Source: Phycisphaeraceae bacterium
Lineage (GTDB): Bacteria; Planctomycetota; Phycisphaerae; Phycisphaerales; SM1A02
Assembly: GCA_019636755.1 (NCBI GenBank)
Contig: JAHBWZ010000005.1
Coordinates: 62,001 to 126,000, forward strand
Direction of reading: 5' to 3'
Length of the DNA stretch: 64,000 bases
In this document: piece by piece, positions 1-64,000 of the stretch
Position numbering within the stretch: the stretch's first letter is position 1
Layout: every line of letters starts with the position of its first letter
The notes under the pieces: generated by a model
Database searches by the model: none
What the model saw: only the letters and a program-made list of their open reading frames with translations
What the model was told of the DNA's origin: nothing
Translations under genes and position numbers: made by a program

Positions 1-64
1 CGCTGACGCGGCGCGATCACGGTATCCGGTTGTTCCTGGTCACCTTCACTCCAAGGAGTTCACA

Positions 65-766
65 ATGCTCGCACATGGACGGCACTCCCGCATGCGCAGG
101 GTTCCTCCGATCGTGCTCACCGTGGTCATGGCCACATCCGTCGTCTCGGCAGACGGCGTTCATGGCGACGTCTGGCTGCGCGTGGCGGGCGATCAGCTTG
201 TCACGGGACTGGTCGACGAGGACGGCACGCCGGTCGAGTCGGCGTGGCGCGTCTTCGCGGGAGAGTTCGGCGAGGATCCGCGCTTTCCGTTCTTTGCAGA
301 TCACCCCGGCTTCCGCCTGTTCGGCGGATCAGTCGCGCCCGGTTCGCCGTTCACGATCAACATCGCCGGTCCCGTTGAGCGCTGGACGGGCGCAGGCTTC
401 GGCGCGACGCCTTCGCTCATGACGATCGCCTACGGACCTGGCAGCGTGACGAGCGGTGGGGGATACGTGTCCGGGTTCCAGTGGCATGCCGACGCACGGG
501 GAGGGTTTCACGGCCACTTCGACCTGGAGATCCACCAGGACGGCGGCGATCCCGAGGACGGGATCTACCTGCTCCCGCTTTCGATCAGCAGCGACATCGC
601 GACGGCGACGCCGGTGTTCTGGTTCGTGATGAACCTGGGCGCGGATGAGCGCGACCACGAACGGGCGATCGACTGGGTGATCACGAGGCTGGTGCCGGGG
701 CCTGGCGCCCTCCCGCTGTGCGTGCTCATGGCGTGCGCGGGCGTCAGAAGCCGCAGGCGACGATGA
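65..766 (+). CDS. Secreted protein with PEP-CTERM-like tail, function unknown
   Basis: The 233-residue product has a basic N terminus and a hydrophobic signal segment (about residues 12-29, RRVPPIVLTVVMATSVVSA). The body has no family I recognise; it is rich in Gly and Asp and looks like an extracellular beta protein. The C terminus, VPGPGALPLCVLMACAGV followed by RSRRRR, is a Pro-Gly motif, short hydrophobic helix and Arg cluster, the layout of a PEP-CTERM sorting signal. Such proteins are normally processed by an exosortase, and no exosortase gene is in this window. The start is supported by AAGGAG at 53-58. A promoter-like sequence for the next gene begins 4 bp after the stop. Secretion is well supported; the function is unknown. 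Confidence 0.8.
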   Translation: MLAHGRHSRMRRVPPIVLTVVMATSVVSADGVHGDVWLRVAGDQLVTGLVDEDGTPVESAWRVFAGEFGEDPRFPFFADHPGFRLFGGSVAPGSPFTINIAGPVERWTGAGFGATPSLMTIAYGPGSVTSGGGYVSGFQWHADARGGFHGHFDLEIHQDGGDPEDGIYLLPLSISSDIATATPVFWFVMNLGADERDHERAIDWVITRLVPGPGALPLCVLMACAGVRSRRRR

Positions 767-769
767 CAG

Positions 770-797
770 TTGACGCCGCGGGGGGGGGGGGTAAAGT
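770..797 (+). promoter_or_regulatory. Candidate phase-variable promoter with poly-G spacer
   Basis: A -35-like TTGACG (770-775) and a -10-like TAAAGT (792-797) are separated by 16 bp, of which 12 are an unbroken G run (780-791). Slippage in the run would change the spacer length and so promoter strength, as known for poly-G promoter spacers such as Neisseria porA. It would drive the secreted protein at 961 with a leader of about 155 nt, which contains a short inverted repeat (CCGTCGG 800-806, CCGACGG 820-826). This is inferred from sequence only. Confidence 0.5.
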
Positions 798-960
798 AGC
801 CGTCGGAGCTGCACGCAGGCCGACGGTGCCCCTCTCTCCCGGGGTGGTCAACCAGGCGGGGCGGATTCATCGCAGCGGATGTGGGAATGCGCGCGCCGAC
901 CGGGCCCGTGCGTGCACGCCCGGCTGACACGGTGCCCGGGATCAGGAAGGAGTCAGGGTG

Positions 961-1830
961 ATGTCGTCCATCGAGAGGAGCGCACGCGCGCGTCTGCGGC
1001 CGTCCCTCGTGGTCGCGCTGCTGATCGTGGTGACAGGCGTCGCCGGGAGCGTCGCAGAGGCCGCGGAGGGCAAGGAACGGCTTCTGCCCGGCACGCCGCT
1101 GCGCCTCATCCTGGAGGCAGCCTTCTCCGAGGGCGGATCGTTGGTCATGGCATCGGAATACGCGGACCGGGCACTTCGACGGATGAGAGGCGAAGCGGTT
1201 GAGCCGATTGACCCGTCGTGGTACGCCTTCGCGGATCCCGAGTGCGCACGGCTCCTGTCCCCGGACTCGGCGCCGTACGAGATCGTGGTCCGCGCGTTCG
1301 AGTCTGGTGGCTGGTCACCGGAAGGGGCCGAGCTGCTGGCGGCGCTGGCGGTGCTGCATGAGCTGGGCGGCTCACTGCCCCCCCCGGCGACAGCAGAACC
1401 TCGCGGCCTGGATGATCTCACGGTCACCGCGTCCGAGGTGTGGGCCGCCGTCGGGGGCGCCAGCGGCGTGCAGACGTGCCTCTTCTTCAGGGTCGCGATC
1501 CGGTACTGCACGCCGACGGGGCAGATGGTGGAGGAATGGCGGTACATCAATCTGCCCTGCTGGTCGCAACGTTGGACGCAGAGTGCCTGCGTCATCGCGT
1601 GTACCTATCCCACGAACTTCCCATGGGCGCGCCTGCGTGGCGGCGCGGCGTGCCCGGAGGTCGATGCCCAGTGCTTCTGGCTGAGCATCAAGGGGAAGCA
1701 GGTGTCCCGGCCGTGCGATACCCCGGGACAGATGTCATGCGATTGCCTGCCGTCGGCCGGCGACTGTCCGGCATGGAACATCCAGTGCTTCGACCTGAAC
1801 GGACCAGACGACCGCCCGTCCTGCAACTGA
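961..1830 (+). CDS. Secreted Cys-rich protein, function unknown
   Basis: The product is about 289 residues with an N-terminal signal peptide (basic start, then LVVALLIVVTGVAGSVAEAA). The middle is helical and acidic. The last ~125 residues hold about 15 Cys, consistent with a disulphide-stabilised extracellular domain. I recognise no family. AAGGAG at 947-952 favours ATG 961 (8-nt spacing) over the adjacent GTG 958. The gene carries a C8 run at 1378-1385, a possible slippage site inside the coding sequence, and lies behind a promoter with a G12 spacer, so expression may vary by phase at two points. A strong hairpin follows the stop. Confidence 0.75.
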   Translation: MSSIERSARARLRPSLVVALLIVVTGVAGSVAEAAEGKERLLPGTPLRLILEAAFSEGGSLVMASEYADRALRRMRGEAVEPIDPSWYAFADPECARLLSPDSAPYEIVVRAFESGGWSPEGAELLAALAVLHELGGSLPPPATAEPRGLDDLTVTASEVWAAVGGASGVQTCLFFRVAIRYCTPTGQMVEEWRYINLPCWSQRWTQSACVIACTYPTNFPWARLRGGAACPEVDAQCFWLSIKGKQVSRPCDTPGQMSCDCLPSAGDCPAWNIQCFDLNGPDDRPSCN

Positions 1831-1861
1831 CCGGCGCGGATGGCTCGCGGTGCACAGTCGA

Positions 1862-1899
1862 ACGCCGGCCGGCATCCCGTGCGGGATGCCGGCCGGCGT
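1862..1899. terminator. Perfect 18-bp hairpin between convergent genes
   Basis: The arms, each reading ACGCCGGCCGGCATCCCG on its own strand, are perfectly complementary and separated by two bases (TG). There is no clear U tract. The hairpin lies between the end of the secreted protein gene (1830) and the convergent end of mscL (1942), so it probably terminates from both sides. Confidence 0.6.
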
Positions 1900-1941
1900 G
1901 GCTTTCTGATCGACAGCGCGGCGGGCGTGCCCGCGCGCCGC

Positions 1942-2361
1942 TCAGCGACCGGCCTTCAGGAGGTCGCGGATCTCGCCCAGGAGTTTCTCCTCGGCGGACG
2001 GTCCGGGCGGCGGGGGCGGCGGCGCCTCGTGCTTCCGTCTGAGCGTGTTGATGGCCTTGATGAGCAGGAAGACCGCGAACGCGACGATCACGAAGTCGAT
2101 CGCCACGTTGATGAACTTCCCGACCCCGATCGTGACCTCGGTGATCTCCTTCCCGGCCTCGTCCACGCCCTTCTCGCGCAGGCGGATGGCGATCTCGGAG
2201 AAGTCCATGCCGCCCACGATCATGCCGATGGGCGGCATCAGGACGTCATTCACGAGTGACGAGACGATCTTGCCGAACGCGCCGCCGATGATGATGCCGA
2301 CGGCCATGTCCACGACGTTGCCGCGCACGGCGAACTCGCGGAATTCCTTGATGAATGGCAT
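1942..2361 (-). CDS. mscL: Large-conductance mechanosensitive channel MscL
   Basis: This 139-residue inner-membrane protein is the usual length for MscL, the pentameric pore that opens under membrane tension and releases solutes during hypo-osmotic shock. The family's first transmembrane helix is clear (about 16-45, with [20 protein letters not shown]), followed by the periplasmic loop and TM2 (about 82-105). The C-terminal helical bundle (about 122-137) is preceded by a linker with six prolines (114-119), longer than usual. A GAGGAG site lies just upstream of the ATG. The gene is 39 bp downstream of the DUF481 gene on the same strand and may be co-transcribed with it. Confidence 0.95.
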
Positions 2362-2400
2362 GAGCGAGTCTCCTCGAACGGGGTGGCCCGGCGCGCGGCG

Positions 2401-3240
2401 TCAGAACGCCAGCGAGAGCAGGGCGAAGTAGTCGATGTCATTCTTCTTCGTCGGGGCGGCGGCGAGGCTGTCGTAGCGGTCCTCGATGCCGACCTTGAGC
2501 GTCAGGTTGGCGGACGGATCGACCAGCACCTCCCAGCCCGCGCGGAAGACGAAGCGGAACTCGCCGCCGTCCTCCAGGTTCGGGTAGAAGTCGCCGTTCG
2601 CGTAGATGCTCTGCCGGTCGGTCAGCTTGTGCGTGAAGTCGAAGCCCAGCAGTCCCTCGGGGACGAAGTCATCCGTGCCGTTCCACGTGTACGCACCGCC
2701 GGCACCCAGCCGGCCGCGGAGCAGGGTCCGGTCGTCGCGGATGAACGCGTATCCAACGCCCGCGAAGCCGGAGAGCCGGTGGTCCCACGCCTGGAACTCG
2801 TCGTACTCGTACGCGCCCTGCGCGAAGATGCTCCACGGCGAGTCACCCAGTTTCCAGTCGTTGACGAGTTTCGCCTCGAAGCGATTCTTCGATCGAACGC
2901 CCCCATCCTCGGCATACGCGTAGGTCAGGCTGCCCTTCGTCAGGATCGACTCCGTCTCCCGCGCGGCGCCCAGGCCCGCGCGGATGCTCAGCGTGTCCGA
3001 GTTGCCGTCGGATCCGTTGACGCCGAGGTCGATCGAGCCGGTCCATCCGCTCAGCCAGCCGCGCGATGCCGGCGTTTCCGGTGCCGCGTCGGCGTCGGAC
3101 TGGCGCAGCGCGGGGAGTGACGCGGCGAGGGTCGCCGGCAACGCGATCGCGTGGGGGACCGGGACCGGTTCGCCGGCGGCGGCGCTGACGGACAGCAGCG
3201 CGGTCGCCATGGGGACCGCGACGGTTCGCAGGGGATGCAT
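2401..3240 (-). CDS. DUF481 family outer-membrane protein
   Basis: The product is 279 residues with a signal peptide (cleavage near residue 22, after SVSAAA). The mature part is a run of amphipathic beta-strands with the family's features: GWTGSIDLGVNGSDGNSDT at the start of the barrel, a central region rich in Tyr and Trp, and a terminal strand ending in Phe (FALLSLAF) as in barrels recognised by the BAM machinery. This is typical of DUF481 (YdiY-like) proteins, predicted 10-12-strand barrels of unknown function. A GAGGAG site precedes the ATG. It is followed closely by mscL on the same strand. Confidence 0.85.
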   Translation of the reverse strand: MHPLRTVAVPMATALLSVSAAAGEPVPVPHAIALPATLAASLPALRQSDADAAPETPASRGWLSGWTGSIDLGVNGSDGNSDTLSIRAGLGAARETESILTKGSLTYAYAEDGGVRSKNRFEAKLVNDWKLGDSPWSIFAQGAYEYDEFQAWDHRLSGFAGVGYAFIRDDRTLLRGRLGAGGAYTWNGTDDFVPEGLLGFDFTHKLTDRQSIYANGDFYPNLEDGGEFRFVFRAGWEVLVDPSANLTLKVGIEDRYDSLAAAPTKKNDIDYFALLSLAF

Positions 3241-3360
3241 GTGGGTGATTCTCCTCGGATCTGTTCGACGGCCCCGGTCAACGTATCGCGGGGCCCGGTG
3301 CGATGAAGGCGGGGGCTCGAACCCGGACCGGCCTTCAGGCGTGGAGGTGCGCCGGACTGT

Positions 3361-4428
3361 TCAGTGGTCGGCCGGTTGCCGGCGGCTGAGCAGCATGCGC
3401 TCGCCGGGTGTGGTTCGTCGGTCGCCCGGTTCCGCCGCGCGCTGGCCCGCGGTGAACAGGGGCGGGGCGCCGATCTCGCGATGGATCAGCGGCGGTACGC
3501 CCGCCACGCGACTGGGATCCAGGGCGAGCAGGAGCAGGACGATCGGAAGATACAGGAGGCTGCCCAGGAAGACGCGTCGTGCCGCGGCATCGCCGGTTTC
3601 CCGCAGCAGCCGGATGGCGAGCCATGTCATCCATCCGCCGAGCGCGGTGGCGCCCGCCACCGCGATCCAGCCGCCGACCCCCGTCAGCGCGGCGCAGAGT
3701 CCGATCGGAATGAGCAGGATGCTCGTCAGGAGGACGACGCGGAACGTCACGTGGCCGCACGGGTCGACCAGGGGCAGCATGCGGAATCCGCCGCGCGCAT
3801 AGTCCTCGCGGTACATCCAGGCAAGGGCCAGGAAGTGCGGGATCTGCCAGATGAAGAGCAGCGCTGCCAGGACCCACGCGCCGGGATCGAGGGTGCCGGC
3901 CGCGGCGCTCCATCCGATGAGCGGCGGGATCGCGCCGACGACCGCTCCGACGAGCGTGTTGAGCGTCGTCCGCGTCTTGAGGGGCGTGTACACGGCCACG
4001 TACAGCAGGATCGTCGCCGCGGCGAGCGCCGTCGCGAGGCGTGTCGTGCCGATGGCGAGGACCGCGATGCCCGCCACGCCGGCGCCGATCGCCACCGCTA
4101 CGGCATGCGGCCGGGAGAGCGCCCCCGAGGGAAGCGGTCGAGTCCGGGTCCGGAGCATCCTCGCATCGCGCGGATGCTCGATGATCTGGTTGAATGCGTT
4201 CGCCGAGGCGGCGCACAGGAACACGCCGATCGCGGTGGCGGCGAGCGCGAGGACCATCGTGACGCCCCGCGCATGCGCCCCGGAGGCGCCGGAGAAGGCG
4301 GCGAGGATGAACCCGATCGCGGCGGTCCAGACGACGAGCGCGCTCAGGCGTGCCTTGCCCAGGTCGAGCCAGTGACCCACGGGCAGGCGCGTTGCGCCGT
4401 CGGCGCCGATGGCAGCGGGGGATTCCAT
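3361..4428 (-). CDS. ctaB: Protoheme IX farnesyltransferase (haem O synthase), COX10-like
   Basis: This 355-residue membrane protein transfers a farnesyl group to haem b to make haem O for terminal oxidases. It shows about eight or nine hydrophobic helices. The two polyprenyltransferase motifs are present: NAFNQIIEHPRDARMLRTRT (about residues 77-96), followed by RPLPSG, and YTPLKTRTTLNTLVGAVVGA with the following IPPLIGW. The first motif has Glu (NQxxExPxD) where most bacterial CtaB/CyoE have Asp; this matches mitochondrial COX10. A Pro/Arg-rich tail of about 45 residues follows the last helix. The start has no Shine-Dalgarno; TATAGT lies 11 nt upstream. It is divergent from ctaA, the next enzyme of the pathway. 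Confidence 0.93.
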   Translation of the reverse strand: MESPAAIGADGATRLPVGHWLDLGKARLSALVVWTAAIGFILAAFSGASGAHARGVTMVLALAATAIGVFLCAASANAFNQIIEHPRDARMLRTRTRPLPSGALSRPHAVAVAIGAGVAGIAVLAIGTTRLATALAAATILLYVAVYTPLKTRTTLNTLVGAVVGAIPPLIGWSAAAGTLDPGAWVLAALLFIWQIPHFLALAWMYREDYARGGFRMLPLVDPCGHVTFRVVLLTSILLIPIGLCAALTGVGGWIAVAGATALGGWMTWLAIRLLRETGDAAARRVFLGSLLYLPIVLLLLALDPSRVAGVPPLIHREIGAPPLFTAGQRAAEPGDRRTTPGERMLLSRRQPADH

Positions 4429-4439
4429 GGGAAGGCCGT

Positions 4440-4445
4440 ACTATA
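4440..4445 (-). promoter_or_regulatory. -10 box of ctaB (leaderless type)
   Basis: TATAGT on the reverse strand ends 11 nt before the ctaB ATG, and no ribosome-binding site lies between. A transcript starting about 7 nt after the box would have almost no leader. Confidence 0.5.
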
Positions 4446-4515
4446 CCGGCCGCCGGTGATCGCTCCCGGCCCGTGCGGCCGGCGATCGCCGCGGAGGTCT
4501 CCCCAGGAAACGCTC

Positions 4516-5841
4516 ATGCCCATCGCGCCGGCCCACTGGGAACGCAATCTCGCGATCGTCGGGAGCGGTCTGTCGACCGCGGTGCTCATGTGGCTGGCCG
4601 GATACCTCCTGCACTTCCCCGGCGTGCACCTGCCCGGCCCGGTCATCTTCGTGGTCCTCGCGATCATCCTCGTCGCGGGCGGCTTCGGGTTCGGGCGCCG
4701 TGCCTCCGCGCAGGGGCCGGTCAGCGGCGCGACGGCGGCCATCGTCTGCGGCGGCATCAACCTGCTCATCCTCGGCAGCGTCCTGCGGGGGCACGTCGAT
4801 GACGCGGTCCAGCCGGCCGCGCTGATCCGGATCCCCGGGGCGCTGCTGGCCCACGTCCTCCTCTTCGGCGCCGGCCAGGCGGCCGGGCGCCGGATGGCCG
4901 CGGCGCCGCTGGACTGGGTGGCATGGCGGTCGCGCGTGATCGCGTCCGTGGTGGGCGCGACGCTCCTGGTCGTCATCGCCGGCGGCATCGTGACGAGCAC
5001 CGGGACCGGGTTTGCGGTGCCGGACTGGCCCGGCACCTTCGGGTCCAACATGTTCCTCTACCCGCTCTCGCAGATGACCGGCGGCATCTACTACGAGCAT
5101 GCACACCGGCTGTACGGGGCGCTCGTCGGGTTCGCGACGATCATCATGCTCGGTGTGATCCTCGCCACTGAGTCTCGCCGCTGGGTGAAGCATGCCTCAG
5201 CGCTGCTCCTGCTGCTCGTGATCCTCCAGGGCGTCGCCGGAGGGTCCTGGGTCCTGACCGCACACCCGGGATTCGTGGTCCTGCACGGCGCATTCGGGCA
5301 GATCTACTTCGCGCTGACGGGCGTGATGCTCGCGGTCACGAGCCGCGCGTGGCTGGAGCGGCGCATGCCGGTCGAACTCGCCGGCGCGCAGGTCGATCGG
5401 AGTCGATCGCTGCACCTGGCCATCGCGCTGCTGGTCCAGCTTCTCTCTGGCGTGCTCTACCGCCACCTCAAGAGCGCGGACCAGGTGTTCCCGTGGCCGG
5501 CGCATCTCCATCTCTCGTTCATGCTCGTCGTCATCGTGTTCGCATGCCTGGCGGGCTTCCGCGCCTGGGCGAGGGCCGACGCCGTCCCGCTGCTCGGCGT
5601 GCTCGGACGTGCGCTCCTGCTGGTGCTGGTGGTGCAGCTGATCCTGGGCTTCGGCGCCCTCTTCGCCGTCATGGCGTGGAAGGGAGAGCCGTACACGGCG
5701 CAGGTGATCCTGACCACCGCGCACCAGGCGAACGGCGCCATCCTCCTGCTGCTGGGCGTACAGCTCCTCCTCTGGACCTGGCGGTGCGTCGGTGCACCGC
5801 GGCCGGCGGCGCCGGCGGCGCGGTTGCCCGCCGCGTCATGA
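4516..5841 (+). CDS. ctaA: Haem A synthase (CtaA/COX15) with extra N-terminal membrane domain
   Basis: The 441-residue protein oxidises the methyl group of haem O to make haem A for cytochrome c oxidase. The CtaA core runs from about residue 135 to 425: GGIVTSTGTGFAVPDWPGTF, then the ExxH motif (E194, H197 in EHAHRLYG), H257 (LHGAFGQ), H330/H332 (PAHLHLSF) and H403 (TAHQANG), so all four haem-ligand positions are present. Ahead of it sit about 130 residues with four further hydrophobic helices that ordinary CtaA (about 300-350 residues) lacks. The reading frame stays open far upstream; ATG 4516 is chosen because AGGAAA sits 5 nt before it and homology starts soon after. Its end overlaps the convergent serpin stop by 6 nt. 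Confidence 0.9.
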   Translation: MPIAPAHWERNLAIVGSGLSTAVLMWLAGYLLHFPGVHLPGPVIFVVLAIILVAGGFGFGRRASAQGPVSGATAAIVCGGINLLILGSVLRGHVDDAVQPAALIRIPGALLAHVLLFGAGQAAGRRMAAAPLDWVAWRSRVIASVVGATLLVVIAGGIVTSTGTGFAVPDWPGTFGSNMFLYPLSQMTGGIYYEHAHRLYGALVGFATIIMLGVILATESRRWVKHASALLLLLVILQGVAGGSWVLTAHPGFVVLHGAFGQIYFALTGVMLAVTSRAWLERRMPVELAGAQVDRSRSLHLAIALLVQLLSGVLYRHLKSADQVFPWPAHLHLSFMLVVIVFACLAGFRAWARADAVPLLGVLGRALLLVLVVQLILGFGALFAVMAWKGEPYTAQVILTTAHQANGAILLLLGVQLLLWTWRCVGAPRPAAPAARLPAAS

Positions 5842-7140
5842 TGCCGCGGCGGCGGGGCGGATGACCCGCCCCAGGAAGAGCACCGCGCCGGTCGACTGAT
5901 CGTGGACCAGGAACAGGAACGGCCGGTCCAGGACGAACCGGCGCGTGCGCGGGACGGCGCGCGCGGCGAACTCGATCGCCGTGGCCGCCGCCGCCTCGGC
6001 GCCGTGTTCGTCGACGACGATCATGGCGCGATGGCGGGCCTGCGAGATCCAGATCAGGCCCCGCGCGTCGTTCCGGCCCGTGATCCCGCCGAAGTCGGCG
6101 CGCTCGGCGGAGGTCGCGTCGGTCATGCCGAGCGCCGTGAGCGGCGGAACCAGGTCCACGGCCGACTCCATCCGGAAGCGCGGGATCTCCACCGCGACGG
6201 TCTCCGGCAGTGCGTCGCGCGCTCCGGCGAGCAGTGCGTCCAGCGCCCCGTCGGCCAGGCGCGACTCCAGGCCGGCCAGGTCCACCGACGGATCCGGGAG
6301 GACGAACGTCATCGCCACGCGATCCCCCGCGAACGGGAGCACGAGCGCGGTCCACCCGGTGCCGTCGATGAGCCGGAACTCCTCGCGCTGACGCATCATC
6401 CGGACCTCGAGATGCTCGGTCCCGCTCACGTGGAACGCCGCCGTCTGCGTGCGGTCCGGGTCGAACGGCCGGGCCCACGCGCCCCGGAAGTACGCGGCAT
6501 CGAGCAGAGCGCACACCGAATTCGGGTTCAGTCCGTCGAGGATGCGGGTGATCCGCCCGTTCGTGTGGCGGGCAACCCAGTCGTTGATCGGGCCGACCTC
6601 GGGCGCGCTGAAGATCCGGGCGGTGTCCTGCGCCCGGATGAAGTCGCGGTACGACTCGGCAGCGAGTTCCGGGAGCCGGGTCAGCGCGAGGGCGACGGCC
6701 AGGTCCAGCGAGAGCCGGTCGGCGGTGGCGCGCTGCGTGATCCCGTGGCGCAGGGCGCCGACAGCGGCGGCCGCGCGCTCGCGCGTCAGACCGTCGCCCA
6801 GCAGCGCGGCCAGTTCCTGCTCCGTGTCCCCGCGGGCGCCGTAGCGGGCGAACTGCACCGCGGTGGCGACGCTGAGCGGCGAGAGCACCACGCCCGGTCC
6901 GTCCATCACGCGCTGCTGCTGCAGGAGTCGAAGCCCGAGGAGATTCATGCCCCGCGCGACGGCGGCCTGTTCGGCCGGCGTGCTGTCCGCGAACGGCGCG
7001 GCGGCCTGGCCGGAGGACGTCGGGCGCGGTCCGTCGCCCGGGCGCTCCGCGCACGCCGGCGCGAGCGTGCCCAGGCCGATGGCGATCGTGACGGCGATGC
7101 CGCGACTGGGGACGCAGGGCGAGCGATGACCGTGTGGCAT
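5836..7140 (-). CDS. Serpin-family protease inhibitor, predicted lipoprotein
   Basis: The 434-residue protein has a lipoprotein signal (LGTLAPAC, Cys30), so it is probably membrane-anchored outside the cytoplasm. The serpin fold is clear: VVLSPLSVATAVQFARYGAR near the N terminus, INDWVARHTNGRI, LLDAAYFRGAWARPFDP, and near the C terminus VVDEHGAEAAAATAIEFA, then VLDRPFLFLVHD. The reactive-loop hinge consists of small residues (GAEAAAATA), as in serpins that truly inhibit. The scissile bond should fall in the loop ARAVPRTRR, suggesting a trypsin-like or small-residue-cutting target. ATG 7140 follows GGGAGA at good spacing. It is the last gene of a three-gene operon, 38 nt after the esterase. 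Confidence 0.93.
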   Translation of the reverse strand: MPHGHRSPCVPSRGIAVTIAIGLGTLAPACAERPGDGPRPTSSGQAAAPFADSTPAEQAAVARGMNLLGLRLLQQQRVMDGPGVVLSPLSVATAVQFARYGARGDTEQELAALLGDGLTRERAAAAVGALRHGITQRATADRLSLDLAVALALTRLPELAAESYRDFIRAQDTARIFSAPEVGPINDWVARHTNGRITRILDGLNPNSVCALLDAAYFRGAWARPFDPDRTQTAAFHVSGTEHLEVRMMRQREEFRLIDGTGWTALVLPFAGDRVAMTFVLPDPSVDLAGLESRLADGALDALLAGARDALPETVAVEIPRFRMESAVDLVPPLTALGMTDATSAERADFGGITGRNDARGLIWISQARHRAMIVVDEHGAEAAAATAIEFAARAVPRTRRFVLDRPFLFLVHDQSTGAVLFLGRVIRPAAAAS

Positions 7141-7178
7141 GTCGGTTCTCCCGGGCATGGCGTGGACGGCAGCCGTGA

Positions 7179-8945
7179 TCAGTCGCCGGCCTCGGATGGG
7201 ATGCGCTGCGGCGTGGTTGCGTCGCCGGCACGGGTGCCGCGCGCCACGTCGAGCATGGACTGCTGGATCTCCGCGATCAGATCCGGGCGCATGAACGAGC
7301 CGTGGTCGGCGCCTTCGTAGATCCGGACAGGCAGGTCCCAGCCCTCCGCGCGCACCGTCTGCTCCAGGCGCATCACCGCGCGCTCCAGGTGGAACGTGTC
7401 CTGGCCGCCTGCGTAGATGTGCATGCGCCCGGCGATCAGCGGGGCAAGTGCATTCCAGCGCTCGCGGAGGACGGCGTGGATGTCCCACGCACGCCACGCG
7501 TCCGCGACGTCGGGATCGATGCGCCCCGTCGCGCGATCGAAGAGCGGACGTGGCAGTCCGTCCGCGCCGCGCGGACTGAAGACCCACTCGAACGACCGGA
7601 TCTGGCCGCCCTCACCAAGCACGTTCTCCATGGCGATGAAGTCGTCGGCGTAGAGCAGCGGACGGCCGCGGTTGTGCCCGATCGTGAGCCTCGTGCCGTC
7701 CGCGGCGCGATACATGTTCGCCTCCGCCGCGTGGATGTCGACCAGTTGGAACGCGTGGAAATCCACCGGGTCCGGGGCGCTCGACCAGCAGCCGCCGAAG
7801 GTCTCCGGGTGCGTGAGCATGAGCCAGAGGACGGTCCAGCCGCCCGAGGAGTGGCCACTGAGGAGGCGGGCGTCCCGATCGGCGCGCAGCGGGAAACAGG
7901 CCTCCAGGGCCGGGATGAGTTCATGGACGAGCGCGGTGCCCCAGGGTCCGTTGTTCGCGGAGTCGGCGAAGACATGGTGGCCGCCGAAGCAATCGGGATC
8001 CAGCACGATGCGCGCCATCGCGCCGCTGTGGGGCGTGCGGCGCCAGGCGGCGATCTCGCGGCGCGCGACGCGGTGCGTGGAGCCGAAGCCGCCGATCCAG
8101 TAGTTCGCCGGAATCGGCCGGACGGGCGCCGCCGCCGGCGCGTCCGGCGGCGTGATCGCCGCGGCCGAACCGTTCGCGGCGTCGTCCGCGGCCCCATGCG
8201 CCGCGTCGTCGCCGGCGTTCGCCCGCAGCAGCGCGGTGGTGCCCGGCGGCAGGATCACCGAGGCGCGGAGCAGGACCGTCCGCCCGTGGAACGCCGAGAG
8301 CGCCTCGCTGCGGATCTCGACGACGTGTACGTCCGGATCGTCGGGCGCGGCCGGCGGCTCCACGAGACGATCCACGTGGAGCACCGTCGGCGCCGCCGCG
8401 GTCGCGTCCCCGTCCGCGTGCGGACCGAGGTCACCCGGGGCACCCTGCCAGACAGCGCTGTACGCGTTGCCGTCTCCGGAGCCGAGATGGCTCGAATCCC
8501 GGTTGAGCCGCACGACCGCCTGGGCGCGCCACGGACCCGCGGCGAAGCGCGCCGCGCGCTCGGCGGCATCCGGCGGGTACCAGTGCGTGCCGGGGCCACC
8601 GACCTCGATCGGCCCGGTTGCCGGATCCCAGCCGTCCACGTCGACGGCCGCGAACGGTTCGGTGCCGAACCACGAGGGGCCGAAGCGCGGCTCGCGCGGG
8701 GCGCGCTGCGCGAACAGCACGTAGACGCGCCCGGTGTACACGGGCACGACGGCCGGATCCGCGGAAACCGTGAAGGTGGGATCCGTGGCAACCGCGGTGG
8801 CGAAGGGGACGCCCGCGGCCGCCAGGGACCACGCGACCAGAAACGTCACGGCAGCGCGGCGGCGCGGTCCGGGTGGCTCGCACCACGTCCGCGCTGCCGG
8901 CGGCCGGTCATGCCGGTCCTGCCCGGCGCTGCGGATGGCTCTCAT
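7179..8945 (-). CDS. Secreted alpha/beta-hydrolase, esterase (esterase D/Fes-like) family
   Basis: The 588-residue protein has an Arg-rich N terminus and a signal segment (about 31-53). Residues 55-270 look like a beta-rich N-terminal domain, followed by a low-complexity Ala/Asp linker. The C-terminal half is an alpha/beta-hydrolase of the putative esterase family: the nucleophile elbow is SGHSSGGW (Ser about 366), the catalytic His probably lies in EGADHGSF near residue 557, and YAGGQDTFH may hold the acid. The ATG overlaps the upstream stop (ATGA), indicating translational coupling; GAAGGAG in the upstream gene's last codons is its ribosome-binding site. The substrate is not evident. Confidence 0.82.
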   Translation of the reverse strand: MRAIRSAGQDRHDRPPAARTWCEPPGPRRRAAVTFLVAWSLAAAGVPFATAVATDPTFTVSADPAVVPVYTGRVYVLFAQRAPREPRFGPSWFGTEPFAAVDVDGWDPATGPIEVGGPGTHWYPPDAAERAARFAAGPWRAQAVVRLNRDSSHLGSGDGNAYSAVWQGAPGDLGPHADGDATAAAPTVLHVDRLVEPPAAPDDPDVHVVEIRSEALSAFHGRTVLLRASVILPPGTTALLRANAGDDAAHGAADDAANGSAAAITPPDAPAAAPVRPIPANYWIGGFGSTHRVARREIAAWRRTPHSGAMARIVLDPDCFGGHHVFADSANNGPWGTALVHELIPALEACFPLRADRDARLLSGHSSGGWTVLWLMLTHPETFGGCWSSAPDPVDFHAFQLVDIHAAEANMYRAADGTRLTIGHNRGRPLLYADDFIAMENVLGEGGQIRSFEWVFSPRGADGLPRPLFDRATGRIDPDVADAWRAWDIHAVLRERWNALAPLIAGRMHIYAGGQDTFHLERAVMRLEQTVRAEGWDLPVRIYEGADHGSFMRPDLIAEIQQSMLDVARGTRAGDATTPQRIPSEAGD

Positions 8946-10312
8946 CGGTACATCTCCTTCGCTTCTTCGGGCAGCGCGACCGGCTTCAGGCACTCCTGCA
9001 GCGTGAGCAGCGCGTAGGTGGTTGCAAGATCGCGTCGTCCTTCGAGCCATCGTCCGGCGTCGTTGGTCCAGCCGCCATCCGGTGCCTGCCGCGTGACCAG
9101 CGCATCGATGATCTCTTCACGCCAGTTGTGCGCGGTGCCCCCGTGGTCGACGATCCGGTGCTGCTGCGCGACGCGCAGGGCGCGGGCCATCGCGTGCAGG
9201 TAGTAGTAGTACCCCTGCAGGCCGAGCCCGGGATTCTCATCGGTTGTCCAGTGTCGTCGCACCCAGTCGAAGACGGCGCGGATACGCACGTCGTCGGGTG
9301 AGAGCCCCGCGTACAGCAGGCTCTTGAAGCCGGCATACGACATCGACCCGTAGGAACGCAGGCTCGGCGGGGACCCGGAGGCGCGCAGTTCACCCCGCCG
9401 GCCCTCGCCCGCGGCCTCGCTCGCCATCGATTCACCGCCGTTGGCGGGCGTGTAGACGAATCCGCCGTCGTCACCGGCCCACGCGGCCGGATTGGTGGCA
9501 CGGAGATTCTGCGCACGCGAGACGAACGCGACGGCGCGCTGGAACGCCGGTTCATCCGGACTGACGCCGGCGTCGTAGAGCGCATCGAGCATCATCTGCG
9601 TACTGGAGAGATCCGGCCTGCCCTGGTTGCCGTAGCCCGCGCCGCCGTACCAGTCGTCGCGTGGTCCGAGGCCCTCGCCCTCATCCCACTGGAGGTGCAT
9701 CAGGCGCCGGACCGCCGCGTCGATGCGAGGCCGGTCGGCCGGGTCGCGCGTCGACGCCAGCGCGGAGACGACGGCGGCGGTGACGTAGTTCGCGAGGCTG
9801 TCACCCCCGTACCCACCGTCCTCCTCGCGCGCCCGCGCGATCAGCGCGAGCGCCCGTTCCAGCGCCGTGGCACGGTCCTCGGCGTCGTCGCTGCCCATGC
9901 CCGCCTGGGCGATCGCCTTCGCCGCGAGCGCGGTTCCGGCGATCCGGACGGGCGCCGGACGATCGGGCGCGTCGGTCGGTGCCGCGGTCACATCGGTGAG
10001 CCAGCCGCCGTCCTCGGACTGGGCGGCGATGAGTGCCGCCAGGCCGCTGGCGATTGACGCCATCGCGCGCGCGCGGTGCCCGTCGGAGACCGGCACGAAC
10101 TCGTCCGGCCCGGCGATGCGATGCGCGGGCGGAATCGGCAGCATGATGACCTCCGGAAGCGGGGGCGGGTCAAGCTGCGTCATGCGATCGCGCGGAATGG
10201 GTTCATCCCGAGGGCGGGCGTGTGCAGTCGAGATCGCATGCAGGGCGACGAGGCCGGCAAGAAGGATGATGCGCCCGGCCGGGCGCGACGATGCAGGGGA
10301 GACGCGAGTCAT
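8942..10312 (-). CDS. Secreted prenyltransferase/squalene-cyclase-repeat (alpha/alpha-toroid) protein
   Basis: The 456-residue protein has a signal peptide (about 14-32). It contains the repeats of the terpenoid cyclase/prenyltransferase alpha/alpha barrel: ALIAAQSEDGGWLTD, AREEDGGYGGDSLANYVTAA, SSTQMMLDALYDAGV, SYAGFKSLLYAGLSP, VTRQAPDGGWTNDAGRW. The DxDD acid motif of true squalene-hopene cyclases is absent, so cyclase activity is unlikely; such exported toroids are common in planctomycetes and have no established role. ATG 10312 (MTRVSPA) is chosen for the signal peptide and a nearby GGGAG. It leads the operon with the esterase and serpin. Confidence 0.82.
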   Translation of the reverse strand: MTRVSPASSRPAGRIILLAGLVALHAISTAHARPRDEPIPRDRMTQLDPPPLPEVIMLPIPPAHRIAGPDEFVPVSDGHRARAMASIASGLAALIAAQSEDGGWLTDVTAAPTDAPDRPAPVRIAGTALAAKAIAQAGMGSDDAEDRATALERALALIARAREEDGGYGGDSLANYVTAAVVSALASTRDPADRPRIDAAVRRLMHLQWDEGEGLGPRDDWYGGAGYGNQGRPDLSSTQMMLDALYDAGVSPDEPAFQRAVAFVSRAQNLRATNPAAWAGDDGGFVYTPANGGESMASEAAGEGRRGELRASGSPPSLRSYGSMSYAGFKSLLYAGLSPDDVRIRAVFDWVRRHWTTDENPGLGLQGYYYYLHAMARALRVAQQHRIVDHGGTAHNWREEIIDALVTRQAPDGGWTNDAGRWLEGRRDLATTYALLTLQECLKPVALPEEAKEMYR

Positions 10313-10447
10313 CCGGTGGCTCCCACCGGTCCGATGCGGACCGTGCTGGTCGGTCTGTACAAGGCGGCACTCCGGACAGTGAGCGGATCCTACCGGTGAT
10401 GCGTGAACCGGCGGCGGATTGCGGCCGATCGGCGTGCCGTCGGCCGG

Positions 10448-10453
10448 TACACT
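10448..10453 (+). promoter_or_regulatory. -10 box of 6-phosphogluconolactonase gene (leaderless type)
   Basis: GGTACACT ends 10 nt before ATG 10464, with no Shine-Dalgarno between. The TACACT hexamer is identical to the -10 proposed for rnpB. Confidence 0.5.
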
Positions 10454-10463
10454 CTGTGCCCGC

Positions 10464-11342
10464 ATGGCCCCCGGTGATCTGCCCCATCCCGATGCCGACC
10501 CGAAGCCGAGGGACTATGCGCTGGAGGCGGTCGCCCTTCCGCGACCGGATCTTCCCGGGCGCGTGGCGGTGCTGGAGACCGACGACGACGCCATCGACCT
10601 GCTGGCCCGGGATCTGCTGGCCCAGGCGAACGAGTCCGTGCGACGGCTGGGTGACTTTCACCTGGCGCTCTCCGGTGATCCCGCGCTGGAGCGACTCTAC
10701 ATCCGCATCATCCTGGACCCCGCGTTCCGCTGGCTGCCCTGGAAGCGGACGCATCTCTGGCTGGTGCACGAGCGATCGGTCCCGTTCGATGACGAGCGAT
10801 CGTGTGCCCGCGTGCTGCGCGAGATCATCGCGGATCACGCCGACCTTCCGCCGGAGCAGTTCCACCCGATCTTCGCCTGTGCCGAGGACGCGGCGGACCG
10901 CGCCACGCGCGACCTCCGGCGAGCGCTCGCCTGGCGGGAGCGGGGCGAGGACCGGCTGGACGCCGTCGTGCTGGCGCTCGGCGGCGACGGCGCGGTCGGC
11001 GGATGGACGATGCATCCGGCCCCGGTCGAGGCGCCGGGCGCGCCGTCGGCGGACCGATCCGGGGAGGGTGATGGACCGGCCCGGCCGCTCTATCACCGCG
11101 TCAGCGCCGACGACGGCGATGATGTCATCGTGATGGGCCAGGCGCTGATCAACGGGGCGCGATCCATCGCCCTCCTGGCCGTCGGCACCGCCGTCGCGCC
11201 GATGATCGCCCTCCTCTCGGAGCGCCACGCTGCCGGCGCGACGCCGACCATGCCCGCGGAGTTCCTTTCGCCGGTGTCCGGTGCGATGACCTGGTACCTG
11301 GACCGCGCGGCGGTGGAACCGCAGGGGGCCCTTTCGGAATGA
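10464..11342 (+). CDS. pgl: 6-phosphogluconolactonase
   Basis: The 292-residue protein belongs to the glucosamine-6-phosphate isomerase/6-phosphogluconolactonase fold and should hydrolyse 6-phosphogluconolactone in the oxidative pentose-phosphate pathway. Matching segments are FHLALSGDPALERLYIRIIL (family: ALSGGSTPxxLY), RWLPWKRTHLWLVHERSVPF (family: WxxVxxFxxDER), LDAVVLALGGDGAVGGWT (family: DxxLLGxGxDGHxASLFP) and EFLSPVSGAMTWYLDRAA. The GGSTP loop is altered to GDPA and the DGHTAS loop to DGAVGG, so the active site is divergent. No neighbouring zwf or gnd is visible. An upstream in-frame ATG at 10419 exists, but the -10 box favours 10464. Confidence 0.8.
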   Translation: MAPGDLPHPDADPKPRDYALEAVALPRPDLPGRVAVLETDDDAIDLLARDLLAQANESVRRLGDFHLALSGDPALERLYIRIILDPAFRWLPWKRTHLWLVHERSVPFDDERSCARVLREIIADHADLPPEQFHPIFACAEDAADRATRDLRRALAWRERGEDRLDAVVLALGGDGAVGGWTMHPAPVEAPGAPSADRSGEGDGPARPLYHRVSADDGDDVIVMGQALINGARSIALLAVGTAVAPMIALLSERHAAGATPTMPAEFLSPVSGAMTWYLDRAAVEPQGALSE

Positions 11343-11441
11343 CCCGCTCCGCATCGTGTGCGGCGATGCGGCAGGCACGCGGACGTGACGCGGGCTCGCC
11401 TTCAGACACGTGACCGCGTTCCGACCCGGCCGCCGAGCACC

Positions 11442-12380
11442 ATGATCGAGACACGGGACATCCGCGTTGACTACGACGACGTCATCGCGGTCCGGGATCT
11501 CTCGCTCACGATCGGTCCGGGCGAGATCTGCGGCCTGATCGGTCCCAACGGCGCGGGCAAGACCAGCCTGATCCGGGTGCTCGCGACGCTCCACCGACCC
11601 ACCTACGGCACGGCCCGGATCGCGGGCTTCGACACGCTGGAGGACGTGGCCGATGCGCGGCGTGCCATCGGGTACATGCCGGACCTGGCGCCGGTGTACG
11701 GCGAACTCCGATGCCGGGAGTTCCTGGATCTCTTCGCCGCGGCCTACCACCTGCCGAGGCGGACGCGGCGCACGCGGGTCGCGGAAGTCCTGGAGCGCGT
11801 CAGCCTGACTTCGAAGCGCGACGCGCTGGCGCGGACCCTTTCGCGCGGCATGACGCAGCGGCTGGTTCTCGCGAAGACGCTGCTGCACGAGCCGAGAGTG
11901 CTGCTTCTCGACGAGCCGGCCAGCGGGCTCGATCCGATCGCGCGGATCTCGCTGCGCACGCTGCTCCGCGACCTGTCGGCGGAGGGGCGGACGGTGCTCA
12001 TCTCCTCGCACATCCTCAACGAACTCTCGGAGTTCTGCACGTCGATCGGGATCATGGAGCGCGGCCGGCTGGTCGTGCACGGCGACATCGACGCGGTGAT
12101 CGCGCAGCACGCGGACGCGCATGCGCGGCGGTTCGAACTCAGGGTGTCCGGCGCCTCCGGGCCGGAGTCGGCCGCGGCGCTGCTGCGGACGGCCCCGGGG
12201 GTCAGCGATGTGACCGTGAACGGCACATCCTGCTCGTTTGACCTGGCGGGCGACGACGCGGCGGCCGCGCATCTGCTGGGCGACCTGGTCCGCGCGGGGG
12301 TGCCGGTCGCGGCATTCGGGCCGCACCGACGCGGCGTCGAGGACCTCCTGCTGCGCGTCGGGACCATGGAAGCCTCATGA
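11442..12380 (+). CDS. ABC transporter ATP-binding protein
   Basis: The 312-residue protein is the cytoplasmic ATPase of an ABC-2-type exporter. The motifs are in order: Walker A GPNGAGKT (about 37-44), a Q-loop variant with Met in place of Gln (IGYMPDLAPVYGELRCREFL), signature LSRGMTQRL, Walker B RVLLLDEPASGLDP and H-loop ISSHILNE. The signature has SRGM instead of SGGQ, as in CcmA/NatA-like exporters. A C-terminal accessory domain of about 90 residues follows. The gene overlaps the permease start by ATGA, so the two form one unit. The substrate cannot be told from sequence. Confidence 0.93.
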   Translation: MIETRDIRVDYDDVIAVRDLSLTIGPGEICGLIGPNGAGKTSLIRVLATLHRPTYGTARIAGFDTLEDVADARRAIGYMPDLAPVYGELRCREFLDLFAAAYHLPRRTRRTRVAEVLERVSLTSKRDALARTLSRGMTQRLVLAKTLLHEPRVLLLDEPASGLDPIARISLRTLLRDLSAEGRTVLISSHILNELSEFCTSIGIMERGRLVVHGDIDAVIAQHADAHARRFELRVSGASGPESAAALLRTAPGVSDVTVNGTSCSFDLAGDDAAAAHLLGDLVRAGVPVAAFGPHRRGVEDLLLRVGTMEAS

Positions 12381-14080
12381 ACGCCACGCCGTCGCTCCGT
12401 CGATCCATCGAACTGGTGAACCCGCTCTGGGTCAAGGGGCTCCGCGCCCGCGTGCGCATGCGGCACCTGCTGAGCTGGGGCCTGGTCACGCTGACCGTGG
12501 CGACGTTCATCTCCCTGATCATCTACACGACGATGACGGAGCAGGAACTCGCGACGCCGGCGGTGGCCGCGAAGGCCGTGCTGCCGGGCATCATCGTCAT
12601 CCAGGCGATCATCCTGATGATGGCGGGGACGGGTGCCGTGGCGTCGGGCGTGGCACGCGAGCGGGACATGGGCCTGCTGGACTATCAGCGCATGACGCCG
12701 ATGCGCCCGACGGCGCGCATCATCGGCTACCTCTTCGGCCTGCCGATGCGGGAGTACGTGCTCTTCCTCCTGACGCTGCCGCTGCTCGCCGCGGCGGTCG
12801 TCATCAGCGGATTCAGCGTGGCGACGCTCATCCACTTCTACGCCATTTTCTTCACGTCCGTCCTGGTGTACCACCTGACGGCGCTCGTGGCCGGCATGGT
12901 CTCGCCGAACCCGCGCAGTGCCTCGATGCTCTCGGTGGGCATGGTGGTCCTGCTCTACTTCGTGCTGCCCAACTTCTCGTGGATCGGCCTCACGTTCTTC
13001 GAGTTCCTGACGATCCGGCCCACCTTCTTCGGTCTCATCCAGCAGGAACTGCCCGGCGCGGCGCAGGAGGTCGCCAGGTCGCGCGGAATCAACCGCTTCA
13101 CGGACATCCCGTTCTTCGGCGCCGCGCTGCATCCCACCGTGTACACCTTCTGCGTGCAGGGGTTCGTCATGACGGTGATGTTCGCCATCGTCCACCGGCG
13201 GTGGCGGAGCGCGACGTGCCACCTGCTCTCGAAGTCCGGCGCGCTGCTGGTCTTCGCCGGGATCGCGTTCTTCCTCCTGGGGAGCGCCTGGGCGATCCTG
13301 TCGCAGGACGAGGCCTGCGAGCGGGTCTTCTCGCGGCTCTCGACGGCGGTCGGTGTCGAGCGCGCGCCGGAGGCGGTGGCGCTTCTGCTCGCGGCGCTGA
13401 CGCTCCTCCTCGGCGTGGTCTACATCGGCCTGGTCGCGGTGATCACGCCGGACCGGACGGTCGTGCTCGAGGGCTGGCGGCGCGCCCGGAAACTCGGGCG
13501 GACGACGCTCGGATACGGCAGCGATGCGGCGGGGGCGCTGCCGGCGGCCGCGGGCATGCTGGCCATCATGATCGCGGTCGGCGCCATCGTCGTCGGGCTG
13601 GCGGCGCGGGCCGATCGGTTCTTCGTCTCGGCACCGGCGCCGGGGGCGGCGCTCACCCTCGTCGCGGCGGTGATCGGATGCGGGCTCTTCGTACACGGCG
13701 TGCGCGAGCGGTTCGGTATGCGCGTCTTCGCCGTCGGACTCTTCCTGCTGTGGATGGTGCCGTGCTTCGCGATGCTGATCATGTTCGCGGCATTCGAGGC
13801 CGTGGTGCACGGCACGACCGTCGGACTCCCGTTCCCGCCGGTCACGATCGGCCTGGGGATCGCGCATCTGCTCGACTCGGCGGCGTACGGCCCGGACCGG
13901 ACGCCGCGCTTCCTGCCGGAGCAGCTGGACGCCGATGGCGCCCGGCTCGCGTACGTCGGCGCGGCGGGCTATCTCGTCACCGGCCTGCTGGCGCAGGGGA
14001 TGGCGCTGCGTTCCCGGCGGGCGATGGCGCGGCGCGAGGCGGCAACGTCGGCGATGGCCGTGACCCGGACGGAGACGTGA
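12377..14080 (+). CDS. ABC transporter permease, multi-spanning
   Basis: The 567-residue integral membrane protein has roughly a dozen hydrophobic segments (for example SWGLVTLTVATFISLIIY, VLPGIIVIQAIILMMAGTGA, VLVYHLTALVAGMVS, LAIMIAVGAIVVGLAA). The phrase GAVASGVARERDMGLLDYQR resembles the ABC-2 permease region in which the first helices are followed by a cytoplasmic loop with E-R-x-x-G. It starts inside the stop codon of the ATPase gene and is almost certainly its membrane partner. It is longer than usual ABC-2 permeases (250-400 residues); the second half (after about residue 330) may be a second membrane domain. No auxiliary genes follow. Confidence 0.85.
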   Translation: MNATPSLRRSIELVNPLWVKGLRARVRMRHLLSWGLVTLTVATFISLIIYTTMTEQELATPAVAAKAVLPGIIVIQAIILMMAGTGAVASGVARERDMGLLDYQRMTPMRPTARIIGYLFGLPMREYVLFLLTLPLLAAAVVISGFSVATLIHFYAIFFTSVLVYHLTALVAGMVSPNPRSASMLSVGMVVLLYFVLPNFSWIGLTFFEFLTIRPTFFGLIQQELPGAAQEVARSRGINRFTDIPFFGAALHPTVYTFCVQGFVMTVMFAIVHRRWRSATCHLLSKSGALLVFAGIAFFLLGSAWAILSQDEACERVFSRLSTAVGVERAPEAVALLLAALTLLLGVVYIGLVAVITPDRTVVLEGWRRARKLGRTTLGYGSDAAGALPAAAGMLAIMIAVGAIVVGLAARADRFFVSAPAPGAALTLVAAVIGCGLFVHGVRERFGMRVFAVGLFLLWMVPCFAMLIMFAAFEAVVHGTTVGLPFPPVTIGLGIAHLLDSAAYGPDRTPRFLPEQLDADGARLAYVGAAGYLVTGLLAQGMALRSRRAMARREAATSAMAVTRTET

Positions 14081-14096
14081 CCGTCGCGAGGCCGGC

Positions 14097-14138
14097 GACC
14101 GGGGCGCCGCGTTCTGCCCGCGCCGCGCCGCGCCGGTC
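14097..14138. terminator. Imperfect GC-rich hairpin between convergent genes
   Basis: GACCGG (14097-14102) and CCGGTC (14133-14138) enclose a further imperfectly paired GGCGCCGCG/CGCGGCGC core. It sits in the 72-bp gap between the ABC permease and the convergent guanylyltransferase gene. There is no U tract. Confidence 0.35.
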
Positions 14139-14152
14139 GTCGATGCACCGCG

Positions 14153-15229
14153 CTACCGAAGCCGTGCCGGCACGTTCGCCACGACATCCTTGACGCGCTG
14201 GTCGCTGCCCGCCCGGCAGACGAGCGTGGCATCGCTCGTGCGGACGATGACCAGGTCTGCGCAGTCGATCACCGCGATCACGTGGTCCGGATCGTCGCTG
14301 ACCGCCAGGATGTCCTTCGCGTCCAGCGCGATGAGCGCGGCGTTGGTCCGATTGCCGTGGTCATCGGCGGGGAGCGTGCCGCCGTACGCGGGCCAGGAGC
14401 CGATGTCGATCCATGCAACGTCCATCGGAACGACGCAGATGCGGCCGGGCTCCGCGGAGAGCGGCTCCATGACCGCGTGATCGACGCTCCGCTTCGGGAG
14501 CGTCGGATAGACGTTGTTCAGCACCGTGATGCGATCCGCGGATCCCCATGCGGCGGCGATGCGCGTGAGGCCGGCCGCGGACCCGGGGAGATGCTGCGCA
14601 AGCGCCTCCATGAAGGCATCGGCGCGGAAGACGAACATGCCGCTGTTCCAGCGGAAGGTCCCGCTGGCCAGGTACTCCCGGGCACGTTCCAGCCGGGGCT
14701 TCTCCACGAAGCGCTTCGCCGTCCGCGCGGGCGGGAAGCCGGAGATCGGCGGCCCGTCCTCCACGTATCCGAACCCGGTCGCGGGAAACGTGGGCGTGAT
14801 GCCGAAGGTGACGAAGCGCCGCGGGTCGTCTTCGACCAGCCGGAAGCCGGTCTCGAGCGCGCTGAGGAACGCGGACTGCGGTTCGATGAGATGGTCGGCG
14901 GTCAGGACCGCGAAGACGGCCTGCGGATCGCGCTGCCGGAGCAGCGCGGCGGTGAGTCCGACGGCGTTGACCGTGTCGCGGCCCTCCGGTTCACCCAGGA
15001 TCTGCGCATCGCCGAACGCCGGCAGCGCGGCGCGCACCAGCCCGCGATGGCGCTCGCCGGTGCAGACGAGCCTGTTCCCGGGCGGGACCGCGCCGTCCAG
15101 TCGATCCGCCGCGATGGACAGCAGGGACCGTCCGCCGATGAGCGGCAGGAGCTGCTTCGGCCGGTCCGCGCGGCTCATCGGCCACAGACGCGTGCCGGAT
15201 CCTCCGGCCATGATCATCGCCCAGCGCAT
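14153..15229 (-). CDS. manC: Mannose-1-phosphate guanylyltransferase
   Basis: The 358-residue enzyme makes GDP-mannose from GTP and mannose-1-phosphate for glycans and polysaccharides. The nucleotidyltransferase signature is at residues 8-28 (GGSGTRLWPMSR, then RPKQLLPL). It is followed by EPEGRDTVNAVGLTA, VLTADHLI, the sugar-binding FVEKP segment and WNSGMFVF. It lacks the C-terminal cupin isomerase domain of bifunctional ManC/AlgA, so mannose-6-phosphate isomerase must come from elsewhere. It begins 7 nt after ruvA on the same strand, so the two probably share a transcript; no functional link is apparent. Confidence 0.93.
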   Translation of the reverse strand: MRWAMIMAGGSGTRLWPMSRADRPKQLLPLIGGRSLLSIAADRLDGAVPPGNRLVCTGERHRGLVRAALPAFGDAQILGEPEGRDTVNAVGLTAALLRQRDPQAVFAVLTADHLIEPQSAFLSALETGFRLVEDDPRRFVTFGITPTFPATGFGYVEDGPPISGFPPARTAKRFVEKPRLERAREYLASGTFRWNSGMFVFRADAFMEALAQHLPGSAAGLTRIAAAWGSADRITVLNNVYPTLPKRSVDHAVMEPLSAEPGRICVVPMDVAWIDIGSWPAYGGTLPADDHGNRTNAALIALDAKDILAVSDDPDHVIAVIDCADLVIVRTSDATLVCRAGSDQRVKDVVANVPARLR

Positions 15230-15236
15230 GCGTCCG

Positions 15237-15863
15237 TCAGACCTCCGCGAGTGCCTTGAGCCGGTATGCCGCCGCGACCAGCGCGTCGGCCGTGGAGAGC
15301 GCGGGATCCGCCTGGCGGGCGCGGTCGACCAGTTGCCGCGCGAGTACCGGCGGCTCTCCCAGTTGACGCAGGACCGCGAGCGCGTCCTGCACGAAACCGG
15401 GGATCGCGGCCTGTCCGGGTCCGCCCGGCTTGAGTTCGACGAAGCGATCCACCTTGCCCTTCAGCTCCGTGACGATCGCGTCGGCGGTGCGCCGGCCGAT
15501 CTCCGGGAGTTCGGTGAGGAACGCGACGTCCTGCTCCGCGATCGCCTGGGCGACGGCGGGGATCGGCTGTGCGAGGGCGCGCAGCGCCTTGCGCGGTCCG
15601 ATGCCCTTCACGGTGGTCAGCAGTTCGAAGAACGCGCGCTCCTCCTCGTTCGCGAAGCCGAGCAGTCGCGGCACGATGTGTCCGCCGGTCGGTCCGCCGT
15701 CCAGGTAGTGGAGCGTCTCGAATGACACCGTCCGGCCGACCAGCCGCTCCAGCCGTCCTTCATCGGTGGCGGGATAGAGCACCTCGTAGGTCAGTCCGCC
15801 CAGCCTGAGCAGAGCGCGTCCGGCGCTCACCCGGACCAGTTCACCCTCGATCCTCGCGATCAT
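15237..15863 (-). CDS. ruvA: Holliday junction branch migration protein RuvA
   Basis: The 208-residue protein binds four-way DNA junctions and recruits the RuvB motor. It begins with the typical OB-fold strand MIARIEGELV, continues with the second domain carrying two helix-hairpin-helix motifs (TTVKGIGPRKALRAL and LPEIGRRTADAIVTELKGK), and ends with the flexible linker and domain III (ALSTADALVAAAYRLKAL) that contacts RuvB. Length is normal. ruvB and ruvC are not in the window. No Shine-Dalgarno is seen; TACCAT lies 8 nt before the ATG. Confidence 0.96.
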   Translation of the reverse strand: MIARIEGELVRVSAGRALLRLGGLTYEVLYPATDEGRLERLVGRTVSFETLHYLDGGPTGGHIVPRLLGFANEEERAFFELLTTVKGIGPRKALRALAQPIPAVAQAIAEQDVAFLTELPEIGRRTADAIVTELKGKVDRFVELKPGGPGQAAIPGFVQDALAVLRQLGEPPVLARQLVDRARQADPALSTADALVAAAYRLKALAEV

Positions 15864-15871
15864 GGGGGGAG

Positions 15872-15877
15872 ATGGTA
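15872..15877 (-). promoter_or_regulatory. -10 box of ruvA (leaderless type)
   Basis: TACCAT on the reverse strand ends 8 nt before the ruvA ATG; the intervening bases are a C-rich stretch without a ribosome-binding site. Confidence 0.45.
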
Positions 15878-16138
15878 CGGCAGGGGTGTCCGGGCGTGGC
15901 GGGCCCTGGACGGCACCCGATCGCGCGGTACCATGCGGGCGGTCCCGCGGCGCCCCCCATCACATCCCGGGGCGCCGGGGTTCCACTCCCGTTCGAGTGC
16001 GGGGGTTCGATCGAGGGAGATTCGGTCGCGGGCATTTTCCAGGTCTTCACGCGCGCTCGTGCGCGCCGCGTCCGCGTCCGCGGGACATGCTCGGCGCCCG
16101 GGCAGCACATCGGCCCGCGCCGGAAAGGGGACGGCACC

Positions 16139-18736
16139 ATGTTCACGCCAGGGTTCTCCTCCGGGTGCACGCCAGGCGCGTGCGGATCGCATCGTCGTCC
16201 GTCGTCCACCCCTCGCGTGGTGCAGCTGCGCCGCGCGAGCGCCCTCTGCCTGGTGGTTCCTGCCATCGCGTCGCCTGCGGCGGCGATGCAGACCGATTGC
16301 ACGGCACCGGGGTGGGAGCGGGAGGTCGGACCGCTGCCGTACATCGGATCGTCCGGGGGCCTCTCGATGACGTGGTTCACGCCGGAAGGCGGCGACACGC
16401 GCCTGTGCGTGATCGGCGGCACGTTCAACCAGGCCGGCGCGGTCTGGACCAACCGGATCGCCGCGTGGGACGGATCGGACTTTCACCCGCTGGGGACGGG
16501 TGCGAACGGCGCGGTGCGCGCGCTGCTTGCGGGGCCTTCCGTGTGGGACGGCACGAGCGTGCTGTACGCGGGCGGCGCCTTCACCAGCGCGGGCGGCGTG
16601 TCATCACCGGGTGTCGCGGTCTGGGACGGTCAGTCCTGGTGGGCGGCCGGGCAGGGGCTCATCGGCACCGTGCATGCGCTTGCGTGTGCGGACATCGGCG
16701 ACGGATCGGGCAGGATGCTGTACGCGGGCGGGTCGATTCAGACCGTGCCGGGCGATCCGGTCGTCGGTCTCGCGCGATGGAGCGGCGGCGCCTGGGAGCC
16801 GGTGGGCGAGTGGATCAGCGGTGAGGTTCGCGCGCTGTCGGTCATGCCCGGCGACGGTGGCGACACACTCATCGTCGGCGGGACGTTCGAGATGCGCGGC
16901 GACGTGCACGCCGTCCACGTGGTGCGGTTGACGTCAACCGGATTCGCCGCGATGGGCGATGCGCTCGACGCGGGCGTCCTGGCGCTTACGACCTGGCAGC
17001 CGTCACGCGACGCCGATCCCGTCGTCGTCTGCGGCGGTCAGTTCACGCATGCGGGGACCGTCGAACTCAACCGCATCGCGTCCTGGGACGGCGAGGCATG
17101 GGCGCCGATGGGCGCCGGGTTCAATCAGAACGTGACGGCACTGGTGTCCGCCGGATCGCCGACGCAGCGCCTCTATGCGTCGGGGCACTTCAACGGGTCG
17201 GGTGCAGACCCGGTCCAGCGCGTCGCGACCTGGACGGGGACGTCGTGGTCGACGGTCGGTGGGGGGATCACCGGATCTGCCGCCGCCCTGCTCGCGGACG
17301 ACCTCGATGCCTCGGGGACGACGCTGTACGCCATCGGGTCCCTCGGAGCCAGCGGGGGTGCCACGCTGCTGGGCTTCGCGCGCTGGTCGGGGGACGGGTG
17401 GTTCATGCCAGGCAATGCGCCGACCGGCGCCGTCCGGTGCCTGCTGCCGCTGCCCCTCGGGGACGATGACGAGCGTGCAGAGGAACTGCTGGTCGGCGGT
17501 GACTTCCGCAGTGCCGGAGGCGCCGTGCTGAACGGCATAGGCGCGTGGGACGGGAAGCGATGGCGCGCCTTCGGTGCGGGACTTCAACCGGATCCTCTGG
17601 GCCCCCCGCTCAACAACGTGCCCTCCGTCGGAACGATGGTGCTGCACGACGACGGTACCGGCCACGGGAAGCGCCTCTATGTCGGTGGCGCGTTCGGGGT
17701 CCCTGGTGACACTTCACCCGCCAGGGTCGCCATGTGGGACGGGGATACGTGGCAGCGCGTCGGTTCCACGCTGACCGGACACGTGAAGTCACTGGTGGTC
17801 TATGACGACGGCTCCGGCGCCGGGCCGCAGCTGTATGCCGGAGGAACCGGGCTGCGCATCAATGGTTCGCCGTTCATCGGCATTGCGCGGTGGGACGGCC
17901 AGACATGGTGGCCGGTCGGTGAGGGCATCAACTCCCTCTTCGTCGACCAGCTCCATGTCTTCGACGACGGCTCCGGGCCTGTCCTCCTGGCGTGCGGAGG
18001 CATGACGTCGATCGGCGGCACGCCCGTGGATCGCATCGCGAAGTGGGACGGGTCGACGTGGTCGGCGCTGCCTCCGTTCCCCGGGCCGGGCTTTCAGCCG
18101 ACACGGATCAGCGTCATGTCGACAGTGCATGAGCCGGATGGTCCTGTCCTCCTTGTTGCCGGAAGCAGCAGTTCGTGGCAGTTGATCCAGCTGCTTCGCG
18201 GTGACGAGTGGTTCATCATCGGGAGTACCTGGCCGGGCCCCACCCACGCGATCACGGCATTCGATGACGGTCACGGCATGTCCATCTACATCGGTGGCGA
18301 GTTCGAGTCGTTGTGGGCATGGGACGAGCCGGCCGCGGCGCTGTGCATCGGGAGATTCGACTGCGCGAGGGTGCGTGCGGCCGGAGCCGGAGCCGACGGC
18401 CAGGTGAGCGGTCCCATCGCGGTCCGCGCGATGGCCGTCATGCGACGGCCCGGTGCCTCTGCACCATCCCTGATGGTCGGTGGCACCTTCGCGCGCCTCA
18501 TCGACACGGGCGACACCGTGCTGGCGCGCTACCAGGCCTGCGCGGATCCCGCGCCGCGGCACTGCCCGGCGGACCTCCGGTCGAATGGCGTCGTCAACGG
18601 TGGAGATCTCAGTCGCTTCCTCTGGGTCGACCGCACCGGCACCTGTCGCTGGGGGGCGATGGACATCGACGGCAACGGGGTTGTCGACTTCGGCGATCTC
18701 CTCGCGCTCCTGGGCCAGTGGGGGCCATGCCCCTGA
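16139..18736 (+). CDS. Large secreted beta-propeller-like repeat protein with dockerin-like tail
   Basis: The 865-residue protein has a long basic N terminus and signal segment (about residues 30-50, ALCLVVPAIASPAAA). The body consists of about 13-14 repeats of 40-60 residues with consensus Y-x-G-G-x-F-x-x-A-G-x-x-x-x-x-x-I-A-x-W-D-G-x-x-W-x-x-x-G-x-G; examples are YAGGAFTSAGGVSSPGVAVW and LVGGDFRSAGGAVLNGIGAW. These resemble the beta-propeller repeats of large exported planctomycete proteins. The C terminus (about 805-865) is dockerin-like: DLRSNGVVNGGDLSRFL and DIDGNGVVDFGDLLALLGQW, two Ca-binding-loop-like halves. The frame is open from 15872, but ATG 16139 has GAAAGGGG 8 nt upstream and a better signal peptide. 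The ligand is unknown; a decayed relative lies at 33121. Confidence 0.85.
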   Translation: MFTPGFSSGCTPGACGSHRRPSSTPRVVQLRRASALCLVVPAIASPAAAMQTDCTAPGWEREVGPLPYIGSSGGLSMTWFTPEGGDTRLCVIGGTFNQAGAVWTNRIAAWDGSDFHPLGTGANGAVRALLAGPSVWDGTSVLYAGGAFTSAGGVSSPGVAVWDGQSWWAAGQGLIGTVHALACADIGDGSGRMLYAGGSIQTVPGDPVVGLARWSGGAWEPVGEWISGEVRALSVMPGDGGDTLIVGGTFEMRGDVHAVHVVRLTSTGFAAMGDALDAGVLALTTWQPSRDADPVVVCGGQFTHAGTVELNRIASWDGEAWAPMGAGFNQNVTALVSAGSPTQRLYASGHFNGSGADPVQRVATWTGTSWSTVGGGITGSAAALLADDLDASGTTLYAIGSLGASGGATLLGFARWSGDGWFMPGNAPTGAVRCLLPLPLGDDDERAEELLVGGDFRSAGGAVLNGIGAWDGKRWRAFGAGLQPDPLGPPLNNVPSVGTMVLHDDGTGHGKRLYVGGAFGVPGDTSPARVAMWDGDTWQRVGSTLTGHVKSLVVYDDGSGAGPQLYAGGTGLRINGSPFIGIARWDGQTWWPVGEGINSLFVDQLHVFDDGSGPVLLACGGMTSIGGTPVDRIAKWDGSTWSALPPFPGPGFQPTRISVMSTVHEPDGPVLLVAGSSSSWQLIQLLRGDEWFIIGSTWPGPTHAITAFDDGHGMSIYIGGEFESLWAWDEPAAALCIGRFDCARVRAAGAGADGQVSGPIAVRAMAVMRRPGASAPSLMVGGTFARLIDTGDTVLARYQACADPAPRHCPADLRSNGVVNGGDLSRFLWVDRTGTCRWGAMDIDGNGVVDFGDLLALLGQWGPCP

Positions 18737-18738
18737 TC

Positions 18739-18765
18739 CGGGCGGGGGCAGTCCCCCGGGCCCGG
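18739..18765 (+). terminator. GC hairpin after the propeller gene
   Basis: GGCGGGGG and CCCCC...GCC can pair around CAGT with a two-base bulge, starting 3 nt after the stop. No U tract follows. Confidence 0.35.
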
Positions 18766-18862
18766 GCCCGCGGGGCGGTCCCCGACGTGTCACCCCGCAC
18801 CCCTGCACCGCGGCCCCAGCAGCATGCTCGCGCTTCCGGGCCGGGCGAATCGCCGGCCCGGG

Positions 18863-18895
18863 CATGGGAAACCCATGGGTAACCCATGGGAAACC
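18863..18895 (+). repeat. Short CCATGG-centred palindromic repeats
   Basis: Three ATGGGWAACCC units follow each other at 11-bp spacing (18864, 18875 and 18886), forming overlapping ACCCATGGGT palindromes about 80 bp upstream of the next start codon. One helical turn between copies would suit a dimeric DNA-binding protein. This is sequence pattern only. Confidence 0.5.
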
Positions 18896-18975
18896 CGCGC
18901 GCGGATTCCGCTGTCGGGAGTGGAGGCCCCGTCGGAGGGCCGACCCGCATTCCCGCCCAGCAGGAGGAATCACCC

Positions 18976-20910
18976 ATGGGGACCCACGCAGCAACGTCGA
19001 TCGGAGCACCGGCAGCCGCCGTGCTTGCGATCGTGACCTTGACCGGCGCCGCCCGCGCGGACGTCGTCGCCAAGGTCTGGAACAGCCAGACCGACTACGA
19101 CTACCAGGTCATCAGGATGCCGGACGTCGACCAGCTCCGCGACTCGATCTTCGATGTCCTCGGGCTGCCCGGGGGCGGCGTCTCGCACTGCGGACCGTCG
19201 TCCGTCATCAACCTGGTGGGCTATGCCGCGCGGCACGGCCTGCCTGAACTGGCGCCCGGCTTCATCAACTACGAGACGCCGGGTGGCGCCGTCTACAACA
19301 CAGTCACGCAGGCGATCGACGACCTGGGCGTCCTCATGGGGACGACGGAGGCTGGCGGCACGGGCGGCAACGGTATGTTCGACGGCACCGGCGCCTGGCT
19401 GGCGGACTCGGGCGTCAGCGACAGGCTGGTGCACGCGTGGTGGTTCGCGACGCCCACCTGGTCGCCCAAGGCCGTGGACATGGCGCTGCAGGGCAGCACC
19501 GGGTCGATCGTCGGATTCTGCTTCGGGCGCTACACGATCACGGTCGTGTGCAACGGCCGCCTCTCGGGAACACGCGACAGCGGACACTGCGTCACGCTGA
19601 CCCAGGCGACCTGGAGCGGCGCACAGCGCACGATCGGGTATCGCGACCCCGTCTCCAATGACAACACGTTCTTCCAGTCGCCGTTCGCCACGACCCTGTT
19701 CGCAGAGGGCTCGATCACCTGGGGCCCATGCTTCGGGAACAGCCGCGTGATGTCGGAACTCGCGTTCCCGTTCGCCGACGGCCGGCGCCGCATCATCGAC
19801 GGCATGATCACCATCCGCGGGCGCAACGGTTTCGCCTTCACGCCGACCGAGGCGTACGTCGTCAATCCGTACGTCCTCAAGGGCATCGCCGGCTTCGGGC
19901 TGACCACGCCGCCCATGCCGCCGCTGCACGGGAACGGGCAGGTCGTGGACCTGACGCCGCACCCGGACTATGTGCATGCGTTCTCCATCGAAAGCACCGA
20001 TCCCGCGCAGGGCGGTCATGTGCTGGTCCGCCGCAACATGTTCACGGGCGAGACCGCGGAGATCGACGGCCTGCCCGGCCCGGGCCGGCTCGTCTTCGGC
20101 CGGCACCGCGAACTCTTCGTGCTGACCGGCGGCATGCTGGTGTGCTACGACGTGGACGTCGAGCCGGCGGACGTGAAGCACGTCGAGACGGGTGTCTGCG
20201 GCGACGCGATCGCGTACGACGACAACAACGACGAGGTGGTCGTCTTCTGCCAGTCGACGATGGAGATGCGCCGGTACGGTCGGAGCCTTGGCGCGGCCCG
20301 ATCGATCCGGAGCGTGCCGTCGACCGTGCCGTCGACGGGCCGCGCCATCCTGGTCTGCCGCAAGAAGGGCGGCGGGACGGAGTACGTGGCGATGACGACC
20401 GAGTCCTCCGCGGTGTACGAACTCTTCCCGGACAGCGCCGGGTCGTTCGACGTCGACGTGATGCCGATCGCCGGCGCGACCGTGGTGGAGTCGGTGAGTT
20501 GTGACGAGGCGGGCAACTGGTACCTCTGCGTCGACGGCACGACACGGCACTTCGTCCGCGGCGACACCGGCGACCTCGAGGAAGTCGGGGGCTCCCCGTT
20601 CGCGGGCCTCCGTGCGTGCGGTTTCACGATCGCGACGAGCCGGACGAACTACGACCCCGCGCTGCACGCCGACTGGAAGCTCGACGTGCCGCCGGGCCTG
20701 GAGGAGATCGAGGCGGCGATCATCCGGCCCGACTGCCCGTCCGACCTGACGCGTGACGGCACGGTGGACTTCGCCGATCTCCTGGAACTGCTCGCCGCGT
20801 GGGGATCGTGCCCGGCGCAGGGCCCGTGCGCGGCGGACATCGACGATGACGACGAGGTCGGGTTCCAGGATCTGCTCGCACTGCTGGGCGCCTGGGGCCG
20901 CTGCCCCTGA
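18976..20910 (+). CDS. Secreted protein with C39-like peptidase region and dockerin-like tail
   Basis: The 644-residue protein has a signal peptide (VLAIVTLTGAARADV). The N-terminal ~270 residues contain GGVSHCGPSSVINLVGYAAR, then DSGHCVTLTQATW and TIGYRDP, a Cys-His-Asp order like C39-type cysteine peptidases; an inactive relative is also possible. Residues 300-570 are beta-rich and resemble a propeller (HAFSIESTDPAQGGHVLVRR, LFVLTGGMLVCYDVD). The C terminus carries two dockerin-like halves: DLTRDGTVDFADLLELLAAW and DIDDDDEVGFQDLLALLGAW. AGGAGG at 18962-18967 selects ATG 18976. Together with the preceding gene it suggests a set of tail-anchored extracellular proteins. Confidence 0.8.
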   Translation: MGTHAATSIGAPAAAVLAIVTLTGAARADVVAKVWNSQTDYDYQVIRMPDVDQLRDSIFDVLGLPGGGVSHCGPSSVINLVGYAARHGLPELAPGFINYETPGGAVYNTVTQAIDDLGVLMGTTEAGGTGGNGMFDGTGAWLADSGVSDRLVHAWWFATPTWSPKAVDMALQGSTGSIVGFCFGRYTITVVCNGRLSGTRDSGHCVTLTQATWSGAQRTIGYRDPVSNDNTFFQSPFATTLFAEGSITWGPCFGNSRVMSELAFPFADGRRRIIDGMITIRGRNGFAFTPTEAYVVNPYVLKGIAGFGLTTPPMPPLHGNGQVVDLTPHPDYVHAFSIESTDPAQGGHVLVRRNMFTGETAEIDGLPGPGRLVFGRHRELFVLTGGMLVCYDVDVEPADVKHVETGVCGDAIAYDDNNDEVVVFCQSTMEMRRYGRSLGAARSIRSVPSTVPSTGRAILVCRKKGGGTEYVAMTTESSAVYELFPDSAGSFDVDVMPIAGATVVESVSCDEAGNWYLCVDGTTRHFVRGDTGDLEEVGGSPFAGLRACGFTIATSRTNYDPALHADWKLDVPPGLEEIEAAIIRPDCPSDLTRDGTVDFADLLELLAAWGSCPAQGPCAADIDDDDEVGFQDLLALLGAWGRCP

Positions 20911-20939
20911 GCGGCGCGTCGCCCCGTGAATCGCGCTCC

Positions 20940-20969
20940 ACGATGCCCCGCCGTACGGCGGGGCATCGT
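20940..20969. terminator. Perfect 30-bp palindrome, bidirectional terminator
   Basis: The arms ACGATGCCCCGCCGT and ACGGCGGGGCATCGT are exact reverse complements, giving a 13-bp stem with a GTAC loop, and CGTT follows. It lies between convergent stop codons (20910 and 21039). Confidence 0.7.
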
Positions 20970-21038
20970 CGTTCGGGGTGCTGTCGCGCGGTGCGATGAG
21001 ACGTCCATCCGTGTCCTCGGCGGCGCCGCCAGCGCGGC

Positions 21039-21791
21039 TCAACGTTCCCTGGACGCGGGACCACCCGGCTGTGCCGGCGATCGCGCCGCGTCGAAGAGCC
21101 CCGTCATCGCCGACGCGATGCGGCGCGCGTCCGACTCCGGGCACTCGAGGATGATGTGCGGCACCTGCGGAAGCACCGCCGCACCCGCGCGCCCGCCACG
21201 TAGCGCGCCGAGCGTGGATCGGGGAATGCAGACCAGTTGCCAGCGATCGGGTGGAGTCGGCTTCGTCCGCGACCACCGGAACCGATGCACCGGTCGGCAC
21301 TCGATCGAGGCGATCTCCTGCCACGGCACGAACCGGGAACGACCGAAACCGTATCGCGAGGTCACGCCGCGCCGGGTGACCGCGAGCATGCCGGCCCACG
21401 CGCCGCCCGGCCGCGTCCGGATCCGCAGGACGGCGACGCACGCCACGATCAGCGCGATCGCGACCAGTTTCAGGCCCTGCGCCTGGATGCCGGTGGCGGA
21501 GAGCGCCCCGGAGAGGTTCGTCGCCGCGAGCACGGGCGCCATGATCAGCACGACGACCCACCCCGGTGGGACGCGCCGGCCGCGGACGATCCAGGAGTCC
21601 GCGTCGACGGGCGTGCCGCACTCCGGGCAGCGCGGCCCGTCGGGATCGCCAGCCAGGTCGTACGCGCAGACACGGCAGCGCCGGTCGCACAGGGGCGGAA
21701 GCGTCGGGAGGGACCCGCGGCCGGCCGTCGCCGGGTCCGCGGTCCGGTCGCCGGGCCGCGCGCGCGGGTCCGAGGGCGTCGGCGGAGTCAT
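21039..21791 (-). CDS. Zinc-ribbon membrane protein, function unknown
   Basis: The 250-residue protein has a Pro/Arg-rich N terminus and a four-Cys zinc ribbon (CRVCAYDL ... CPECGTPV, about residues 38-60). Two hydrophobic helices follow ([16 protein letters not shown] and [16 protein letters not shown]), then a cytoplasmic PH-like beta domain ([32 protein letters not shown]). This arrangement, C-x-x-C-x-Y-D-L then CPECG, is common in planctomycete membrane proteins without assigned function. The ATG overlaps the acyltransferase stop (ATGA), so the two are translationally coupled and may both act at the membrane. Confidence 0.75.
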
Positions 21792-22573
21792 GTCGCCCCC
21801 GCCCCGGCCACCCCGTCCTCCGGTCGGTCGTCGGCGCCCAGCGGCGGCATCGGTTCGTCGTTGCAGGGCCAACCGCTCCGCTCGGCCAGCGCCGCGCGGA
21901 GCGTCTCGGCGATCTCGGCGTGCGGCCGATCCCGTTCGAACCGCAGCGGCCCCAGGAACTCGATGCGCGCCCGGGACGGACCGAGCAGGCTGGGAAGCGT
22001 CTCCACCGTGTCCCGCGTGCCCCGGATCCAGGCGATCAGCACCGGGGCGCCCGTGGCGGCGGCGATCATGCCGACGCCCGGGAGGAATGGCCGCAGTTCC
22101 CGGGGCGGCGCCACGATGCGCCCCTCCGGAAACACGCCGACCGCGCCGCCGGCCCGCACCGTCCGGATCGCTTCCCGGAGGGCCGCCATGTCGCGCCCGT
22201 CGCGATCGACCGGGATGACGTCGACGAACCGCCAGAGCCCCGCGCAGCGCGGCGACATCATGTTCGACGCCATCATCCAGCGGATGAAGAACGGACACGC
22301 CGCCTGGACGAGGAACGGGTCGATCGAGCCCGTATGGTTGGCGACGACGATCACGCCGGTCCGATCGTCGCCGGACCCGGGCCACGACGGGTCGCCGCGC
22401 CAGCGCAGGCGATGGACGAGCCGGCAGAAGAGTCGAACGAACAGCCAGACGAGCACCGTCGGGGGATCCCGGCGGGGGCCGGCGCGAAGGCGTGGAACGA
22501 CGGCGACCTGGATGACCGCGGCGATCACCAGCCAGGCAGCGGCAAGGGCGAGAACCAGTCGCAGTGTCTCCAC
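21788..22573 (-). CDS. 1-acyl-sn-glycerol-3-phosphate acyltransferase (PlsC family)
   Basis: The ~261-residue protein has one N-terminal membrane helix ([20 protein letters not shown]) and the PlsC/LPLAT catalytic region: motif [11 protein letters not shown] (His-x4-Asp), the region around [20 protein letters not shown], motif III VFPEGRI and a proline near [10 protein letters not shown] for motif IV. Family members acylate lysophosphatidate or related acceptors in phospholipid synthesis. The start is uncertain: GTG 22573 gives a clean N-terminal helix, while in-frame ATGs at 22645 and 22657 would add an Arg-rich leader. It is coupled to the zinc-ribbon gene and divergent from carB. Confidence 0.85.
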
Positions 22574-22732
22574 GCGGCGGGAAGCGTGCGGAACGGCGGC
22601 CGATCTGTCAACGTCGACCCCGCGTCGGTGGCGCCGCGCGGGCATCCCGGCCGTCATCGACCTCCCGCGCGGACGCCGGATGGCGTATGCTGCCCGTCGA
22701 TCCGCAGCCGCCTCCGCCCTGTGCGATCGACG

Positions 22733-26236
<3,504 letters not shown>

Positions 26237-27220
26237 TCACGGCGATCGCGGTGGCGGTGCATCGATGTCGAACGGCAGGGTGACGATGAGTGCGTCGCTC
26301 GACCGGGCGGCGGCCATGGCGCGGATCCTGTCGCGCCGCCCGCGAAGCGCCGCGTGACCAGCGGGCGAGGCAAGGAGCCGTTCCACCGCTCGACGTGCCT
26401 GCCACCTTCCGGTGTGGTCATCCGACTCGAGGGCGGTGAGAACGTGATCGAGGCAGTGCACCGCAAGTGTCTCGAATCGTGCGTCGTCCAGCGTGGGCAG
26501 CGCCTCCAGCGCGATCGCGCGGCCCGGGCCGGCCATCATGTCCTCCAGGCACATCGCCGCCGCGTCGACCGGCAGGCAGAGGAGGGCGATCCGCAGCGCC
26601 GCGCGGGAAGCATGCGGACCGGGCGCACCGCCGGCGCGGGGGCAGCACACCTGCAACGGCGCCGCGGCGCACGCCGCCATGAGTGACTCGGCAGGCACGG
26701 CGCGCAGCATGGAGGCCACCGCCTCCGGATGTCGGCTCCGCCCGTCGGAGAACTCCGCAAGAAGCAGGGCGGTCACGTCGGTCCACGCCGACGCGGGACC
26801 GTGCTTCGACGTGTGCAGAACCATGAGGTCCCTGGCCGCCTGCGCGACCTCCGACGCCCTGTCATCAAGCATCCGGAGCACGATGGACGCCGTCTCGCGG
26901 GCGTCCGACAGGTCCGTCCCGGCCACCATGGACAGGGCACGAAGGACGGGGAGGTCGTCCTCCGGGAGCGTGCGCAGCAGGGGTGCAAGTGCGTGCCGCT
27001 GCTGTGGAGCGTGGATCGACTGGATCGACCACGCAAGCATGGCGGCGACGGCATCGCGCCGGATCGGATCCCGGAAGCGCCCGAGGTCATGCACGCTGCC
27101 CCGGGCGATGCGCACGAGGTGACGGTCGGAGAGTGACGCGTGCGTACGTCGGCCGGGCCGCCACGATGGCGCGGTGCGCCCGGCCAGCCGCGTGACCGGG
27201 TCCGGCGACCACCGGTTCAT
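26237..27220 (-). CDS. HEAT-like alpha-solenoid protein coupled to the WD40 kinase
   Basis: The 327-residue product is almost wholly helical with regular hydrophobic periodicity (DPIRRDAVAAMLAWSIQSI, LAPLLRTLPEDDLPVLRALS, ASEVAQAARDLMVLHTSKHG, AIALEALPTLDDARFETLAV), compatible with HEAT/armadillo-like repeats. There is no signal peptide and no catalytic motif that I can see. The ATG overlaps the stop of the upstream Ser/Thr kinase (ATGA), which suggests it is made with, and may bind or be phosphorylated by, that kinase; this is inference. Its stop directly abuts the carB stop on the other strand. Confidence 0.6.
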   Translation of the reverse strand: MNRWSPDPVTRLAGRTAPSWRPGRRTHASLSDRHLVRIARGSVHDLGRFRDPIRRDAVAAMLAWSIQSIHAPQQRHALAPLLRTLPEDDLPVLRALSMVAGTDLSDARETASIVLRMLDDRASEVAQAARDLMVLHTSKHGPASAWTDVTALLLAEFSDGRSRHPEAVASMLRAVPAESLMAACAAAPLQVCCPRAGGAPGPHASRAALRIALLCLPVDAAAMCLEDMMAGPGRAIALEALPTLDDARFETLAVHCLDHVLTALESDDHTGRWQARRAVERLLASPAGHAALRGRRDRIRAMAAARSSDALIVTLPFDIDAPPPRSP

Positions 27221-30200
27221 CGAGCGGTCGGCGCGAGAAAGCCCGGCCGATTCTCGGCGCGAGACGGATCGGACAGCCAGGTCGGCGCCGATTCCCCTCG
27301 CATTTCCCGGAGGTACGCGCTGCCAAGGTCTCCGTCATCGCCGACCAGGGCCCGTCGCTGGCGCTCCGCATAGCGCACGCGCAGCGGAACCGCATCCCAG
27401 ATCCGCGCAACCGTCTCGTTGGACGCGGTGACGATCCGTGTCCCGTCCGGGCTGAAGGCGACGGAGCGGAGACCCAGGACCGTCGTGACAACGGAGCGCA
27501 GGTCGCTCTGGGTATTATCGAGTTCGATCAGCGGTTCGCCCGTGTCTGCATCCCAGACGCGCGCGGTCCCGTCCCAGGACGCGGTGACGATGCGCGTGCC
27601 GTCCGCGTCCATCGCGATCCCCATCACGCCGCCGGTGTGTCCGGCGAGAAGCAGGAGCAGGGCGCCGCTTGCGGCGTCCCAGACCCGCGCCGACGCGTCC
27701 CATGAGCCGGTCACGACGCGGGCGCCGTCTGGACTGAACGCGGCGCAGTGGATGCGCCCCGTGTGTCCGTGCAGTTCGGCGAGGACCGTTCCGGTCCCCG
27801 TATCCAGGATGCGCGGGGTGATCGCGTCGGGCGCCGAGACGACCCGCCGGCCGTCCGGGCTCAGCGCCGCGCCATACAGCTTTCCCTCGTGAATGGTCAG
27901 TTCGTTGACCAGTTGCCCCGTCGCCGGCTCCCACATGCGGAGCGTTCCATCCCAGCAGGCTGTCATGAGACGCAGGCCATCGGCACTGAACCCGGCGCTG
28001 GTGATCGGGGCGGTGTGACCACGCAGAGTGCGAACGGGGTGCTCCGCCTGGAGGTCGATGAGGTGCACCTGATCAGCGCCGCTCGCCGCCAGGCACCACC
28101 CATCCGGACTGAAGGCGACGGAGTGGATCGGTCCTCCCGGGTGGAACACCCGGACCGTCTGCCCGGTCCCGGCATCAAAGAGCCGCACGACACTGAGGGA
28201 CGCGGTCGCGATGGAACGGCCGTCCGGGCTGAACGAGACCCTCGAGACTTCGCGACCGTGCCCCGCCAGCACCTTGACGGGCAGGTCGCCGCTCACGTCC
28301 CACAGCCGCGCGACCCGGTCCGCGCCGCCGGTGAGGAGGCGCGTCCCGTCGTGGTTGAACGTGACCTCTGTCACGGCACCGGAGTGACCAGGCAGTTCAG
28401 CGATGCGTTCGCCGGTCCCGGGATGCCAGATCCTTACCGCGGCATCGGAGGAGGCGGTGGCGAGGCGTTTCCCGTCGGGACTGAACGCGATGGCGTTGAT
28501 GGGAGACCCGCCGGGGATCGTCTGCAGGCGTTCGCCCGTCTCCGCGTTCCAGATGTGCGCGATTCCCTCCCAGGACGCGGAGGCCACCAGTGCGCCGTCG
28601 GGACTGAACGCGACTGACGCGACCTCCCGTGATCCTGGTCGGCGAGGGCCTTCGTCGTGGACCAGGATCGCCATGAGGCTCCCTGTGCGTCGCTCCCAGA
28701 TGCGCGCCGTCCCGTCGCGCGCGGTCGTGACGAGGCGCGATCCGTCGGGACTGAACGCGCCGGTGAGGAGGGGGGCCTGGTGCTCGCGGAGCACATGCGC
28801 CGGCTCACCGGTGTCCGAGTTCCACAGCCGGGCCGTGCCGTCAGCTGACGTGGTAAGTACATGGGCGCCGTCCGGGCTGAAGTCTCCGTGAAGCACCTCG
28901 CTTTCGTGCCCGGTCAGCACCGCGAGCGGCGCGCCGCTGGACGCATCCCAGACCCGCGCGGTCCGATCCATCGATGCCGTGACGATGCGGGTCCCGTCCG
29001 GGCTGAACGCCGCCGTCCGGACCAGGTCACCATGCCCCGTGAAGGTCGCCAGCAGTCGGCCGGTCGCGGTCTCCCACAGGCGTGCCGTCCCATCCCACGA
29101 TGCGGTCACGATCCGTCGTCCGTCCGGGTCGAATGCGGCCGAGAGGACGGGCCCCCCGTGGCCGAGCAGTTCGGCCGTACTCGTGCCGGTCGCCGCGTCC
29201 CACACGCGCGCCGTCCCGTCCCGGGATGCGGTCACGATGCGTGTGCCGTCCGGGCTGAACCGGGCGGCGTCGACCGCTCCCTGGTGGATGTCGAGTGCCG
29301 TCAGACTCTGATCCACGGCGGCCTGGAGCCTGAACCACTCCCAGTTGCGCAGCGGACCGCGCGCCGCCGCAAGGCGATCCTGGACCCGGCGGTACTGCTT
29401 CTGTGCGAGCCAGGCGTCGGCCATCTGGATGTTCGCGAGGTACGCATGGCGCTCGATCGCCTGCGCGTGGGCGATTGCCTCGCGGCGCGCCTGGTCGGCC
29501 CGATCGCGTTCGCGCGTGGCGACAGCCTCAGCGGCCTCCGCGGCGGCCGCGCGATCGTCCGCGCGGCCTCGCTCCTGAGCCGCGATGCGCCACTGCCACG
29601 TGGCGATCGCGAGACCGGACAGCAGCGCGACGATCACGGTCGCGATGCCGCCGACCAGTGTCCGGTGACGCCGTGCGAACTTGGACACGCGGTACCACCG
29701 TGATTCCGGACCCGCGTCGAGCGGATCACCGGACAGATATCGCCGCACGTCGTCGGCCAGCGCCGCCGCGCTCGGATACCGCCGACGCCGGTCCTTGCGC
29801 ATCGCCCGAAGCGGAATCCACTCCAGTTCCCGGCGCAGGATGCCCGCCAGCTTCTCCCGTCCCGCCTGCCGCGCCCGGGCGATCGCCGCGCCGGTGGATG
29901 CGTCCATCGTGCTCACGCGGGTGCTCGGACGGGGCGGCTCGATCTCCCTGATGATGCGGCGGATCTCGTCGTATCCCGAGGCACGCAGCGTCCTGGCGTC
30001 GAAAGGAAGGGTGCCGCTGAGGAGTTCATAGAGCAGGACCCCGAGGGCGTAGACGTCGGTGCGCGTGTCGATGTCGACCGTGCCCATCTCGGCCTGCTCC
30101 GGGCTCATGTACTCGGGCGTGCCGATGAGCTGCCCGGTCTCCGTGAACACGGTCCGTTCCGTCAGCGTGTGGCTGAGCGCCTTCGCGACGCCGAAGTCGA

Positions 30201-30831
30201 TCACCTTCACCCGGGTGCCGCGGAGTCCGGTCGCTCCCGCCTCGTCCTCCCCTGAGAATGCAACGAGCACGTTGGCGGGCTTGATGTCACGGTGAAGGAT
30301 GCCCTTCATGTGCGCATGCTGGAGTGCGTGGCATACCTGCATGAAGAGATCGAGGCGATCCCGGATGGTGAGCCGCTCCCGGTCGCAGAACGTCGTGATG
30401 GGCTCTCCCCGGACGTACTCCATCGCGAAGAAGGGCCGCCCGAGCGGCGTCAGTCCGCCGTCGATCACCCGCGCGATGCCGGGGTGGTCCATGAGGGCCA
30501 GCGCCTGCCGCTCCTGCTCGAAGCGGGCGAGGACGGCCCGGGAATCCATGCCGGGCTTGATGATCTTGAGGGCAACGCGCTGCGTGAATGGCGAGCGCCG
30601 CTCCGCGAGCCAGACCTCGCCAAAGCCGCCTTCGCCCAGCCGCTGCATGAGCCTGTAGGGGCCGATCGACTCGCCTGATCGGGCTTCGTTCTCGATGGAC
30701 ACCAAGGCCGCGTCGTCGCCGGGGCTGCGGACGCCGGACCCGGCGGGATCGGCGGTGTCGTCGCATCGCGCATCCGGCGGGAGGAGATGCGTGGTTTCGT
30801 CCGCAGGATCCGCGGGGTCCGCAGGGGACAT
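27217..30831 (-). CDS. Membrane Ser/Thr protein kinase with WD40 propeller domain
   Basis: The ~1204-residue protein is a Hanks-type kinase fused to a long WD40 region. The kinase (about 57-345) has a Gly loop LGEGGFGEVWLAE, Lys89 (VALKIIKPG), catalytic HRDIKPAN (from 180), DFG (212-214) and GTPEYMSPEQ. One transmembrane helix (about 391-412) is followed by an Ala/Arg-rich coiled coil (about 415-490). Fifteen WD40 repeats follow (about 509-1155), most with FSPDGxRxVTASxDGTARxW, enough for two propellers. By the usual topology the kinase is inside and the WD40 part outside. ATG 30831 has GGAGA at 9 nt; an ATG three codons earlier (30840) is too close to it. The 3' end overlaps the HEAT-like gene. 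Confidence 0.93.
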   Translation of the reverse strand: MSPADPADPADETTHLLPPDARCDDTADPAGSGVRSPGDDAALVSIENEARSGESIGPYRLMQRLGEGGFGEVWLAERRSPFTQRVALKIIKPGMDSRAVLARFEQERQALALMDHPGIARVIDGGLTPLGRPFFAMEYVRGEPITTFCDRERLTIRDRLDLFMQVCHALQHAHMKGILHRDIKPANVLVAFSGEDEAGATGLRGTRVKVIDFGVAKALSHTLTERTVFTETGQLIGTPEYMSPEQAEMGTVDIDTRTDVYALGVLLYELLSGTLPFDARTLRASGYDEIRRIIREIEPPRPSTRVSTMDASTGAAIARARQAGREKLAGILRRELEWIPLRAMRKDRRRRYPSAAALADDVRRYLSGDPLDAGPESRWYRVSKFARRHRTLVGGIATVIVALLSGLAIATWQWRIAAQERGRADDRAAAAEAAEAVATRERDRADQARREAIAHAQAIERHAYLANIQMADAWLAQKQYRRVQDRLAAARGPLRNWEWFRLQAAVDQSLTALDIHQGAVDAARFSPDGTRIVTASRDGTARVWDAATGTSTAELLGHGGPVLSAAFDPDGRRIVTASWDGTARLWETATGRLLATFTGHGDLVRTAAFSPDGTRIVTASMDRTARVWDASSGAPLAVLTGHESEVLHGDFSPDGAHVLTTSADGTARLWNSDTGEPAHVLREHQAPLLTGAFSPDGSRLVTTARDGTARIWERRTGSLMAILVHDEGPRRPGSREVASVAFSPDGALVASASWEGIAHIWNAETGERLQTIPGGSPINAIAFSPDGKRLATASSDAAVRIWHPGTGERIAELPGHSGAVTEVTFNHDGTRLLTGGADRVARLWDVSGDLPVKVLAGHGREVSRVSFSPDGRSIATASLSVVRLFDAGTGQTVRVFHPGGPIHSVAFSPDGWCLAASGADQVHLIDLQAEHPVRTLRGHTAPITSAGFSADGLRLMTACWDGTLRMWEPATGQLVNELTIHEGKLYGAALSPDGRRVVSAPDAITPRILDTGTGTVLAELHGHTGRIHCAAFSPDGARVVTGSWDASARVWDAASGALLLLLAGHTGGVMGIAMDADGTRIVTASWDGTARVWDADTGEPLIELDNTQSDLRSVVTTVLGLRSVAFSPDGTRIVTASNETVARIWDAVPLRVRYAERQRRALVGDDGDLGSAYLREMRGESAPTWLSDPSRAENRPGFLAPTAR

Positions 30832-30840
30832 CGGATGCAT

Positions 30841-31254
30841 TCTCCGGAGAGGGCGACGATGGACCTGTCTCCCGGGTCATGGTACTGGTCGGGATCGCCG
30901 GCGTAAAGAGTGCAACGTGGTGGGCGCACCGATGGACCGCCGGCGTCCTCGCTGAGGCATGGCGCAGCCTGTGCCTGCGCAGAGCGTGCATGTGGGCCGA
31001 ACGCTCGCGCCGCCACCATCGGTCAGCGCATGCGCCCTGTCGCGCGGACGGACTGTCGCCGCGCGCCTCAGTCACGAGCGGGTATCGCGTTGAATGGCAT
31101 CGAGATCAAGGCGACCGGCGGCACGCGGCGCGTCGCCCGGGAGCGGGAGCGCGTGACGATCCTCACCACCGGCACGCGCGTTGCGCGGCACATGAGCCGC
31201 CCTGCCGACCTCACGCATCCCGGTCCACGATGCGCCCGGAGGCCGGACCGGCGG
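30841..31254. other. Intergenic region without recognisable gene
   Basis: This 414-bp stretch separates prfC from the WD40 kinase on the reverse strand. Short open frames here have no signal, motif or ribosome-binding site. It probably holds the kinase promoter; I could not identify clear hexamers. Confidence 0.4.
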
Positions 31255-32859
31255 TCACACCCCGGTGACCGCCGTGATCGGGCGGCCGGGCGGTGTGGTG
31301 TGGAGTGCCAGTCCCGGGTTGTTCCGGAGGAAGTAGCCCATCGACCACTCGTCGGTGAAGAGGATCATGTCGTCGCCGAAGCCGTCGACGGCAAGCGCCG
31401 CGCTCTCGGGCATCGAGCGTTCGCGCAGCTTCTCTGCATCCGCCCGCGCAAGCCAGCGACCGACGGTCCACCGGGCCTTCTCCAGGCGCGACGGTGCGCC
31501 GTACTCAGACTCCAGGCGGTACTGCACCACCTCGAACTGCAGCGGCCCGACCGCGGCGAGCAGCGGCAGGTCGGCCCGGTCGCCGTCCAGGCGCAGCGTC
31601 TGCACCACGCCCTCCTGGAGCAGTTGCTCCATCCCCAGGCGGAACCGCTTGCTGTTGGACGTCTGCGGGTTGTGCAGGTACGCGAAGCACTCGGGTGCGA
31701 AGCGGGGGAGCGGGTCGAAGGCGATCTCGCGGTCGTCGGTCAGCGTGTCGCCGATGGCGAAGCGATCCTGGCCGATCAGTCCGATGACGTCGCCCGGCCA
31801 CGCCTCGTCGACGGTCTCGCGATCCTGGCCGAAGAGCTTCTGTGCGCTGGAGATCCTGACGCGCCGCCCGCTCTGCGCGTGGATGGTGGTCATCTCGCGC
31901 TCGAACCGTCCGGACACCACGCGCACGAACGCGATCCGGTCGCGGTGACGCGGATCCATGTTCGCCTGGATCTTGAAGACGAACCCGGTGAAGGCCGGAT
32001 CCTCCGGCCTGACCACGCGGTCACCCGCGGGTCGCGGCATCGGCGGACTGGCCAGGCGCAGGAAGCCGTCCAGCAGCAGGCGCACGCCGAAGTTGTTCAT
32101 CGCGCTGCCGAAGAAGACCGGGGTCTGGAGCCCGCCCAGGATGCGCGCTTCATCGAACGCGGTGCCGGCGTGCTCGAGCATCTCGATCTCGTCACGCATC
32201 TGCGACAGCAGGGCATCGCCCGCGCGGCTGCGGACATGGGGATCCTCCGGCATGCCGACCTCTTCGCGCGCCATCGACGCGCCGCCCGCCGTGCGCTCGA
32301 AGAGGTGGACCTGCCGCGCGCCGCGGTCGAAGATGCCGCGGAAGTCGGGCCCGGTCCCGATCGGCCAGTTCATCGCGAAGGGATCCAGTTCCAGCACCTC
32401 GTGCAGTTCGTCCAGCAGCGCCAGCGGATCGCGCGTCGGCCGGTCCAGTTTGTTCATGAACGTGAAGATCGGGATGTGGCGCTGCCGGCAGACCTCGAAG
32501 AGTTTGCGCGTCTGCGGCTCGATACCCTTCGCCGCGTCGATCACCATGATGACCGAGTCCACCGCGGTCAGGACGCGGTAGGTGTCCTCGGAGAAGTCGC
32601 GGTGGCCCGGCGTGTCAAGCAGGTTGACCACCGTGCCGCCGTACTCGAACTGGAGGACGGTGGAACTGACGGAGATGCCGCGCTGCTTCTCCAGTTCCAT
32701 CCAGTCGGAGGACGTGGCGCGCTGGTTCCTGCGCGCGGTGACGGAGCCGGCCAACTGGACAGCGCCGCCGTACAGCAGGAACTTCTCCGTCAGCGTGGTC
32801 TTGCCGGCGTCGGGGTGCGAGATGATGGCGAACGTGCGGCGGGGGAGTGGCGGCTTCAT
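31255..32859 (-). CDS. prfC: Peptide chain release factor 3
   Basis: The 534-residue translational GTPase recycles RF1/RF2 from the ribosome after termination; the length matches RF3 (about 529). The GTPase motifs are complete: G1 SHPDAGKTTLTE (about 14-25), G2 region QRGISVSSTVLQFEY, G3 LLDTPGHRDFSEDT, G4 MNKLDRP. RF3-specific segments follow (FGSAMNNFGVRLLLDGFL, FVFKIQANMDPRHRDRIAFV, GPLQFEVVQYRLESEYG). The frame continues upstream to about 33.9 kb without homology, so ATG 32859 (MKPPLPRRTFAIISH) is used; no Shine-Dalgarno is seen. RF3 is optional in bacteria, so its presence is informative. Confidence 0.96.
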   Translation of the reverse strand: MKPPLPRRTFAIISHPDAGKTTLTEKFLLYGGAVQLAGSVTARRNQRATSSDWMELEKQRGISVSSTVLQFEYGGTVVNLLDTPGHRDFSEDTYRVLTAVDSVIMVIDAAKGIEPQTRKLFEVCRQRHIPIFTFMNKLDRPTRDPLALLDELHEVLELDPFAMNWPIGTGPDFRGIFDRGARQVHLFERTAGGASMAREEVGMPEDPHVRSRAGDALLSQMRDEIEMLEHAGTAFDEARILGGLQTPVFFGSAMNNFGVRLLLDGFLRLASPPMPRPAGDRVVRPEDPAFTGFVFKIQANMDPRHRDRIAFVRVVSGRFEREMTTIHAQSGRRVRISSAQKLFGQDRETVDEAWPGDVIGLIGQDRFAIGDTLTDDREIAFDPLPRFAPECFAYLHNPQTSNSKRFRLGMEQLLQEGVVQTLRLDGDRADLPLLAAVGPLQFEVVQYRLESEYGAPSRLEKARWTVGRWLARADAEKLRERSMPESAALAVDGFGDDMILFTDEWSMGYFLRNNPGLALHTTPPGRPITAVTGV

Positions 32860-33120
32860 GCCGGATCGTGTGTGCGTGGTGCGGTCCGGCGGATGCGGCC
32901 GCCTGCGCGGTTCGGGAGAAGGATGACCAGGTGCGCGAGGGTAGCCGGGCGTGCGGACGGTCGTCGGCGTTCCCACGGGGACGGCTCCCGGCCGACTCCG
33001 GGACGCCCCCCCGGATGGCGCGCGACCCGTCAGGAAGGCACCCGCGACTGAACCGCCGCCGAGGGTCCGCATCGTATCCCGCCCGCGGCACCGCCGAGTC
33101 TGCGCCAGGAGGGAGTCCCG
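32860..33120. other. Intergenic region upstream of prfC
   Basis: These 261 bp lie between the prfC start and the propeller-gene fragment. No gene was recognised. AGGAGGGAG near its right end (33110-33118) looks like the remains of a ribosome-binding site for the fragment that follows. Confidence 0.3.
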
Positions 33121-33334
33121 ATCAAGCGTTCCCGGACCGACCGTCGTCTCGCCGGCATCGCCGCATGGAACGGGTCGTACTGGATCGCGCTGCCTGACCC
33201 GGGACTCGTGTGGGGCGTGCATGCGCTCCAGATGGTCCGACGACGGCAGCGGACCGGCGCTGTACGCCGGCGGCAGCATCACGGCGGCGGCGGGCGGCGC
33301 CCTCAGCGTGCGCCACGGCGCGATCGGGGACTGA
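33121..33334 (+). pseudogene. Decayed fragment of a beta-propeller repeat gene
   Basis: Frame 33121-33233 reads RLAGIAAWNGSYWIALPDPG then LVWGVHAL. The next frame, from 33233, reads WSDDGSGPALYAGGSITAAA and stops at 33334. Together these reproduce the I-A-x-W-D-G-x-x-W ... D-D-G-S-G-x-x-L-Y-A-G-G unit of the secreted protein at 16139-18736 (compare DDGSGAGPQLYAGG there), with a frameshift near 33233. An AGGAGGGAG motif precedes it, but there is an ATC where a start would be expected and no signal peptide. It is best read as a remnant of a lost paralogue. Confidence 0.6.
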
Positions 33335-33748
33335 GCGCGGGTCGTGCCGGGACACGCCCGCGCCGGACGGGGGCGAAGCGCCGGCCGGCTGTCCGGCCTG
33401 GTGCGCCTGCACCGTGCGGCCGGTGGACGCGACTCCCGGCGCCGCGGGAGTGCTCTCGCTGCCGACGCCCTGCGTTTCGCGTTTCCCATCGATGGTGCAG
33501 GTGCCGCGGACCGTGCACCTGATTGCCGCATGCGGCATCTGCTGGCCGCCACCGGTCGGCCGGCGGCTGGCCGCGCTCTGTGTCCACATCGTGGAGCAGC
33601 CCGGTCCTTCGGGATACCCCGTGTGCCGAAGCGGTCGCGCGCGCCGCGCAGGACTTCCCTTTCCGCAGGCGCCATCCGGCGCGGCCGGCGAGCCACGTAC
33701 CGCTCCAGTTCTCCATTCACGATCACAACTGACGCGGAGTTCATTCTC
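33335..33748. other. Gene-poor region before the small lipoprotein
   Basis: These 414 bp contain no ORF I can support. GGTGCA and TGCACC (about 33495-33520) can form a short stem. It may be more decayed coding sequence, but I found no further propeller motifs. Confidence 0.3.
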
Positions 33749-33958
33749 ATGTCCATCAGGATGATCTCACTTCTCTCCATGACCCTCGTTCTCGGGCTCT
33801 TCCTGTCGGCGTGCCGCACGACGACCACGGCCGATCTCTCGATGGGCGGGATCGATCGGGCGGCGTGCTGCAGCAATGCGTGCGCGAAGTGCTGCGGTGA
33901 CGCGTGCGCGGCGTGCGGCGGCATCACCGGCCGGACGTGCGCCAGGTCGGCGTCCTGA
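33749..33958 (+). CDS. Small Cys-rich lipoprotein
   Basis: The 69-residue protein has a clear lipoprotein signal (SLLSMTLVLGLFLSAC, Cys22). The short mature part holds nine further Cys in CC, CAKCC, CAACGG and TC clusters (IDRAACCSNACAKCCGDACA), a spacing that suggests metal binding or disulphides. GCGGAG lies about 10 nt before the ATG, and a strong hairpin lies 36 nt after the stop, so it is probably transcribed alone. The Cys-rich tail of the DUF2703 lipoprotein at 63017 is similar in style. The function is unknown. Confidence 0.7.
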   Translation: MSIRMISLLSMTLVLGLFLSACRTTTTADLSMGGIDRAACCSNACAKCCGDACAACGGITGRTCARSAS

Positions 33959-33994
33959 GCCGGGACGACTTCGCCCCAGGTTCATTCAGGCGAT

Positions 33995-34020
33995 CGCCCG
34001 GGCGGTTTCGCGCCCGGGCG
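33995..34020 (+). terminator. Rho-independent-type terminator of the small lipoprotein gene
   Basis: CGCCCGGGCG is repeated as both arms (each arm is itself a palindrome) around GTTTCG, followed by TCTTC. Confidence 0.7.
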
Positions 34021-34775
34021 TCTTCATCCGACAGGCCGGTGAGATGTTCCCGTCGGACATAGGCTGCAGGCGCGGTCGTCGCGTCGAAGCGCGCGGGGCC
34101 GAACGCGCGTGGGCGGTCTGTGCTGCCGAATGGCGCCTGCACACCGGGTGCCTGCACGCATTCCACCGGCCCGGCGGTGACCATCGTGGCGCGCGGGGCG
34201 CTGCGGGGCCGCGCACCCGCCGGAGGCTCCCGCACGGATGTACCTGTACCCGTGCACCGCCCCGCGATCGTCCTCCCGGGTCGTCGGCGCAGGCCGTCCG
34301 TCGTGGTCATGCGCTGCGTGTCCGACCCCGCCCCTGCACGGCCGGGTGCGCCCACCCGCGAGGGACCGCCGAACGCGGCGCACGTCGGAGCAAGTCGGCG
34401 GACTCCGGACCGTCTCCCCGACCACGGACCGAATCCGGATGCCCGAGATGCCGGCCTCGACAGCTGCCGAGCACCGCAGGCCGTGCACACGCGGCGGCTC
34501 CGGATGCCTGAGTCCGGACGGATAGGCCTCTCCACGGTCGGCGCGCGGTCGGCACGCGGTCGGCACTCGGTCGGCGTGTCGCCGGCGGACCGGCGCCATT
34601 CGGTTGGCGGTCAGTCAGCGGCAGAGCGGGCGCGCGCGCACCCGGGCGCCCCCGCGTCCGCGGCGCCGAGTCCGGCGGCCCACCCTTCTCCTGTTCCGCC
34701 TGGTGACCCTCGAGGCACGGGGCCCGGTTGTCGACGGCGGCGGAGGTCGTGAATACCGCAGGTTCCCCATGCTGC
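34021..34775. other. Gene-poor, repeat-containing region
   Basis: About 750 bp with no ORF I can support. It contains an 11-bp direct repeat array (34536-34575) and a degenerate copy of the 24-bp repeat head (CATGCGCTGCGTGTCCGACC, 34309-34328). Base composition and scrambled open frames suggest old mobile or decayed sequence. Confidence 0.4.
34536..34575 (+). repeat. Four GGTCGGC direct repeats at 11-bp spacing
   Basis: GGTCGGC occurs at 34536, 34547, 34558 and 34569, each separated by NNNC, exactly one helical turn apart. No gene starts nearby on either strand, so it is either a binding-site array without an obvious target or a simple slippage repeat. Confidence 0.6.
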
Positions 34776-34853
34776 CCATGTTCTGCGTGTCCGAACCCGG
34801 CCGGTTGTGCGTGTCCGAACCCGGCCCGAACCCGGCCGGTCCGAACCCGGCCG
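34776..34853 (+). repeat. 24-bp repeat family, locus A (after the P-type ATPase gene)
   Basis: A head CATGTTCTGCGTGTCCGAAC is followed by a second TGCGTGTCCGAACCCGG; the cores start at 34784 and 34808, 24 bp apart. Three further CGAACCCGGCC copies run up to the stop codon of the ATPase gene. The same unit occurs in opposite orientations on each side of the RAYT-like transposase at 52.2 and 54.4 kb. Confidence 0.85.
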
Positions 34854-37742
34854 TCAGGACGCGGCACCCGGTGACCGGAGCCGCTTGTGTACTTCCACCG
34901 CGACCAGCACCACCGGCGCCAGCAGCACGGTCATCAGCCAGGTGTCCGCTCGAAGCGGCTCCAGGCCGAGCAGGTGGCGGGTCGGGCCGAAGTGCATCGC
35001 GCCGATGTGGACCAGCAGCGAGACGACTGTCCCGAGCAGCAGCACCGGGTTCGACAGCAGGGGCTTACTGAAGATGGAGAGCGTCTCGGATCGACAGGCG
35101 CCCACGTGGAGCATCTTGAAGAGGACGAGCGCCGTGAGCGTGGCGCATTGTGCATAGGCCAGGTCGCTTCCCGCGTGGAGTTCGCGCGCGAACATGGCCA
35201 GCGCGACGGCGGCCATGAGGACGCCCGTGATGATCGTCCGCTCGACCAGGAGCCGTGACAGCAGGCCCTCACCCGGCGGGCGCGGCGGGGCGAGGAAGAG
35301 CGCCTCCTCGCCCGGCTCGAACGCAAGCGCCACGTCCTGGATCCCGTTCGTGACGACGTTCAGCCAGAGGATCTGCGCGGGCAGGAGCAGCAGCGGCAGT
35401 GATCCCGGTGGCAGCGGAATCATCCCGGTTCCCGCGAGCAGGAATGCGCCGAAGACGGCCAGCACGACGCCCACGCCCGTCGAGATGAGGAAATCCGTCG
35501 CCTTCCGGATGTTCGAGAACGCGGTCCGTCCCTCCTCGATCGCGGCATGAATCGTCGCGAAGTTGTCGTCCGCAAGGACCATCTCGCTTGCCTCGCGCGC
35601 GACATCGGTGCCTTCACGCCCCATGGCGCAGCCGATGTGCGCGCTCTTGAGCGCGGGTGCGTCGTTGACCCCGTCTCCGGTCACGGCAACGACTTCTCCC
35701 GCGCCGCGGAGCAGGGTCACGACCCGGAGCTTCTGCTGCGGGCTGACCCGGGCGAAGACGGAGGTCGTCCGGAGGCGCTCGGACAGCGCGTCGTCCGGGA
35801 GTTCCAGCAGGTCTGCGCCGCTCAGCGCGGCGGGCGGGTCCGTCGGCGCGGACATCGGATCCCGGCGCACGCCGATGCCGATCCGCGCCGCGATCGCGGT
35901 CGCGGTCGAGACGTGATCGCCCGTGCACATGATGGCGCGGATTCCGGCGCGACGCGCCTTCTCGATCGCCTCCGGGACACCCTCGCGCGGCGGATCCATC
36001 ATGCCGACGAGGCCGAGGAAGGCAAGGTCCGCCGGTTCCGCCCGCCGTGTCGATTCGACGGCGGCGGCGGACCGGCCCATCGCCAGCGCGAGTACGCGCA
36101 GGCCGTCACCGGCCATGCGATGCGCCTCGGCCAGGACGCGTCCCGGGTCGAGCGGTCGGGTGCGGACCGGCGCTGCCTCCGCGTATGCGGCGTGCGCATC
36201 GGTCACGGCACCATCGCAGGCCGTCGCCGCCGGTCCCTCGACCATGGCGCTGCACATGGCAAGAACCCGCTCCGGTGCGCCCTTGACGAACACGACGAGC
36301 CCGGTGCCATCGCTCCGGCCCTCCGCGCCGCCGGCGTCCTCGCGCCCCGGTGCGCGGTTGACCGACGCCGAGAACTGGCGCTCCGACTCGAACGGAACGT
36401 CCGCGACACGCGGCCAGGCGTCCAGCACATCCTCGCGGGGAAGCCCTGCCTTGATCGCGGCGACGAGCAGCGCGACCTCGGTCGGGTCGCCGTGCGGAAT
36501 GAGCGAGCCTCCGGCCGCGTGCGGTTCGCTGCGCACGTCCGACTCGTTCGCAAGCAGCCCGGCGAGCAGAAGGTGATGCAGTGGGCCGCGCCCGTCCGGT
36601 CGGACCGGCGTCCCGGCGGGCGTGGCAAGCGTGCCATGCGCCGAGAGCGCCGCGCCGGTCAGGTCGAATGTCTGCTCGTCCGACGCGCCCGGACACCAGA
36701 GGCGCTGCACCGTCATGCGGTTCTCGGTGAGCGTCCCGGTCTTGTCGGTCACGATCACCGTGCAGCTGCCGAGCGTTTCGACCGCCGGCAGCCGCCGGAT
36801 GACCGCGTTCCGTTTCGCCATGCGGCGCACGCTGACGGCGAGGGCGACGGTCATGACGATGGGCAGTCCCTCCGGAATCGCGGCGACGGCGATGGCGACG
36901 GCGGCGAGGAACATGTCGGTGACGGGAATTCCCTGCAGCAGCCCCGCGACGAAGGCGACCGCCGAGGCGATGACGATCACGGCGCTCACGCGCCGGCCGA
37001 ACCGCTGCATGCGGGCCTGCAGCGGCGTCTCCGCGCGTTCCGTCTCCCGCATGCGCCGCGCGATCTGCCCGATCTGCGTCGCGGCCCCGGTCGCGACCAC
37101 GACGCCGCGCCCGCGACCGCTTGCGACCGCGGTGCCGAGGAAGGCCATGTTCCGGCGGTCGGCGACGGGCAGTTCCGGACCCGCGCCGATCGGATCGACG
37201 GTCCGGCCGACCGCGACGGACTCGCCTGTGAGCGCCGAGTCATCCGTGCGCAGATGAGACTGCTCGAGGATCCGCAGATCCGCGGGGACGAAATCGCCGC
37301 TCTCCAGGAGGACGATGTCGCCGGGCACCAGGTCCCGGGACGGGATCTCGCGACGTTCATCGCCGCGGCGGACCGTGGCGGTCGGCGTGACCAGTCGGGC
37401 GAGGGCCTGCATCGCGTTCTCGGCCCGGTACTCCTGCGTGAACCCGATGATCGCATTGATCAGGAGCACCAGGGCGATCACGATCGCATCGGCGACATGG
37501 GCGGTGACGACCGTGATGAGCAGCGCCATGAGCAGGATCGCGATGAGCGGACTCGCGAACTGGTGCAGCAGGATCGCCCATCGGCTCGTGCGCTCCGTCC
37601 CCCGGATCTCGTTCGGTCCGAAGCGGACGGCGCGCCGGGCCGCCTCATCGGCGGAGAGTCCCGCCCGCCCGGTGCCCAGCGCGTCCAGCGCCGCGTCCGG
37701 TGCCAGTGCATGCCAGGTCGTCGACCGAGTTCTCTCTTCCAT
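34854..37742 (-). CDS. P-type (type II) cation-transporting ATPase, CtpF-like
   Basis: The 962-residue membrane pump has the full type II layout: cation ATPase N-terminal domain (1-60), TM1-2, actuator domain with TGES (172-175), M4 with PEGLP (290-294), phosphorylated Asp333 in DKTGTLTE, nucleotide-binding KGAPERVL, hinge TGDGVNDAPAL, and six C-terminal helices. M6 reads LWLNVVTNGIQDVALAFEP: the D of the Ca-pump TDG motif is replaced by N, as in mycobacterial CtpF-like pumps ending in FEPxE. The ion is therefore uncertain (Ca2+, Na+ or other). It starts 86 bp after PPK2 on the same strand and may be co-expressed with the sensor kinase cassette. Confidence 0.92.
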   Translation of the reverse strand: MEERTRSTTWHALAPDAALDALGTGRAGLSADEAARRAVRFGPNEIRGTERTSRWAILLHQFASPLIAILLMALLITVVTAHVADAIVIALVLLINAIIGFTQEYRAENAMQALARLVTPTATVRRGDERREIPSRDLVPGDIVLLESGDFVPADLRILEQSHLRTDDSALTGESVAVGRTVDPIGAGPELPVADRRNMAFLGTAVASGRGRGVVVATGAATQIGQIARRMRETERAETPLQARMQRFGRRVSAVIVIASAVAFVAGLLQGIPVTDMFLAAVAIAVAAIPEGLPIVMTVALAVSVRRMAKRNAVIRRLPAVETLGSCTVIVTDKTGTLTENRMTVQRLWCPGASDEQTFDLTGAALSAHGTLATPAGTPVRPDGRGPLHHLLLAGLLANESDVRSEPHAAGGSLIPHGDPTEVALLVAAIKAGLPREDVLDAWPRVADVPFESERQFSASVNRAPGREDAGGAEGRSDGTGLVVFVKGAPERVLAMCSAMVEGPAATACDGAVTDAHAAYAEAAPVRTRPLDPGRVLAEAHRMAGDGLRVLALAMGRSAAAVESTRRAEPADLAFLGLVGMMDPPREGVPEAIEKARRAGIRAIMCTGDHVSTATAIAARIGIGVRRDPMSAPTDPPAALSGADLLELPDDALSERLRTTSVFARVSPQQKLRVVTLLRGAGEVVAVTGDGVNDAPALKSAHIGCAMGREGTDVAREASEMVLADDNFATIHAAIEEGRTAFSNIRKATDFLISTGVGVVLAVFGAFLLAGTGMIPLPPGSLPLLLLPAQILWLNVVTNGIQDVALAFEPGEEALFLAPPRPPGEGLLSRLLVERTIITGVLMAAVALAMFARELHAGSDLAYAQCATLTALVLFKMLHVGACRSETLSIFSKPLLSNPVLLLGTVVSLLVHIGAMHFGPTRHLLGLEPLRADTWLMTVLLAPVVLVAVEVHKRLRSPGAAS

Positions 37743-37828
37743 GGCTGATTCCGTCCTCAGGCGCGCTCCCGATTCCTCGCGGCGTTCCCCGCGCGTTTCC
37801 CGGTCGATCGCGCGGCCGGCGCGGTGGC

Positions 37829-38743
37829 TCAGTGCTCGGCGCCGGCTTCAGCGAGCAGCGACCGGCGCGCCTGCTCCAGTTCGGCGCGGCTGCGCTCGTC
37901 CGGCTCAGGCCAGGTGAGCCGCATGCGGTCGACCGCGCGCGCGATGATGGCCGCGACGATCGCCCGTGCCAGGTGCTTTCGATCGGCGGGAATCACGTGC
38001 CAGGGCGCGTGACGCGTGCTGGTCGCGGACAGTGCGTCCTCGTAGGCGGCGATGTAGTCGCTCCAGTGCGCCCGATCCCGCAGGTCGGAGAGCGAGAACT
38101 TCCAGTGCTTCGTCGGATCGTCGAGTCGCGCCAGGAGACGGCGCCGCTGCTCGGCTCGCGAGATGTGCAGGAAGAACTTGAGGATCAGGGTGCCATTGGC
38201 GACGAGATGCCGTTCGAACGCGTTGATGTCCCGGAACCGGCGCCGCCAGAAGCGCGCGTCCGGCCGTGTCTCTCCCGCGCCGGCCCGTCCCGGCAGGAGT
38301 CCGGGATGCACGCGCACGACCAGCACATCCTCGTAGTGGGATCGGTTGAAGATGGCGATGCGACCGCGTGCCGGCGCGGCCCGGGCAGAGCGCCAGAGGA
38401 AGGTGTGGCGCCGCTCGTCGCGGCTCGGCTCCGCGAACGCGACGACATCGCACCCCTGCGGGTTCACGCCGGACATGACGTGCCGGATGATCCCGTCCTT
38501 GCCGGCGGCATCCATCCCCTGCAGGATCACCAGGACGGCGCGCTCGTCGCTCGCCCAGAGGAGCCGCTGCGCATCCAGGAGGCGATCGAGGCTGCTCGCC
38601 AGCATCCGTGACGTGCGCCGCCGGATGTCCGCCTCGTCCGCGGCGGCCAGGGTCGGCGGAAGCCAGTCCGGCGCGATGCGGTCGAGCCTGACGGCGCTTC
38701 CCGGCCGGATCCGGAGCCGCCTTGCCAGCGCACCGGCCTTCAC
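37829..38743 (-). CDS. ppk2: Polyphosphate kinase 2 family protein
   Basis: The 304-residue protein phosphorylates nucleoside mono- or diphosphates with polyphosphate, or runs the reverse reaction. The PPK2 core is clear: Walker A GMDAAGKDG (76-84), SGVNPQGCDVVAFAEPSRDE, the lid RRHTFLWR, Walker B-like IAIFNRSHYEDVLVVRVH, FFLHISRAEQRRRLLARLDD and KHWKFSLSDL. This is a single-domain enzyme of the usual size. GTG 38743 overlaps the stop of the response regulator gene (GTGA), showing translational coupling to the two-component system. That link suggests polyphosphate-based nucleotide regeneration is part of the response. Confidence 0.92.
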   Translation of the reverse strand: MKAGALARRLRIRPGSAVRLDRIAPDWLPPTLAAADEADIRRRTSRMLASSLDRLLDAQRLLWASDERAVLVILQGMDAAGKDGIIRHVMSGVNPQGCDVVAFAEPSRDERRHTFLWRSARAAPARGRIAIFNRSHYEDVLVVRVHPGLLPGRAGAGETRPDARFWRRRFRDINAFERHLVANGTLILKFFLHISRAEQRRRLLARLDDPTKHWKFSLSDLRDRAHWSDYIAAYEDALSATSTRHAPWHVIPADRKHLARAIVAAIIARAVDRMRLTWPEPDERSRAELEQARRSLLAEAGAEH

Positions 38744-39411
38744 GCTTCCACCAGGCCCTCGCGGATCGCGAAGCGGACGAGTTCCGCGCGGTCGTGGATG
38801 TCCAGCTTCTGCATGATCGACTCGCGGTGACCGTCGATCGTCTTCGGACTCCGGCTCAGCGCCTTGGCGATATCGGCGCGCGTCAGGCCGCGCCCGATGA
38901 GGCGCAGGACTTCGAGTTCGCGCTCGGAGAGCGTCTCCAGTCGCGATCCCGGCACCACGTTCGTGTTCGCGCGCGCCCGGCGACCCGGCGTCGGCCGGCA
39001 TCGCTCCTCCACCCGGGGGCTGAAGGCGACCTCGCCGGCGGCCACGCGCCGGATGCCGTCGATCAGCACGCCCGCGGGATCGCCCTTGGAGAAGTATCCC
39101 CAGGCGCCGGCCTTCGTCGCCTGCGAGATGTACTGGTCGCGGACATAGGCGCTCAGGAAGATGACGCGGACATCGGGAAGGCGACGGGCGAGTTCATGGG
39201 CCTTCTCGAACGGGTCGGCCCCGGGCATCTCGATGTCGAGCAGGACGATCGCGGGACTCAGTGCCTGCACCGATTCGATCAGCGTGTCCGCGCGCGACAG
39301 CCGGCCGACGAGTTCGATGTCCCCCTCGAGGTCGAACCTCGCCTCCAGTCCGTCGATCAGGAACGCGTGATCGTCGACGCTCAGTACTCGGATGGGTGAA
39401 GTCGGCTTCAT
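38740..39411 (-). CDS. Response regulator, NarL/FixJ family
   Basis: The 223-residue protein has a receiver domain (acidic D13-D14, phospho-acceptor Asp59 in LLDIEMPG, Lys109 in YFSKGDP) and a LuxR-type DNA-binding domain (about 158-223: LSERELEVLRLIGRGLTRAD, then IAKALSRSPKTIDGHRESIM). The start overlaps the stop of the histidine kinase gene (ATGA) and the end overlaps the PPK2 start (GTGA). It is the evident partner of that kinase and should activate transcription; the target may include this operon. Confidence 0.94.
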   Translation of the reverse strand: MKPTSPIRVLSVDDHAFLIDGLEARFDLEGDIELVGRLSRADTLIESVQALSPAIVLLDIEMPGADPFEKAHELARRLPDVRVIFLSAYVRDQYISQATKAGAWGYFSKGDPAGVLIDGIRRVAAGEVAFSPRVEERCRPTPGRRARANTNVVPGSRLETLSERELEVLRLIGRGLTRADIAKALSRSPKTIDGHRESIMQKLDIHDRAELVRFAIREGLVEA

Positions 39412-41015
39412 GCGGAGGCTCCGGCAAGGCGATCGGCAAGCGAAATCAGCGAGGCGCGCAGGGCTTCGAAGTCATCGGGGTCCGGGCCGCCCGAGGCCCC
39501 GAGAACGATGGTCGTCGCCTGGTCACGCCCGCGCGCGGCCGCGGCGCGGTCGCAGACCAGGGCGTCGGTGTCGTCGGTCTCCGCGCCGGTGACGGGGTGG
39601 AACCCGACCGCTCGCGCGATGGCGGCGACGAGGCTGCGACGTCGCGCATCGCCGAGCATGATGCGCAGGACGGGAGCGCCCGCGTCGCCCGTCGACTCGC
39701 GCTCCGCCGGCGGCGGGACCGTGGGAATGCGGATGCGGATGGTGGTGCCCCTGCCCGGTTCCGATTCGATCGTGAGGCTTCCGCCCGCCGCCACGGCGAC
39801 CCCGTGCGCCAGCGACAGGCCGAGCCCGGTTCCGAGTCCGCGCTTCTTCGTGGTGTAGAACGGCTCCAGGGCGCGCTTCAGCACCTCCGGGCTCATGCCG
39901 CAGCCGTCATCGCGTACGGCGAGTTCCACGTGCCCGGGGAGGGCGACGACTTCCAGCCTGACATGGCCTCCCGGTTCCACGGCCTCCCCCGCGTTCACGA
40001 TGAGATTGAGGATCGCCTGGGTCAGGCGGTGCGAGGGCATCCTCAGGCGGTGAAGTCCGTCCGGAATGACGCATTCGAACTGCACCTCGCGCGGCACCGC
40101 GCGGCTCAGCAGCATGCCCGCCTGTGCCCACCACGTCGCCACGTCGGTGGTCTCCGGCGATGCGGTTGCATCCTCGGGGTCAAGCGACAGGAGATGCAGG
40201 CCGTCGCTGAGATGCTGCAGGTACTCGGCGGATCGCCGGATGGCGCCCAGGTGCTCCTGCGCCAGCGGGTCCAGCAGGAGCGCGTCCAGCGCATCCAGCC
40301 GGCAGCGCAGCGGAAGCAGCAGGTTGTTCATGTCATGGCCGAGTCCCGCGGCCAGGGTCCCGATGGCGGCCAGGCGATCCGCGGAGCGGAGCTGATCGTG
40401 CGTCGTCTCCAGCTGGCGCGTCCGCATGCGGACCAGTTCCTCCAGTCGCGCACGGTGGGCGGCGAGCGCACGCTCCGCTTCGCGCCGCTGCGTCGTGTCA
40501 TGGATGATGCCCGTGAACAGTGGATCGGACCCGCCTTCCACCTCCACCCGCGCCACGGAGATCTCGATCGGGAAGATCCGGCCGTCCCGGTGCACGCCGG
40601 AGAGTTCCCGGGTCCGGCCGAGGATGTTGGTGCGGCCCGTCTCGCGATACCGACGGAGGTAGTCGTCATGCCGCGAGTGGTGCGGCTCGGGCATGAGCAC
40701 GGCGATGTTGCGACCGATGATCTCGGCGGGCGCCCAGCCGAAGACGCGCTCGATGGACCGGCTTGCCTCGATGATCGTGCCCGTGGCGGTAATGGTCACG
40801 ATCGGGTCCAGCGTGGAGGCCAGGATCGCCTCGGCGCGGGCGAGGCGTTCGCGGATCTCCATCGGAAGCGACGGCGGTGCCGGCACGGGCGCCGGCGGCC
40901 GCGGTACCGTGGCGCTGTCCGGCGAGGGGGTCGCGACGGGTGCGGCCGGTCGCTCGGAGCGCCGCGACCCGGTACGCGACCGCGGGCGCGGAGCGGGATT
41001 CCCGGCGGGAGCCAT
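39408..41015 (-). CDS. PAS-domain sensor histidine kinase, FixL-like
   Basis: The 535-residue protein has no membrane helix. After a Pro/Ala-rich N terminus (1-52) comes a PAS domain (about 58-175) very like the haem PAS of FixL: VFGWAPAEIIGRNIAVLMPE, then SRHDDYLRRYRETG. His116, Arg122 and Arg136 sit at the spacings of B. japonicum FixL His200 (haem ligand), Arg206 and Arg220, so haem-based oxygen sensing is likely. The kinase core has the H-box GLGHDMNN (His227), N-box NLIVNAGEAVEP and G-boxes DDGCGMSPE and GLGTGLGLSLAHG. The C-terminal ~85 residues resemble a degenerate receiver. ATG 41015 lacks a Shine-Dalgarno; TACCCT is 6 nt upstream. Confidence 0.9.
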   Translation of the reverse strand: MAPAGNPAPRPRSRTGSRRSERPAAPVATPSPDSATVPRPPAPVPAPPSLPMEIRERLARAEAILASTLDPIVTITATGTIIEASRSIERVFGWAPAEIIGRNIAVLMPEPHHSRHDDYLRRYRETGRTNILGRTRELSGVHRDGRIFPIEISVARVEVEGGSDPLFTGIIHDTTQRREAERALAAHRARLEELVRMRTRQLETTHDQLRSADRLAAIGTLAAGLGHDMNNLLLPLRCRLDALDALLLDPLAQEHLGAIRRSAEYLQHLSDGLHLLSLDPEDATASPETTDVATWWAQAGMLLSRAVPREVQFECVIPDGLHRLRMPSHRLTQAILNLIVNAGEAVEPGGHVRLEVVALPGHVELAVRDDGCGMSPEVLKRALEPFYTTKKRGLGTGLGLSLAHGVAVAAGGSLTIESEPGRGTTIRIRIPTVPPPAERESTGDAGAPVLRIMLGDARRRSLVAAIARAVGFHPVTGAETDDTDALVCDRAAAARGRDQATTIVLGASGGPDPDDFEALRASLISLADRLAGASA

Positions 41016-41021
41016 GCGTGA

Positions 41022-41027
41022 AGGGTA
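41022..41027 (-). promoter_or_regulatory. -10 box of the histidine kinase operon (leaderless type)
   Basis: GGTACCCT on the reverse strand ends 6 nt before the start codon of the histidine kinase gene, with no Shine-Dalgarno between. Confidence 0.45.
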
Positions 41028-41092
41028 CCACGGGCACCCTGCACGATGACTGCGAATCACGGATGTCCGTGCCGTGGCGCCCCCGCGCCGGG

Positions 41093-42133
41093 TCAGGCGA
41101 GCATCTGCAGAAACCGGTCCACCGACTCTGCGCACCGCGTCAGCGCGCTGACCCGGCATGCTTCCAGGGCCGCGTGCAGTCGCCGTTCCCGCTCAGGTGT
41201 CGGCGGCGCGACCACGGACCGCCCCGGCGCCGCCGATGGGACTCTGTCAGGGACGCCCTCGTGCACCGGCGCCCCGTGCTGCGCGAGCGCTGACGCAAGG
41301 CACTCCGCGGGTCCCCACGCGTCGCCGTCCGGCGCGACCCGCGCCTCCGGTTCCGGGCCGGACTCCAGGACGTCGCCCGTCGGCGTCGAACGGCGGTACC
41401 CACGGTCGGTGACCTCCAGCGTACCGCCGGGGCCGTGCAGGCGGGCCCGGCGGGTCCATGCCAGGTGGCCGCCGATCCGGACCGCGATCGACGCGGCGCG
41501 GGACCCCGCGAGCCGCGCGTGCGCCAGGATCATGACTTCGTCGTCCGTCGACCATGCCGTGTCCGACTCGGTCGGTGTCGTGGTGATCGGCAGAATGCTC
41601 GCGTCCATCGTCTCCGGCTCCCCGAGCCACGCGGTGATCAGATCAAGCGCATCGAACAGCCGCGCCCGGCCCGATCCGCTGATCGCGGGCGCGGACATCG
41701 ACACCTGCATCGCGGTGGCGGCGCCGAAGTCGGCGAGCACGGTGGACAGGGTGGTTCCGTCACCCACCCTGGAGAACCTGGGGGCATGCGGCGCGGCAAG
41801 CGCGTCGGACGGCGACTCGCGAAGATCCATGAACCGGCCCGGGCACGGCTCGAGCGACACCGCGGGAAGCCGGCGTCGAAGGATGACCTGCCGCGCGTCG
41901 GCGGTGATCGGTTCCCGGGCTGCCAGCAGGATCGTCGTGCCGGGTGCAACCGATTCCAGGGCGGCCCGGAGATCCGTGATGCGCTCGCAGCCCAGCGCGG
42001 ACGCGATGCCGCCGGACTCACCGGGCAGCGGGCTTCCCGCGACGGCGACGGGACGTGACGCGCGCGCCGTTGTCCGGAGAACGAGCGGGAGCTGGCGCTG
42101 CTCCGCCCAGACGAGCAGTGCCGATTCGCCCAT
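41093..42133 (-). CDS. Divergent Gfo/Idh/MocA-like protein, function unknown
   Basis: The 346-residue protein has weak similarity to Gfo/Idh/MocA oxidoreductases. GTTILLAAREPITADARQVI then LRRRLPAVSLEPCPGRFMDL resembles the end of the Rossmann domain and its loop; FDALDLITAWLGEPETMDA resembles the HALDLxxWLxGEPxxV segment; GGTLEVTDRGYRRSTPTGD resembles the C-terminal strand region. A standard G-x-G-x-x-G nucleotide-binding loop is not visible at the N terminus, so cofactor use is doubtful. Alternative: a pseudo-enzyme. A TACACT box lies 9 nt before ATG 42133. The promoter region is shared with rnpB, which runs the other way. Confidence 0.55.
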   Translation of the reverse strand: MGESALLVWAEQRQLPLVLRTTARASRPVAVAGSPLPGESGGIASALGCERITDLRAALESVAPGTTILLAAREPITADARQVILRRRLPAVSLEPCPGRFMDLRESPSDALAAPHAPRFSRVGDGTTLSTVLADFGAATAMQVSMSAPAISGSGRARLFDALDLITAWLGEPETMDASILPITTTPTESDTAWSTDDEVMILAHARLAGSRAASIAVRIGGHLAWTRRARLHGPGGTLEVTDRGYRRSTPTGDVLESGPEPEARVAPDGDAWGPAECLASALAQHGAPVHEGVPDRVPSAAPGRSVVAPPTPERERRLHAALEACRVSALTRCAESVDRFLQMLA

Positions 42134-42142
42134 CGAGGACGG

Positions 42143-42148
42143 AGTGTA
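42143..42148 (-). promoter_or_regulatory. -10 box of the oxidoreductase-like gene
   Basis: GTACACT on the reverse strand ends 9 nt before ATG 42133. It is the same hexamer as the rnpB and pgl -10 boxes. Confidence 0.45.
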
Positions 42149-42171
42149 CACGTCTGCCCGGCGTGACCGTC

Positions 42172-42201
42172 TGAACCCGGCGCCGTGCGGTCGCGTACAC
42201 T
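42172..42201 (+). promoter_or_regulatory. rnpB promoter
   Basis: TGAACC (42172-42177) and TACACT (42196-42201) are 18 bp apart. The -10 ends 8 nt before the P1 helix of RNase P RNA at 42210, so this is the best-anchored promoter in the window: the RNA end fixes the start site. Confidence 0.6.
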
Positions 42202-42209
42202 GATCCCGT

Positions 42210-42608
<399 letters not shown>

Positions 42609-42617
42609 GCGACGAAG

Positions 42618-42653
42618 ACGACGGCGGCCCCAGCGGCCGCCGTCGTTCTTTCT
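42618..42653 (+). terminator. Intrinsic terminator of rnpB
   Basis: ACGACGGCGGCC and GGCCGCCGTCGT form a 12-bp stem with a 5-nt loop, followed by the T-rich TCTTTCTGT. The convergent M28 peptidase gene ends 38 bp downstream. Confidence 0.9.
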
Positions 42654-42690
42654 GTCTCCGTGGTCACATCGCGCTGCGACGGCGCGCCCG

Positions 42691-44811
42691 TCAGGGCGAG
42701 ACGTCCAGGCGCACCATGACGGTCATCGTCTCCTCCCCCCGTCGGATCGTGAGCCGGACGTCGTCGCCGGGCATGTGCCTGGCAAGGAACGGCGCGACCG
42801 AGTTCCCGGTCACCTCCTCCCGATCCCACCGGATGATCCGATCGCCGGCGCGCAGGCCCGCCGTCGCCGCCGCGCTGCCTTCCACGACATCCGCGATCAG
42901 CACGCCGGCGCCGTCGCCTGCACCATCCTCGATGACGATGCCCAGCCGCGGTCGATCCCGCCGCGCGTCCGCGGCCGGCGCCGCGTCCCCGCGGGCGAGT
43001 CGCTGCTCGCCGCGTCGGAACGTCAGTCGTGCCGGCAGCGTCGCGATCTCCTCCAGGACCTCGGACGCCAGGTCGATCACGTCGGCGGCGCCTTCGGCGT
43101 TGACCGTCCAGACCGTGTCGTCCGGTGTGTGGTACTCATCGTGCAGCCCGGTGAAGAAGAAGAGGACCGGCATGCCGGCGCGATAGAAGTTCGCGTGGTC
43201 CGACGGTCCGCGGCCGCCGGCGCTCGCGGAGACCGTGAGGCCCGACTGGGCAATCAGGCGGGGAAGAATCGAATCGAACTCCTCGGCGGTGCCGGTGCCG
43301 CTCAGGCTCACGTTGCCGTCGCGCAGCCTCCCGATCATGTCGAGATTCAGCATGAGGGTCACGTCGGCGAGCGGGATGGACGGATGGTCGATGAAGTGCG
43401 CCGAGCCGTAGAGGCCGGCCTCCTCCGCGCCGAACGTGAGAAACAGGATCGAGCGGCGCGATCCGGCGTCGGCGCGGTCCCGGTATCGCTCGGTCATCAG
43501 CGATGCGAGAACCAGCACGCCGGCCGTGCCGCTGGCGTTGTCGTCGGCGCCGGCGTGCAGTTCACCGCGCCGCTGCGGTGTCCGTGACCCGGAGCGGCCG
43601 TATCCCAGGTGATCGTGATGTCCGCCGACGATGACCCACTCGTCCGCGAGGTCGCCCGAGCCGCGCAGGACGGCGCCCACGTTCGCGCTCGGCCACTCCG
43701 TCGCACCGCCTGAGATCGTCGAGCGTCCTTCGGCGGTCACGGTCACGGTGTCGGCGAGTGCCCACGGCGCATGGGTTCCCGCGTTCGCCCGGGCCTGCCA
43801 TTCCTCGAGCCCTGTGTCGTCACCGGACGCGGCGCGGAGCAGTTCATCCGCGATCTCGGGGGTGATGTGCAGGACCGGGATATCGAGCGACCGGGCGCCC
43901 TGCGCGCTCCCGACGAGCGTCTCGAGGCCGCGGGCGCCGTCGGACGCGCCGACCGGGTTGACCAGCAGGATGCCGGCGGCATGACGCGATGCGACCGCCT
44001 GGTACTTCCGCGTGAGCCCCGCCTGCGGACTGAACCGCCGGGCCGCCCACTGGCTCCCGCCCTCATCGTTGAGCGGCTCATACCGGAGCAGGACCGCGAT
44101 GCGCCCGGTCAGGTCCGCCTCCTCCGCGAACGACGTGTAGCCGCCCGGGCCGGACTCGATGCCGTAGCCGACGAAGACCAGCGGGGCGGTGACCGCGGTG
44201 CCGCCTGACGCGGCGAGCACGGTGTAGTCACGTCCATGCGTCATCGGGCGCCCGAGCGCCTCGAACGTCGCAGCCTCGAGTTCGACGGAACGCTCGCTCC
44301 GGCCGGCCGGATAGGTGAAGTGCTGAACGAACGTGGGGTCCGCCGTGTCACCCTGGCCTGCGAAGGCCGGTTCGAGGCCGAGTCGCTCGAAGTGCATGCG
44401 GATGTAGTCGACGGCGCGGTCGAAGCCGGGCAGGCCGCCGGCGCGGCCCTCGAAGTACGGACTCGTCAGCGTCGCGACATGGTGAAACCAGTCCAGCGAC
44501 TCCCGGCGCATCCCGGCGAAGATCTCCGGGAGCATGGCGCCGGAGAGCCGTCCTGCGCTGCGTGCGACCTCGCCGGCGCCCGGCTCCTCGGGCCGGAACG
44601 CACGGACGCTCTCCGGGCCGGGGACGATCATCCCGGCTCTCGGTTCGTCATCGGTCATGCGCATCGCGGCCAGGACCGTCGTGGCCGGGGCGAACGTCGC
44701 GAGTGACGCGGCGAGCATGGAGAACCCGGCAGCCGCGCAGAGGGTTCCGGGACCCGGGCGGAAGCAACTGCGGTCGGCGGAGCGGCGGCTGGGGGTCGGG
44801 GGTCGATGCAT
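42691..44811 (-). CDS. Secreted M28-family metallopeptidase with PDZ domain
   Basis: The 706-residue exported aminopeptidase-like enzyme has a signal region (about 22-48). A PA (protease-associated) domain is inserted about residues 190-340 (VFVGYGIESGPGGY, AAGILLVNPVGA). The di-zinc site is complete: His-x-Asp in VGGHHDHLG, bridging Asp in AGADDNASGTAG, Glu-Glu in FGAEEAGLYGS, Asp in LNLDMIGR and His in LHDEYHTPDD. A C-terminal PDZ domain (about 600-706: GVLIADVVEGSAAATAGLRA, GDRIIRWDREEV) may bind substrate tails. This PA-M28-PDZ order is known for exported bacterial peptidases. The start is the only plausible ATG; its ribosome-binding site is weak (AGGACC). Confidence 0.92.
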   Translation of the reverse strand: MHRPPTPSRRSADRSCFRPGPGTLCAAAGFSMLAASLATFAPATTVLAAMRMTDDEPRAGMIVPGPESVRAFRPEEPGAGEVARSAGRLSGAMLPEIFAGMRRESLDWFHHVATLTSPYFEGRAGGLPGFDRAVDYIRMHFERLGLEPAFAGQGDTADPTFVQHFTYPAGRSERSVELEAATFEALGRPMTHGRDYTVLAASGGTAVTAPLVFVGYGIESGPGGYTSFAEEADLTGRIAVLLRYEPLNDEGGSQWAARRFSPQAGLTRKYQAVASRHAAGILLVNPVGASDGARGLETLVGSAQGARSLDIPVLHITPEIADELLRAASGDDTGLEEWQARANAGTHAPWALADTVTVTAEGRSTISGGATEWPSANVGAVLRGSGDLADEWVIVGGHHDHLGYGRSGSRTPQRRGELHAGADDNASGTAGVLVLASLMTERYRDRADAGSRRSILFLTFGAEEAGLYGSAHFIDHPSIPLADVTLMLNLDMIGRLRDGNVSLSGTGTAEEFDSILPRLIAQSGLTVSASAGGRGPSDHANFYRAGMPVLFFFTGLHDEYHTPDDTVWTVNAEGAADVIDLASEVLEEIATLPARLTFRRGEQRLARGDAAPAADARRDRPRLGIVIEDGAGDGAGVLIADVVEGSAAATAGLRAGDRIIRWDREEVTGNSVAPFLARHMPGDDVRLTIRRGEETMTVMVRLDVSP

Positions 44812-45025
44812 GGCGGGGTCCTGGTCTGGGAGGCAGGGAGTCGTGCAGCGCGGGTCACGCCCCGGGCGCGACGGGGTGAAGAATGCCGCGCGTTCCTGAC
44901 CGGTGTCGGGCCCGGATCGGGGGCGCGCGCGTCGGCGAGGATACCGGCGGAGGTGGCGCGGGGTTCATCCGTCGGACCGGCGCGCGGCCGTATCATGCCG
45001 GCCCCGACGGGTGGACCGTCGACCG

Positions 45026-48000
45026 ATGGCCGGTCCGTCCGTCCCGCCCCGCACCATCACTCCCGAGCAGACCACGCCCATGCTGACCGGATCCTCCGCG
45101 CGGCCGCACCATGCCATCCCCGGCGCTCCCGACGCCTTTCCCCACCGGCACATCGGCCCGTCGCCGGACGAGATCGCGGCCATGCTCAAGGCGCTCGGCT
45201 GCGATTCGCTGGATGCACTGGTGGAACGTGCGATTCCCGCGGCCATCCGCAGCCAGCGCCCGCTGGACATGGACCCGCCTCGGAGCGAGCACGCGGTGCT
45301 CCGCGACCTCCAGGCGCTTGCCGCACGCAACCGCGTCCTTCGGTCGTTCATCGGCCTGGGATACCACGGCACCCGCACGCCGCCGGTCATCCGCCGGAAC
45401 ATTCTGGAGAACCCCGGGTGGTACACGCAGTACACGCCGTATCAGGCGGAGATCGCCCAGGGAAGACTGGAAGCGCTGCTCAACTTCCAGACGATGGTCT
45501 CGGACCTGACCGGGCTCCCCCTGGCCAATGCATCGCTGCTCGACGAGGGCACCGCCGCCGCGGAGGCGATGGCGATGTGCCGCTCCATCCTGGAGCGGGA
45601 CGGCCGGCCGGGCAGCAGCACCCGGGCGGGTGTGTTCCTCATCGCCGATGACTGCCACCCGCAGACGATCGAGGTGGTGCAGGGGCGCGCGGAGTGGATG
45701 GGTATCGAGACCCACCTCGTGGATGCCGACGAGATCGATCCCGCCGGGTTCGGGACGCTGCTCGGCGTGCTCGTCCAGAATCCGTCGACCGACGGCGTGG
45801 TGCGGGACCTTTCGGTGCTTGCCGAGCGCGTGCATGCGGCGGGGGGCCTGCTCGTCGTCGCGGCGGACATCCTGAGCCTCGCGCTCATCCGTCCGCCGGG
45901 CGAAATGGGGGCGGACATCGCCGTCGGTTCGACGCAGCGGTTCGGCATCCCGACCGCCCTCGGGGGACCGCATGCCGCGTACATCGCGACGCACGAAAGT
46001 CACGCGCGGAAGCTGCCGGGGCGCCTGGTCGGTGTGTCCCGCGATGCGAACGGGCGCCCTGCGCTGCGACTGGCCATCCAGACGCGCGAGCAGCACATCC
46101 GCCGCGATCGCGCCACCAGCAACATCTGCACCGCGCAGGTTCTCCTGGCGGTCATGGCCGGGATGTACGCGGCCTGGCACGGACCCGCCGGTCTCCGCCG
46201 CATCGCGGAGGATGTGCACCGCCGGACCGTCGCGCTCGCCGCGGGACTGCGGCGGCTGGGCTTCGACCCCGGTGAGCGGCCGTTCTTCGACACGCTGTCG
46301 ATCCGCGTCGGTGCGGGTCAGGCGGATCGCGTCATGGCCGCGGCGCTCGATCTCGGCATCAACCTCCGCCGGGTCGACTCGGCGATCGTCAGCGTGGCGC
46401 TGGACGAGACGACGTGCGACGAGGATCTCGATGCGATCCTGGCGGCGTTCACGACCTGTGCGCCCGCCGGCACCAGGACTCCGGCGGCCGCATCCCTGCT
46501 GGCCGGAACGGGGCGCGTGATCCCGGCCGCGATGGAGCGCCGGAGCGCATTCCTGACCCACGAGGTCTTCAACCGGTATCACTCCGAGACCGAGATGCTG
46601 CGGTACATCCGCCACCTCGAGTCGCGGGACCTGTCGCTGACGCACTCGATGATCCCGCTCGGGTCATGCACGATGAAGCTCAACGCCGCGGCGGAGATGC
46701 TCCCGGTCACCTGGCCGGAGTTCGCCGCGATCCACCCCTTCGCGCCGCAGGACCAGTGGGACGGATACCGCGCGATGTTCCGGCAGCTCGAGGGATGGCT
46801 CGCCGAGATCACCGGGCTGGACGCTGTCTCGCTGCAGCCGAACGCCGGATCGCAGGGCGAGTACGCGGGCCTGCTGGTCGTCCGGGCGTTCCACCGGCAG
46901 CGCGGCGAGGGACACCGCAATGTGTGCCTCATCCCGACGTCCGCGCACGGCACGAATCCCGCGAGCGCCGTCGTTGCCGGGTACGAGGTCGTGGCCGTCG
47001 CGTGCGACACGAACGGCAACATCGATGTCGCAGATCTGCGCCGCAAGGCCGAGGCTCATGCCGACCGGCTCGGTGCGCTGATGGTCACGTACCCGTCGAC
47101 GCACGGCGTGTTCGAGACGACGATCCGCGAGGTCTGCGCCATCGTGCACGAGTACGGCGGACAGGTGTACCTCGACGGGGCGAACATGAACGCCATGGTG
47201 GGGCTCTGCCGGCCGGGCGAGATCGGTGCGGACGTCTGTCACCTCAACCTGCACAAGACCTTCTGCATTCCGCACGGCGGAGGCGGACCGGGCGTCGGGC
47301 CGATCGCCGTCGCGGCGCATCTCGCCCCGTTCCTGCCGGGCCATCCCGTCATCCGGCCCGACTCGGCGGGCCGGCATGCGATCCGCGCCGTGGCGGCCGC
47401 GCCGTACGGGAGTGCGGGCATCCTCGTGATCCCGTGGGTCTACCTGGCGGCGATGGGCGGGACCGGACTGACGGCGGCGACCCAGGTGGCGATTCTCAAT
47501 GCGAACTGGATGGCATGGCGGCTGCGCGAAGCGACCGATGGATTCAGCATCGTCTACACCGGCCCGGGCGGATTCGTCGCACACGAGTTCATCATCGACC
47601 TGCGCCCGTTCGAACGATCGGCAGGCATCCGGATCGATGACGTGGCAAAGCGCCTCATGGACTACGGCTTCCATGCCCCCACGATGGCGTGGCCCGTGCC
47701 CGGCACGCTCATGATCGAGCCGACGGAGAGCGAGTCCGCCGAGGAACTCGACCGGTTCTGCGAGGCGCTCCTGTCGATCCGCGCGGAGATCCGCGCCATC
47801 GAGGAGGGCCGGCTCGACCGGGAGGACAATCCTCTGCGGCATGCGCCGCACACCATCGAGACCTGCTGCGCAGACACGTGGAATCACACCTACGCGCGCG
47901 AATCGGCGGCGTTCCCCCGACCATGGCTGCGCAGCCGGAAGTTCTGGCCGCCGGTCGCGCGGATCGACAACCCGTTCGGCGATCGCCACCTCGTCTGCAC

Positions 48001-48043
48001 GTGCACGACGGTGGAGGACGAGGCCGGGATGGCGCGGCACTGA
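45026..48043 (+). CDS. gcvP: Glycine dehydrogenase (decarboxylating), P protein of the glycine cleavage system
   Basis: The 1005-residue PLP enzyme decarboxylates glycine and passes the aminomethyl group to the H protein. It is the single-chain form (alpha plus beta halves): N-terminal [20 protein letters not shown] and the PLP-binding segment [20 protein letters not shown] with Lys744. [19 protein letters not shown] and [11 protein letters not shown] are also typical. It is slightly longer than E. coli GcvP (957), owing to the N terminus; ATG 45080 is an alternative start. A -10-like TATCAT lies at 44991-44996. gcvT, gcvH and lpd are not adjacent. I saw no glycine riboswitch upstream. Confidence 0.97.
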
Positions 48044-48149
48044 ACCCGGACGCCGGCGGCGCGGGCGACGCGTCCGGCTTCACCCGCCGCGGGGCGGGGC
48101 GATGTGCCGCATGACGGACGGACGATGCCTGACGCGGAGGACGAAGCGC

Positions 48150-48605
48150 ATGCGCGGCAGTGAGATCATCCTCTCCTGGCTCATCGGCGCGCTGCTGCTG
48201 TACATCGGATTCAGGCTCGGTCCCGGAACGCGTGCGGCGGATGGAACGCCGGTGCCGCTCTTCGTGACTTTCGTCCAGGCGGTCCGCGTGAGCGGCGTCC
48301 TGGTGATCCTCGTCGGACTCTCCTGGCTGGTTCGTCCACGGCAGGCGATGCGCATCCGAGGCCTGGTCCGGCTGGCGATGGGGGCAGGATTCCTGGGCAT
48401 CGCGGTGTGGGACCTGCTCGATGCGGGCCGGTCGCTCGTCATTCCCTGGGCGCTGCTGGCGATCGGCGCCGCGATCGTCCTCGTGACCGGGATCGGTGAT
48501 CTCGCCGCCGGCCGCCGTCAACTCGACACCGGTGGAGGACGCGGCGCCCGACCCGGTGCGCCGGATCGGACCACCGAGGCGCCGGGTGGTGAGGCACGCG
48601 GATGA
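48150..48605 (+). CDS. Small multi-spanning membrane protein, function unknown
   Basis: The 151-residue protein has four hydrophobic helices (EIILSWLIGALLLYIGFRLG, VRVSGVLVILVGLSWLV, LVRLAMGAGFLGIAVWDLL, LVIPWALLAIGAAIVLVTGI) and a Gly/Arg-rich tail. No family recognised. GGAGG at 48136-48140 places the start at ATG 48150 rather than the upstream in-frame ATGs (48102, 48111). It ends in an ATGA overlap with the AsmA-like gene, suggesting a joint envelope role. Confidence 0.7.
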   Translation: MRGSEIILSWLIGALLLYIGFRLGPGTRAADGTPVPLFVTFVQAVRVSGVLVILVGLSWLVRPRQAMRIRGLVRLAMGAGFLGIAVWDLLDAGRSLVIPWALLAIGAAIVLVTGIGDLAAGRRQLDTGGGRGARPGAPDRTTEAPGGEARG

Positions 48606-50212
48606 AGCGCCTTGTGCCGGTCGTCATGGTGCTGCTGATCCTCGCGACGGCGGTGGTCCTGGCACTTGCGATCGCGCATGGGATGCGCGTGAATCCCCGG
48701 GGCCCGGACGGCGCCCGCTTCTCCGTCGAAGGATGGGCGGCCGCCCGGCTCGCGAGCCTGGCGTCCGACGCGCTCGGCCGTGACCTCTCGTTCGATCGCA
48801 TCGAGTTCCGGGCGCCGGACGTGCTGCAGATCGACGGCATGGTCCTGCGGGATCGCGGACTCGTGTTCCTGCGGGCGGAGCATCTTCGACTCCGCCTCGC
48901 GGAGACGCCGCGCCCGGGAACACCGCTCCGGCTGGCCGAGGGTGCGGTGCGCGGTCTGCTCATCATCCTTGCCGATGCCGCCGACGGCGGGTTCGTCGGC
49001 TTCGGTGCGCCGGAGTCCGGTCCCATGGACGCGGGTGAGCGGCGGACGCGACTGGGCGAGGCGCTTCGGATCGAGCGGCTTGCCGTCGAGGACGCCGAGA
49101 TCCACTGGCAGCCCGGGACGCCCCGCGAGTTCCGGCTTGGGGGTATCACGTTCGAGTTGACGGCCTCGAGGGAGAAGGCATCGCCGGGTCGACACCGCTT
49201 CGCGACCACCTTCGGTCGGGCGCCGCAGATCACCGGTCACGCCGAGGGAACGATCGATCTCGACGACTTCGTCATCGAGTCCGAGCGCTCGGCGGTCGTG
49301 ATCGAACTGACGCCGGCGACGGCGGTGTCGCTGCCGGAGTTCATCCGGCGGATGCTCTCCGATCCGGCACCCGTCGGTCGATTGACGATCACGGGCGCGG
49401 GCAGGCTCGATCCCTCCGAACCGCTGGCGGGTCCGTTCACGTGTGCAGTCGGACTCGACTCGGTCCATGCGCGCATCGGCGACGTGCGCCTCGAACCGCT
49501 GGACGGCACGCTCGCCCTGCGCCTCGAGGGCGGCGGTGTCCTTCTCGACGCCATGGACCTTGCCGTCTTCGACGGCCATGTGTCAGGAAGCGGACGGCTG
49601 GAGCGACTGACGTCCGACCGGGGGCCAGACGCGCCGCTCCGCATGGATGGCAATCTCCGGTTCGAGTCGATCCGGCTCGAGCGGCTGCTGACGCCGGGCG
49701 CTGCTGCGGATGCAGGCGGGCCCGCGGGCGCGTTCAGCGGGGAACTCGCCGTCCGCCGTGATCCGGCGAAGGTCTCCGGTGACGGGATCGGGGACACCCG
49801 GTTCACCGGGTCCGGCGTGATCCGCATGCAGGGAGGACGGCTCGTCGGCATCCCGATCGTGAGCGGGCTGGTGCGCGCGATCGGGGCGGGTGTCGCGCCG
49901 GGCGCCGACGGCGATACGGGCGAGGCGGATGTCTCGATCGTCGACGGAATCATCGGGCTCCGCCGGATCGCATACACGGGCGCGGGAATCTCCGCGCGCG
50001 GAGAGGGAGAAGTGACCCTTGATGGCCGGGTCGACTTCAGGCTCAATGCCGGCCCGCTGGAGTATGTCCAGGATCGATCCGGGCTGCTCGGTCAGGTCAT
50101 CGGCGTGTTGACGGATCGCCTGCTCAAGTATCACGTGCAGGGCACGTTCGCGGAGCCGACGGTCGTCGTCCGACCGCTCGGTATCGGCGCCGACTCCGCG
50201 ATCGATGGCTGA
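48602..50212 (+). CDS. AsmA-like envelope protein
   Basis: The 536-residue protein has one N-terminal membrane helix (RLVPVVMVLLILATAVVLAL) and a long beta-rich remainder in the style of AsmA/TamB proteins: repeated short strands such as LRMDGNLRFESIRLERLL and FTGSGVIRMQGGRLVGIPIV, and a C-terminal segment with DGRVDFRLNAGPLEYVQ and VQGTFAEPTVVVRPLGI, which matches the AsmA C-terminal pattern. Family members are anchored in the inner membrane and are thought to help lipid transport to, or assembly of, the outer membrane. It is translationally coupled to the small membrane protein before it. Confidence 0.75.
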   Translation: MKRLVPVVMVLLILATAVVLALAIAHGMRVNPRGPDGARFSVEGWAAARLASLASDALGRDLSFDRIEFRAPDVLQIDGMVLRDRGLVFLRAEHLRLRLAETPRPGTPLRLAEGAVRGLLIILADAADGGFVGFGAPESGPMDAGERRTRLGEALRIERLAVEDAEIHWQPGTPREFRLGGITFELTASREKASPGRHRFATTFGRAPQITGHAEGTIDLDDFVIESERSAVVIELTPATAVSLPEFIRRMLSDPAPVGRLTITGAGRLDPSEPLAGPFTCAVGLDSVHARIGDVRLEPLDGTLALRLEGGGVLLDAMDLAVFDGHVSGSGRLERLTSDRGPDAPLRMDGNLRFESIRLERLLTPGAAADAGGPAGAFSGELAVRRDPAKVSGDGIGDTRFTGSGVIRMQGGRLVGIPIVSGLVRAIGAGVAPGADGDTGEADVSIVDGIIGLRRIAYTGAGISARGEGEVTLDGRVDFRLNAGPLEYVQDRSGLLGQVIGVLTDRLLKYHVQGTFAEPTVVVRPLGIGADSAIDG

Positions 50213-50232
50213 CGGTCCTGACCGCGCCGCGG

Positions 50233-50238
50233 TACCAT
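50233..50238 (+). promoter_or_regulatory. -10 box of lysA (leaderless type)
   Basis: GGTACCAT ends 10 nt before ATG 50249. Because the box overlaps the upstream ATG at 50237, a transcript started here can only use 50249, which decides the start. Confidence 0.5.
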
Positions 50239-50248
50239 GCCCCGCGCC

Positions 50249-51604
50249 ATGGACGCATTCGAGTATCGCGACGGCGCACTGACATGCGAGGGTGTGCTGC
50301 TTTCAGACATCGCGGACGCGGTCGGTACGCCGGTCTATGTGTACAGTCACCGGACGCTGATCGAGCATCTCGAGAGACTCCGGGCCGCGTTCGCGCTGCA
50401 GGCCACGGATCCGCTGATCTGCTTCTCGGTCAAGAGTCTCCCGAATGTCGAGATCCTGAAGCGGCTGGTGGCGCACGGGGCCGGACTTGACATCGTCAGT
50501 GGCGGTGAGCTTCACCGCGCCCGGCTCGCGGGCGTCGATCCCGCACGGTGCGTCTATGCCGGCGTCGGCAAGACCGACGACGAGATATCCGCCGCGCTCC
50601 GGGCGGGCATCGGGCTCTTCAACATCGAGTCGGAGGCGGAGTTCGAGAATCTCGCGTCGCTCGCATCGCGCGAGAGAAAGATTGCCAGGGCTGCGCTGCG
50701 TATCAATCCGGATGTCGATCCGAGGACGCATCGGTACACGACCACAGGAAAGCGGGAGACGAAGTTCGGCGTCGACCTGGATCGTGCTCGCGCCTTCTTC
50801 AGGGCCGCGGACGGCGTGGAATCCGTCCGGCTGACCGGACTGCATCTGCACATCGGCTCGCCGGTGTACGACCCTGCGCCGTATCGGGAGGCGGTGACAA
50901 GGACCGTCTCGCTCATGGATGCGATCGAGTCGGATCACCGCGGCCGGATCTTCGAGACACTGGATGTCGGCGGCGGGTTCGGCGCAGACTACGAAACCGG
51001 CCAGTCCCCGGCGCTGGCGGAGTACGCTGAAGCGATCGCGGCGCCGCTGCGGTCCCGGACGGCGGCCGGTCTCCGACTGATCCTCGAGCCGGGCCGGATG
51101 ATCGCGGCGAATGCCGGCGTCCTGCTCGTTCGCGTGGTCTATACCAAGCAGTCCGGTGAGCGCCAGTTCGTGATCTGCGACGCCGGAATGAACGCGCTGC
51201 TTCGACCCGCTCTGTACAGCGCGTTCCACTTCATCTGGCCCGCCGAGGTCGCGCCGGCCTTCGTACCGCCGAGGCGCGGGCGTGATGTAGACCTCCCCGG
51301 GCTGGTGCTCTGCGATGTCGTCGGACCACTGTGCGAGAGCGGCGACTTCCTCGGCGAGGCAAGGCGTCTTCCCCCGGTCGCCCGCGGCGACCTCCTGGCG
51401 GTTCATGCGGCCGGTGCGTACGGAATGTCGATGGCGAACCGCTACAACAGTTCACCGCTCCCCGCTGAGGTACTCGTGCGTGATGGAGAGGCCACGCTCA
51501 TCAGATCCCGGGAGTCGTTCGCCGATCTGACCGCGCATGAGCGGGCAGCAGTTCTCGACGGCGTGGGCGCACGGGATCCCGTCCCGGCGGGCGAACGGAG
51601 TTGA
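50249..51604 (+). CDS. lysA: Diaminopimelate decarboxylase
   Basis: The 451-residue PLP enzyme converts meso-diaminopimelate to L-lysine. It shows the fold-III decarboxylase features: PLP Lys62 in CFSVKSLPN, the glycine-rich phosphate site DVGGGFGADY, LHLHIGSPVYD, EPGRMIAANAGVLLVRVVY, the C-terminal catalytic Cys in VVGPLCESGDFL, and GAYGMSMANRYNSSPLPAEV. In the last, RYNSSP replaces the common NYNSRP, so the substrate-carboxylate Arg has shifted. Diaminopimelate specificity is inferred from CES and AYGMSMANRYN. The SRPBCC gene follows after 3 nt. Confidence 0.95.
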   Translation: MDAFEYRDGALTCEGVLLSDIADAVGTPVYVYSHRTLIEHLERLRAAFALQATDPLICFSVKSLPNVEILKRLVAHGAGLDIVSGGELHRARLAGVDPARCVYAGVGKTDDEISAALRAGIGLFNIESEAEFENLASLASRERKIARAALRINPDVDPRTHRYTTTGKRETKFGVDLDRARAFFRAADGVESVRLTGLHLHIGSPVYDPAPYREAVTRTVSLMDAIESDHRGRIFETLDVGGGFGADYETGQSPALAEYAEAIAAPLRSRTAAGLRLILEPGRMIAANAGVLLVRVVYTKQSGERQFVICDAGMNALLRPALYSAFHFIWPAEVAPAFVPPRRGRDVDLPGLVLCDVVGPLCESGDFLGEARRLPPVARGDLLAVHAAGAYGMSMANRYNSSPLPAEVLVRDGEATLIRSRESFADLTAHERAAVLDGVGARDPVPAGERS

Positions 51605-51607
51605 CGC

Positions 51608-52069
51608 ATGGTCCGGACCGAGAATGGACAGGCGTGGATCGAGCTTCATGAGACGATCTCGATCCACCACGAGGAGATCTTCGCAGCGATCACGACGGCC
51701 GACGGACTTTCCCGCTGGTTTCCTGTCGCGGCCGAAGTGGAGCGTGAGCAGGGCGGTCTCATCGTGCTTGCGTGGGATGAGAAGAAGCGGCGACGGACGA
51801 CGGTCGCGATCCTCGAGTTCGATCCGGGCGGGAGGATCGTGTGGGACTGGCACGCCGGCCCCGAGGATCGCCATGCGCCGATCGAGTGGCGCGTCGAGCC
51901 GGTGATGGAGGAGGGAAGCCGCGTGCTTTTCCGCCAGGGGCCGTTTCCGCTCGATGTCCCGGGCCTTCTGCTGCTTGCCGGCGAGCTGGAGTCGTGGCGC
52001 TGGTATCTCTGCAATCTGCGCGCGGTGTACGAGGGGCGCATCGACATGCGTCGTATCCGGCCGCTTTGA
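51608..52069 (+). CDS. SRPBCC-family (AHSA1/START-like) protein
   Basis: The 153-residue protein has the helix-grip fold pattern of SRPBCC/AHSA1-like proteins: IELHETISIHHEEIFAAITT, then ADGLSRWFPVAAEV, IVLAWDEKKRRRTTVAILEF, IEWRVEPVMEEGSRVLFRQG and a long C-terminal helix ELESWRWYLCNLRAVYEG. Such folds bind hydrophobic ligands or act as chaperone cofactors; no ligand can be named. It starts 3 nt after lysA, with CGGAG inside the lysA end as its ribosome-binding site, so it is in the same operon. Confidence 0.8.
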   Translation: MVRTENGQAWIELHETISIHHEEIFAAITTADGLSRWFPVAAEVEREQGGLIVLAWDEKKRRRTTVAILEFDPGGRIVWDWHAGPEDRHAPIEWRVEPVMEEGSRVLFRQGPFPLDVPGLLLLAGELESWRWYLCNLRAVYEGRIDMRRIRPL

Positions 52070-52214
52070 GCACTGATCGCTGATGGCGGTCGGGCGACGG
52101 ACGTTGCGTGCCGCCGTCGGGAAGCATCCCGTCGGGCGCAGGTGGCGGCGACGGTGCAGCGCGCCTGAACGCGAGTGACGGCCACAGTGGACTCGCGGGA
52201 CTTCCGGGTCCGCA
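52070..52214. other. Short intergenic region after the SRPBCC gene
   Basis: These 145 bp lead into the repeat array that brackets the transposase. GACGGCGG-type inverted bits are present, but no clear terminator. Confidence 0.3.
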
Positions 52215-52287
52215 CCGGATTCGGACACGCACAACCGGGCAGGTCCGGACACGCACAACGGGCCGGATTCGGACACGCAGAACATGG
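52215..52287 (-). repeat. 24-bp repeat family, locus B (left of the RAYT-like gene)
   Basis: Read on the reverse strand, the array starts CCCATGTTCTGCGTGTCCG at 52287 and continues with two more TGCGTGTCCG cores. The cores (CGGACACGCA on the forward strand) start at 52222, 52246 and 52270, an exact 24-bp period. The head faces the transposase, mirroring locus C on the other side. Confidence 0.9.
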
Positions 52288-52585
52288 GCTGATCGGGGAG
52301 TCCAGGGAAGCCCGGGGCTCCGGGGTGGTCGGGTGGGGCTGCCGTGACGCTTCCCGGCCCTCAGGCATTTCTTCTGCTTTCCCGGAGTTCGGCCGACGCA
52401 ACGGTAGATTCGCCTTCGATGTCGACTCGATCGCGTGGCGGATGAGTGTCGTCCGCACGATCGAGCGATCACCGCCCACAGAGCTCCGTCGCCGGCGGGG
52501 TGATCCACCCCGGGACGCGCGATCGCCGCGCCCAGGCTCCGGAGCAACGGACGGCAACCCGGCTCGGGCACAGGAGGACTCCGGC
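52288..52585 (+). promoter_or_regulatory. Leader region of the RAYT-like gene
   Basis: The ~300 bp between repeat locus B and the transposase hold a GGTAGATT box (52403-52410), identical to the xseB -10. An ATG 8 nt later opens an eight-codon frame (52419-52445). The transposase itself starts about 165 nt downstream with AGGAGG. A leader peptide is possible but unproven. Confidence 0.35.
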
Positions 52586-54043
52586 ATGGCCATCCCACGG
52601 CACGAACTCGTTGATGAGACCGTCTCCGGGCTCTACCACTGCGTCTCACGCTGCGTTCGGCAGGCATACCTGATCGGGCCGGATCCTCTGATGCGACGGC
52701 CAGCCGACAACCACCGCCGCGACTGGATGATCGAGCGGCTGGTCCAGCTCACCGACGCCTTCGCCATCGATGTCGCCGGGCTCGCCATCATGAGCAACCA
52801 CTTCCACCTCATCCTCCGGACGCTCCCGGAGGTGGTCGCCACCTGGTCCGATGCCGAGGTTGCCTACCGGTGGCTGCTCCTGCATCCGCTGAAGCGGTTC
52901 CGTCGCCGGCTGGGTATCAAGGACAGTGCTGCGCCCACCGAGGTCGAGGTCTATCGTCTCCTGATGAACCCAGGTGAGATGCGCACCCGTCGGAATCGGC
53001 TCGCCTCGCTCTCCTGGTTCATGAAGGAACTCAAGGAGTGGCTGGCGAAGCGTGCGAATCGCGAGGACGAGAGGACTGGTGCATTCTGGGAGGAGCGGTT
53101 CAAGAGCTACCGCATCCTGGATGACTACGGCCTCATGCTCTGTGCGAGCTACGTCGATCTCAATCCCGTTCGCGCGGGGTTGGCGACCGATCCTCTCGGT
53201 GCCCGGTACACCTCCGTAGAGATGCACGCCCGGCGGATGACTTCACGTTCGACTGACCCGCTTGATCCGGCATCCGGCTATGCATTCTGGAAGCGTGTCG
53301 CTGAGGCGCCTGACTCGACCGGTCGCATTGATCGAGGCGATGAACTGAACGCGTTCATCGCGCAGTTCGAGTCGGCGGCCTTCTCACCGGCGATGCCGTG
53401 CCGACGGGAGCCGCTGGGGATTGCCGACCGGTGGAGCATGACACACGCGGGCGGAGAGACCTCCGATCCGGTCAAGGCGTCAGCGACCGGCGCGGCTGTG
53501 CCGGCAGGGGCACCGGCGACATTGCCCGGTCCCACACGCGGGATGCCCGGTGCGGGTCGGGCCCGGACCGTCGATGCGGAAGGTCAGCGACACAGGCGCC
53601 GCCGGCCGCCGCAGCACCGCCGCGAGCCCCCACTGGCGCGTGCGGGATCGATCCCGCCCCCGCTGGCACTCGCGTCGTTCAGCCTTGCAGACTACTTCCG
53701 GCGTCTGCGAACGATGGCCGAGGTGATCCGCAGCAGCGCGTTCGCCGAGGAACTCCCACGCCGGCCCGCGGATGACGGCGCGTCTCAGGGCCCGGGCACG
53801 CCCGCCGCGTCAGCGGTGCGGACGACCGACGCGCCGCCCGATCCGACGTCGGTCGGGGACGCGGTCGTGCGACTGGCGGTCGGCCTGACCGGCCGGATGC
53901 CGGTGCGCTCCATGAAGGCGCTCCGCGCGATGCTGATCGCGGCCCGGATGTGGGGGACGGCGGTCGGTACGCATGCCTCGATGCTCCTGGAGCGAAAACG
54001 TCGACGACGGGACTTCATCGTGATGGCGCTGCGGCCGCGCTGA
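52586..54043 (+). CDS. RAYT-like (REP-associated, IS200-type) transposase lacking the usual Tyr
   Basis: The 485-residue protein starts at ATG 52586 with AGGAGG 8 nt upstream. The N-terminal Y1/IS200-like domain (1-215) has GLYHCVSRCVRQAYL, the HUH motif MSNHFHLIL (His72, His74), SWFMKELKEWLAKRANREDE followed by RTGAFWEERFKS, and YVDLNPVRAGLA. In RAYTs the helix after the LK carries the nucleophilic Tyr (LKxRYxRYFN); here that stretch is LKEWLAKRANRE, with no Tyr. The C-terminal ~270 residues are low-complexity Pro/Arg/Ala ending in a basic segment (LLERKRRRRDFIV). It is flanked by inverted copies of a 24-bp repeat array. It may be a domesticated DNA-binding protein. Confidence 0.85.
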   Translation: MAIPRHELVDETVSGLYHCVSRCVRQAYLIGPDPLMRRPADNHRRDWMIERLVQLTDAFAIDVAGLAIMSNHFHLILRTLPEVVATWSDAEVAYRWLLLHPLKRFRRRLGIKDSAAPTEVEVYRLLMNPGEMRTRRNRLASLSWFMKELKEWLAKRANREDERTGAFWEERFKSYRILDDYGLMLCASYVDLNPVRAGLATDPLGARYTSVEMHARRMTSRSTDPLDPASGYAFWKRVAEAPDSTGRIDRGDELNAFIAQFESAAFSPAMPCRREPLGIADRWSMTHAGGETSDPVKASATGAAVPAGAPATLPGPTRGMPGAGRARTVDAEGQRHRRRRPPQHRREPPLARAGSIPPPLALASFSLADYFRRLRTMAEVIRSSAFAEELPRRPADDGASQGPGTPAASAVRTTDAPPDPTSVGDAVVRLAVGLTGRMPVRSMKALRAMLIAARMWGTAVGTHASMLLERKRRRRDFIVMALRPR

Positions 54044-54372
54044 CCGGGCGACCGCCCGCATCCGACCTCGCGCTGAACGCGCTCGAGGCCGAAGACGGGC
54101 GCCCCGGTCGGTCCTGGCCGCCTGCAGGTGGAGGAGATCCTCCCGGGCAGATCCGGCGACCGTGACCGCCAGGCCCCGCCCGGATGGGATCCGGTGCGAC
54201 CGGACGATGTCTCTGCGCGCATGCGCCGTGATGGCGCGCCGTGGCGCAGCCCAAGAAGACCGACTGAACTGCGAGCGTGCATGCGGCGCTCACCTCGTGA
54301 TGCTCCGTCCGCACCCGGATCTGACGGTGCAGGGCGGTGGAAGCGACGCACGCTTCTCCAGCCAGCCTCGCT
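54044..54372. other. Intergenic region right of the RAYT-like gene
   Basis: About 330 bp between the transposase stop and repeat locus C. No ORF with support and no clear palindrome. Confidence 0.3.
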
Positions 54373-54570
54373 TCGCCATGTTCTGCGTGTCCGAACCAGG
54401 CGGATGTGCGTGTCCGGATCAGGCTGGATCTGCGTGTCCGGAGCCGCCCTTCGCCATGTTCTGCGTGTCCGAACCAGGCCGGATGTGCGTGTCCGAACCA
54501 GGCGGATGTGCGTGTCCGGATCAGGCGGGATCTGCGTGTCCGGAGTCGCGCGCGGAGCCGCGTGTCCGGA
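54373..54570 (+). repeat. 24-bp repeat family, locus C (right of the RAYT-like gene)
   Basis: Seven exact TGCGTGTCCG cores start at 54384, 54407, 54431, 54462, 54486, 54509 and 54533, and a weaker eighth at about 54559. Spacing is 23-24 bp within two super-units, each opening with the head CGCCATGTTCTGCGTGTCCG; the heads are 78 bp apart. The orientation is opposite to locus B, so both heads point at the transposase. If translated, the units read MFCVSEPG..., but no ribosome-binding site supports coding. Confidence 0.9.
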
Positions 54571-54696
54571 GCCGCGCGGAGCTGCGCGTGCGTGCCTGGC
54601 TCATGGGTGCGACCGGGACGGTGGAGGTGTCCGGAACCCGGGACGGCGCAGTCTGCCGCAGGCCGGGGGCCGCGAACCGCCGACTTCGACGGGCCG

Positions 54697-54876
54697 TCGA
54701 CCTCGCGAACCTCGTCGACCTCGCGAACCTCGTCGACCGCGCGAACCTCGCCGACCTCGCGAACCTCGCTGACCTTGCGGACCTCACGGATCCCGTCGAC
54801 CCCGCCGACCCCGTCGACCCCGCCGACCCCGCCGACCCCGCCGACCTCGCCGACCTCGCCGACTTCGCGGACCCTC
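54697..54876 (+). repeat. 9-bp tandem repeat (about 19-20 units)
   Basis: The units are GACCTCGCG/AACCTCGTC in the left half and GACCCCGCC/GACCCCGTC in the right half, with GACCTCGCC at the end. Because the period is three codons, three forward frames stay open and translate as tripeptide repeats (ADLANL..., DPADPV...). It ends 12 bp before the stop codon of recG and belongs to no gene I can support. Confidence 0.85.
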
Positions 54877-54887
54877 CGCGCCGTCGT

Positions 54888-57002
54888 TCAGCCCACGTCT
54901 CCCAGGCCGAAGGCGCTCCCGTATGCATCGAGCATGCGCGTCCGCGCGGCGCTGTGCTGCGGGAACGACAGCGTGGGATCCAGCGCGATCCACGCGTCCG
55001 CATCGCGTCGGGCCACTGACAGCAGGGGGAGGTCCCGGGCGAAGTCCGCGACCCGGAACGGCGGAAGCCCCGACTGGCGCGCACCGAACAGTTCGCCCGG
55101 ACCCCGGATCTGCAGATCCGCCTCGGCGATCCTGAATCCGTCGTCCGTCTTCACCAGCGCGTCCAGGCGGGCCGTCGCATCCGGTGTGGTCGGATCCGCG
55201 ATCAGCAGGCATACGCCCGGCTGATCACCGCGCCCGACCCGGCCGCGCAACTGGTGCAGCTGGGCGAGTCCGAATCGATCCGCGTGCTCGACGACGATCA
55301 CGGTGGCGCGCGGAATGTCGATGCCGACCTCGATGATCGTCGTCGCCACCAGCACGTCGATCCCGCCTGCGCGGAAGGCGGACATGGTCGACTCCCGCTC
55401 CGCACGAGGAATGCGGCTGTGCATGGGGGCGAGCCGCGCGCCGGCGAGGGGGCCCTCGGACAGCACGCGGAGACGGGCGGAGACGGCGGCGACACCGCCC
55501 TCCCGTTCGTCGATGGCCGGAAGCACGACGAACGCCTGTTCGCCGCGTGCCAGGCGCCTGGCCAGGAACGCCCACACCTCGTCGATGCGCCGCTCGGGCA
55601 CGAGTCGTGTCGTGACCGGCTGGCGGCCGGGCGGACGGTCCGGAATGGTCGATACCTCGAGGTCGCCGAAGACAGTCAGCGCCAGCGTCCGCGGGATGGG
55701 CGTCGCGGTCATCACCAGCATGTGCGGATGAACGCAAGCTTCACCCGGCCGCTCGCGCAGCGCGAGCCGCTGCGCGACGCCGAATCGATGCTGCTCGTCG
55801 ACAACGACCAGGGCAAGCGACCGGAACTCCACCTGCCCCCCAAGCAGCGCGTGCGTCCCGATCACGATGTCCGCGTCGCCGCTCCTGATCGCGCCGAGCG
55901 TCTCGCGGCGCTCCGCGGCCCGCGCCTGCGAGGTCAGCAGACAGGTGCGGACGCGGGACTCCCGGAGCAGGTCCGTGATCCCGGCATGGTGCTGCTCCGC
56001 GAGGATCTCCGTCGGCGCCATGAGGGCGGCCTGGTGGCCGGCGGCGACCGCCTGCAGCATCGCGCAGAGTGCCACGGCCGTCTTGCCTGACCCGACATCG
56101 CCCTGCAGGAGCCGGTTCATCGGAACCGCGCCCGCAAGATCGCGACCGATCTCCTGCGCGGCCGCCGTCTGACCCGCCGTCAGCGGAAACGGAAGGCGGG
56201 CGCGGATCCGCGTTTCGATCGCGGTCGACCACGGCAGCGGGAGTGCGCCCGCGGTCGACCGGCGGCGGTGCCGTTTCATCATGACGGCGAGCTGGAGCAG
56301 GAGCAGTTCGTCATAGGCCAGCCGCCGCCGCGCGTCTTCGGCGCGATCGGCGCTTTCCGGTCGGTGAACCTGCCGATACGCCTCCGCCAGCGGGAGAAGA
56401 GCGCGCGCCGCGCGCACGGAGTCCGGAAGGTGATCGACCACAAGGGCGCACGCGTCGTCCAGGACACCGTCGATGACATCCGCGATGCGCGCCGACGGCA
56501 GGAGTTCACTGGCCCGGTAGACCGGGACCAGATCATCGGCCTTCTCTCCGGGGCCCGCCTCCTCGGCGCCGATCATGACCTGCGGATTCACGAAGCGGAC
56601 AACGCCGCCGCGCGATTCGATCCGCCCGTTCAGCGTGAGTTCGATGCCGGGCCGGACCCGGTCGCGGATCCAGGGGGCATTCCACCAGACCGCGGACATG
56701 CTCCCGCTGGCGTCCTCGATTCTGGCTTCCAGTCGCGGGCGCCGGCCGGGAACCCACCGCGCGAGCGTGACCTCGCCCCGCACGCTGGCGACGATGCGGC
56801 GCTCCCGTTCGCGGCTGGCGTCCTCCATGATCTCGACGATCGGCCGGCCGGCGAATCGGCGCTCGTATCGGAACGGCACGTGATTCAGCAGGTCGATGAC
56901 GCTCGTCAGCCCGAGCGCCGCGAAGCGCGCTGCGCGCTGGCGGCCGATCGCCGGCAGATCGGCGATCCGGGTTGCGAGCGTCAGCGGGGGCGGGGTCGAC
57001 AT
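54888..57002 (-). CDS. recG: ATP-dependent DNA helicase RecG
   Basis: The 704-residue branched-DNA helicase remodels stalled replication forks. The N-terminal wedge/OB domain (about 10-180: LGLTSVIDLLNHVPFRYERR, SGSMSAVWWNAPWIRDRVRP) precedes the SF2 motor: motif I GDVGSGKT, Ia MAPTEILAEQHH, II DEQHRFGV, III MTATPIPRTLALT, V ATTIIEVGIDIPRATVIVVE and VI LHQLRGRVGRGDQPG. Length and motifs are normal. ATG 57002 (MSTPPPLT) is chosen over the upstream open frame; GCGAGA is a weak ribosome-binding site. It is divergent from xseA. The 3' end faces the 9-bp tandem repeat. Confidence 0.96.
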   Translation of the reverse strand: MSTPPPLTLATRIADLPAIGRQRAARFAALGLTSVIDLLNHVPFRYERRFAGRPIVEIMEDASRERERRIVASVRGEVTLARWVPGRRPRLEARIEDASGSMSAVWWNAPWIRDRVRPGIELTLNGRIESRGGVVRFVNPQVMIGAEEAGPGEKADDLVPVYRASELLPSARIADVIDGVLDDACALVVDHLPDSVRAARALLPLAEAYRQVHRPESADRAEDARRRLAYDELLLLQLAVMMKRHRRRSTAGALPLPWSTAIETRIRARLPFPLTAGQTAAAQEIGRDLAGAVPMNRLLQGDVGSGKTAVALCAMLQAVAAGHQAALMAPTEILAEQHHAGITDLLRESRVRTCLLTSQARAAERRETLGAIRSGDADIVIGTHALLGGQVEFRSLALVVVDEQHRFGVAQRLALRERPGEACVHPHMLVMTATPIPRTLALTVFGDLEVSTIPDRPPGRQPVTTRLVPERRIDEVWAFLARRLARGEQAFVVLPAIDEREGGVAAVSARLRVLSEGPLAGARLAPMHSRIPRAERESTMSAFRAGGIDVLVATTIIEVGIDIPRATVIVVEHADRFGLAQLHQLRGRVGRGDQPGVCLLIADPTTPDATARLDALVKTDDGFRIAEADLQIRGPGELFGARQSGLPPFRVADFARDLPLLSVARRDADAWIALDPTLSFPQHSAARTRMLDAYGSAFGLGDVG

Positions 57003-57112
57003 CGGATTCTCGCCGACCGATCGGGGGCGCGAGTGTGCGCCCGGGCGCCGGTCCTCGGAGCCCGGGCGCGGTCGCGGTCGCACATCCGCCGTTCGGAGAC
57101 GCCCGCGCACGA

Positions 57113-57118
57113 TACCAT
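57113..57118 (+). promoter_or_regulatory. -10 box of xseA (leaderless type)
   Basis: TACCAT ends 6 nt before ATG 57125, so transcription would begin at or next to the start codon. No Shine-Dalgarno is present. Confidence 0.5.
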
Positions 57119-57124
57119 CGGGCG

Positions 57125-58819
57125 ATGACGCGGCCACCCTTCGACCCGAACCGCCGCAGGGCGCTCTTCGACCAGGTGGAACATGCCGCGGCCGCGGATC
57201 CGGGCGGGAGCGCCCGCCGCGGCGCGCACGCGGCCGGCGACGGTCCGCCGTTGACGGTCTCGCGGCTGGGCGACCTCATCCGGAGACTCCTGGAGGATGG
57301 CGTTCCGGGCCCGCTCCGCGTGGTCGGCGAGATCGCCAACCTGACCGAGCGGACGCATGTCTACTTCTCGCTTCGGGACGAGAGTGCTTCCATCTCGTGC
57401 GTGCTCTTCGCCAGCGATGCGCGTCGTACCCGGTTCAGCGCGGCGAACGGCCACCGGGTGATCGTGACCGGCACACTGACGCACTACGGCGCCCAGGGTC
57501 GGACGCAGATCCAGGTGCGACGTGTCGACCCCGACGGCGCCGGCGACCTGGCCGCGCGGTTCGAGGCGCTCTGCCGGGAACTTCGAGCGCTGGGGTGGTT
57601 CGATGACGCCCGAAAGCGCCCGCTGCCGATTCTTCCACAGCGCGTCGCGGTCATCACCTCGCCGACCGGTGCGGCGCTGCACGATGTCCGCGCCACCGCA
57701 CTCGCGCGCTGTCCGGCGGTCGGCCTGGTCCTGGTCCCGGTGCGGGTGCAGGGCGACGGCGCGGCGGACGAGATCGCCCGCGCGCTGCGATTCGTGAGTC
57801 GCCGCGCCGCCGCGCTCGGGATCGACGCGGTCCTCCTGACGCGGGGCGGCGGATCCGCGGAGGACCTCTGGACCTTCAACGATCGGCGCATCGCCGAGGC
57901 GATCCGCGCCTCCGGCGTGCCGGTCGTCGCCGCGATCGGCCACGAGTCCGACACGACGATCGCGGAACTCGTCGCAGACCGTCGCGCGTCCACGCCGACC
58001 CAGGCGACCATGATGCTCGTCCCGGATCGCGCTGAACTCGAGGTCCAGCTCGGGCACATGGCGTCGCGGCTCCGCGCCCTGGTGCGTGCGCGGGTCGAGT
58101 CGGCGCGGTGGCGCCTGGCCCGGAATGCGGCGGCGGAGTTCCTCCGCGCGCCCGGACTCCGGGTGGCGCGCCTTCGTGCAGCAGTCGACCGCGGGGAGCG
58201 TGACCTCGCGCGCGCGGTTGCGGGCCGGCTCTCGGCGGCGTCCATCCGGCTGGAGCGGCTGGCCGGGCGGCTCACGCGGATCCGGCCCGCGGTCGTCGTC
58301 GGCGTCCGGCACGAGCGCGTCGGCGCCCTGGGGCAGCGCCTGGTGTCCGCGTGCCATCGGCGCCTGGAGCGGGCGCGCGCGGCCATCCGCTTCGCGAGCC
58401 CTCGCCTGTCCGACGCGGTGCGCCGCGGTCTGCATCAGCGCCGGTCACGACTGGTGGCGCAGGAAGCGGTGCTCCGGCTTCTGGATCCGCAGCGGATTCT
58501 CCGGCTCGGATTCGTCCGGGTGGAGCGGGCGGACCTGACGCCGGTGACGCGCGCGTCCGCCCTCGCGACGGGTGAGCGCGTGGCGCTTCTCTTCGTCGAC
58601 GGTCGGCGGTGTGCGACCATCGATGCATCCGGCGGATCATCCGCGGGACCGGGCGACGATCCGCCGATGGGACCGTCCGACGATCACCCCGGCGATCCGC
58701 CCGCCGCGGCGCGGCGCCCGACGCGCGGGACGGCGCGCCGGCGACCGGCAGCGTCCTCGGGGCTCTTCGAGGATGCAACGCCCCGACCCGACGATCCCGC
58801 GCCGGCGGCGGGGACCTGA
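57125..58819 (+). CDS. xseA: Exodeoxyribonuclease VII large subunit
   Basis: The 564-residue catalytic subunit degrades single-stranded DNA from both ends together with XseB. It has the N-terminal OB domain (LRVVGEIANLTERTHVYFSL, SISCVLFASDARRTRF) and the catalytic core (VAVITSPTGAALHDV, VLLTRGGGSAEDLWTFND, PVVAAIGHESDTTIAELVAD, RASTPTQA). Helical segments then make up the XseB-binding stalk. An extra N-terminal ~40 residues and a disordered Pro/Arg tail of ~65 residues exceed the typical length (about 450). It is followed by xseB after 50 bp. Confidence 0.95.
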   Translation: MTRPPFDPNRRRALFDQVEHAAAADPGGSARRGAHAAGDGPPLTVSRLGDLIRRLLEDGVPGPLRVVGEIANLTERTHVYFSLRDESASISCVLFASDARRTRFSAANGHRVIVTGTLTHYGAQGRTQIQVRRVDPDGAGDLAARFEALCRELRALGWFDDARKRPLPILPQRVAVITSPTGAALHDVRATALARCPAVGLVLVPVRVQGDGAADEIARALRFVSRRAAALGIDAVLLTRGGGSAEDLWTFNDRRIAEAIRASGVPVVAAIGHESDTTIAELVADRRASTPTQATMMLVPDRAELEVQLGHMASRLRALVRARVESARWRLARNAAAEFLRAPGLRVARLRAAVDRGERDLARAVAGRLSAASIRLERLAGRLTRIRPAVVVGVRHERVGALGQRLVSACHRRLERARAAIRFASPRLSDAVRRGLHQRRSRLVAQEAVLRLLDPQRILRLGFVRVERADLTPVTRASALATGERVALLFVDGRRCATIDASGGSSAGPGDDPPMGPSDDHPGDPPAAARRPTRGTARRRPAASSGLFEDATPRPDDPAPAAGT

Positions 58820-58857
58820 GCGTGACACGCGCACTGGACCCGAACACATCCGGTCGG

Positions 58858-58863
58858 TAGATT
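58858..58863 (+). promoter_or_regulatory. -10 box of xseB (leaderless type)
   Basis: GGTAGATT ends 6 nt before the GTG start of xseB, in the 50-bp gap after xseA. The same box occurs upstream of the RAYT-like gene. Confidence 0.45.
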
Positions 58864-58869
58864 CCCCGC

Positions 58870-59112
58870 GTGCCTCGAGCCACCGCATCCGCGCCCGGCC
58901 CCGAACCGCTGCCCGATCCTTCGACACTCTCGTTCGAAGCGGCGTCGGCGGAACTGGAGTCGATCATTGCGCGCGTCGAGGAGGGCGAGATCCCGCTGGA
59001 GGAGTGCCTGGCCGCCCGCCGCCGCGGGGAAGCGCTCATCGGCCGCTGCCGCGCGATTCTCGAACAGGCGGAGCGCGAACTCGAGCGGGTGGAACCCGAC
59101 GGGGACGCATGA
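58870..59112 (+). CDS. xseB: Exodeoxyribonuclease VII small subunit
   Basis: The 80-residue protein has the helical hairpin typical of XseB: LSFEAASAELESIIARVEEG, EIPLEECLAARRRGEALIGR, then CRAILEQAERELERVE. It wraps the XseA stalk. The start is GTG, without Shine-Dalgarno, 6 nt after a -10 box. Its stop overlaps the start of the prepilin peptidase gene (ATGA). The separate -10 box suggests it can be expressed apart from xseA. Confidence 0.93.
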   Translation: MPRATASAPGPEPLPDPSTLSFEAASAELESIIARVEEGEIPLEECLAARRRGEALIGRCRAILEQAERELERVEPDGDA

Positions 59113-60521
59113 TCGGATCCGCCGGTCTCCCGCCGCAGTGGCTGCTCTGGCAGCACGCGCCGGCCCTCGTGTTCCTGTTCTGCTTCGGCGCCTGTGTCGG
59201 CAGTTTCATCAACGTCGTGATCCACCGGCTCCCGCAGGGCATGAGCGTGATCATGCCGCCCAGTCGCTGCCCGGTCTGCGGCGTCCGCCTGCGCTTCTTC
59301 CGCGAGAACCTGCCGATCCTCGGATGGCTGCTGATCCGCGGCCGCTGCCGCGCGTGCGGGACGCGCGTCGGCCCGCACTACATGGCGGCGGAACTCCTCT
59401 GCGCCCTGCTCTTTGTCGGCCTCTACCTTCTGCTCTACCTGCCGCCGGATGCGGCGTGGGTCCGATCGATCGGCGGGCCGTGGTGGCTGGTGAACGGGTT
59501 CTACCGGACCTGGCCCGCGTACTTCCTGCTGGCGTTCCTGTTCCTCTCGCTCGCGGCGGTGTCGATCATGGACATCCGCAGCTGCACGATCGATATCTCG
59601 GTGCCGTGGTTCGTCGTGGGCTGCGCTGCGGTGCTCTGGCCGATCCAGGCGCTCCTGGTCGGGCGCCCGCCCGCCGCGCAGACGTGGCCGGTACCCGCGC
59701 CGGGCTGGAGCGGCGTCGGCCTGGCCATCGGCATGGTCCTCGGGCTGCTCGTGGCGAACGTCCTGCTGATGCTCGGTCGGCTGCGCCCGTCGTTCGCCGA
59801 CTATGACCGGTACTGCACGCCGGATCGGCCGCTGGCCGAGTACCCGCACGCCCGGCGGGAGATGGGCCGGGAACTGCTGTATCTCGGTCCGATCGCGGCC
59901 GGGGCGAGCGTGGGCCTTGCGCTCGGGAGTGCCTGCGCCACCGTGCCCCCGGTCCTGCTCCAGGCCGCCGCGCTTCCGTGGGTGGGCGTCTTCGCCGCCG
60001 GCGCGATCGTGTGGGGCATCCGGATCCTCGGCACGCTGCTCTTCGGACGGGAGGCGATGGGCCTGGGCGACGTGCACCTGATGGTTGCCGTGGGCGCGGT
60101 CCTGGGACCGTGGGACCCGGTGCTCGCATTCTTCATCGCGCCGTTCATCGGCCTGGCGTGGAAGGGCCTGTCGACCGCCGTCGACCTGCTTCGCCGGCTC
60201 TCGCGCCGCGGCCGGGGTGCCCGAGGTCCCGGGGGCGCCGGGCTCGGCATGGCCCGCGCGCTGCCCTTCGGTCCGCATCTTGCCGTCGCATCGATCGCGG
60301 TCGTCCTGGCGCGACACCCGATCGAGCGCGGGCTCGGCCAGTTGAACATTCCGATCCCCGCCCGGGGCCTGGCGGCCCCGCTCCGGCTTGTCCACCGCGC
60401 CGCGCCGGCGGCGCCGCAGGAAGTCGGTTCGCCCGGTACACTCGCGGCGCCGCCGGCGGAGGGATCGGTGCGCGGAGGCGCACCAGCCGGCGTGCAGGGC
60501 AGACGCAACACTCAGGGATGA
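59109..60521 (+). CDS. Prepilin peptidase (A24 family, PilD/PulO-like)
   Basis: The 470-residue membrane protease cleaves and methylates type IV prepilins or pseudopilins. The N terminus has CFGACVGSFINVVIHRLP and the four-Cys zinc site (CPVC ... CRAC), as in bifunctional enzymes. The two catalytic Asp are in SLAAVSIMDIRSC and MGLGDVHLM; the second motif has His where the family usually has Lys (GxGDxK). The protein is longer than usual (about 260-290), with an extra segment between the catalytic motifs (about 200-300) and a long Ala/Pro tail. No pilin genes are nearby. The start is coupled to xseB (ATGA). Confidence 0.88.
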   Translation: MIGSAGLPPQWLLWQHAPALVFLFCFGACVGSFINVVIHRLPQGMSVIMPPSRCPVCGVRLRFFRENLPILGWLLIRGRCRACGTRVGPHYMAAELLCALLFVGLYLLLYLPPDAAWVRSIGGPWWLVNGFYRTWPAYFLLAFLFLSLAAVSIMDIRSCTIDISVPWFVVGCAAVLWPIQALLVGRPPAAQTWPVPAPGWSGVGLAIGMVLGLLVANVLLMLGRLRPSFADYDRYCTPDRPLAEYPHARREMGRELLYLGPIAAGASVGLALGSACATVPPVLLQAAALPWVGVFAAGAIVWGIRILGTLLFGREAMGLGDVHLMVAVGAVLGPWDPVLAFFIAPFIGLAWKGLSTAVDLLRRLSRRGRGARGPGGAGLGMARALPFGPHLAVASIAVVLARHPIERGLGQLNIPIPARGLAAPLRLVHRAAPAAPQEVGSPGTLAAPPAEGSVRGGAPAGVQGRRNTQG

Positions 60522-60528
60522 ACGTGCG

Positions 60529-61224
60529 ATGACAGAGAAGAAGATTCACGCCACCGTGTCCGGCCGGAGCGGCCGCCGTACCCGTGCCATGCTCATCGGT
60601 CTCATGCTGATCCAGGCGATGGGGCTCACCGCGTGCAGCAACAACCGCGGCGATGAACGCGCGATGCTGGCCGAGGAGAACGAGAGCCTCCGCGCCCGTC
60701 TCCAGGAGCAGGAGCGGGCGCTGGACATGGCGAATGAACAGATCCGCGAGCGTGAGCTGCGTCTCGCCGAGGCGCGACGCGCGGCCGAAGAAGCGCGGAA
60801 CGCCGCCGCCAGCGCGCCGGTGGCGAACGATCCGTTCGGCGGGATCGCCGGCGTCCGCGGCTCGGTCAGCGGCGGAGAGGTCCGCGCCATCGTGGAGGGC
60901 GACGTCCTCTTCGCGTCCGGCCAGGCCACGCTGCGCAACGAAGCGAAGCGGACGCTCGATCAGGTGGCCCGCGTGATCCAGACGCAGTTCCCGGGTCGCA
61001 CCATCCGGGTCCTCGGACACACCGACAGCGACCCGATCCGCAAGAGCGGGTTCGAAACGAATCACCACCTCGGCTTCGCACGCGCGATGGCGGTCCGCGC
61101 CTACCTGCTCCAGAAGGGGCTGCAGGGCGCGCAGATCTACGTCGCGAGCTTCGGCCCGGACCGGCCGATGAGCACGAAGCCGCAGAGCCGTCGCGTCGAG
61201 ATCGCCGTGGCGCTGGGTGACTGA
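60529..61224 (+). CDS. OmpA-family lipoprotein, peptidoglycan-binding
   Basis: The 231-residue protein has a lipoprotein signal (LIGLMLIQAMGLTAC, Cys36). A coiled coil follows (about 45-100, LAEENESLRARLQEQERALD). The OmpA C-terminal domain (about 120-230) contains ILFASGQ-like VLFASGQATLRNEAKRTLDQ, RTIRVLGHTDSDPI and FARAMAVRAYLLQKG, ending in QSRRVEIAV; the Asp and Arg that bind diaminopimelate are kept. It should anchor the outer membrane to peptidoglycan. The last codons overlap the next gene. A TACACT box about 85 bp upstream (60437-60442) may be its promoter. Confidence 0.9.
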   Translation: MTEKKIHATVSGRSGRRTRAMLIGLMLIQAMGLTACSNNRGDERAMLAEENESLRARLQEQERALDMANEQIRERELRLAEARRAAEEARNAAASAPVANDPFGGIAGVRGSVSGGEVRAIVEGDVLFASGQATLRNEAKRTLDQVARVIQTQFPGRTIRVLGHTDSDPIRKSGFETNHHLGFARAMAVRAYLLQKGLQGAQIYVASFGPDRPMSTKPQSRRVEIAVALGD

Positions 61225-62356
61225 CCTCCGCGGCACCGCCGCCTCGATGCCGCCGCCGGAGGACTGGCCGCATCGACCGACGGCAACCGCGCCGCTTCCG
61301 CTCCTGGCGGATGCCGCGCGGTACCGCGCCTGCGAGAGCGACCTGGCGCGGTGCGAGGTCGCGCGCAGGTACTGGATCGCGCTGTACATCGATCACGCGA
61401 CGGCGATGCTGTTGCGCCACGCGTGCGCCGCGGGCGATCCCGGGCGCCCCGGCGCATCGTCGTCCGAGGCCGGGTGGGCCGCGGTCTGCGAGGCGGCGCG
61501 GCGGGAGATGTGCGATCGGCTCCGCGCGGCCGGGGAGGCGGCGGCTCGCGGCCGGTCGCTCACCCTGCTCGACCTGGAGGCGATCCGCGCCAGGGTCCTG
61601 GACGCGCATCGCATCGGCGACCCGTACCGACTGGTCAAGGCCGCGGAGAACGAGCGAGCGATGGCGGCGCTGCCCGGGCGCCTGCAGCAGGTGAGGTCCA
61701 TCGAGGATCCCGTGCGACGGGACGTCGCGCTGCTGGAGGGCCTGCTGGCCGGCAACCTCTTCGACCTCGGCACGCCGCTCACGATGGACGCGTTCGACCG
61801 CGCCCGCGCCGGCGACCCGGCGCCCGGCCCGGCCGTCCCGCCGCGACCGTGGCGCATCGACGACGCGGACGCATTCGACCGGTGGCGCCGCGCCGCGCGG
61901 GCCGGGCACGCGATCATCCTGGTCGACAACGCCGGGCCCGATGTCATCCTGGGCGCCCTGCCATTCGCGCAGGACCTTGCGGAGCAGGGCTGGCGCGTGA
62001 CGCTCGGCGCCAACGAGCGCCCCAGCCTGAACGATGTCACCGCGGCGGAACTGGAGCCCATCCTCGCCGCCGCCCGGCGGTCGAACGCCGGGTTCGACGC
62101 GGCGCAGCGGATCACGGTCCGATCGACCGGCAATGCCGCGCCGCTCATCGACCTGGCGCACGTGGATCCGGACTTCGCCCGCCACGCGCGCGACGCGTCC
62201 CTGCTCGTGCTCCTGGGCATGGGCCGCGCCCTGGAGAGCAACTGGCACGCCCGGTTCACCGTGCCGGTGCTGCGCGTCGCAATGGTCAAGGACCCGGAGG
62301 TCGCGCGCACGATCGGCGCGGGCGTGCTGGACGCGATCGTGCGGTTCGACGGTTGA
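61217..62356 (+). CDS. DUF89-family (damage-control phosphatase-like) protein
   Basis: The 379-residue protein matches the DUF89/ARMT1-like family, metal-dependent phosphatases thought to remove damaged phosphometabolites. Signature pieces are RDVALLEGLLAGNLFDLGTP, the metal-binding VDNAGPDVILGALPFAQDLA, and VLRVAMVKDPEVARTIGAG. The Lys-Gly-x-x-N/E loop is replaced by LGMGRALESNW. It most resembles the PANK4 C-terminal-type subfamily. GTG 61217 overlaps the end of the OmpA gene by 8 nt; ATG 61247 is an alternative start. No ribosome-binding site is clear. Confidence 0.75.
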   Translation: MTDLRGTAASMPPPEDWPHRPTATAPLPLLADAARYRACESDLARCEVARRYWIALYIDHATAMLLRHACAAGDPGRPGASSSEAGWAAVCEAARREMCDRLRAAGEAAARGRSLTLLDLEAIRARVLDAHRIGDPYRLVKAAENERAMAALPGRLQQVRSIEDPVRRDVALLEGLLAGNLFDLGTPLTMDAFDRARAGDPAPGPAVPPRPWRIDDADAFDRWRRAARAGHAIILVDNAGPDVILGALPFAQDLAEQGWRVTLGANERPSLNDVTAAELEPILAAARRSNAGFDAAQRITVRSTGNAAPLIDLAHVDPDFARHARDASLLVLLGMGRALESNWHARFTVPVLRVAMVKDPEVARTIGAGVLDAIVRFDG

Positions 62357-62446
62357 GGAAGGACGAGGGCGTCCTGGCGCGTGATGACGCGCGGTGACGC
62401 GGGAGGAGGATCGAGGCGACCGCCGTCTTCCTGACCGATGCGCTGC

Positions 62447-63013
62447 TCAGCCGCAGCCGTCGCACGGACACGGCCGGTCGGGGCGGCGCCGGGTGTCGAT
62501 CGGCCGGCCGGTGCCGTCGCGATCGATGGCGCAGCACGCCTCGAGGTGCGCCCGCAGTCGACGGCGGGCGCGCTGGACGCGCGACTTCAGTCCGGACATC
62601 GACAGGCCGAGTTCGCGCGCCACGTCCGCCTGGGATTCTCCGAGCATGTCGATGCGCTGCAGGATGCGCCGGTCCTCGCGGCCGAGCGACTCGAGCATCG
62701 GCTCCATGCAGCGCGCCAGCTCCGACGAGGCGGAGGGGTCATCGGCAAGGTCGATGATCGCGATTGAGTCGATCGAGTCGCCGGCCGGGGTCGATCCGGA
62801 GGTCCTGGCCCGGTCGATGATCGTGCGCCGCGCGACGGTGAACAGCCATGCATACACGGAGCCGGCGCTGATGGCGTCATCGTGCTGCACGAACTTCGTC
62901 AGCACATCCTGCACGATGTCTTCGGCGTCATGGGCGGACCGCACCCGCCTCCGGACGAAGGCCCGGAGGCGGGTGAGGAACTCGGTCGTCAGCGCGGCGC
63001 CGTTCGTGGTCAT
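62447..63013 (-). CDS. ECF RNA polymerase sigma factor, SigZ-like with Cys tail
   Basis: The 188-residue sigma factor has region 2 (LRAFVRRRVRSAHDAEDIVQ, then DVLTKFVQHDD and VYAWLFTVARRTIIDRAR) and region 4 (LESLGREDRRILQRIDMLGE, SQADVARELGLSMSGLKSRV, then QRARRRLRAHLE). The C terminus, CPCDGCG, resembles that of SigZ-type sigma factors and could bind metal or respond to thiols. It is 3 nt downstream of the DUF2703 lipoprotein gene, so the two are co-transcribed. No anti-sigma gene lies next to it, so control may run through its own Cys tail or the lipoprotein. Confidence 0.9.
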   Translation of the reverse strand: MTTNGAALTTEFLTRLRAFVRRRVRSAHDAEDIVQDVLTKFVQHDDAISAGSVYAWLFTVARRTIIDRARTSGSTPAGDSIDSIAIIDLADDPSASSELARCMEPMLESLGREDRRILQRIDMLGESQADVARELGLSMSGLKSRVQRARRRLRAHLEACCAIDRDGTGRPIDTRRRPDRPCPCDGCG

Positions 63014-63016
63014 GCG

Positions 63017-63721
63017 TCAGCCCGTGCAGCCGCAGGCCGCGCCGCCGGCGGCGGCGTCGGTGCCGCAGCACGCCGCCTTGTCGTCCGCCTCGCAGCAGGT
63101 CGCCCGGTCGCAGCAGTCGGCACGCCCGGCTCGCGCGCTGCTCCGGGACCGGGCGTCGAAGAACGCCCGCAGGTTCTCCGGCAGCCGGAACGCCGCGCGC
63201 GATCCGGCGGGTCCGGGCTCCCACGCGCGACCATAGGCACGGAGAATCGCGTCGATGATCATGGCCTTGGGCGCTTCGACGTGCTCCCGGCCCCGCCAGA
63301 CCCAGACGCGGCAGTCGACCTGGCCCTCGCAGCCGCAGAGGTCGCCGCAGTCGCCGCAGCTGCTCTCGCGCAGCTCCAGGGCGATGTCGCGGCCGTTGAT
63401 GCGGATCGTCGGCGAGGACTCGAATTGCAGCTGTTCGGCCTGTGCCGCGGAGGTGACGACGGTCCGGCGCACGTCCACCTCGACATCCGCCTCGCGCAGC
63501 ACATCGGTGACGGCGGCGATCGCCAGGTCGAGGTTCGCGCTGGTGCCGGTGCATCGGCCGCAGGTGTCGAGGTCGAGTGCCAGCAGTTCGATGGTGAGGG
63601 AGCGGGTGTCGAGGGGTCGGTCCGAGGTGCTTCGGGGGGTGATCATGGCGTCTGTCCGTTCGCGGTGTCCCGTGCTGCACGCCGCCAGGGCCAGCAGGCA
63701 GGGGAAAATCAGGCATCGCAT
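63017..63721 (-). CDS. DUF2703 lipoprotein with thioredoxin-like CxxC and Cys-rich tail
   Basis: The 234-residue protein has a lipoprotein signal (CLIFPCLLALAAC, Cys15). The DUF2703 domain (about 40-170) includes LDLDTCGRCTGTSANLDLAI with a thioredoxin-like CxxC, SSPTIRINGRDI (the cis-Pro position), and CGDCGDLCGCEGQVDCR. After a linker, the last ~35 residues are Cys-rich (DCCDRATCCEADDKAACCGT, then CGCTG). AGGAG precedes the ATG with 7 nt that include a G-rich run. It leads the operon with the SigZ-like sigma factor. Metal or metalloid sensing or binding is plausible; this is inference from Cys content and neighbours. Confidence 0.85.
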   Translation of the reverse strand: MRCLIFPCLLALAACSTGHRERTDAMITPRSTSDRPLDTRSLTIELLALDLDTCGRCTGTSANLDLAIAAVTDVLREADVEVDVRRTVVTSAAQAEQLQFESSPTIRINGRDIALELRESSCGDCGDLCGCEGQVDCRVWVWRGREHVEAPKAMIIDAILRAYGRAWEPGPAGSRAAFRLPENLRAFFDARSRSSARAGRADCCDRATCCEADDKAACCGTDAAAGGAACGCTG

Positions 63722-64000
63722 GGGGGGGCTCCTGTTCGCACCCGGAGAGACGGACGGTCCCTCGAATGGACGCATGGATTCTGCCGCCGGATCGCACGCC
63801 GGGCCGGGTATCTCCGCCGGGAGGGCCGGAGGCGGCGGCCGGTGCCGCGGCCGTCCGGCGCCCGGGGTGGTGCGCCACCCCCGCGCCGCGCCGATGGTCG
63901 ACGCGCTCGCATGCACCGGCCGCGGGAGCACCGGCGATCGCGCCGCGTTCAGAGCCCGGCGCTGACCGGACGCCGGCGGCACGACGCGGCCGCGCACCGG
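63722..64000. other. Window end, no gene recognised
   Basis: These 279 bp upstream of the DUF2703 gene contain its AGGAG site and probably its promoter, but I saw no clear -10/-35 pair and no supported ORF. Confidence 0.35.

Follow-up and report, generated by a model that had tools for sequence, protein, structure and literature searches.

The window (the whole 64,000-nucleotide stretch analysed here, G000:C16:62001-126000, from a genome of 4.11 Mb in 20 contigs) probably carries an autonomous, insertion sequence-like element of the TIRtron kind, in which a Y1 (HuH) transposase of the subclass 2.3 type lies between outward-facing arrays of a core of about 10 bp, gTGNNTG[T/G]CC. At the level of sequence, comparison among genomes showed the gain or loss of a unit and of an array, the layout, an association of arrays with transposase, the co-divergence of the two, and units that give no hairpin signal. 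The features of the window on which this reading draws are as follows:

52215..52286, minus strand: left array of three units, its head (52270-52286) toward the gene and its outer edge CCGGATTCGG at 52215
52586..54043, plus strand: RAYT-like Y1 transposase of 485 aa, with NHFH at residue 71, FWE at 167 and YVDLNP at 189
54377..54576, plus strand: right array, in which seven units are exact and one (54559) is degenerate, its head at 54377
52215..54526, no strand assigned: minimal mobile unit of about 2.3 kb, common to C18:53.4-55.7 kb
34777..34853, plus strand: solo array of a head unit and one tail unit, followed by decayed CCGGCCCGAACCCGG repeats

A preliminary description of this DNA had placed inverted arrays on either side of the transposase with their heads pointing inward, and exact copies of TGCGTGTCCG confirmed that arrangement: three lie on the minus strand (52222, 52246 and 52270) and seven on the plus strand (54384, 54407, 54431, 54462, 54486, 54509 and 54533), with a copy carrying one mismatch at 54559. 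The head CATGTTCTGCGTGTCCG occupies the gene-facing end of both arrays (52270-52286 on the minus strand, 54377 on the plus strand), and a 78-bp internal duplication in the right array (54364-54520) has produced a second head at 54455. Units are spaced by 24 and 24 bp in the left array and by 23, 24, 31, 24, 23 and 24 bp in the right. The window holds 13 exact copies of TGCGTGTCCG, ten of them at the transposase arrays, against 0.28 expected from base composition. When one mismatch was allowed, 23 copies were counted across the window against a shuffle mean of 13.6, a number matched by one in 100 shuffles; the strong evidence therefore lies in clustering and orientation. Genome-wide, TGCGTGTCCG occurs exactly 61 times, compared with 15 occurrences of a reversed control pattern, and these copies divide into 19 in two transposase units, 17 in six solo arrays and 25 that are single and scattered. 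Two other repeats were seen in the window: a 9/18-bp tandem repeat of the GACCTCGCG type (54698-54873), which follows the right array and precedes the next gene, and a 126-bp repeat at 28942-29260 (2.5 copies, 72% matching) that is perhaps coding.

The transposase frame opens with an ATG at 52586, with AGGAGG ahead of it. Its product contains the HuH and Y---NP motifs of RAYTs and matched the NCBIfam model REP_Tyr_transpos (NF047646) with E=5.4e-11 and 42.6 bits, which bears out the earlier naming of a RAYT-like transposase, though at a score below the curated cut-off of 80. Pfam Y1_Tnp matched the protein at E=0.022, under the Pfam cut-off. Each of these two models matched 17 of the 19 aligned family members, REP_Tyr_transpos with E up to 0.001 and Y1_Tnp with E up to 1. 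According to the accessible text of Quentin et al. 2018 (PMC6006769), subclass 2.3 of TnpAY1 is marked by NHYH, WE and YVDLNP motifs and a median length of 325 aa. The window protein shares WE and YVDLNP, the insertion that lengthens the distance from HuH to tyrosine, and a long tail; it differs in reading NHFH instead of NHYH and in its 485 aa. From this comparison of motifs and length, the protein resembles subclass 2.3. Plasmid records gave 16 matches, ten of which were retrieved and aligned with the window protein; in these ten, HuH at position 70 reads NHYH in five, NHTH in four and NHLH in one, FWE stands at 161 and YVDLNP at 183. The closest plasmid relatives are 316-364 aa long and come mostly from Alteromonadales and Vibrionales, and the named relatives of the protein come from one Phycisphaerales assembly (four contigs) and one Planctomycetia assembly (a single contig), which suggests a planctomycete as the source of the window. 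A profile-profile comparison (hhalign) of the transposase profile A1 with E. coli RayT gave a probability of 7.6% (E 0.0046), the aligned stretch being the Y motif. PHROGs returned no match to the transposase, and the two solved structures matched by A1 (E 0.37 and 0.61) were regarded as chance. Structure prediction from a five-row alignment gave a low-confidence model (pLDDT 43, pTM 0.30), which we count against our preferred explanation.

Evidence that the unit moves as a whole came from a second copy in the same genome (C18:53811-55265), whose protein is identical to the window transposase. Aligned with each other, the copies on C16 and C18 differ by one base outside the arrays. Their agreement starts at the CCGGATTCGG edge at 52215 and stops at about 54526 in the right array, and the flanks beyond the two units are unrelated. 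As the identity ends within the arrays, we take these to be the ends of a recently moved element of about 2.3 kb. Unit counts differ between the copies, with 3+7 (left and right) in the window and 4+5 on C18. An insertion sequence is expected to occur as a whole unit at more than one site, or to be gained or lost, and this is what we found; the whole unit thus seems mobile, a point that the preliminary description had missed. Two further pairs were found within this genome. C14:318744 and C15:18204 agree at 86.8% over 1536 bp and are an older duplicate. C14:527107 and C18:123002 (L046 and L047; 526.7-528.2 kb and 122.5-124.1 kb) are 99.93% identical over 1463 bp; their protein has neither the first histidine of HuH nor the catalytic tyrosine, and they carry a single array, on the left side and reading inward. 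This pair, with its missing catalytic residues and lone inward array, counts against the preferred explanation; our guess is that the enzyme of another copy moved it in trans.

Sites with and without the element were compared in the sister genus g23, because the window's genus had no second species in the sample. One genome of g23, G245, has three relatives of the transposase. For its unit on C3, both flanks were found in order on one contig in all four congeners compared (G259, G179, G215 and G199, with G144 and G255 left out), separated by 638, 273, 194 and 3026 bp, respectively, whereas in G245 the same blocks are 1618-1773 bp apart. In none of the four was a transposase relative found at E<=1e-15; two of them are less than 92% complete. 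G245 also carries a run of 12 cores, one of them variant, at C9:39226-39669 (L135 2727-3170), and in G259 and G179, the two congeners aligned here, the corresponding site lacks this array. The C9 array lies inside a 537-codon open reading frame, and all 11 of its spacings are multiples of three, so it is tolerated in frame. The flanks of the C58 unit (L138 2560-4122) are conserved to within about 30 bp of the arrays on the left and 60-100 bp on the right; in G144 about 163 kb separates them, and in five other congeners they fall on separate contigs, which places this unit at a rearrangement breakpoint. The right flank of the C15 unit of G245 matched nowhere. The congener alignments were too diverged for exact joints or a target duplication to be read. 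As far as alignment can tell, these comparisons show that one unit and one solo array were gained or lost within g23.

Arrays with the window's core also stand in the genome without the transposase gene, at C6:47581, C12:483119, C16:96784 (window 34784), C18:24389, C18:24677 and C18:44276, with two to four units each. The polarity is head-first in all six, as at all four ends of the two transposase units, and the solo array in the window lies just beyond the stop of an open reading frame on the minus strand (34854-37742). The arrays at C18:24389 and C18:24677 have flanks in common and may stem from duplication of a single locus. At C15:180045 there is an array of a different core, TGCCTGTCC, with seven units. 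REPIN-like pairs were rejected, as all six of these solo arrays keep a single orientation each.

The preliminary description had also set this repeat apart from the hairpin REP, and the folding tests bore it out. We tried reading each unit as a hairpin whose stem is CCGGTT...AACCGG and whose loop holds the core, and this failed over 165 units at 26 loci: against a control that swapped right flanks among loci, stems spanning the core were not clearly longer (z=1.3, p=0.10), and the folding energy was not lower either (z=-0.6). Showing no hairpin signal, the units stand apart from REPs and, judged on that signal alone, do not have the GT[AG]G-hairpin form. This bears on the reading closest to the known behaviour of RAYTs, a REPtron proper, in which the RAYT would be domesticated and immobile and the arrays would be its REPs, each moved individually in trans. 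Such a reading would suit the diverged relatives, present at low copy number per genome, and the common solo arrays of the resident core. We nevertheless consider it unlikely, given that the whole unit has a duplicate whose identity to it stops inside the arrays, that a whole unit was gained or lost between congeners, and that the units are not hairpins.

The layout recurs in the relatives. At 44 distinct loci (L103, a short fragment, and L069 left out; loci at contig ends kept), the core TGNNTG[T/G]CC reads outward 180 times and inward 12 times, in a test that is partly circular since the earlier loci had supplied the pattern; the 16 loci found later give, by themselves, 33 outward and two inward. 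Counted per locus, 33 of the 44 have an outward excess and one an inward excess, and ten are tied; the ten loci with no orientation excess count against the preferred explanation. The core reads outward on both sides at 23/44 loci and at none of 718 random positions, and inward on both sides at 0/44 loci and 11/718 random positions. In a motif-free test, an inverted 8-mer occurs at least three times on both sides at 11 of 63 loci (duplicates included; nine places when repeats of one place are merged) as against 0 of 1565 random positions, and the direct arrangement was found at two of the 63. The profile over 26 loci reads gTGNNTG[T/G]CCnnnnT. Unit spacing in the relatives runs from 14 to over 100 bp, and we therefore rejected the strict 24-bp period that had earlier been offered as the defining trait; what is conserved is the linear core. 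At ten plasmid loci, a looser pattern (TGNNTG[T/G]C) gave 37 outward and ten inward copies, with eight of the ten loci leaning outward (p=0.11; two of the ten are near copies), and the strict pattern repeats only at L075 and L076. In another family, the relatives in G035 at L100 and L112 have inverted arrays of GGTGTCCAGGCCCCGG and GGTGGCCAGGCCCCGGCGA, in which only the TG[T/G]CC half is kept; the core was not seen at L097, L099, L111 and L114 of the same family.

Whether arrays follow the transposase across genomes was the check proposed at the outset, and a survey of 301 genomes of the order (transposase by profile A1, arrays by a triple-core pattern) found the two to be linked. The transposase was detected in 19 genomes, triple-core arrays in 16 and both in nine, so that arrays occur in 9/19 genomes with the enzyme and 7/282 without it (Fisher p=1.7e-8); by genus, the figures are 8/15 and 3/132 (p=2e-7). 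A backward control pattern matched in three of the 301 genomes. Among the seven array-bearing genomes that lack the enzyme, G023 and G179 appear similar on visual inspection and fall in genera with the enzyme. The remaining five (G041, G118, G159, G209 and G234) seem, by eye, to carry other repeats, and setting aside these genomes, sorted in this way, gives p = 1e-10. Ten of the 19 enzyme-bearing genomes, five of them in another family, have no strict triple array, and this we count against the preferred explanation. Enzyme-bearing genomes hold 240 of the 266 pattern matches (overlapping matches counted apart), and transposase and array numbers correlate with a Spearman coefficient of 0.50, uncorrected for kinship and with copies counted to six per genome. 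In all nine genomes with both, some arrays among the matches listed lie away from every detected transposase. The arrays among the matches listed mostly show the core of the resident enzyme, GGACACCCA in G245 and GGACAGGCA in G138 and G229; G108:C192 and G054:C15 do not plainly fit this rule.

Core and protein diverge together. Distances between cores and between proteins are correlated (Mantel r=0.33, p=2e-4) over 25 of the 26 loci, one having no usable protein, and the nearest protein has the same core at 17 of the 25 loci, compared with 4.9 expected; common descent contributes to this co-divergence. Orientation, association and co-divergence together weigh against the reading that the arrays are ordinary slippage satellites and that recombination between solo arrays copied the unit, with no action of the transposase. 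Varying array lengths, solo arrays that could recombine, the C58 unit of G245 at a breakpoint relative to six congeners and the two copies of a unit with no catalytic residues all speak for such a process. It leaves unexplained, however, the outward orientation in 44 relatives, the co-divergence of core and protein, and the association across genomes, including arrays far from detected transposases in all nine genomes that have both, and we regard it as quite improbable. The least credible alternative is that the arrays are operators through which the protein controls its own gene: the left array does precede the start codon by about 300 bp, but an array of equal or greater length follows the stop codon and solo arrays stand far from any copy of the gene.

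For the insertion sequence-like element that we favour, we envisage that the transposase binds the core, perhaps with several molecules per array, and would pair the two array ends; the tyrosine would then cut and rejoin single-stranded DNA, so that the unit moves. Array length may shift through slippage or recombination, and solo arrays could be copies, either one-ended or decayed, that the transposase has spread or left in place, as REPs supposedly are by RAYTs. Y1 elements of the IS200 type have asymmetric ends; the inverted, symmetric ends of the present unit are unlike these, which we also count against the preferred explanation. A bolder version of this explanation is conceivable, though less likely than not: a distinct self-mobile family built on class-2 (RAYT-type) Y1 transposases, whose enzyme would read arrays of a linear core at inverted ends instead of a hairpin. 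A HuH enzyme acting on single strands would then work with symmetric, iteron-like ends that may tune activity by their length, and solo arrays would spread as one-ended satellites, sometimes in frame within genes. Such a family would stand, still mobile, between elements of the IS200 type and RAYTs that have been domesticated. If the favoured explanation is correct, the subclass 2.3 group gains a defined DNA partner and evidence for whole-unit movement; the natural enzyme-core pairs TGCGTGTCC, TGCCTGTCC, TGGGTGTCC, TGTGTGTCC and TGCATGGCC could be swapped to map recognition; and the passage of Y1 enzymes from hairpin ends to dispersed repeats, and with it the origin of REP-like repeats, becomes testable.

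Among known systems, the unit is like a REPtron in having a Y1 enzyme whose gene is accompanied by cognate inverted repeats, copies of which are also scattered through the genome; it differs in units that give no hairpin signal and in a core unlike GT[AG]G. Beside the E. coli rayT gene, the core had no match beyond chance. In the accessible text of PMC6006769, REPs carry GT[AG]G together with a hairpin, RAYTs are presented as domesticated and as possible agents of REP spread, and no REP-like sequences were found flanking subclass 2.3. With IS200/IS605 the unit has in common a Y1 HuH enzyme and movement as a whole, whereas those elements, in the same text, have subterminal hairpins and Y---Q in place of the inverted linear arrays and Y---NP seen here (PMC6006769). 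A search of open-licence literature returned no tandem array ends with a head unit, no core for subclass 2.3 and no mobility at the level of the unit, and the core searched as text gave, among the matches listed, no title on such repeats.

The closest known kind is the TIRtron/TIRYT, of which our array-ended, insertion sequence-like element is a variant. As presented in the accessible part of Di Nocera et al. 2013 (PMC3733652), a TIRtron consists of a RAYT-like gene bounded by inverted repeats that are not REPs and that in some cases occur as clusters or dimers; the repeats form genome families, some sharing the motif GGGGWSAS and some being self-complementary. The preliminary suggestion of a new type of RAYT-repeat system is therefore not supported in that form, non-REP inverted repeats around RAYT-like genes having already been described there. 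Of 26 TIRYTs, 20 were placed in subclass 2.1 (PMC6006769, accessible text). The window unit likewise has inverted repeats, of a kind unrelated to GTAG REPs, on both sides of a RAYT-like Y1 gene (PMC3733652, same part). Some forms of GGGGWSAS, GGGGACAG among them, contain the GGACA half of the reversed core; in relatives this reversed core reads GGACAGGCA or GGACACCCA, preceded in some arrays by GG, and in the window it reads CGGACACGCA, which does not fit GGGGWSAS, a motif common to some TIRs only. What distinguishes the window unit from TIRtrons, as far as that part of PMC3733652 describes them, is that its ends repeat a linear core in tandem, starting with a head on the gene side, where theirs are terminal inverted repeats, and that it adds comparative evidence of unit movement.
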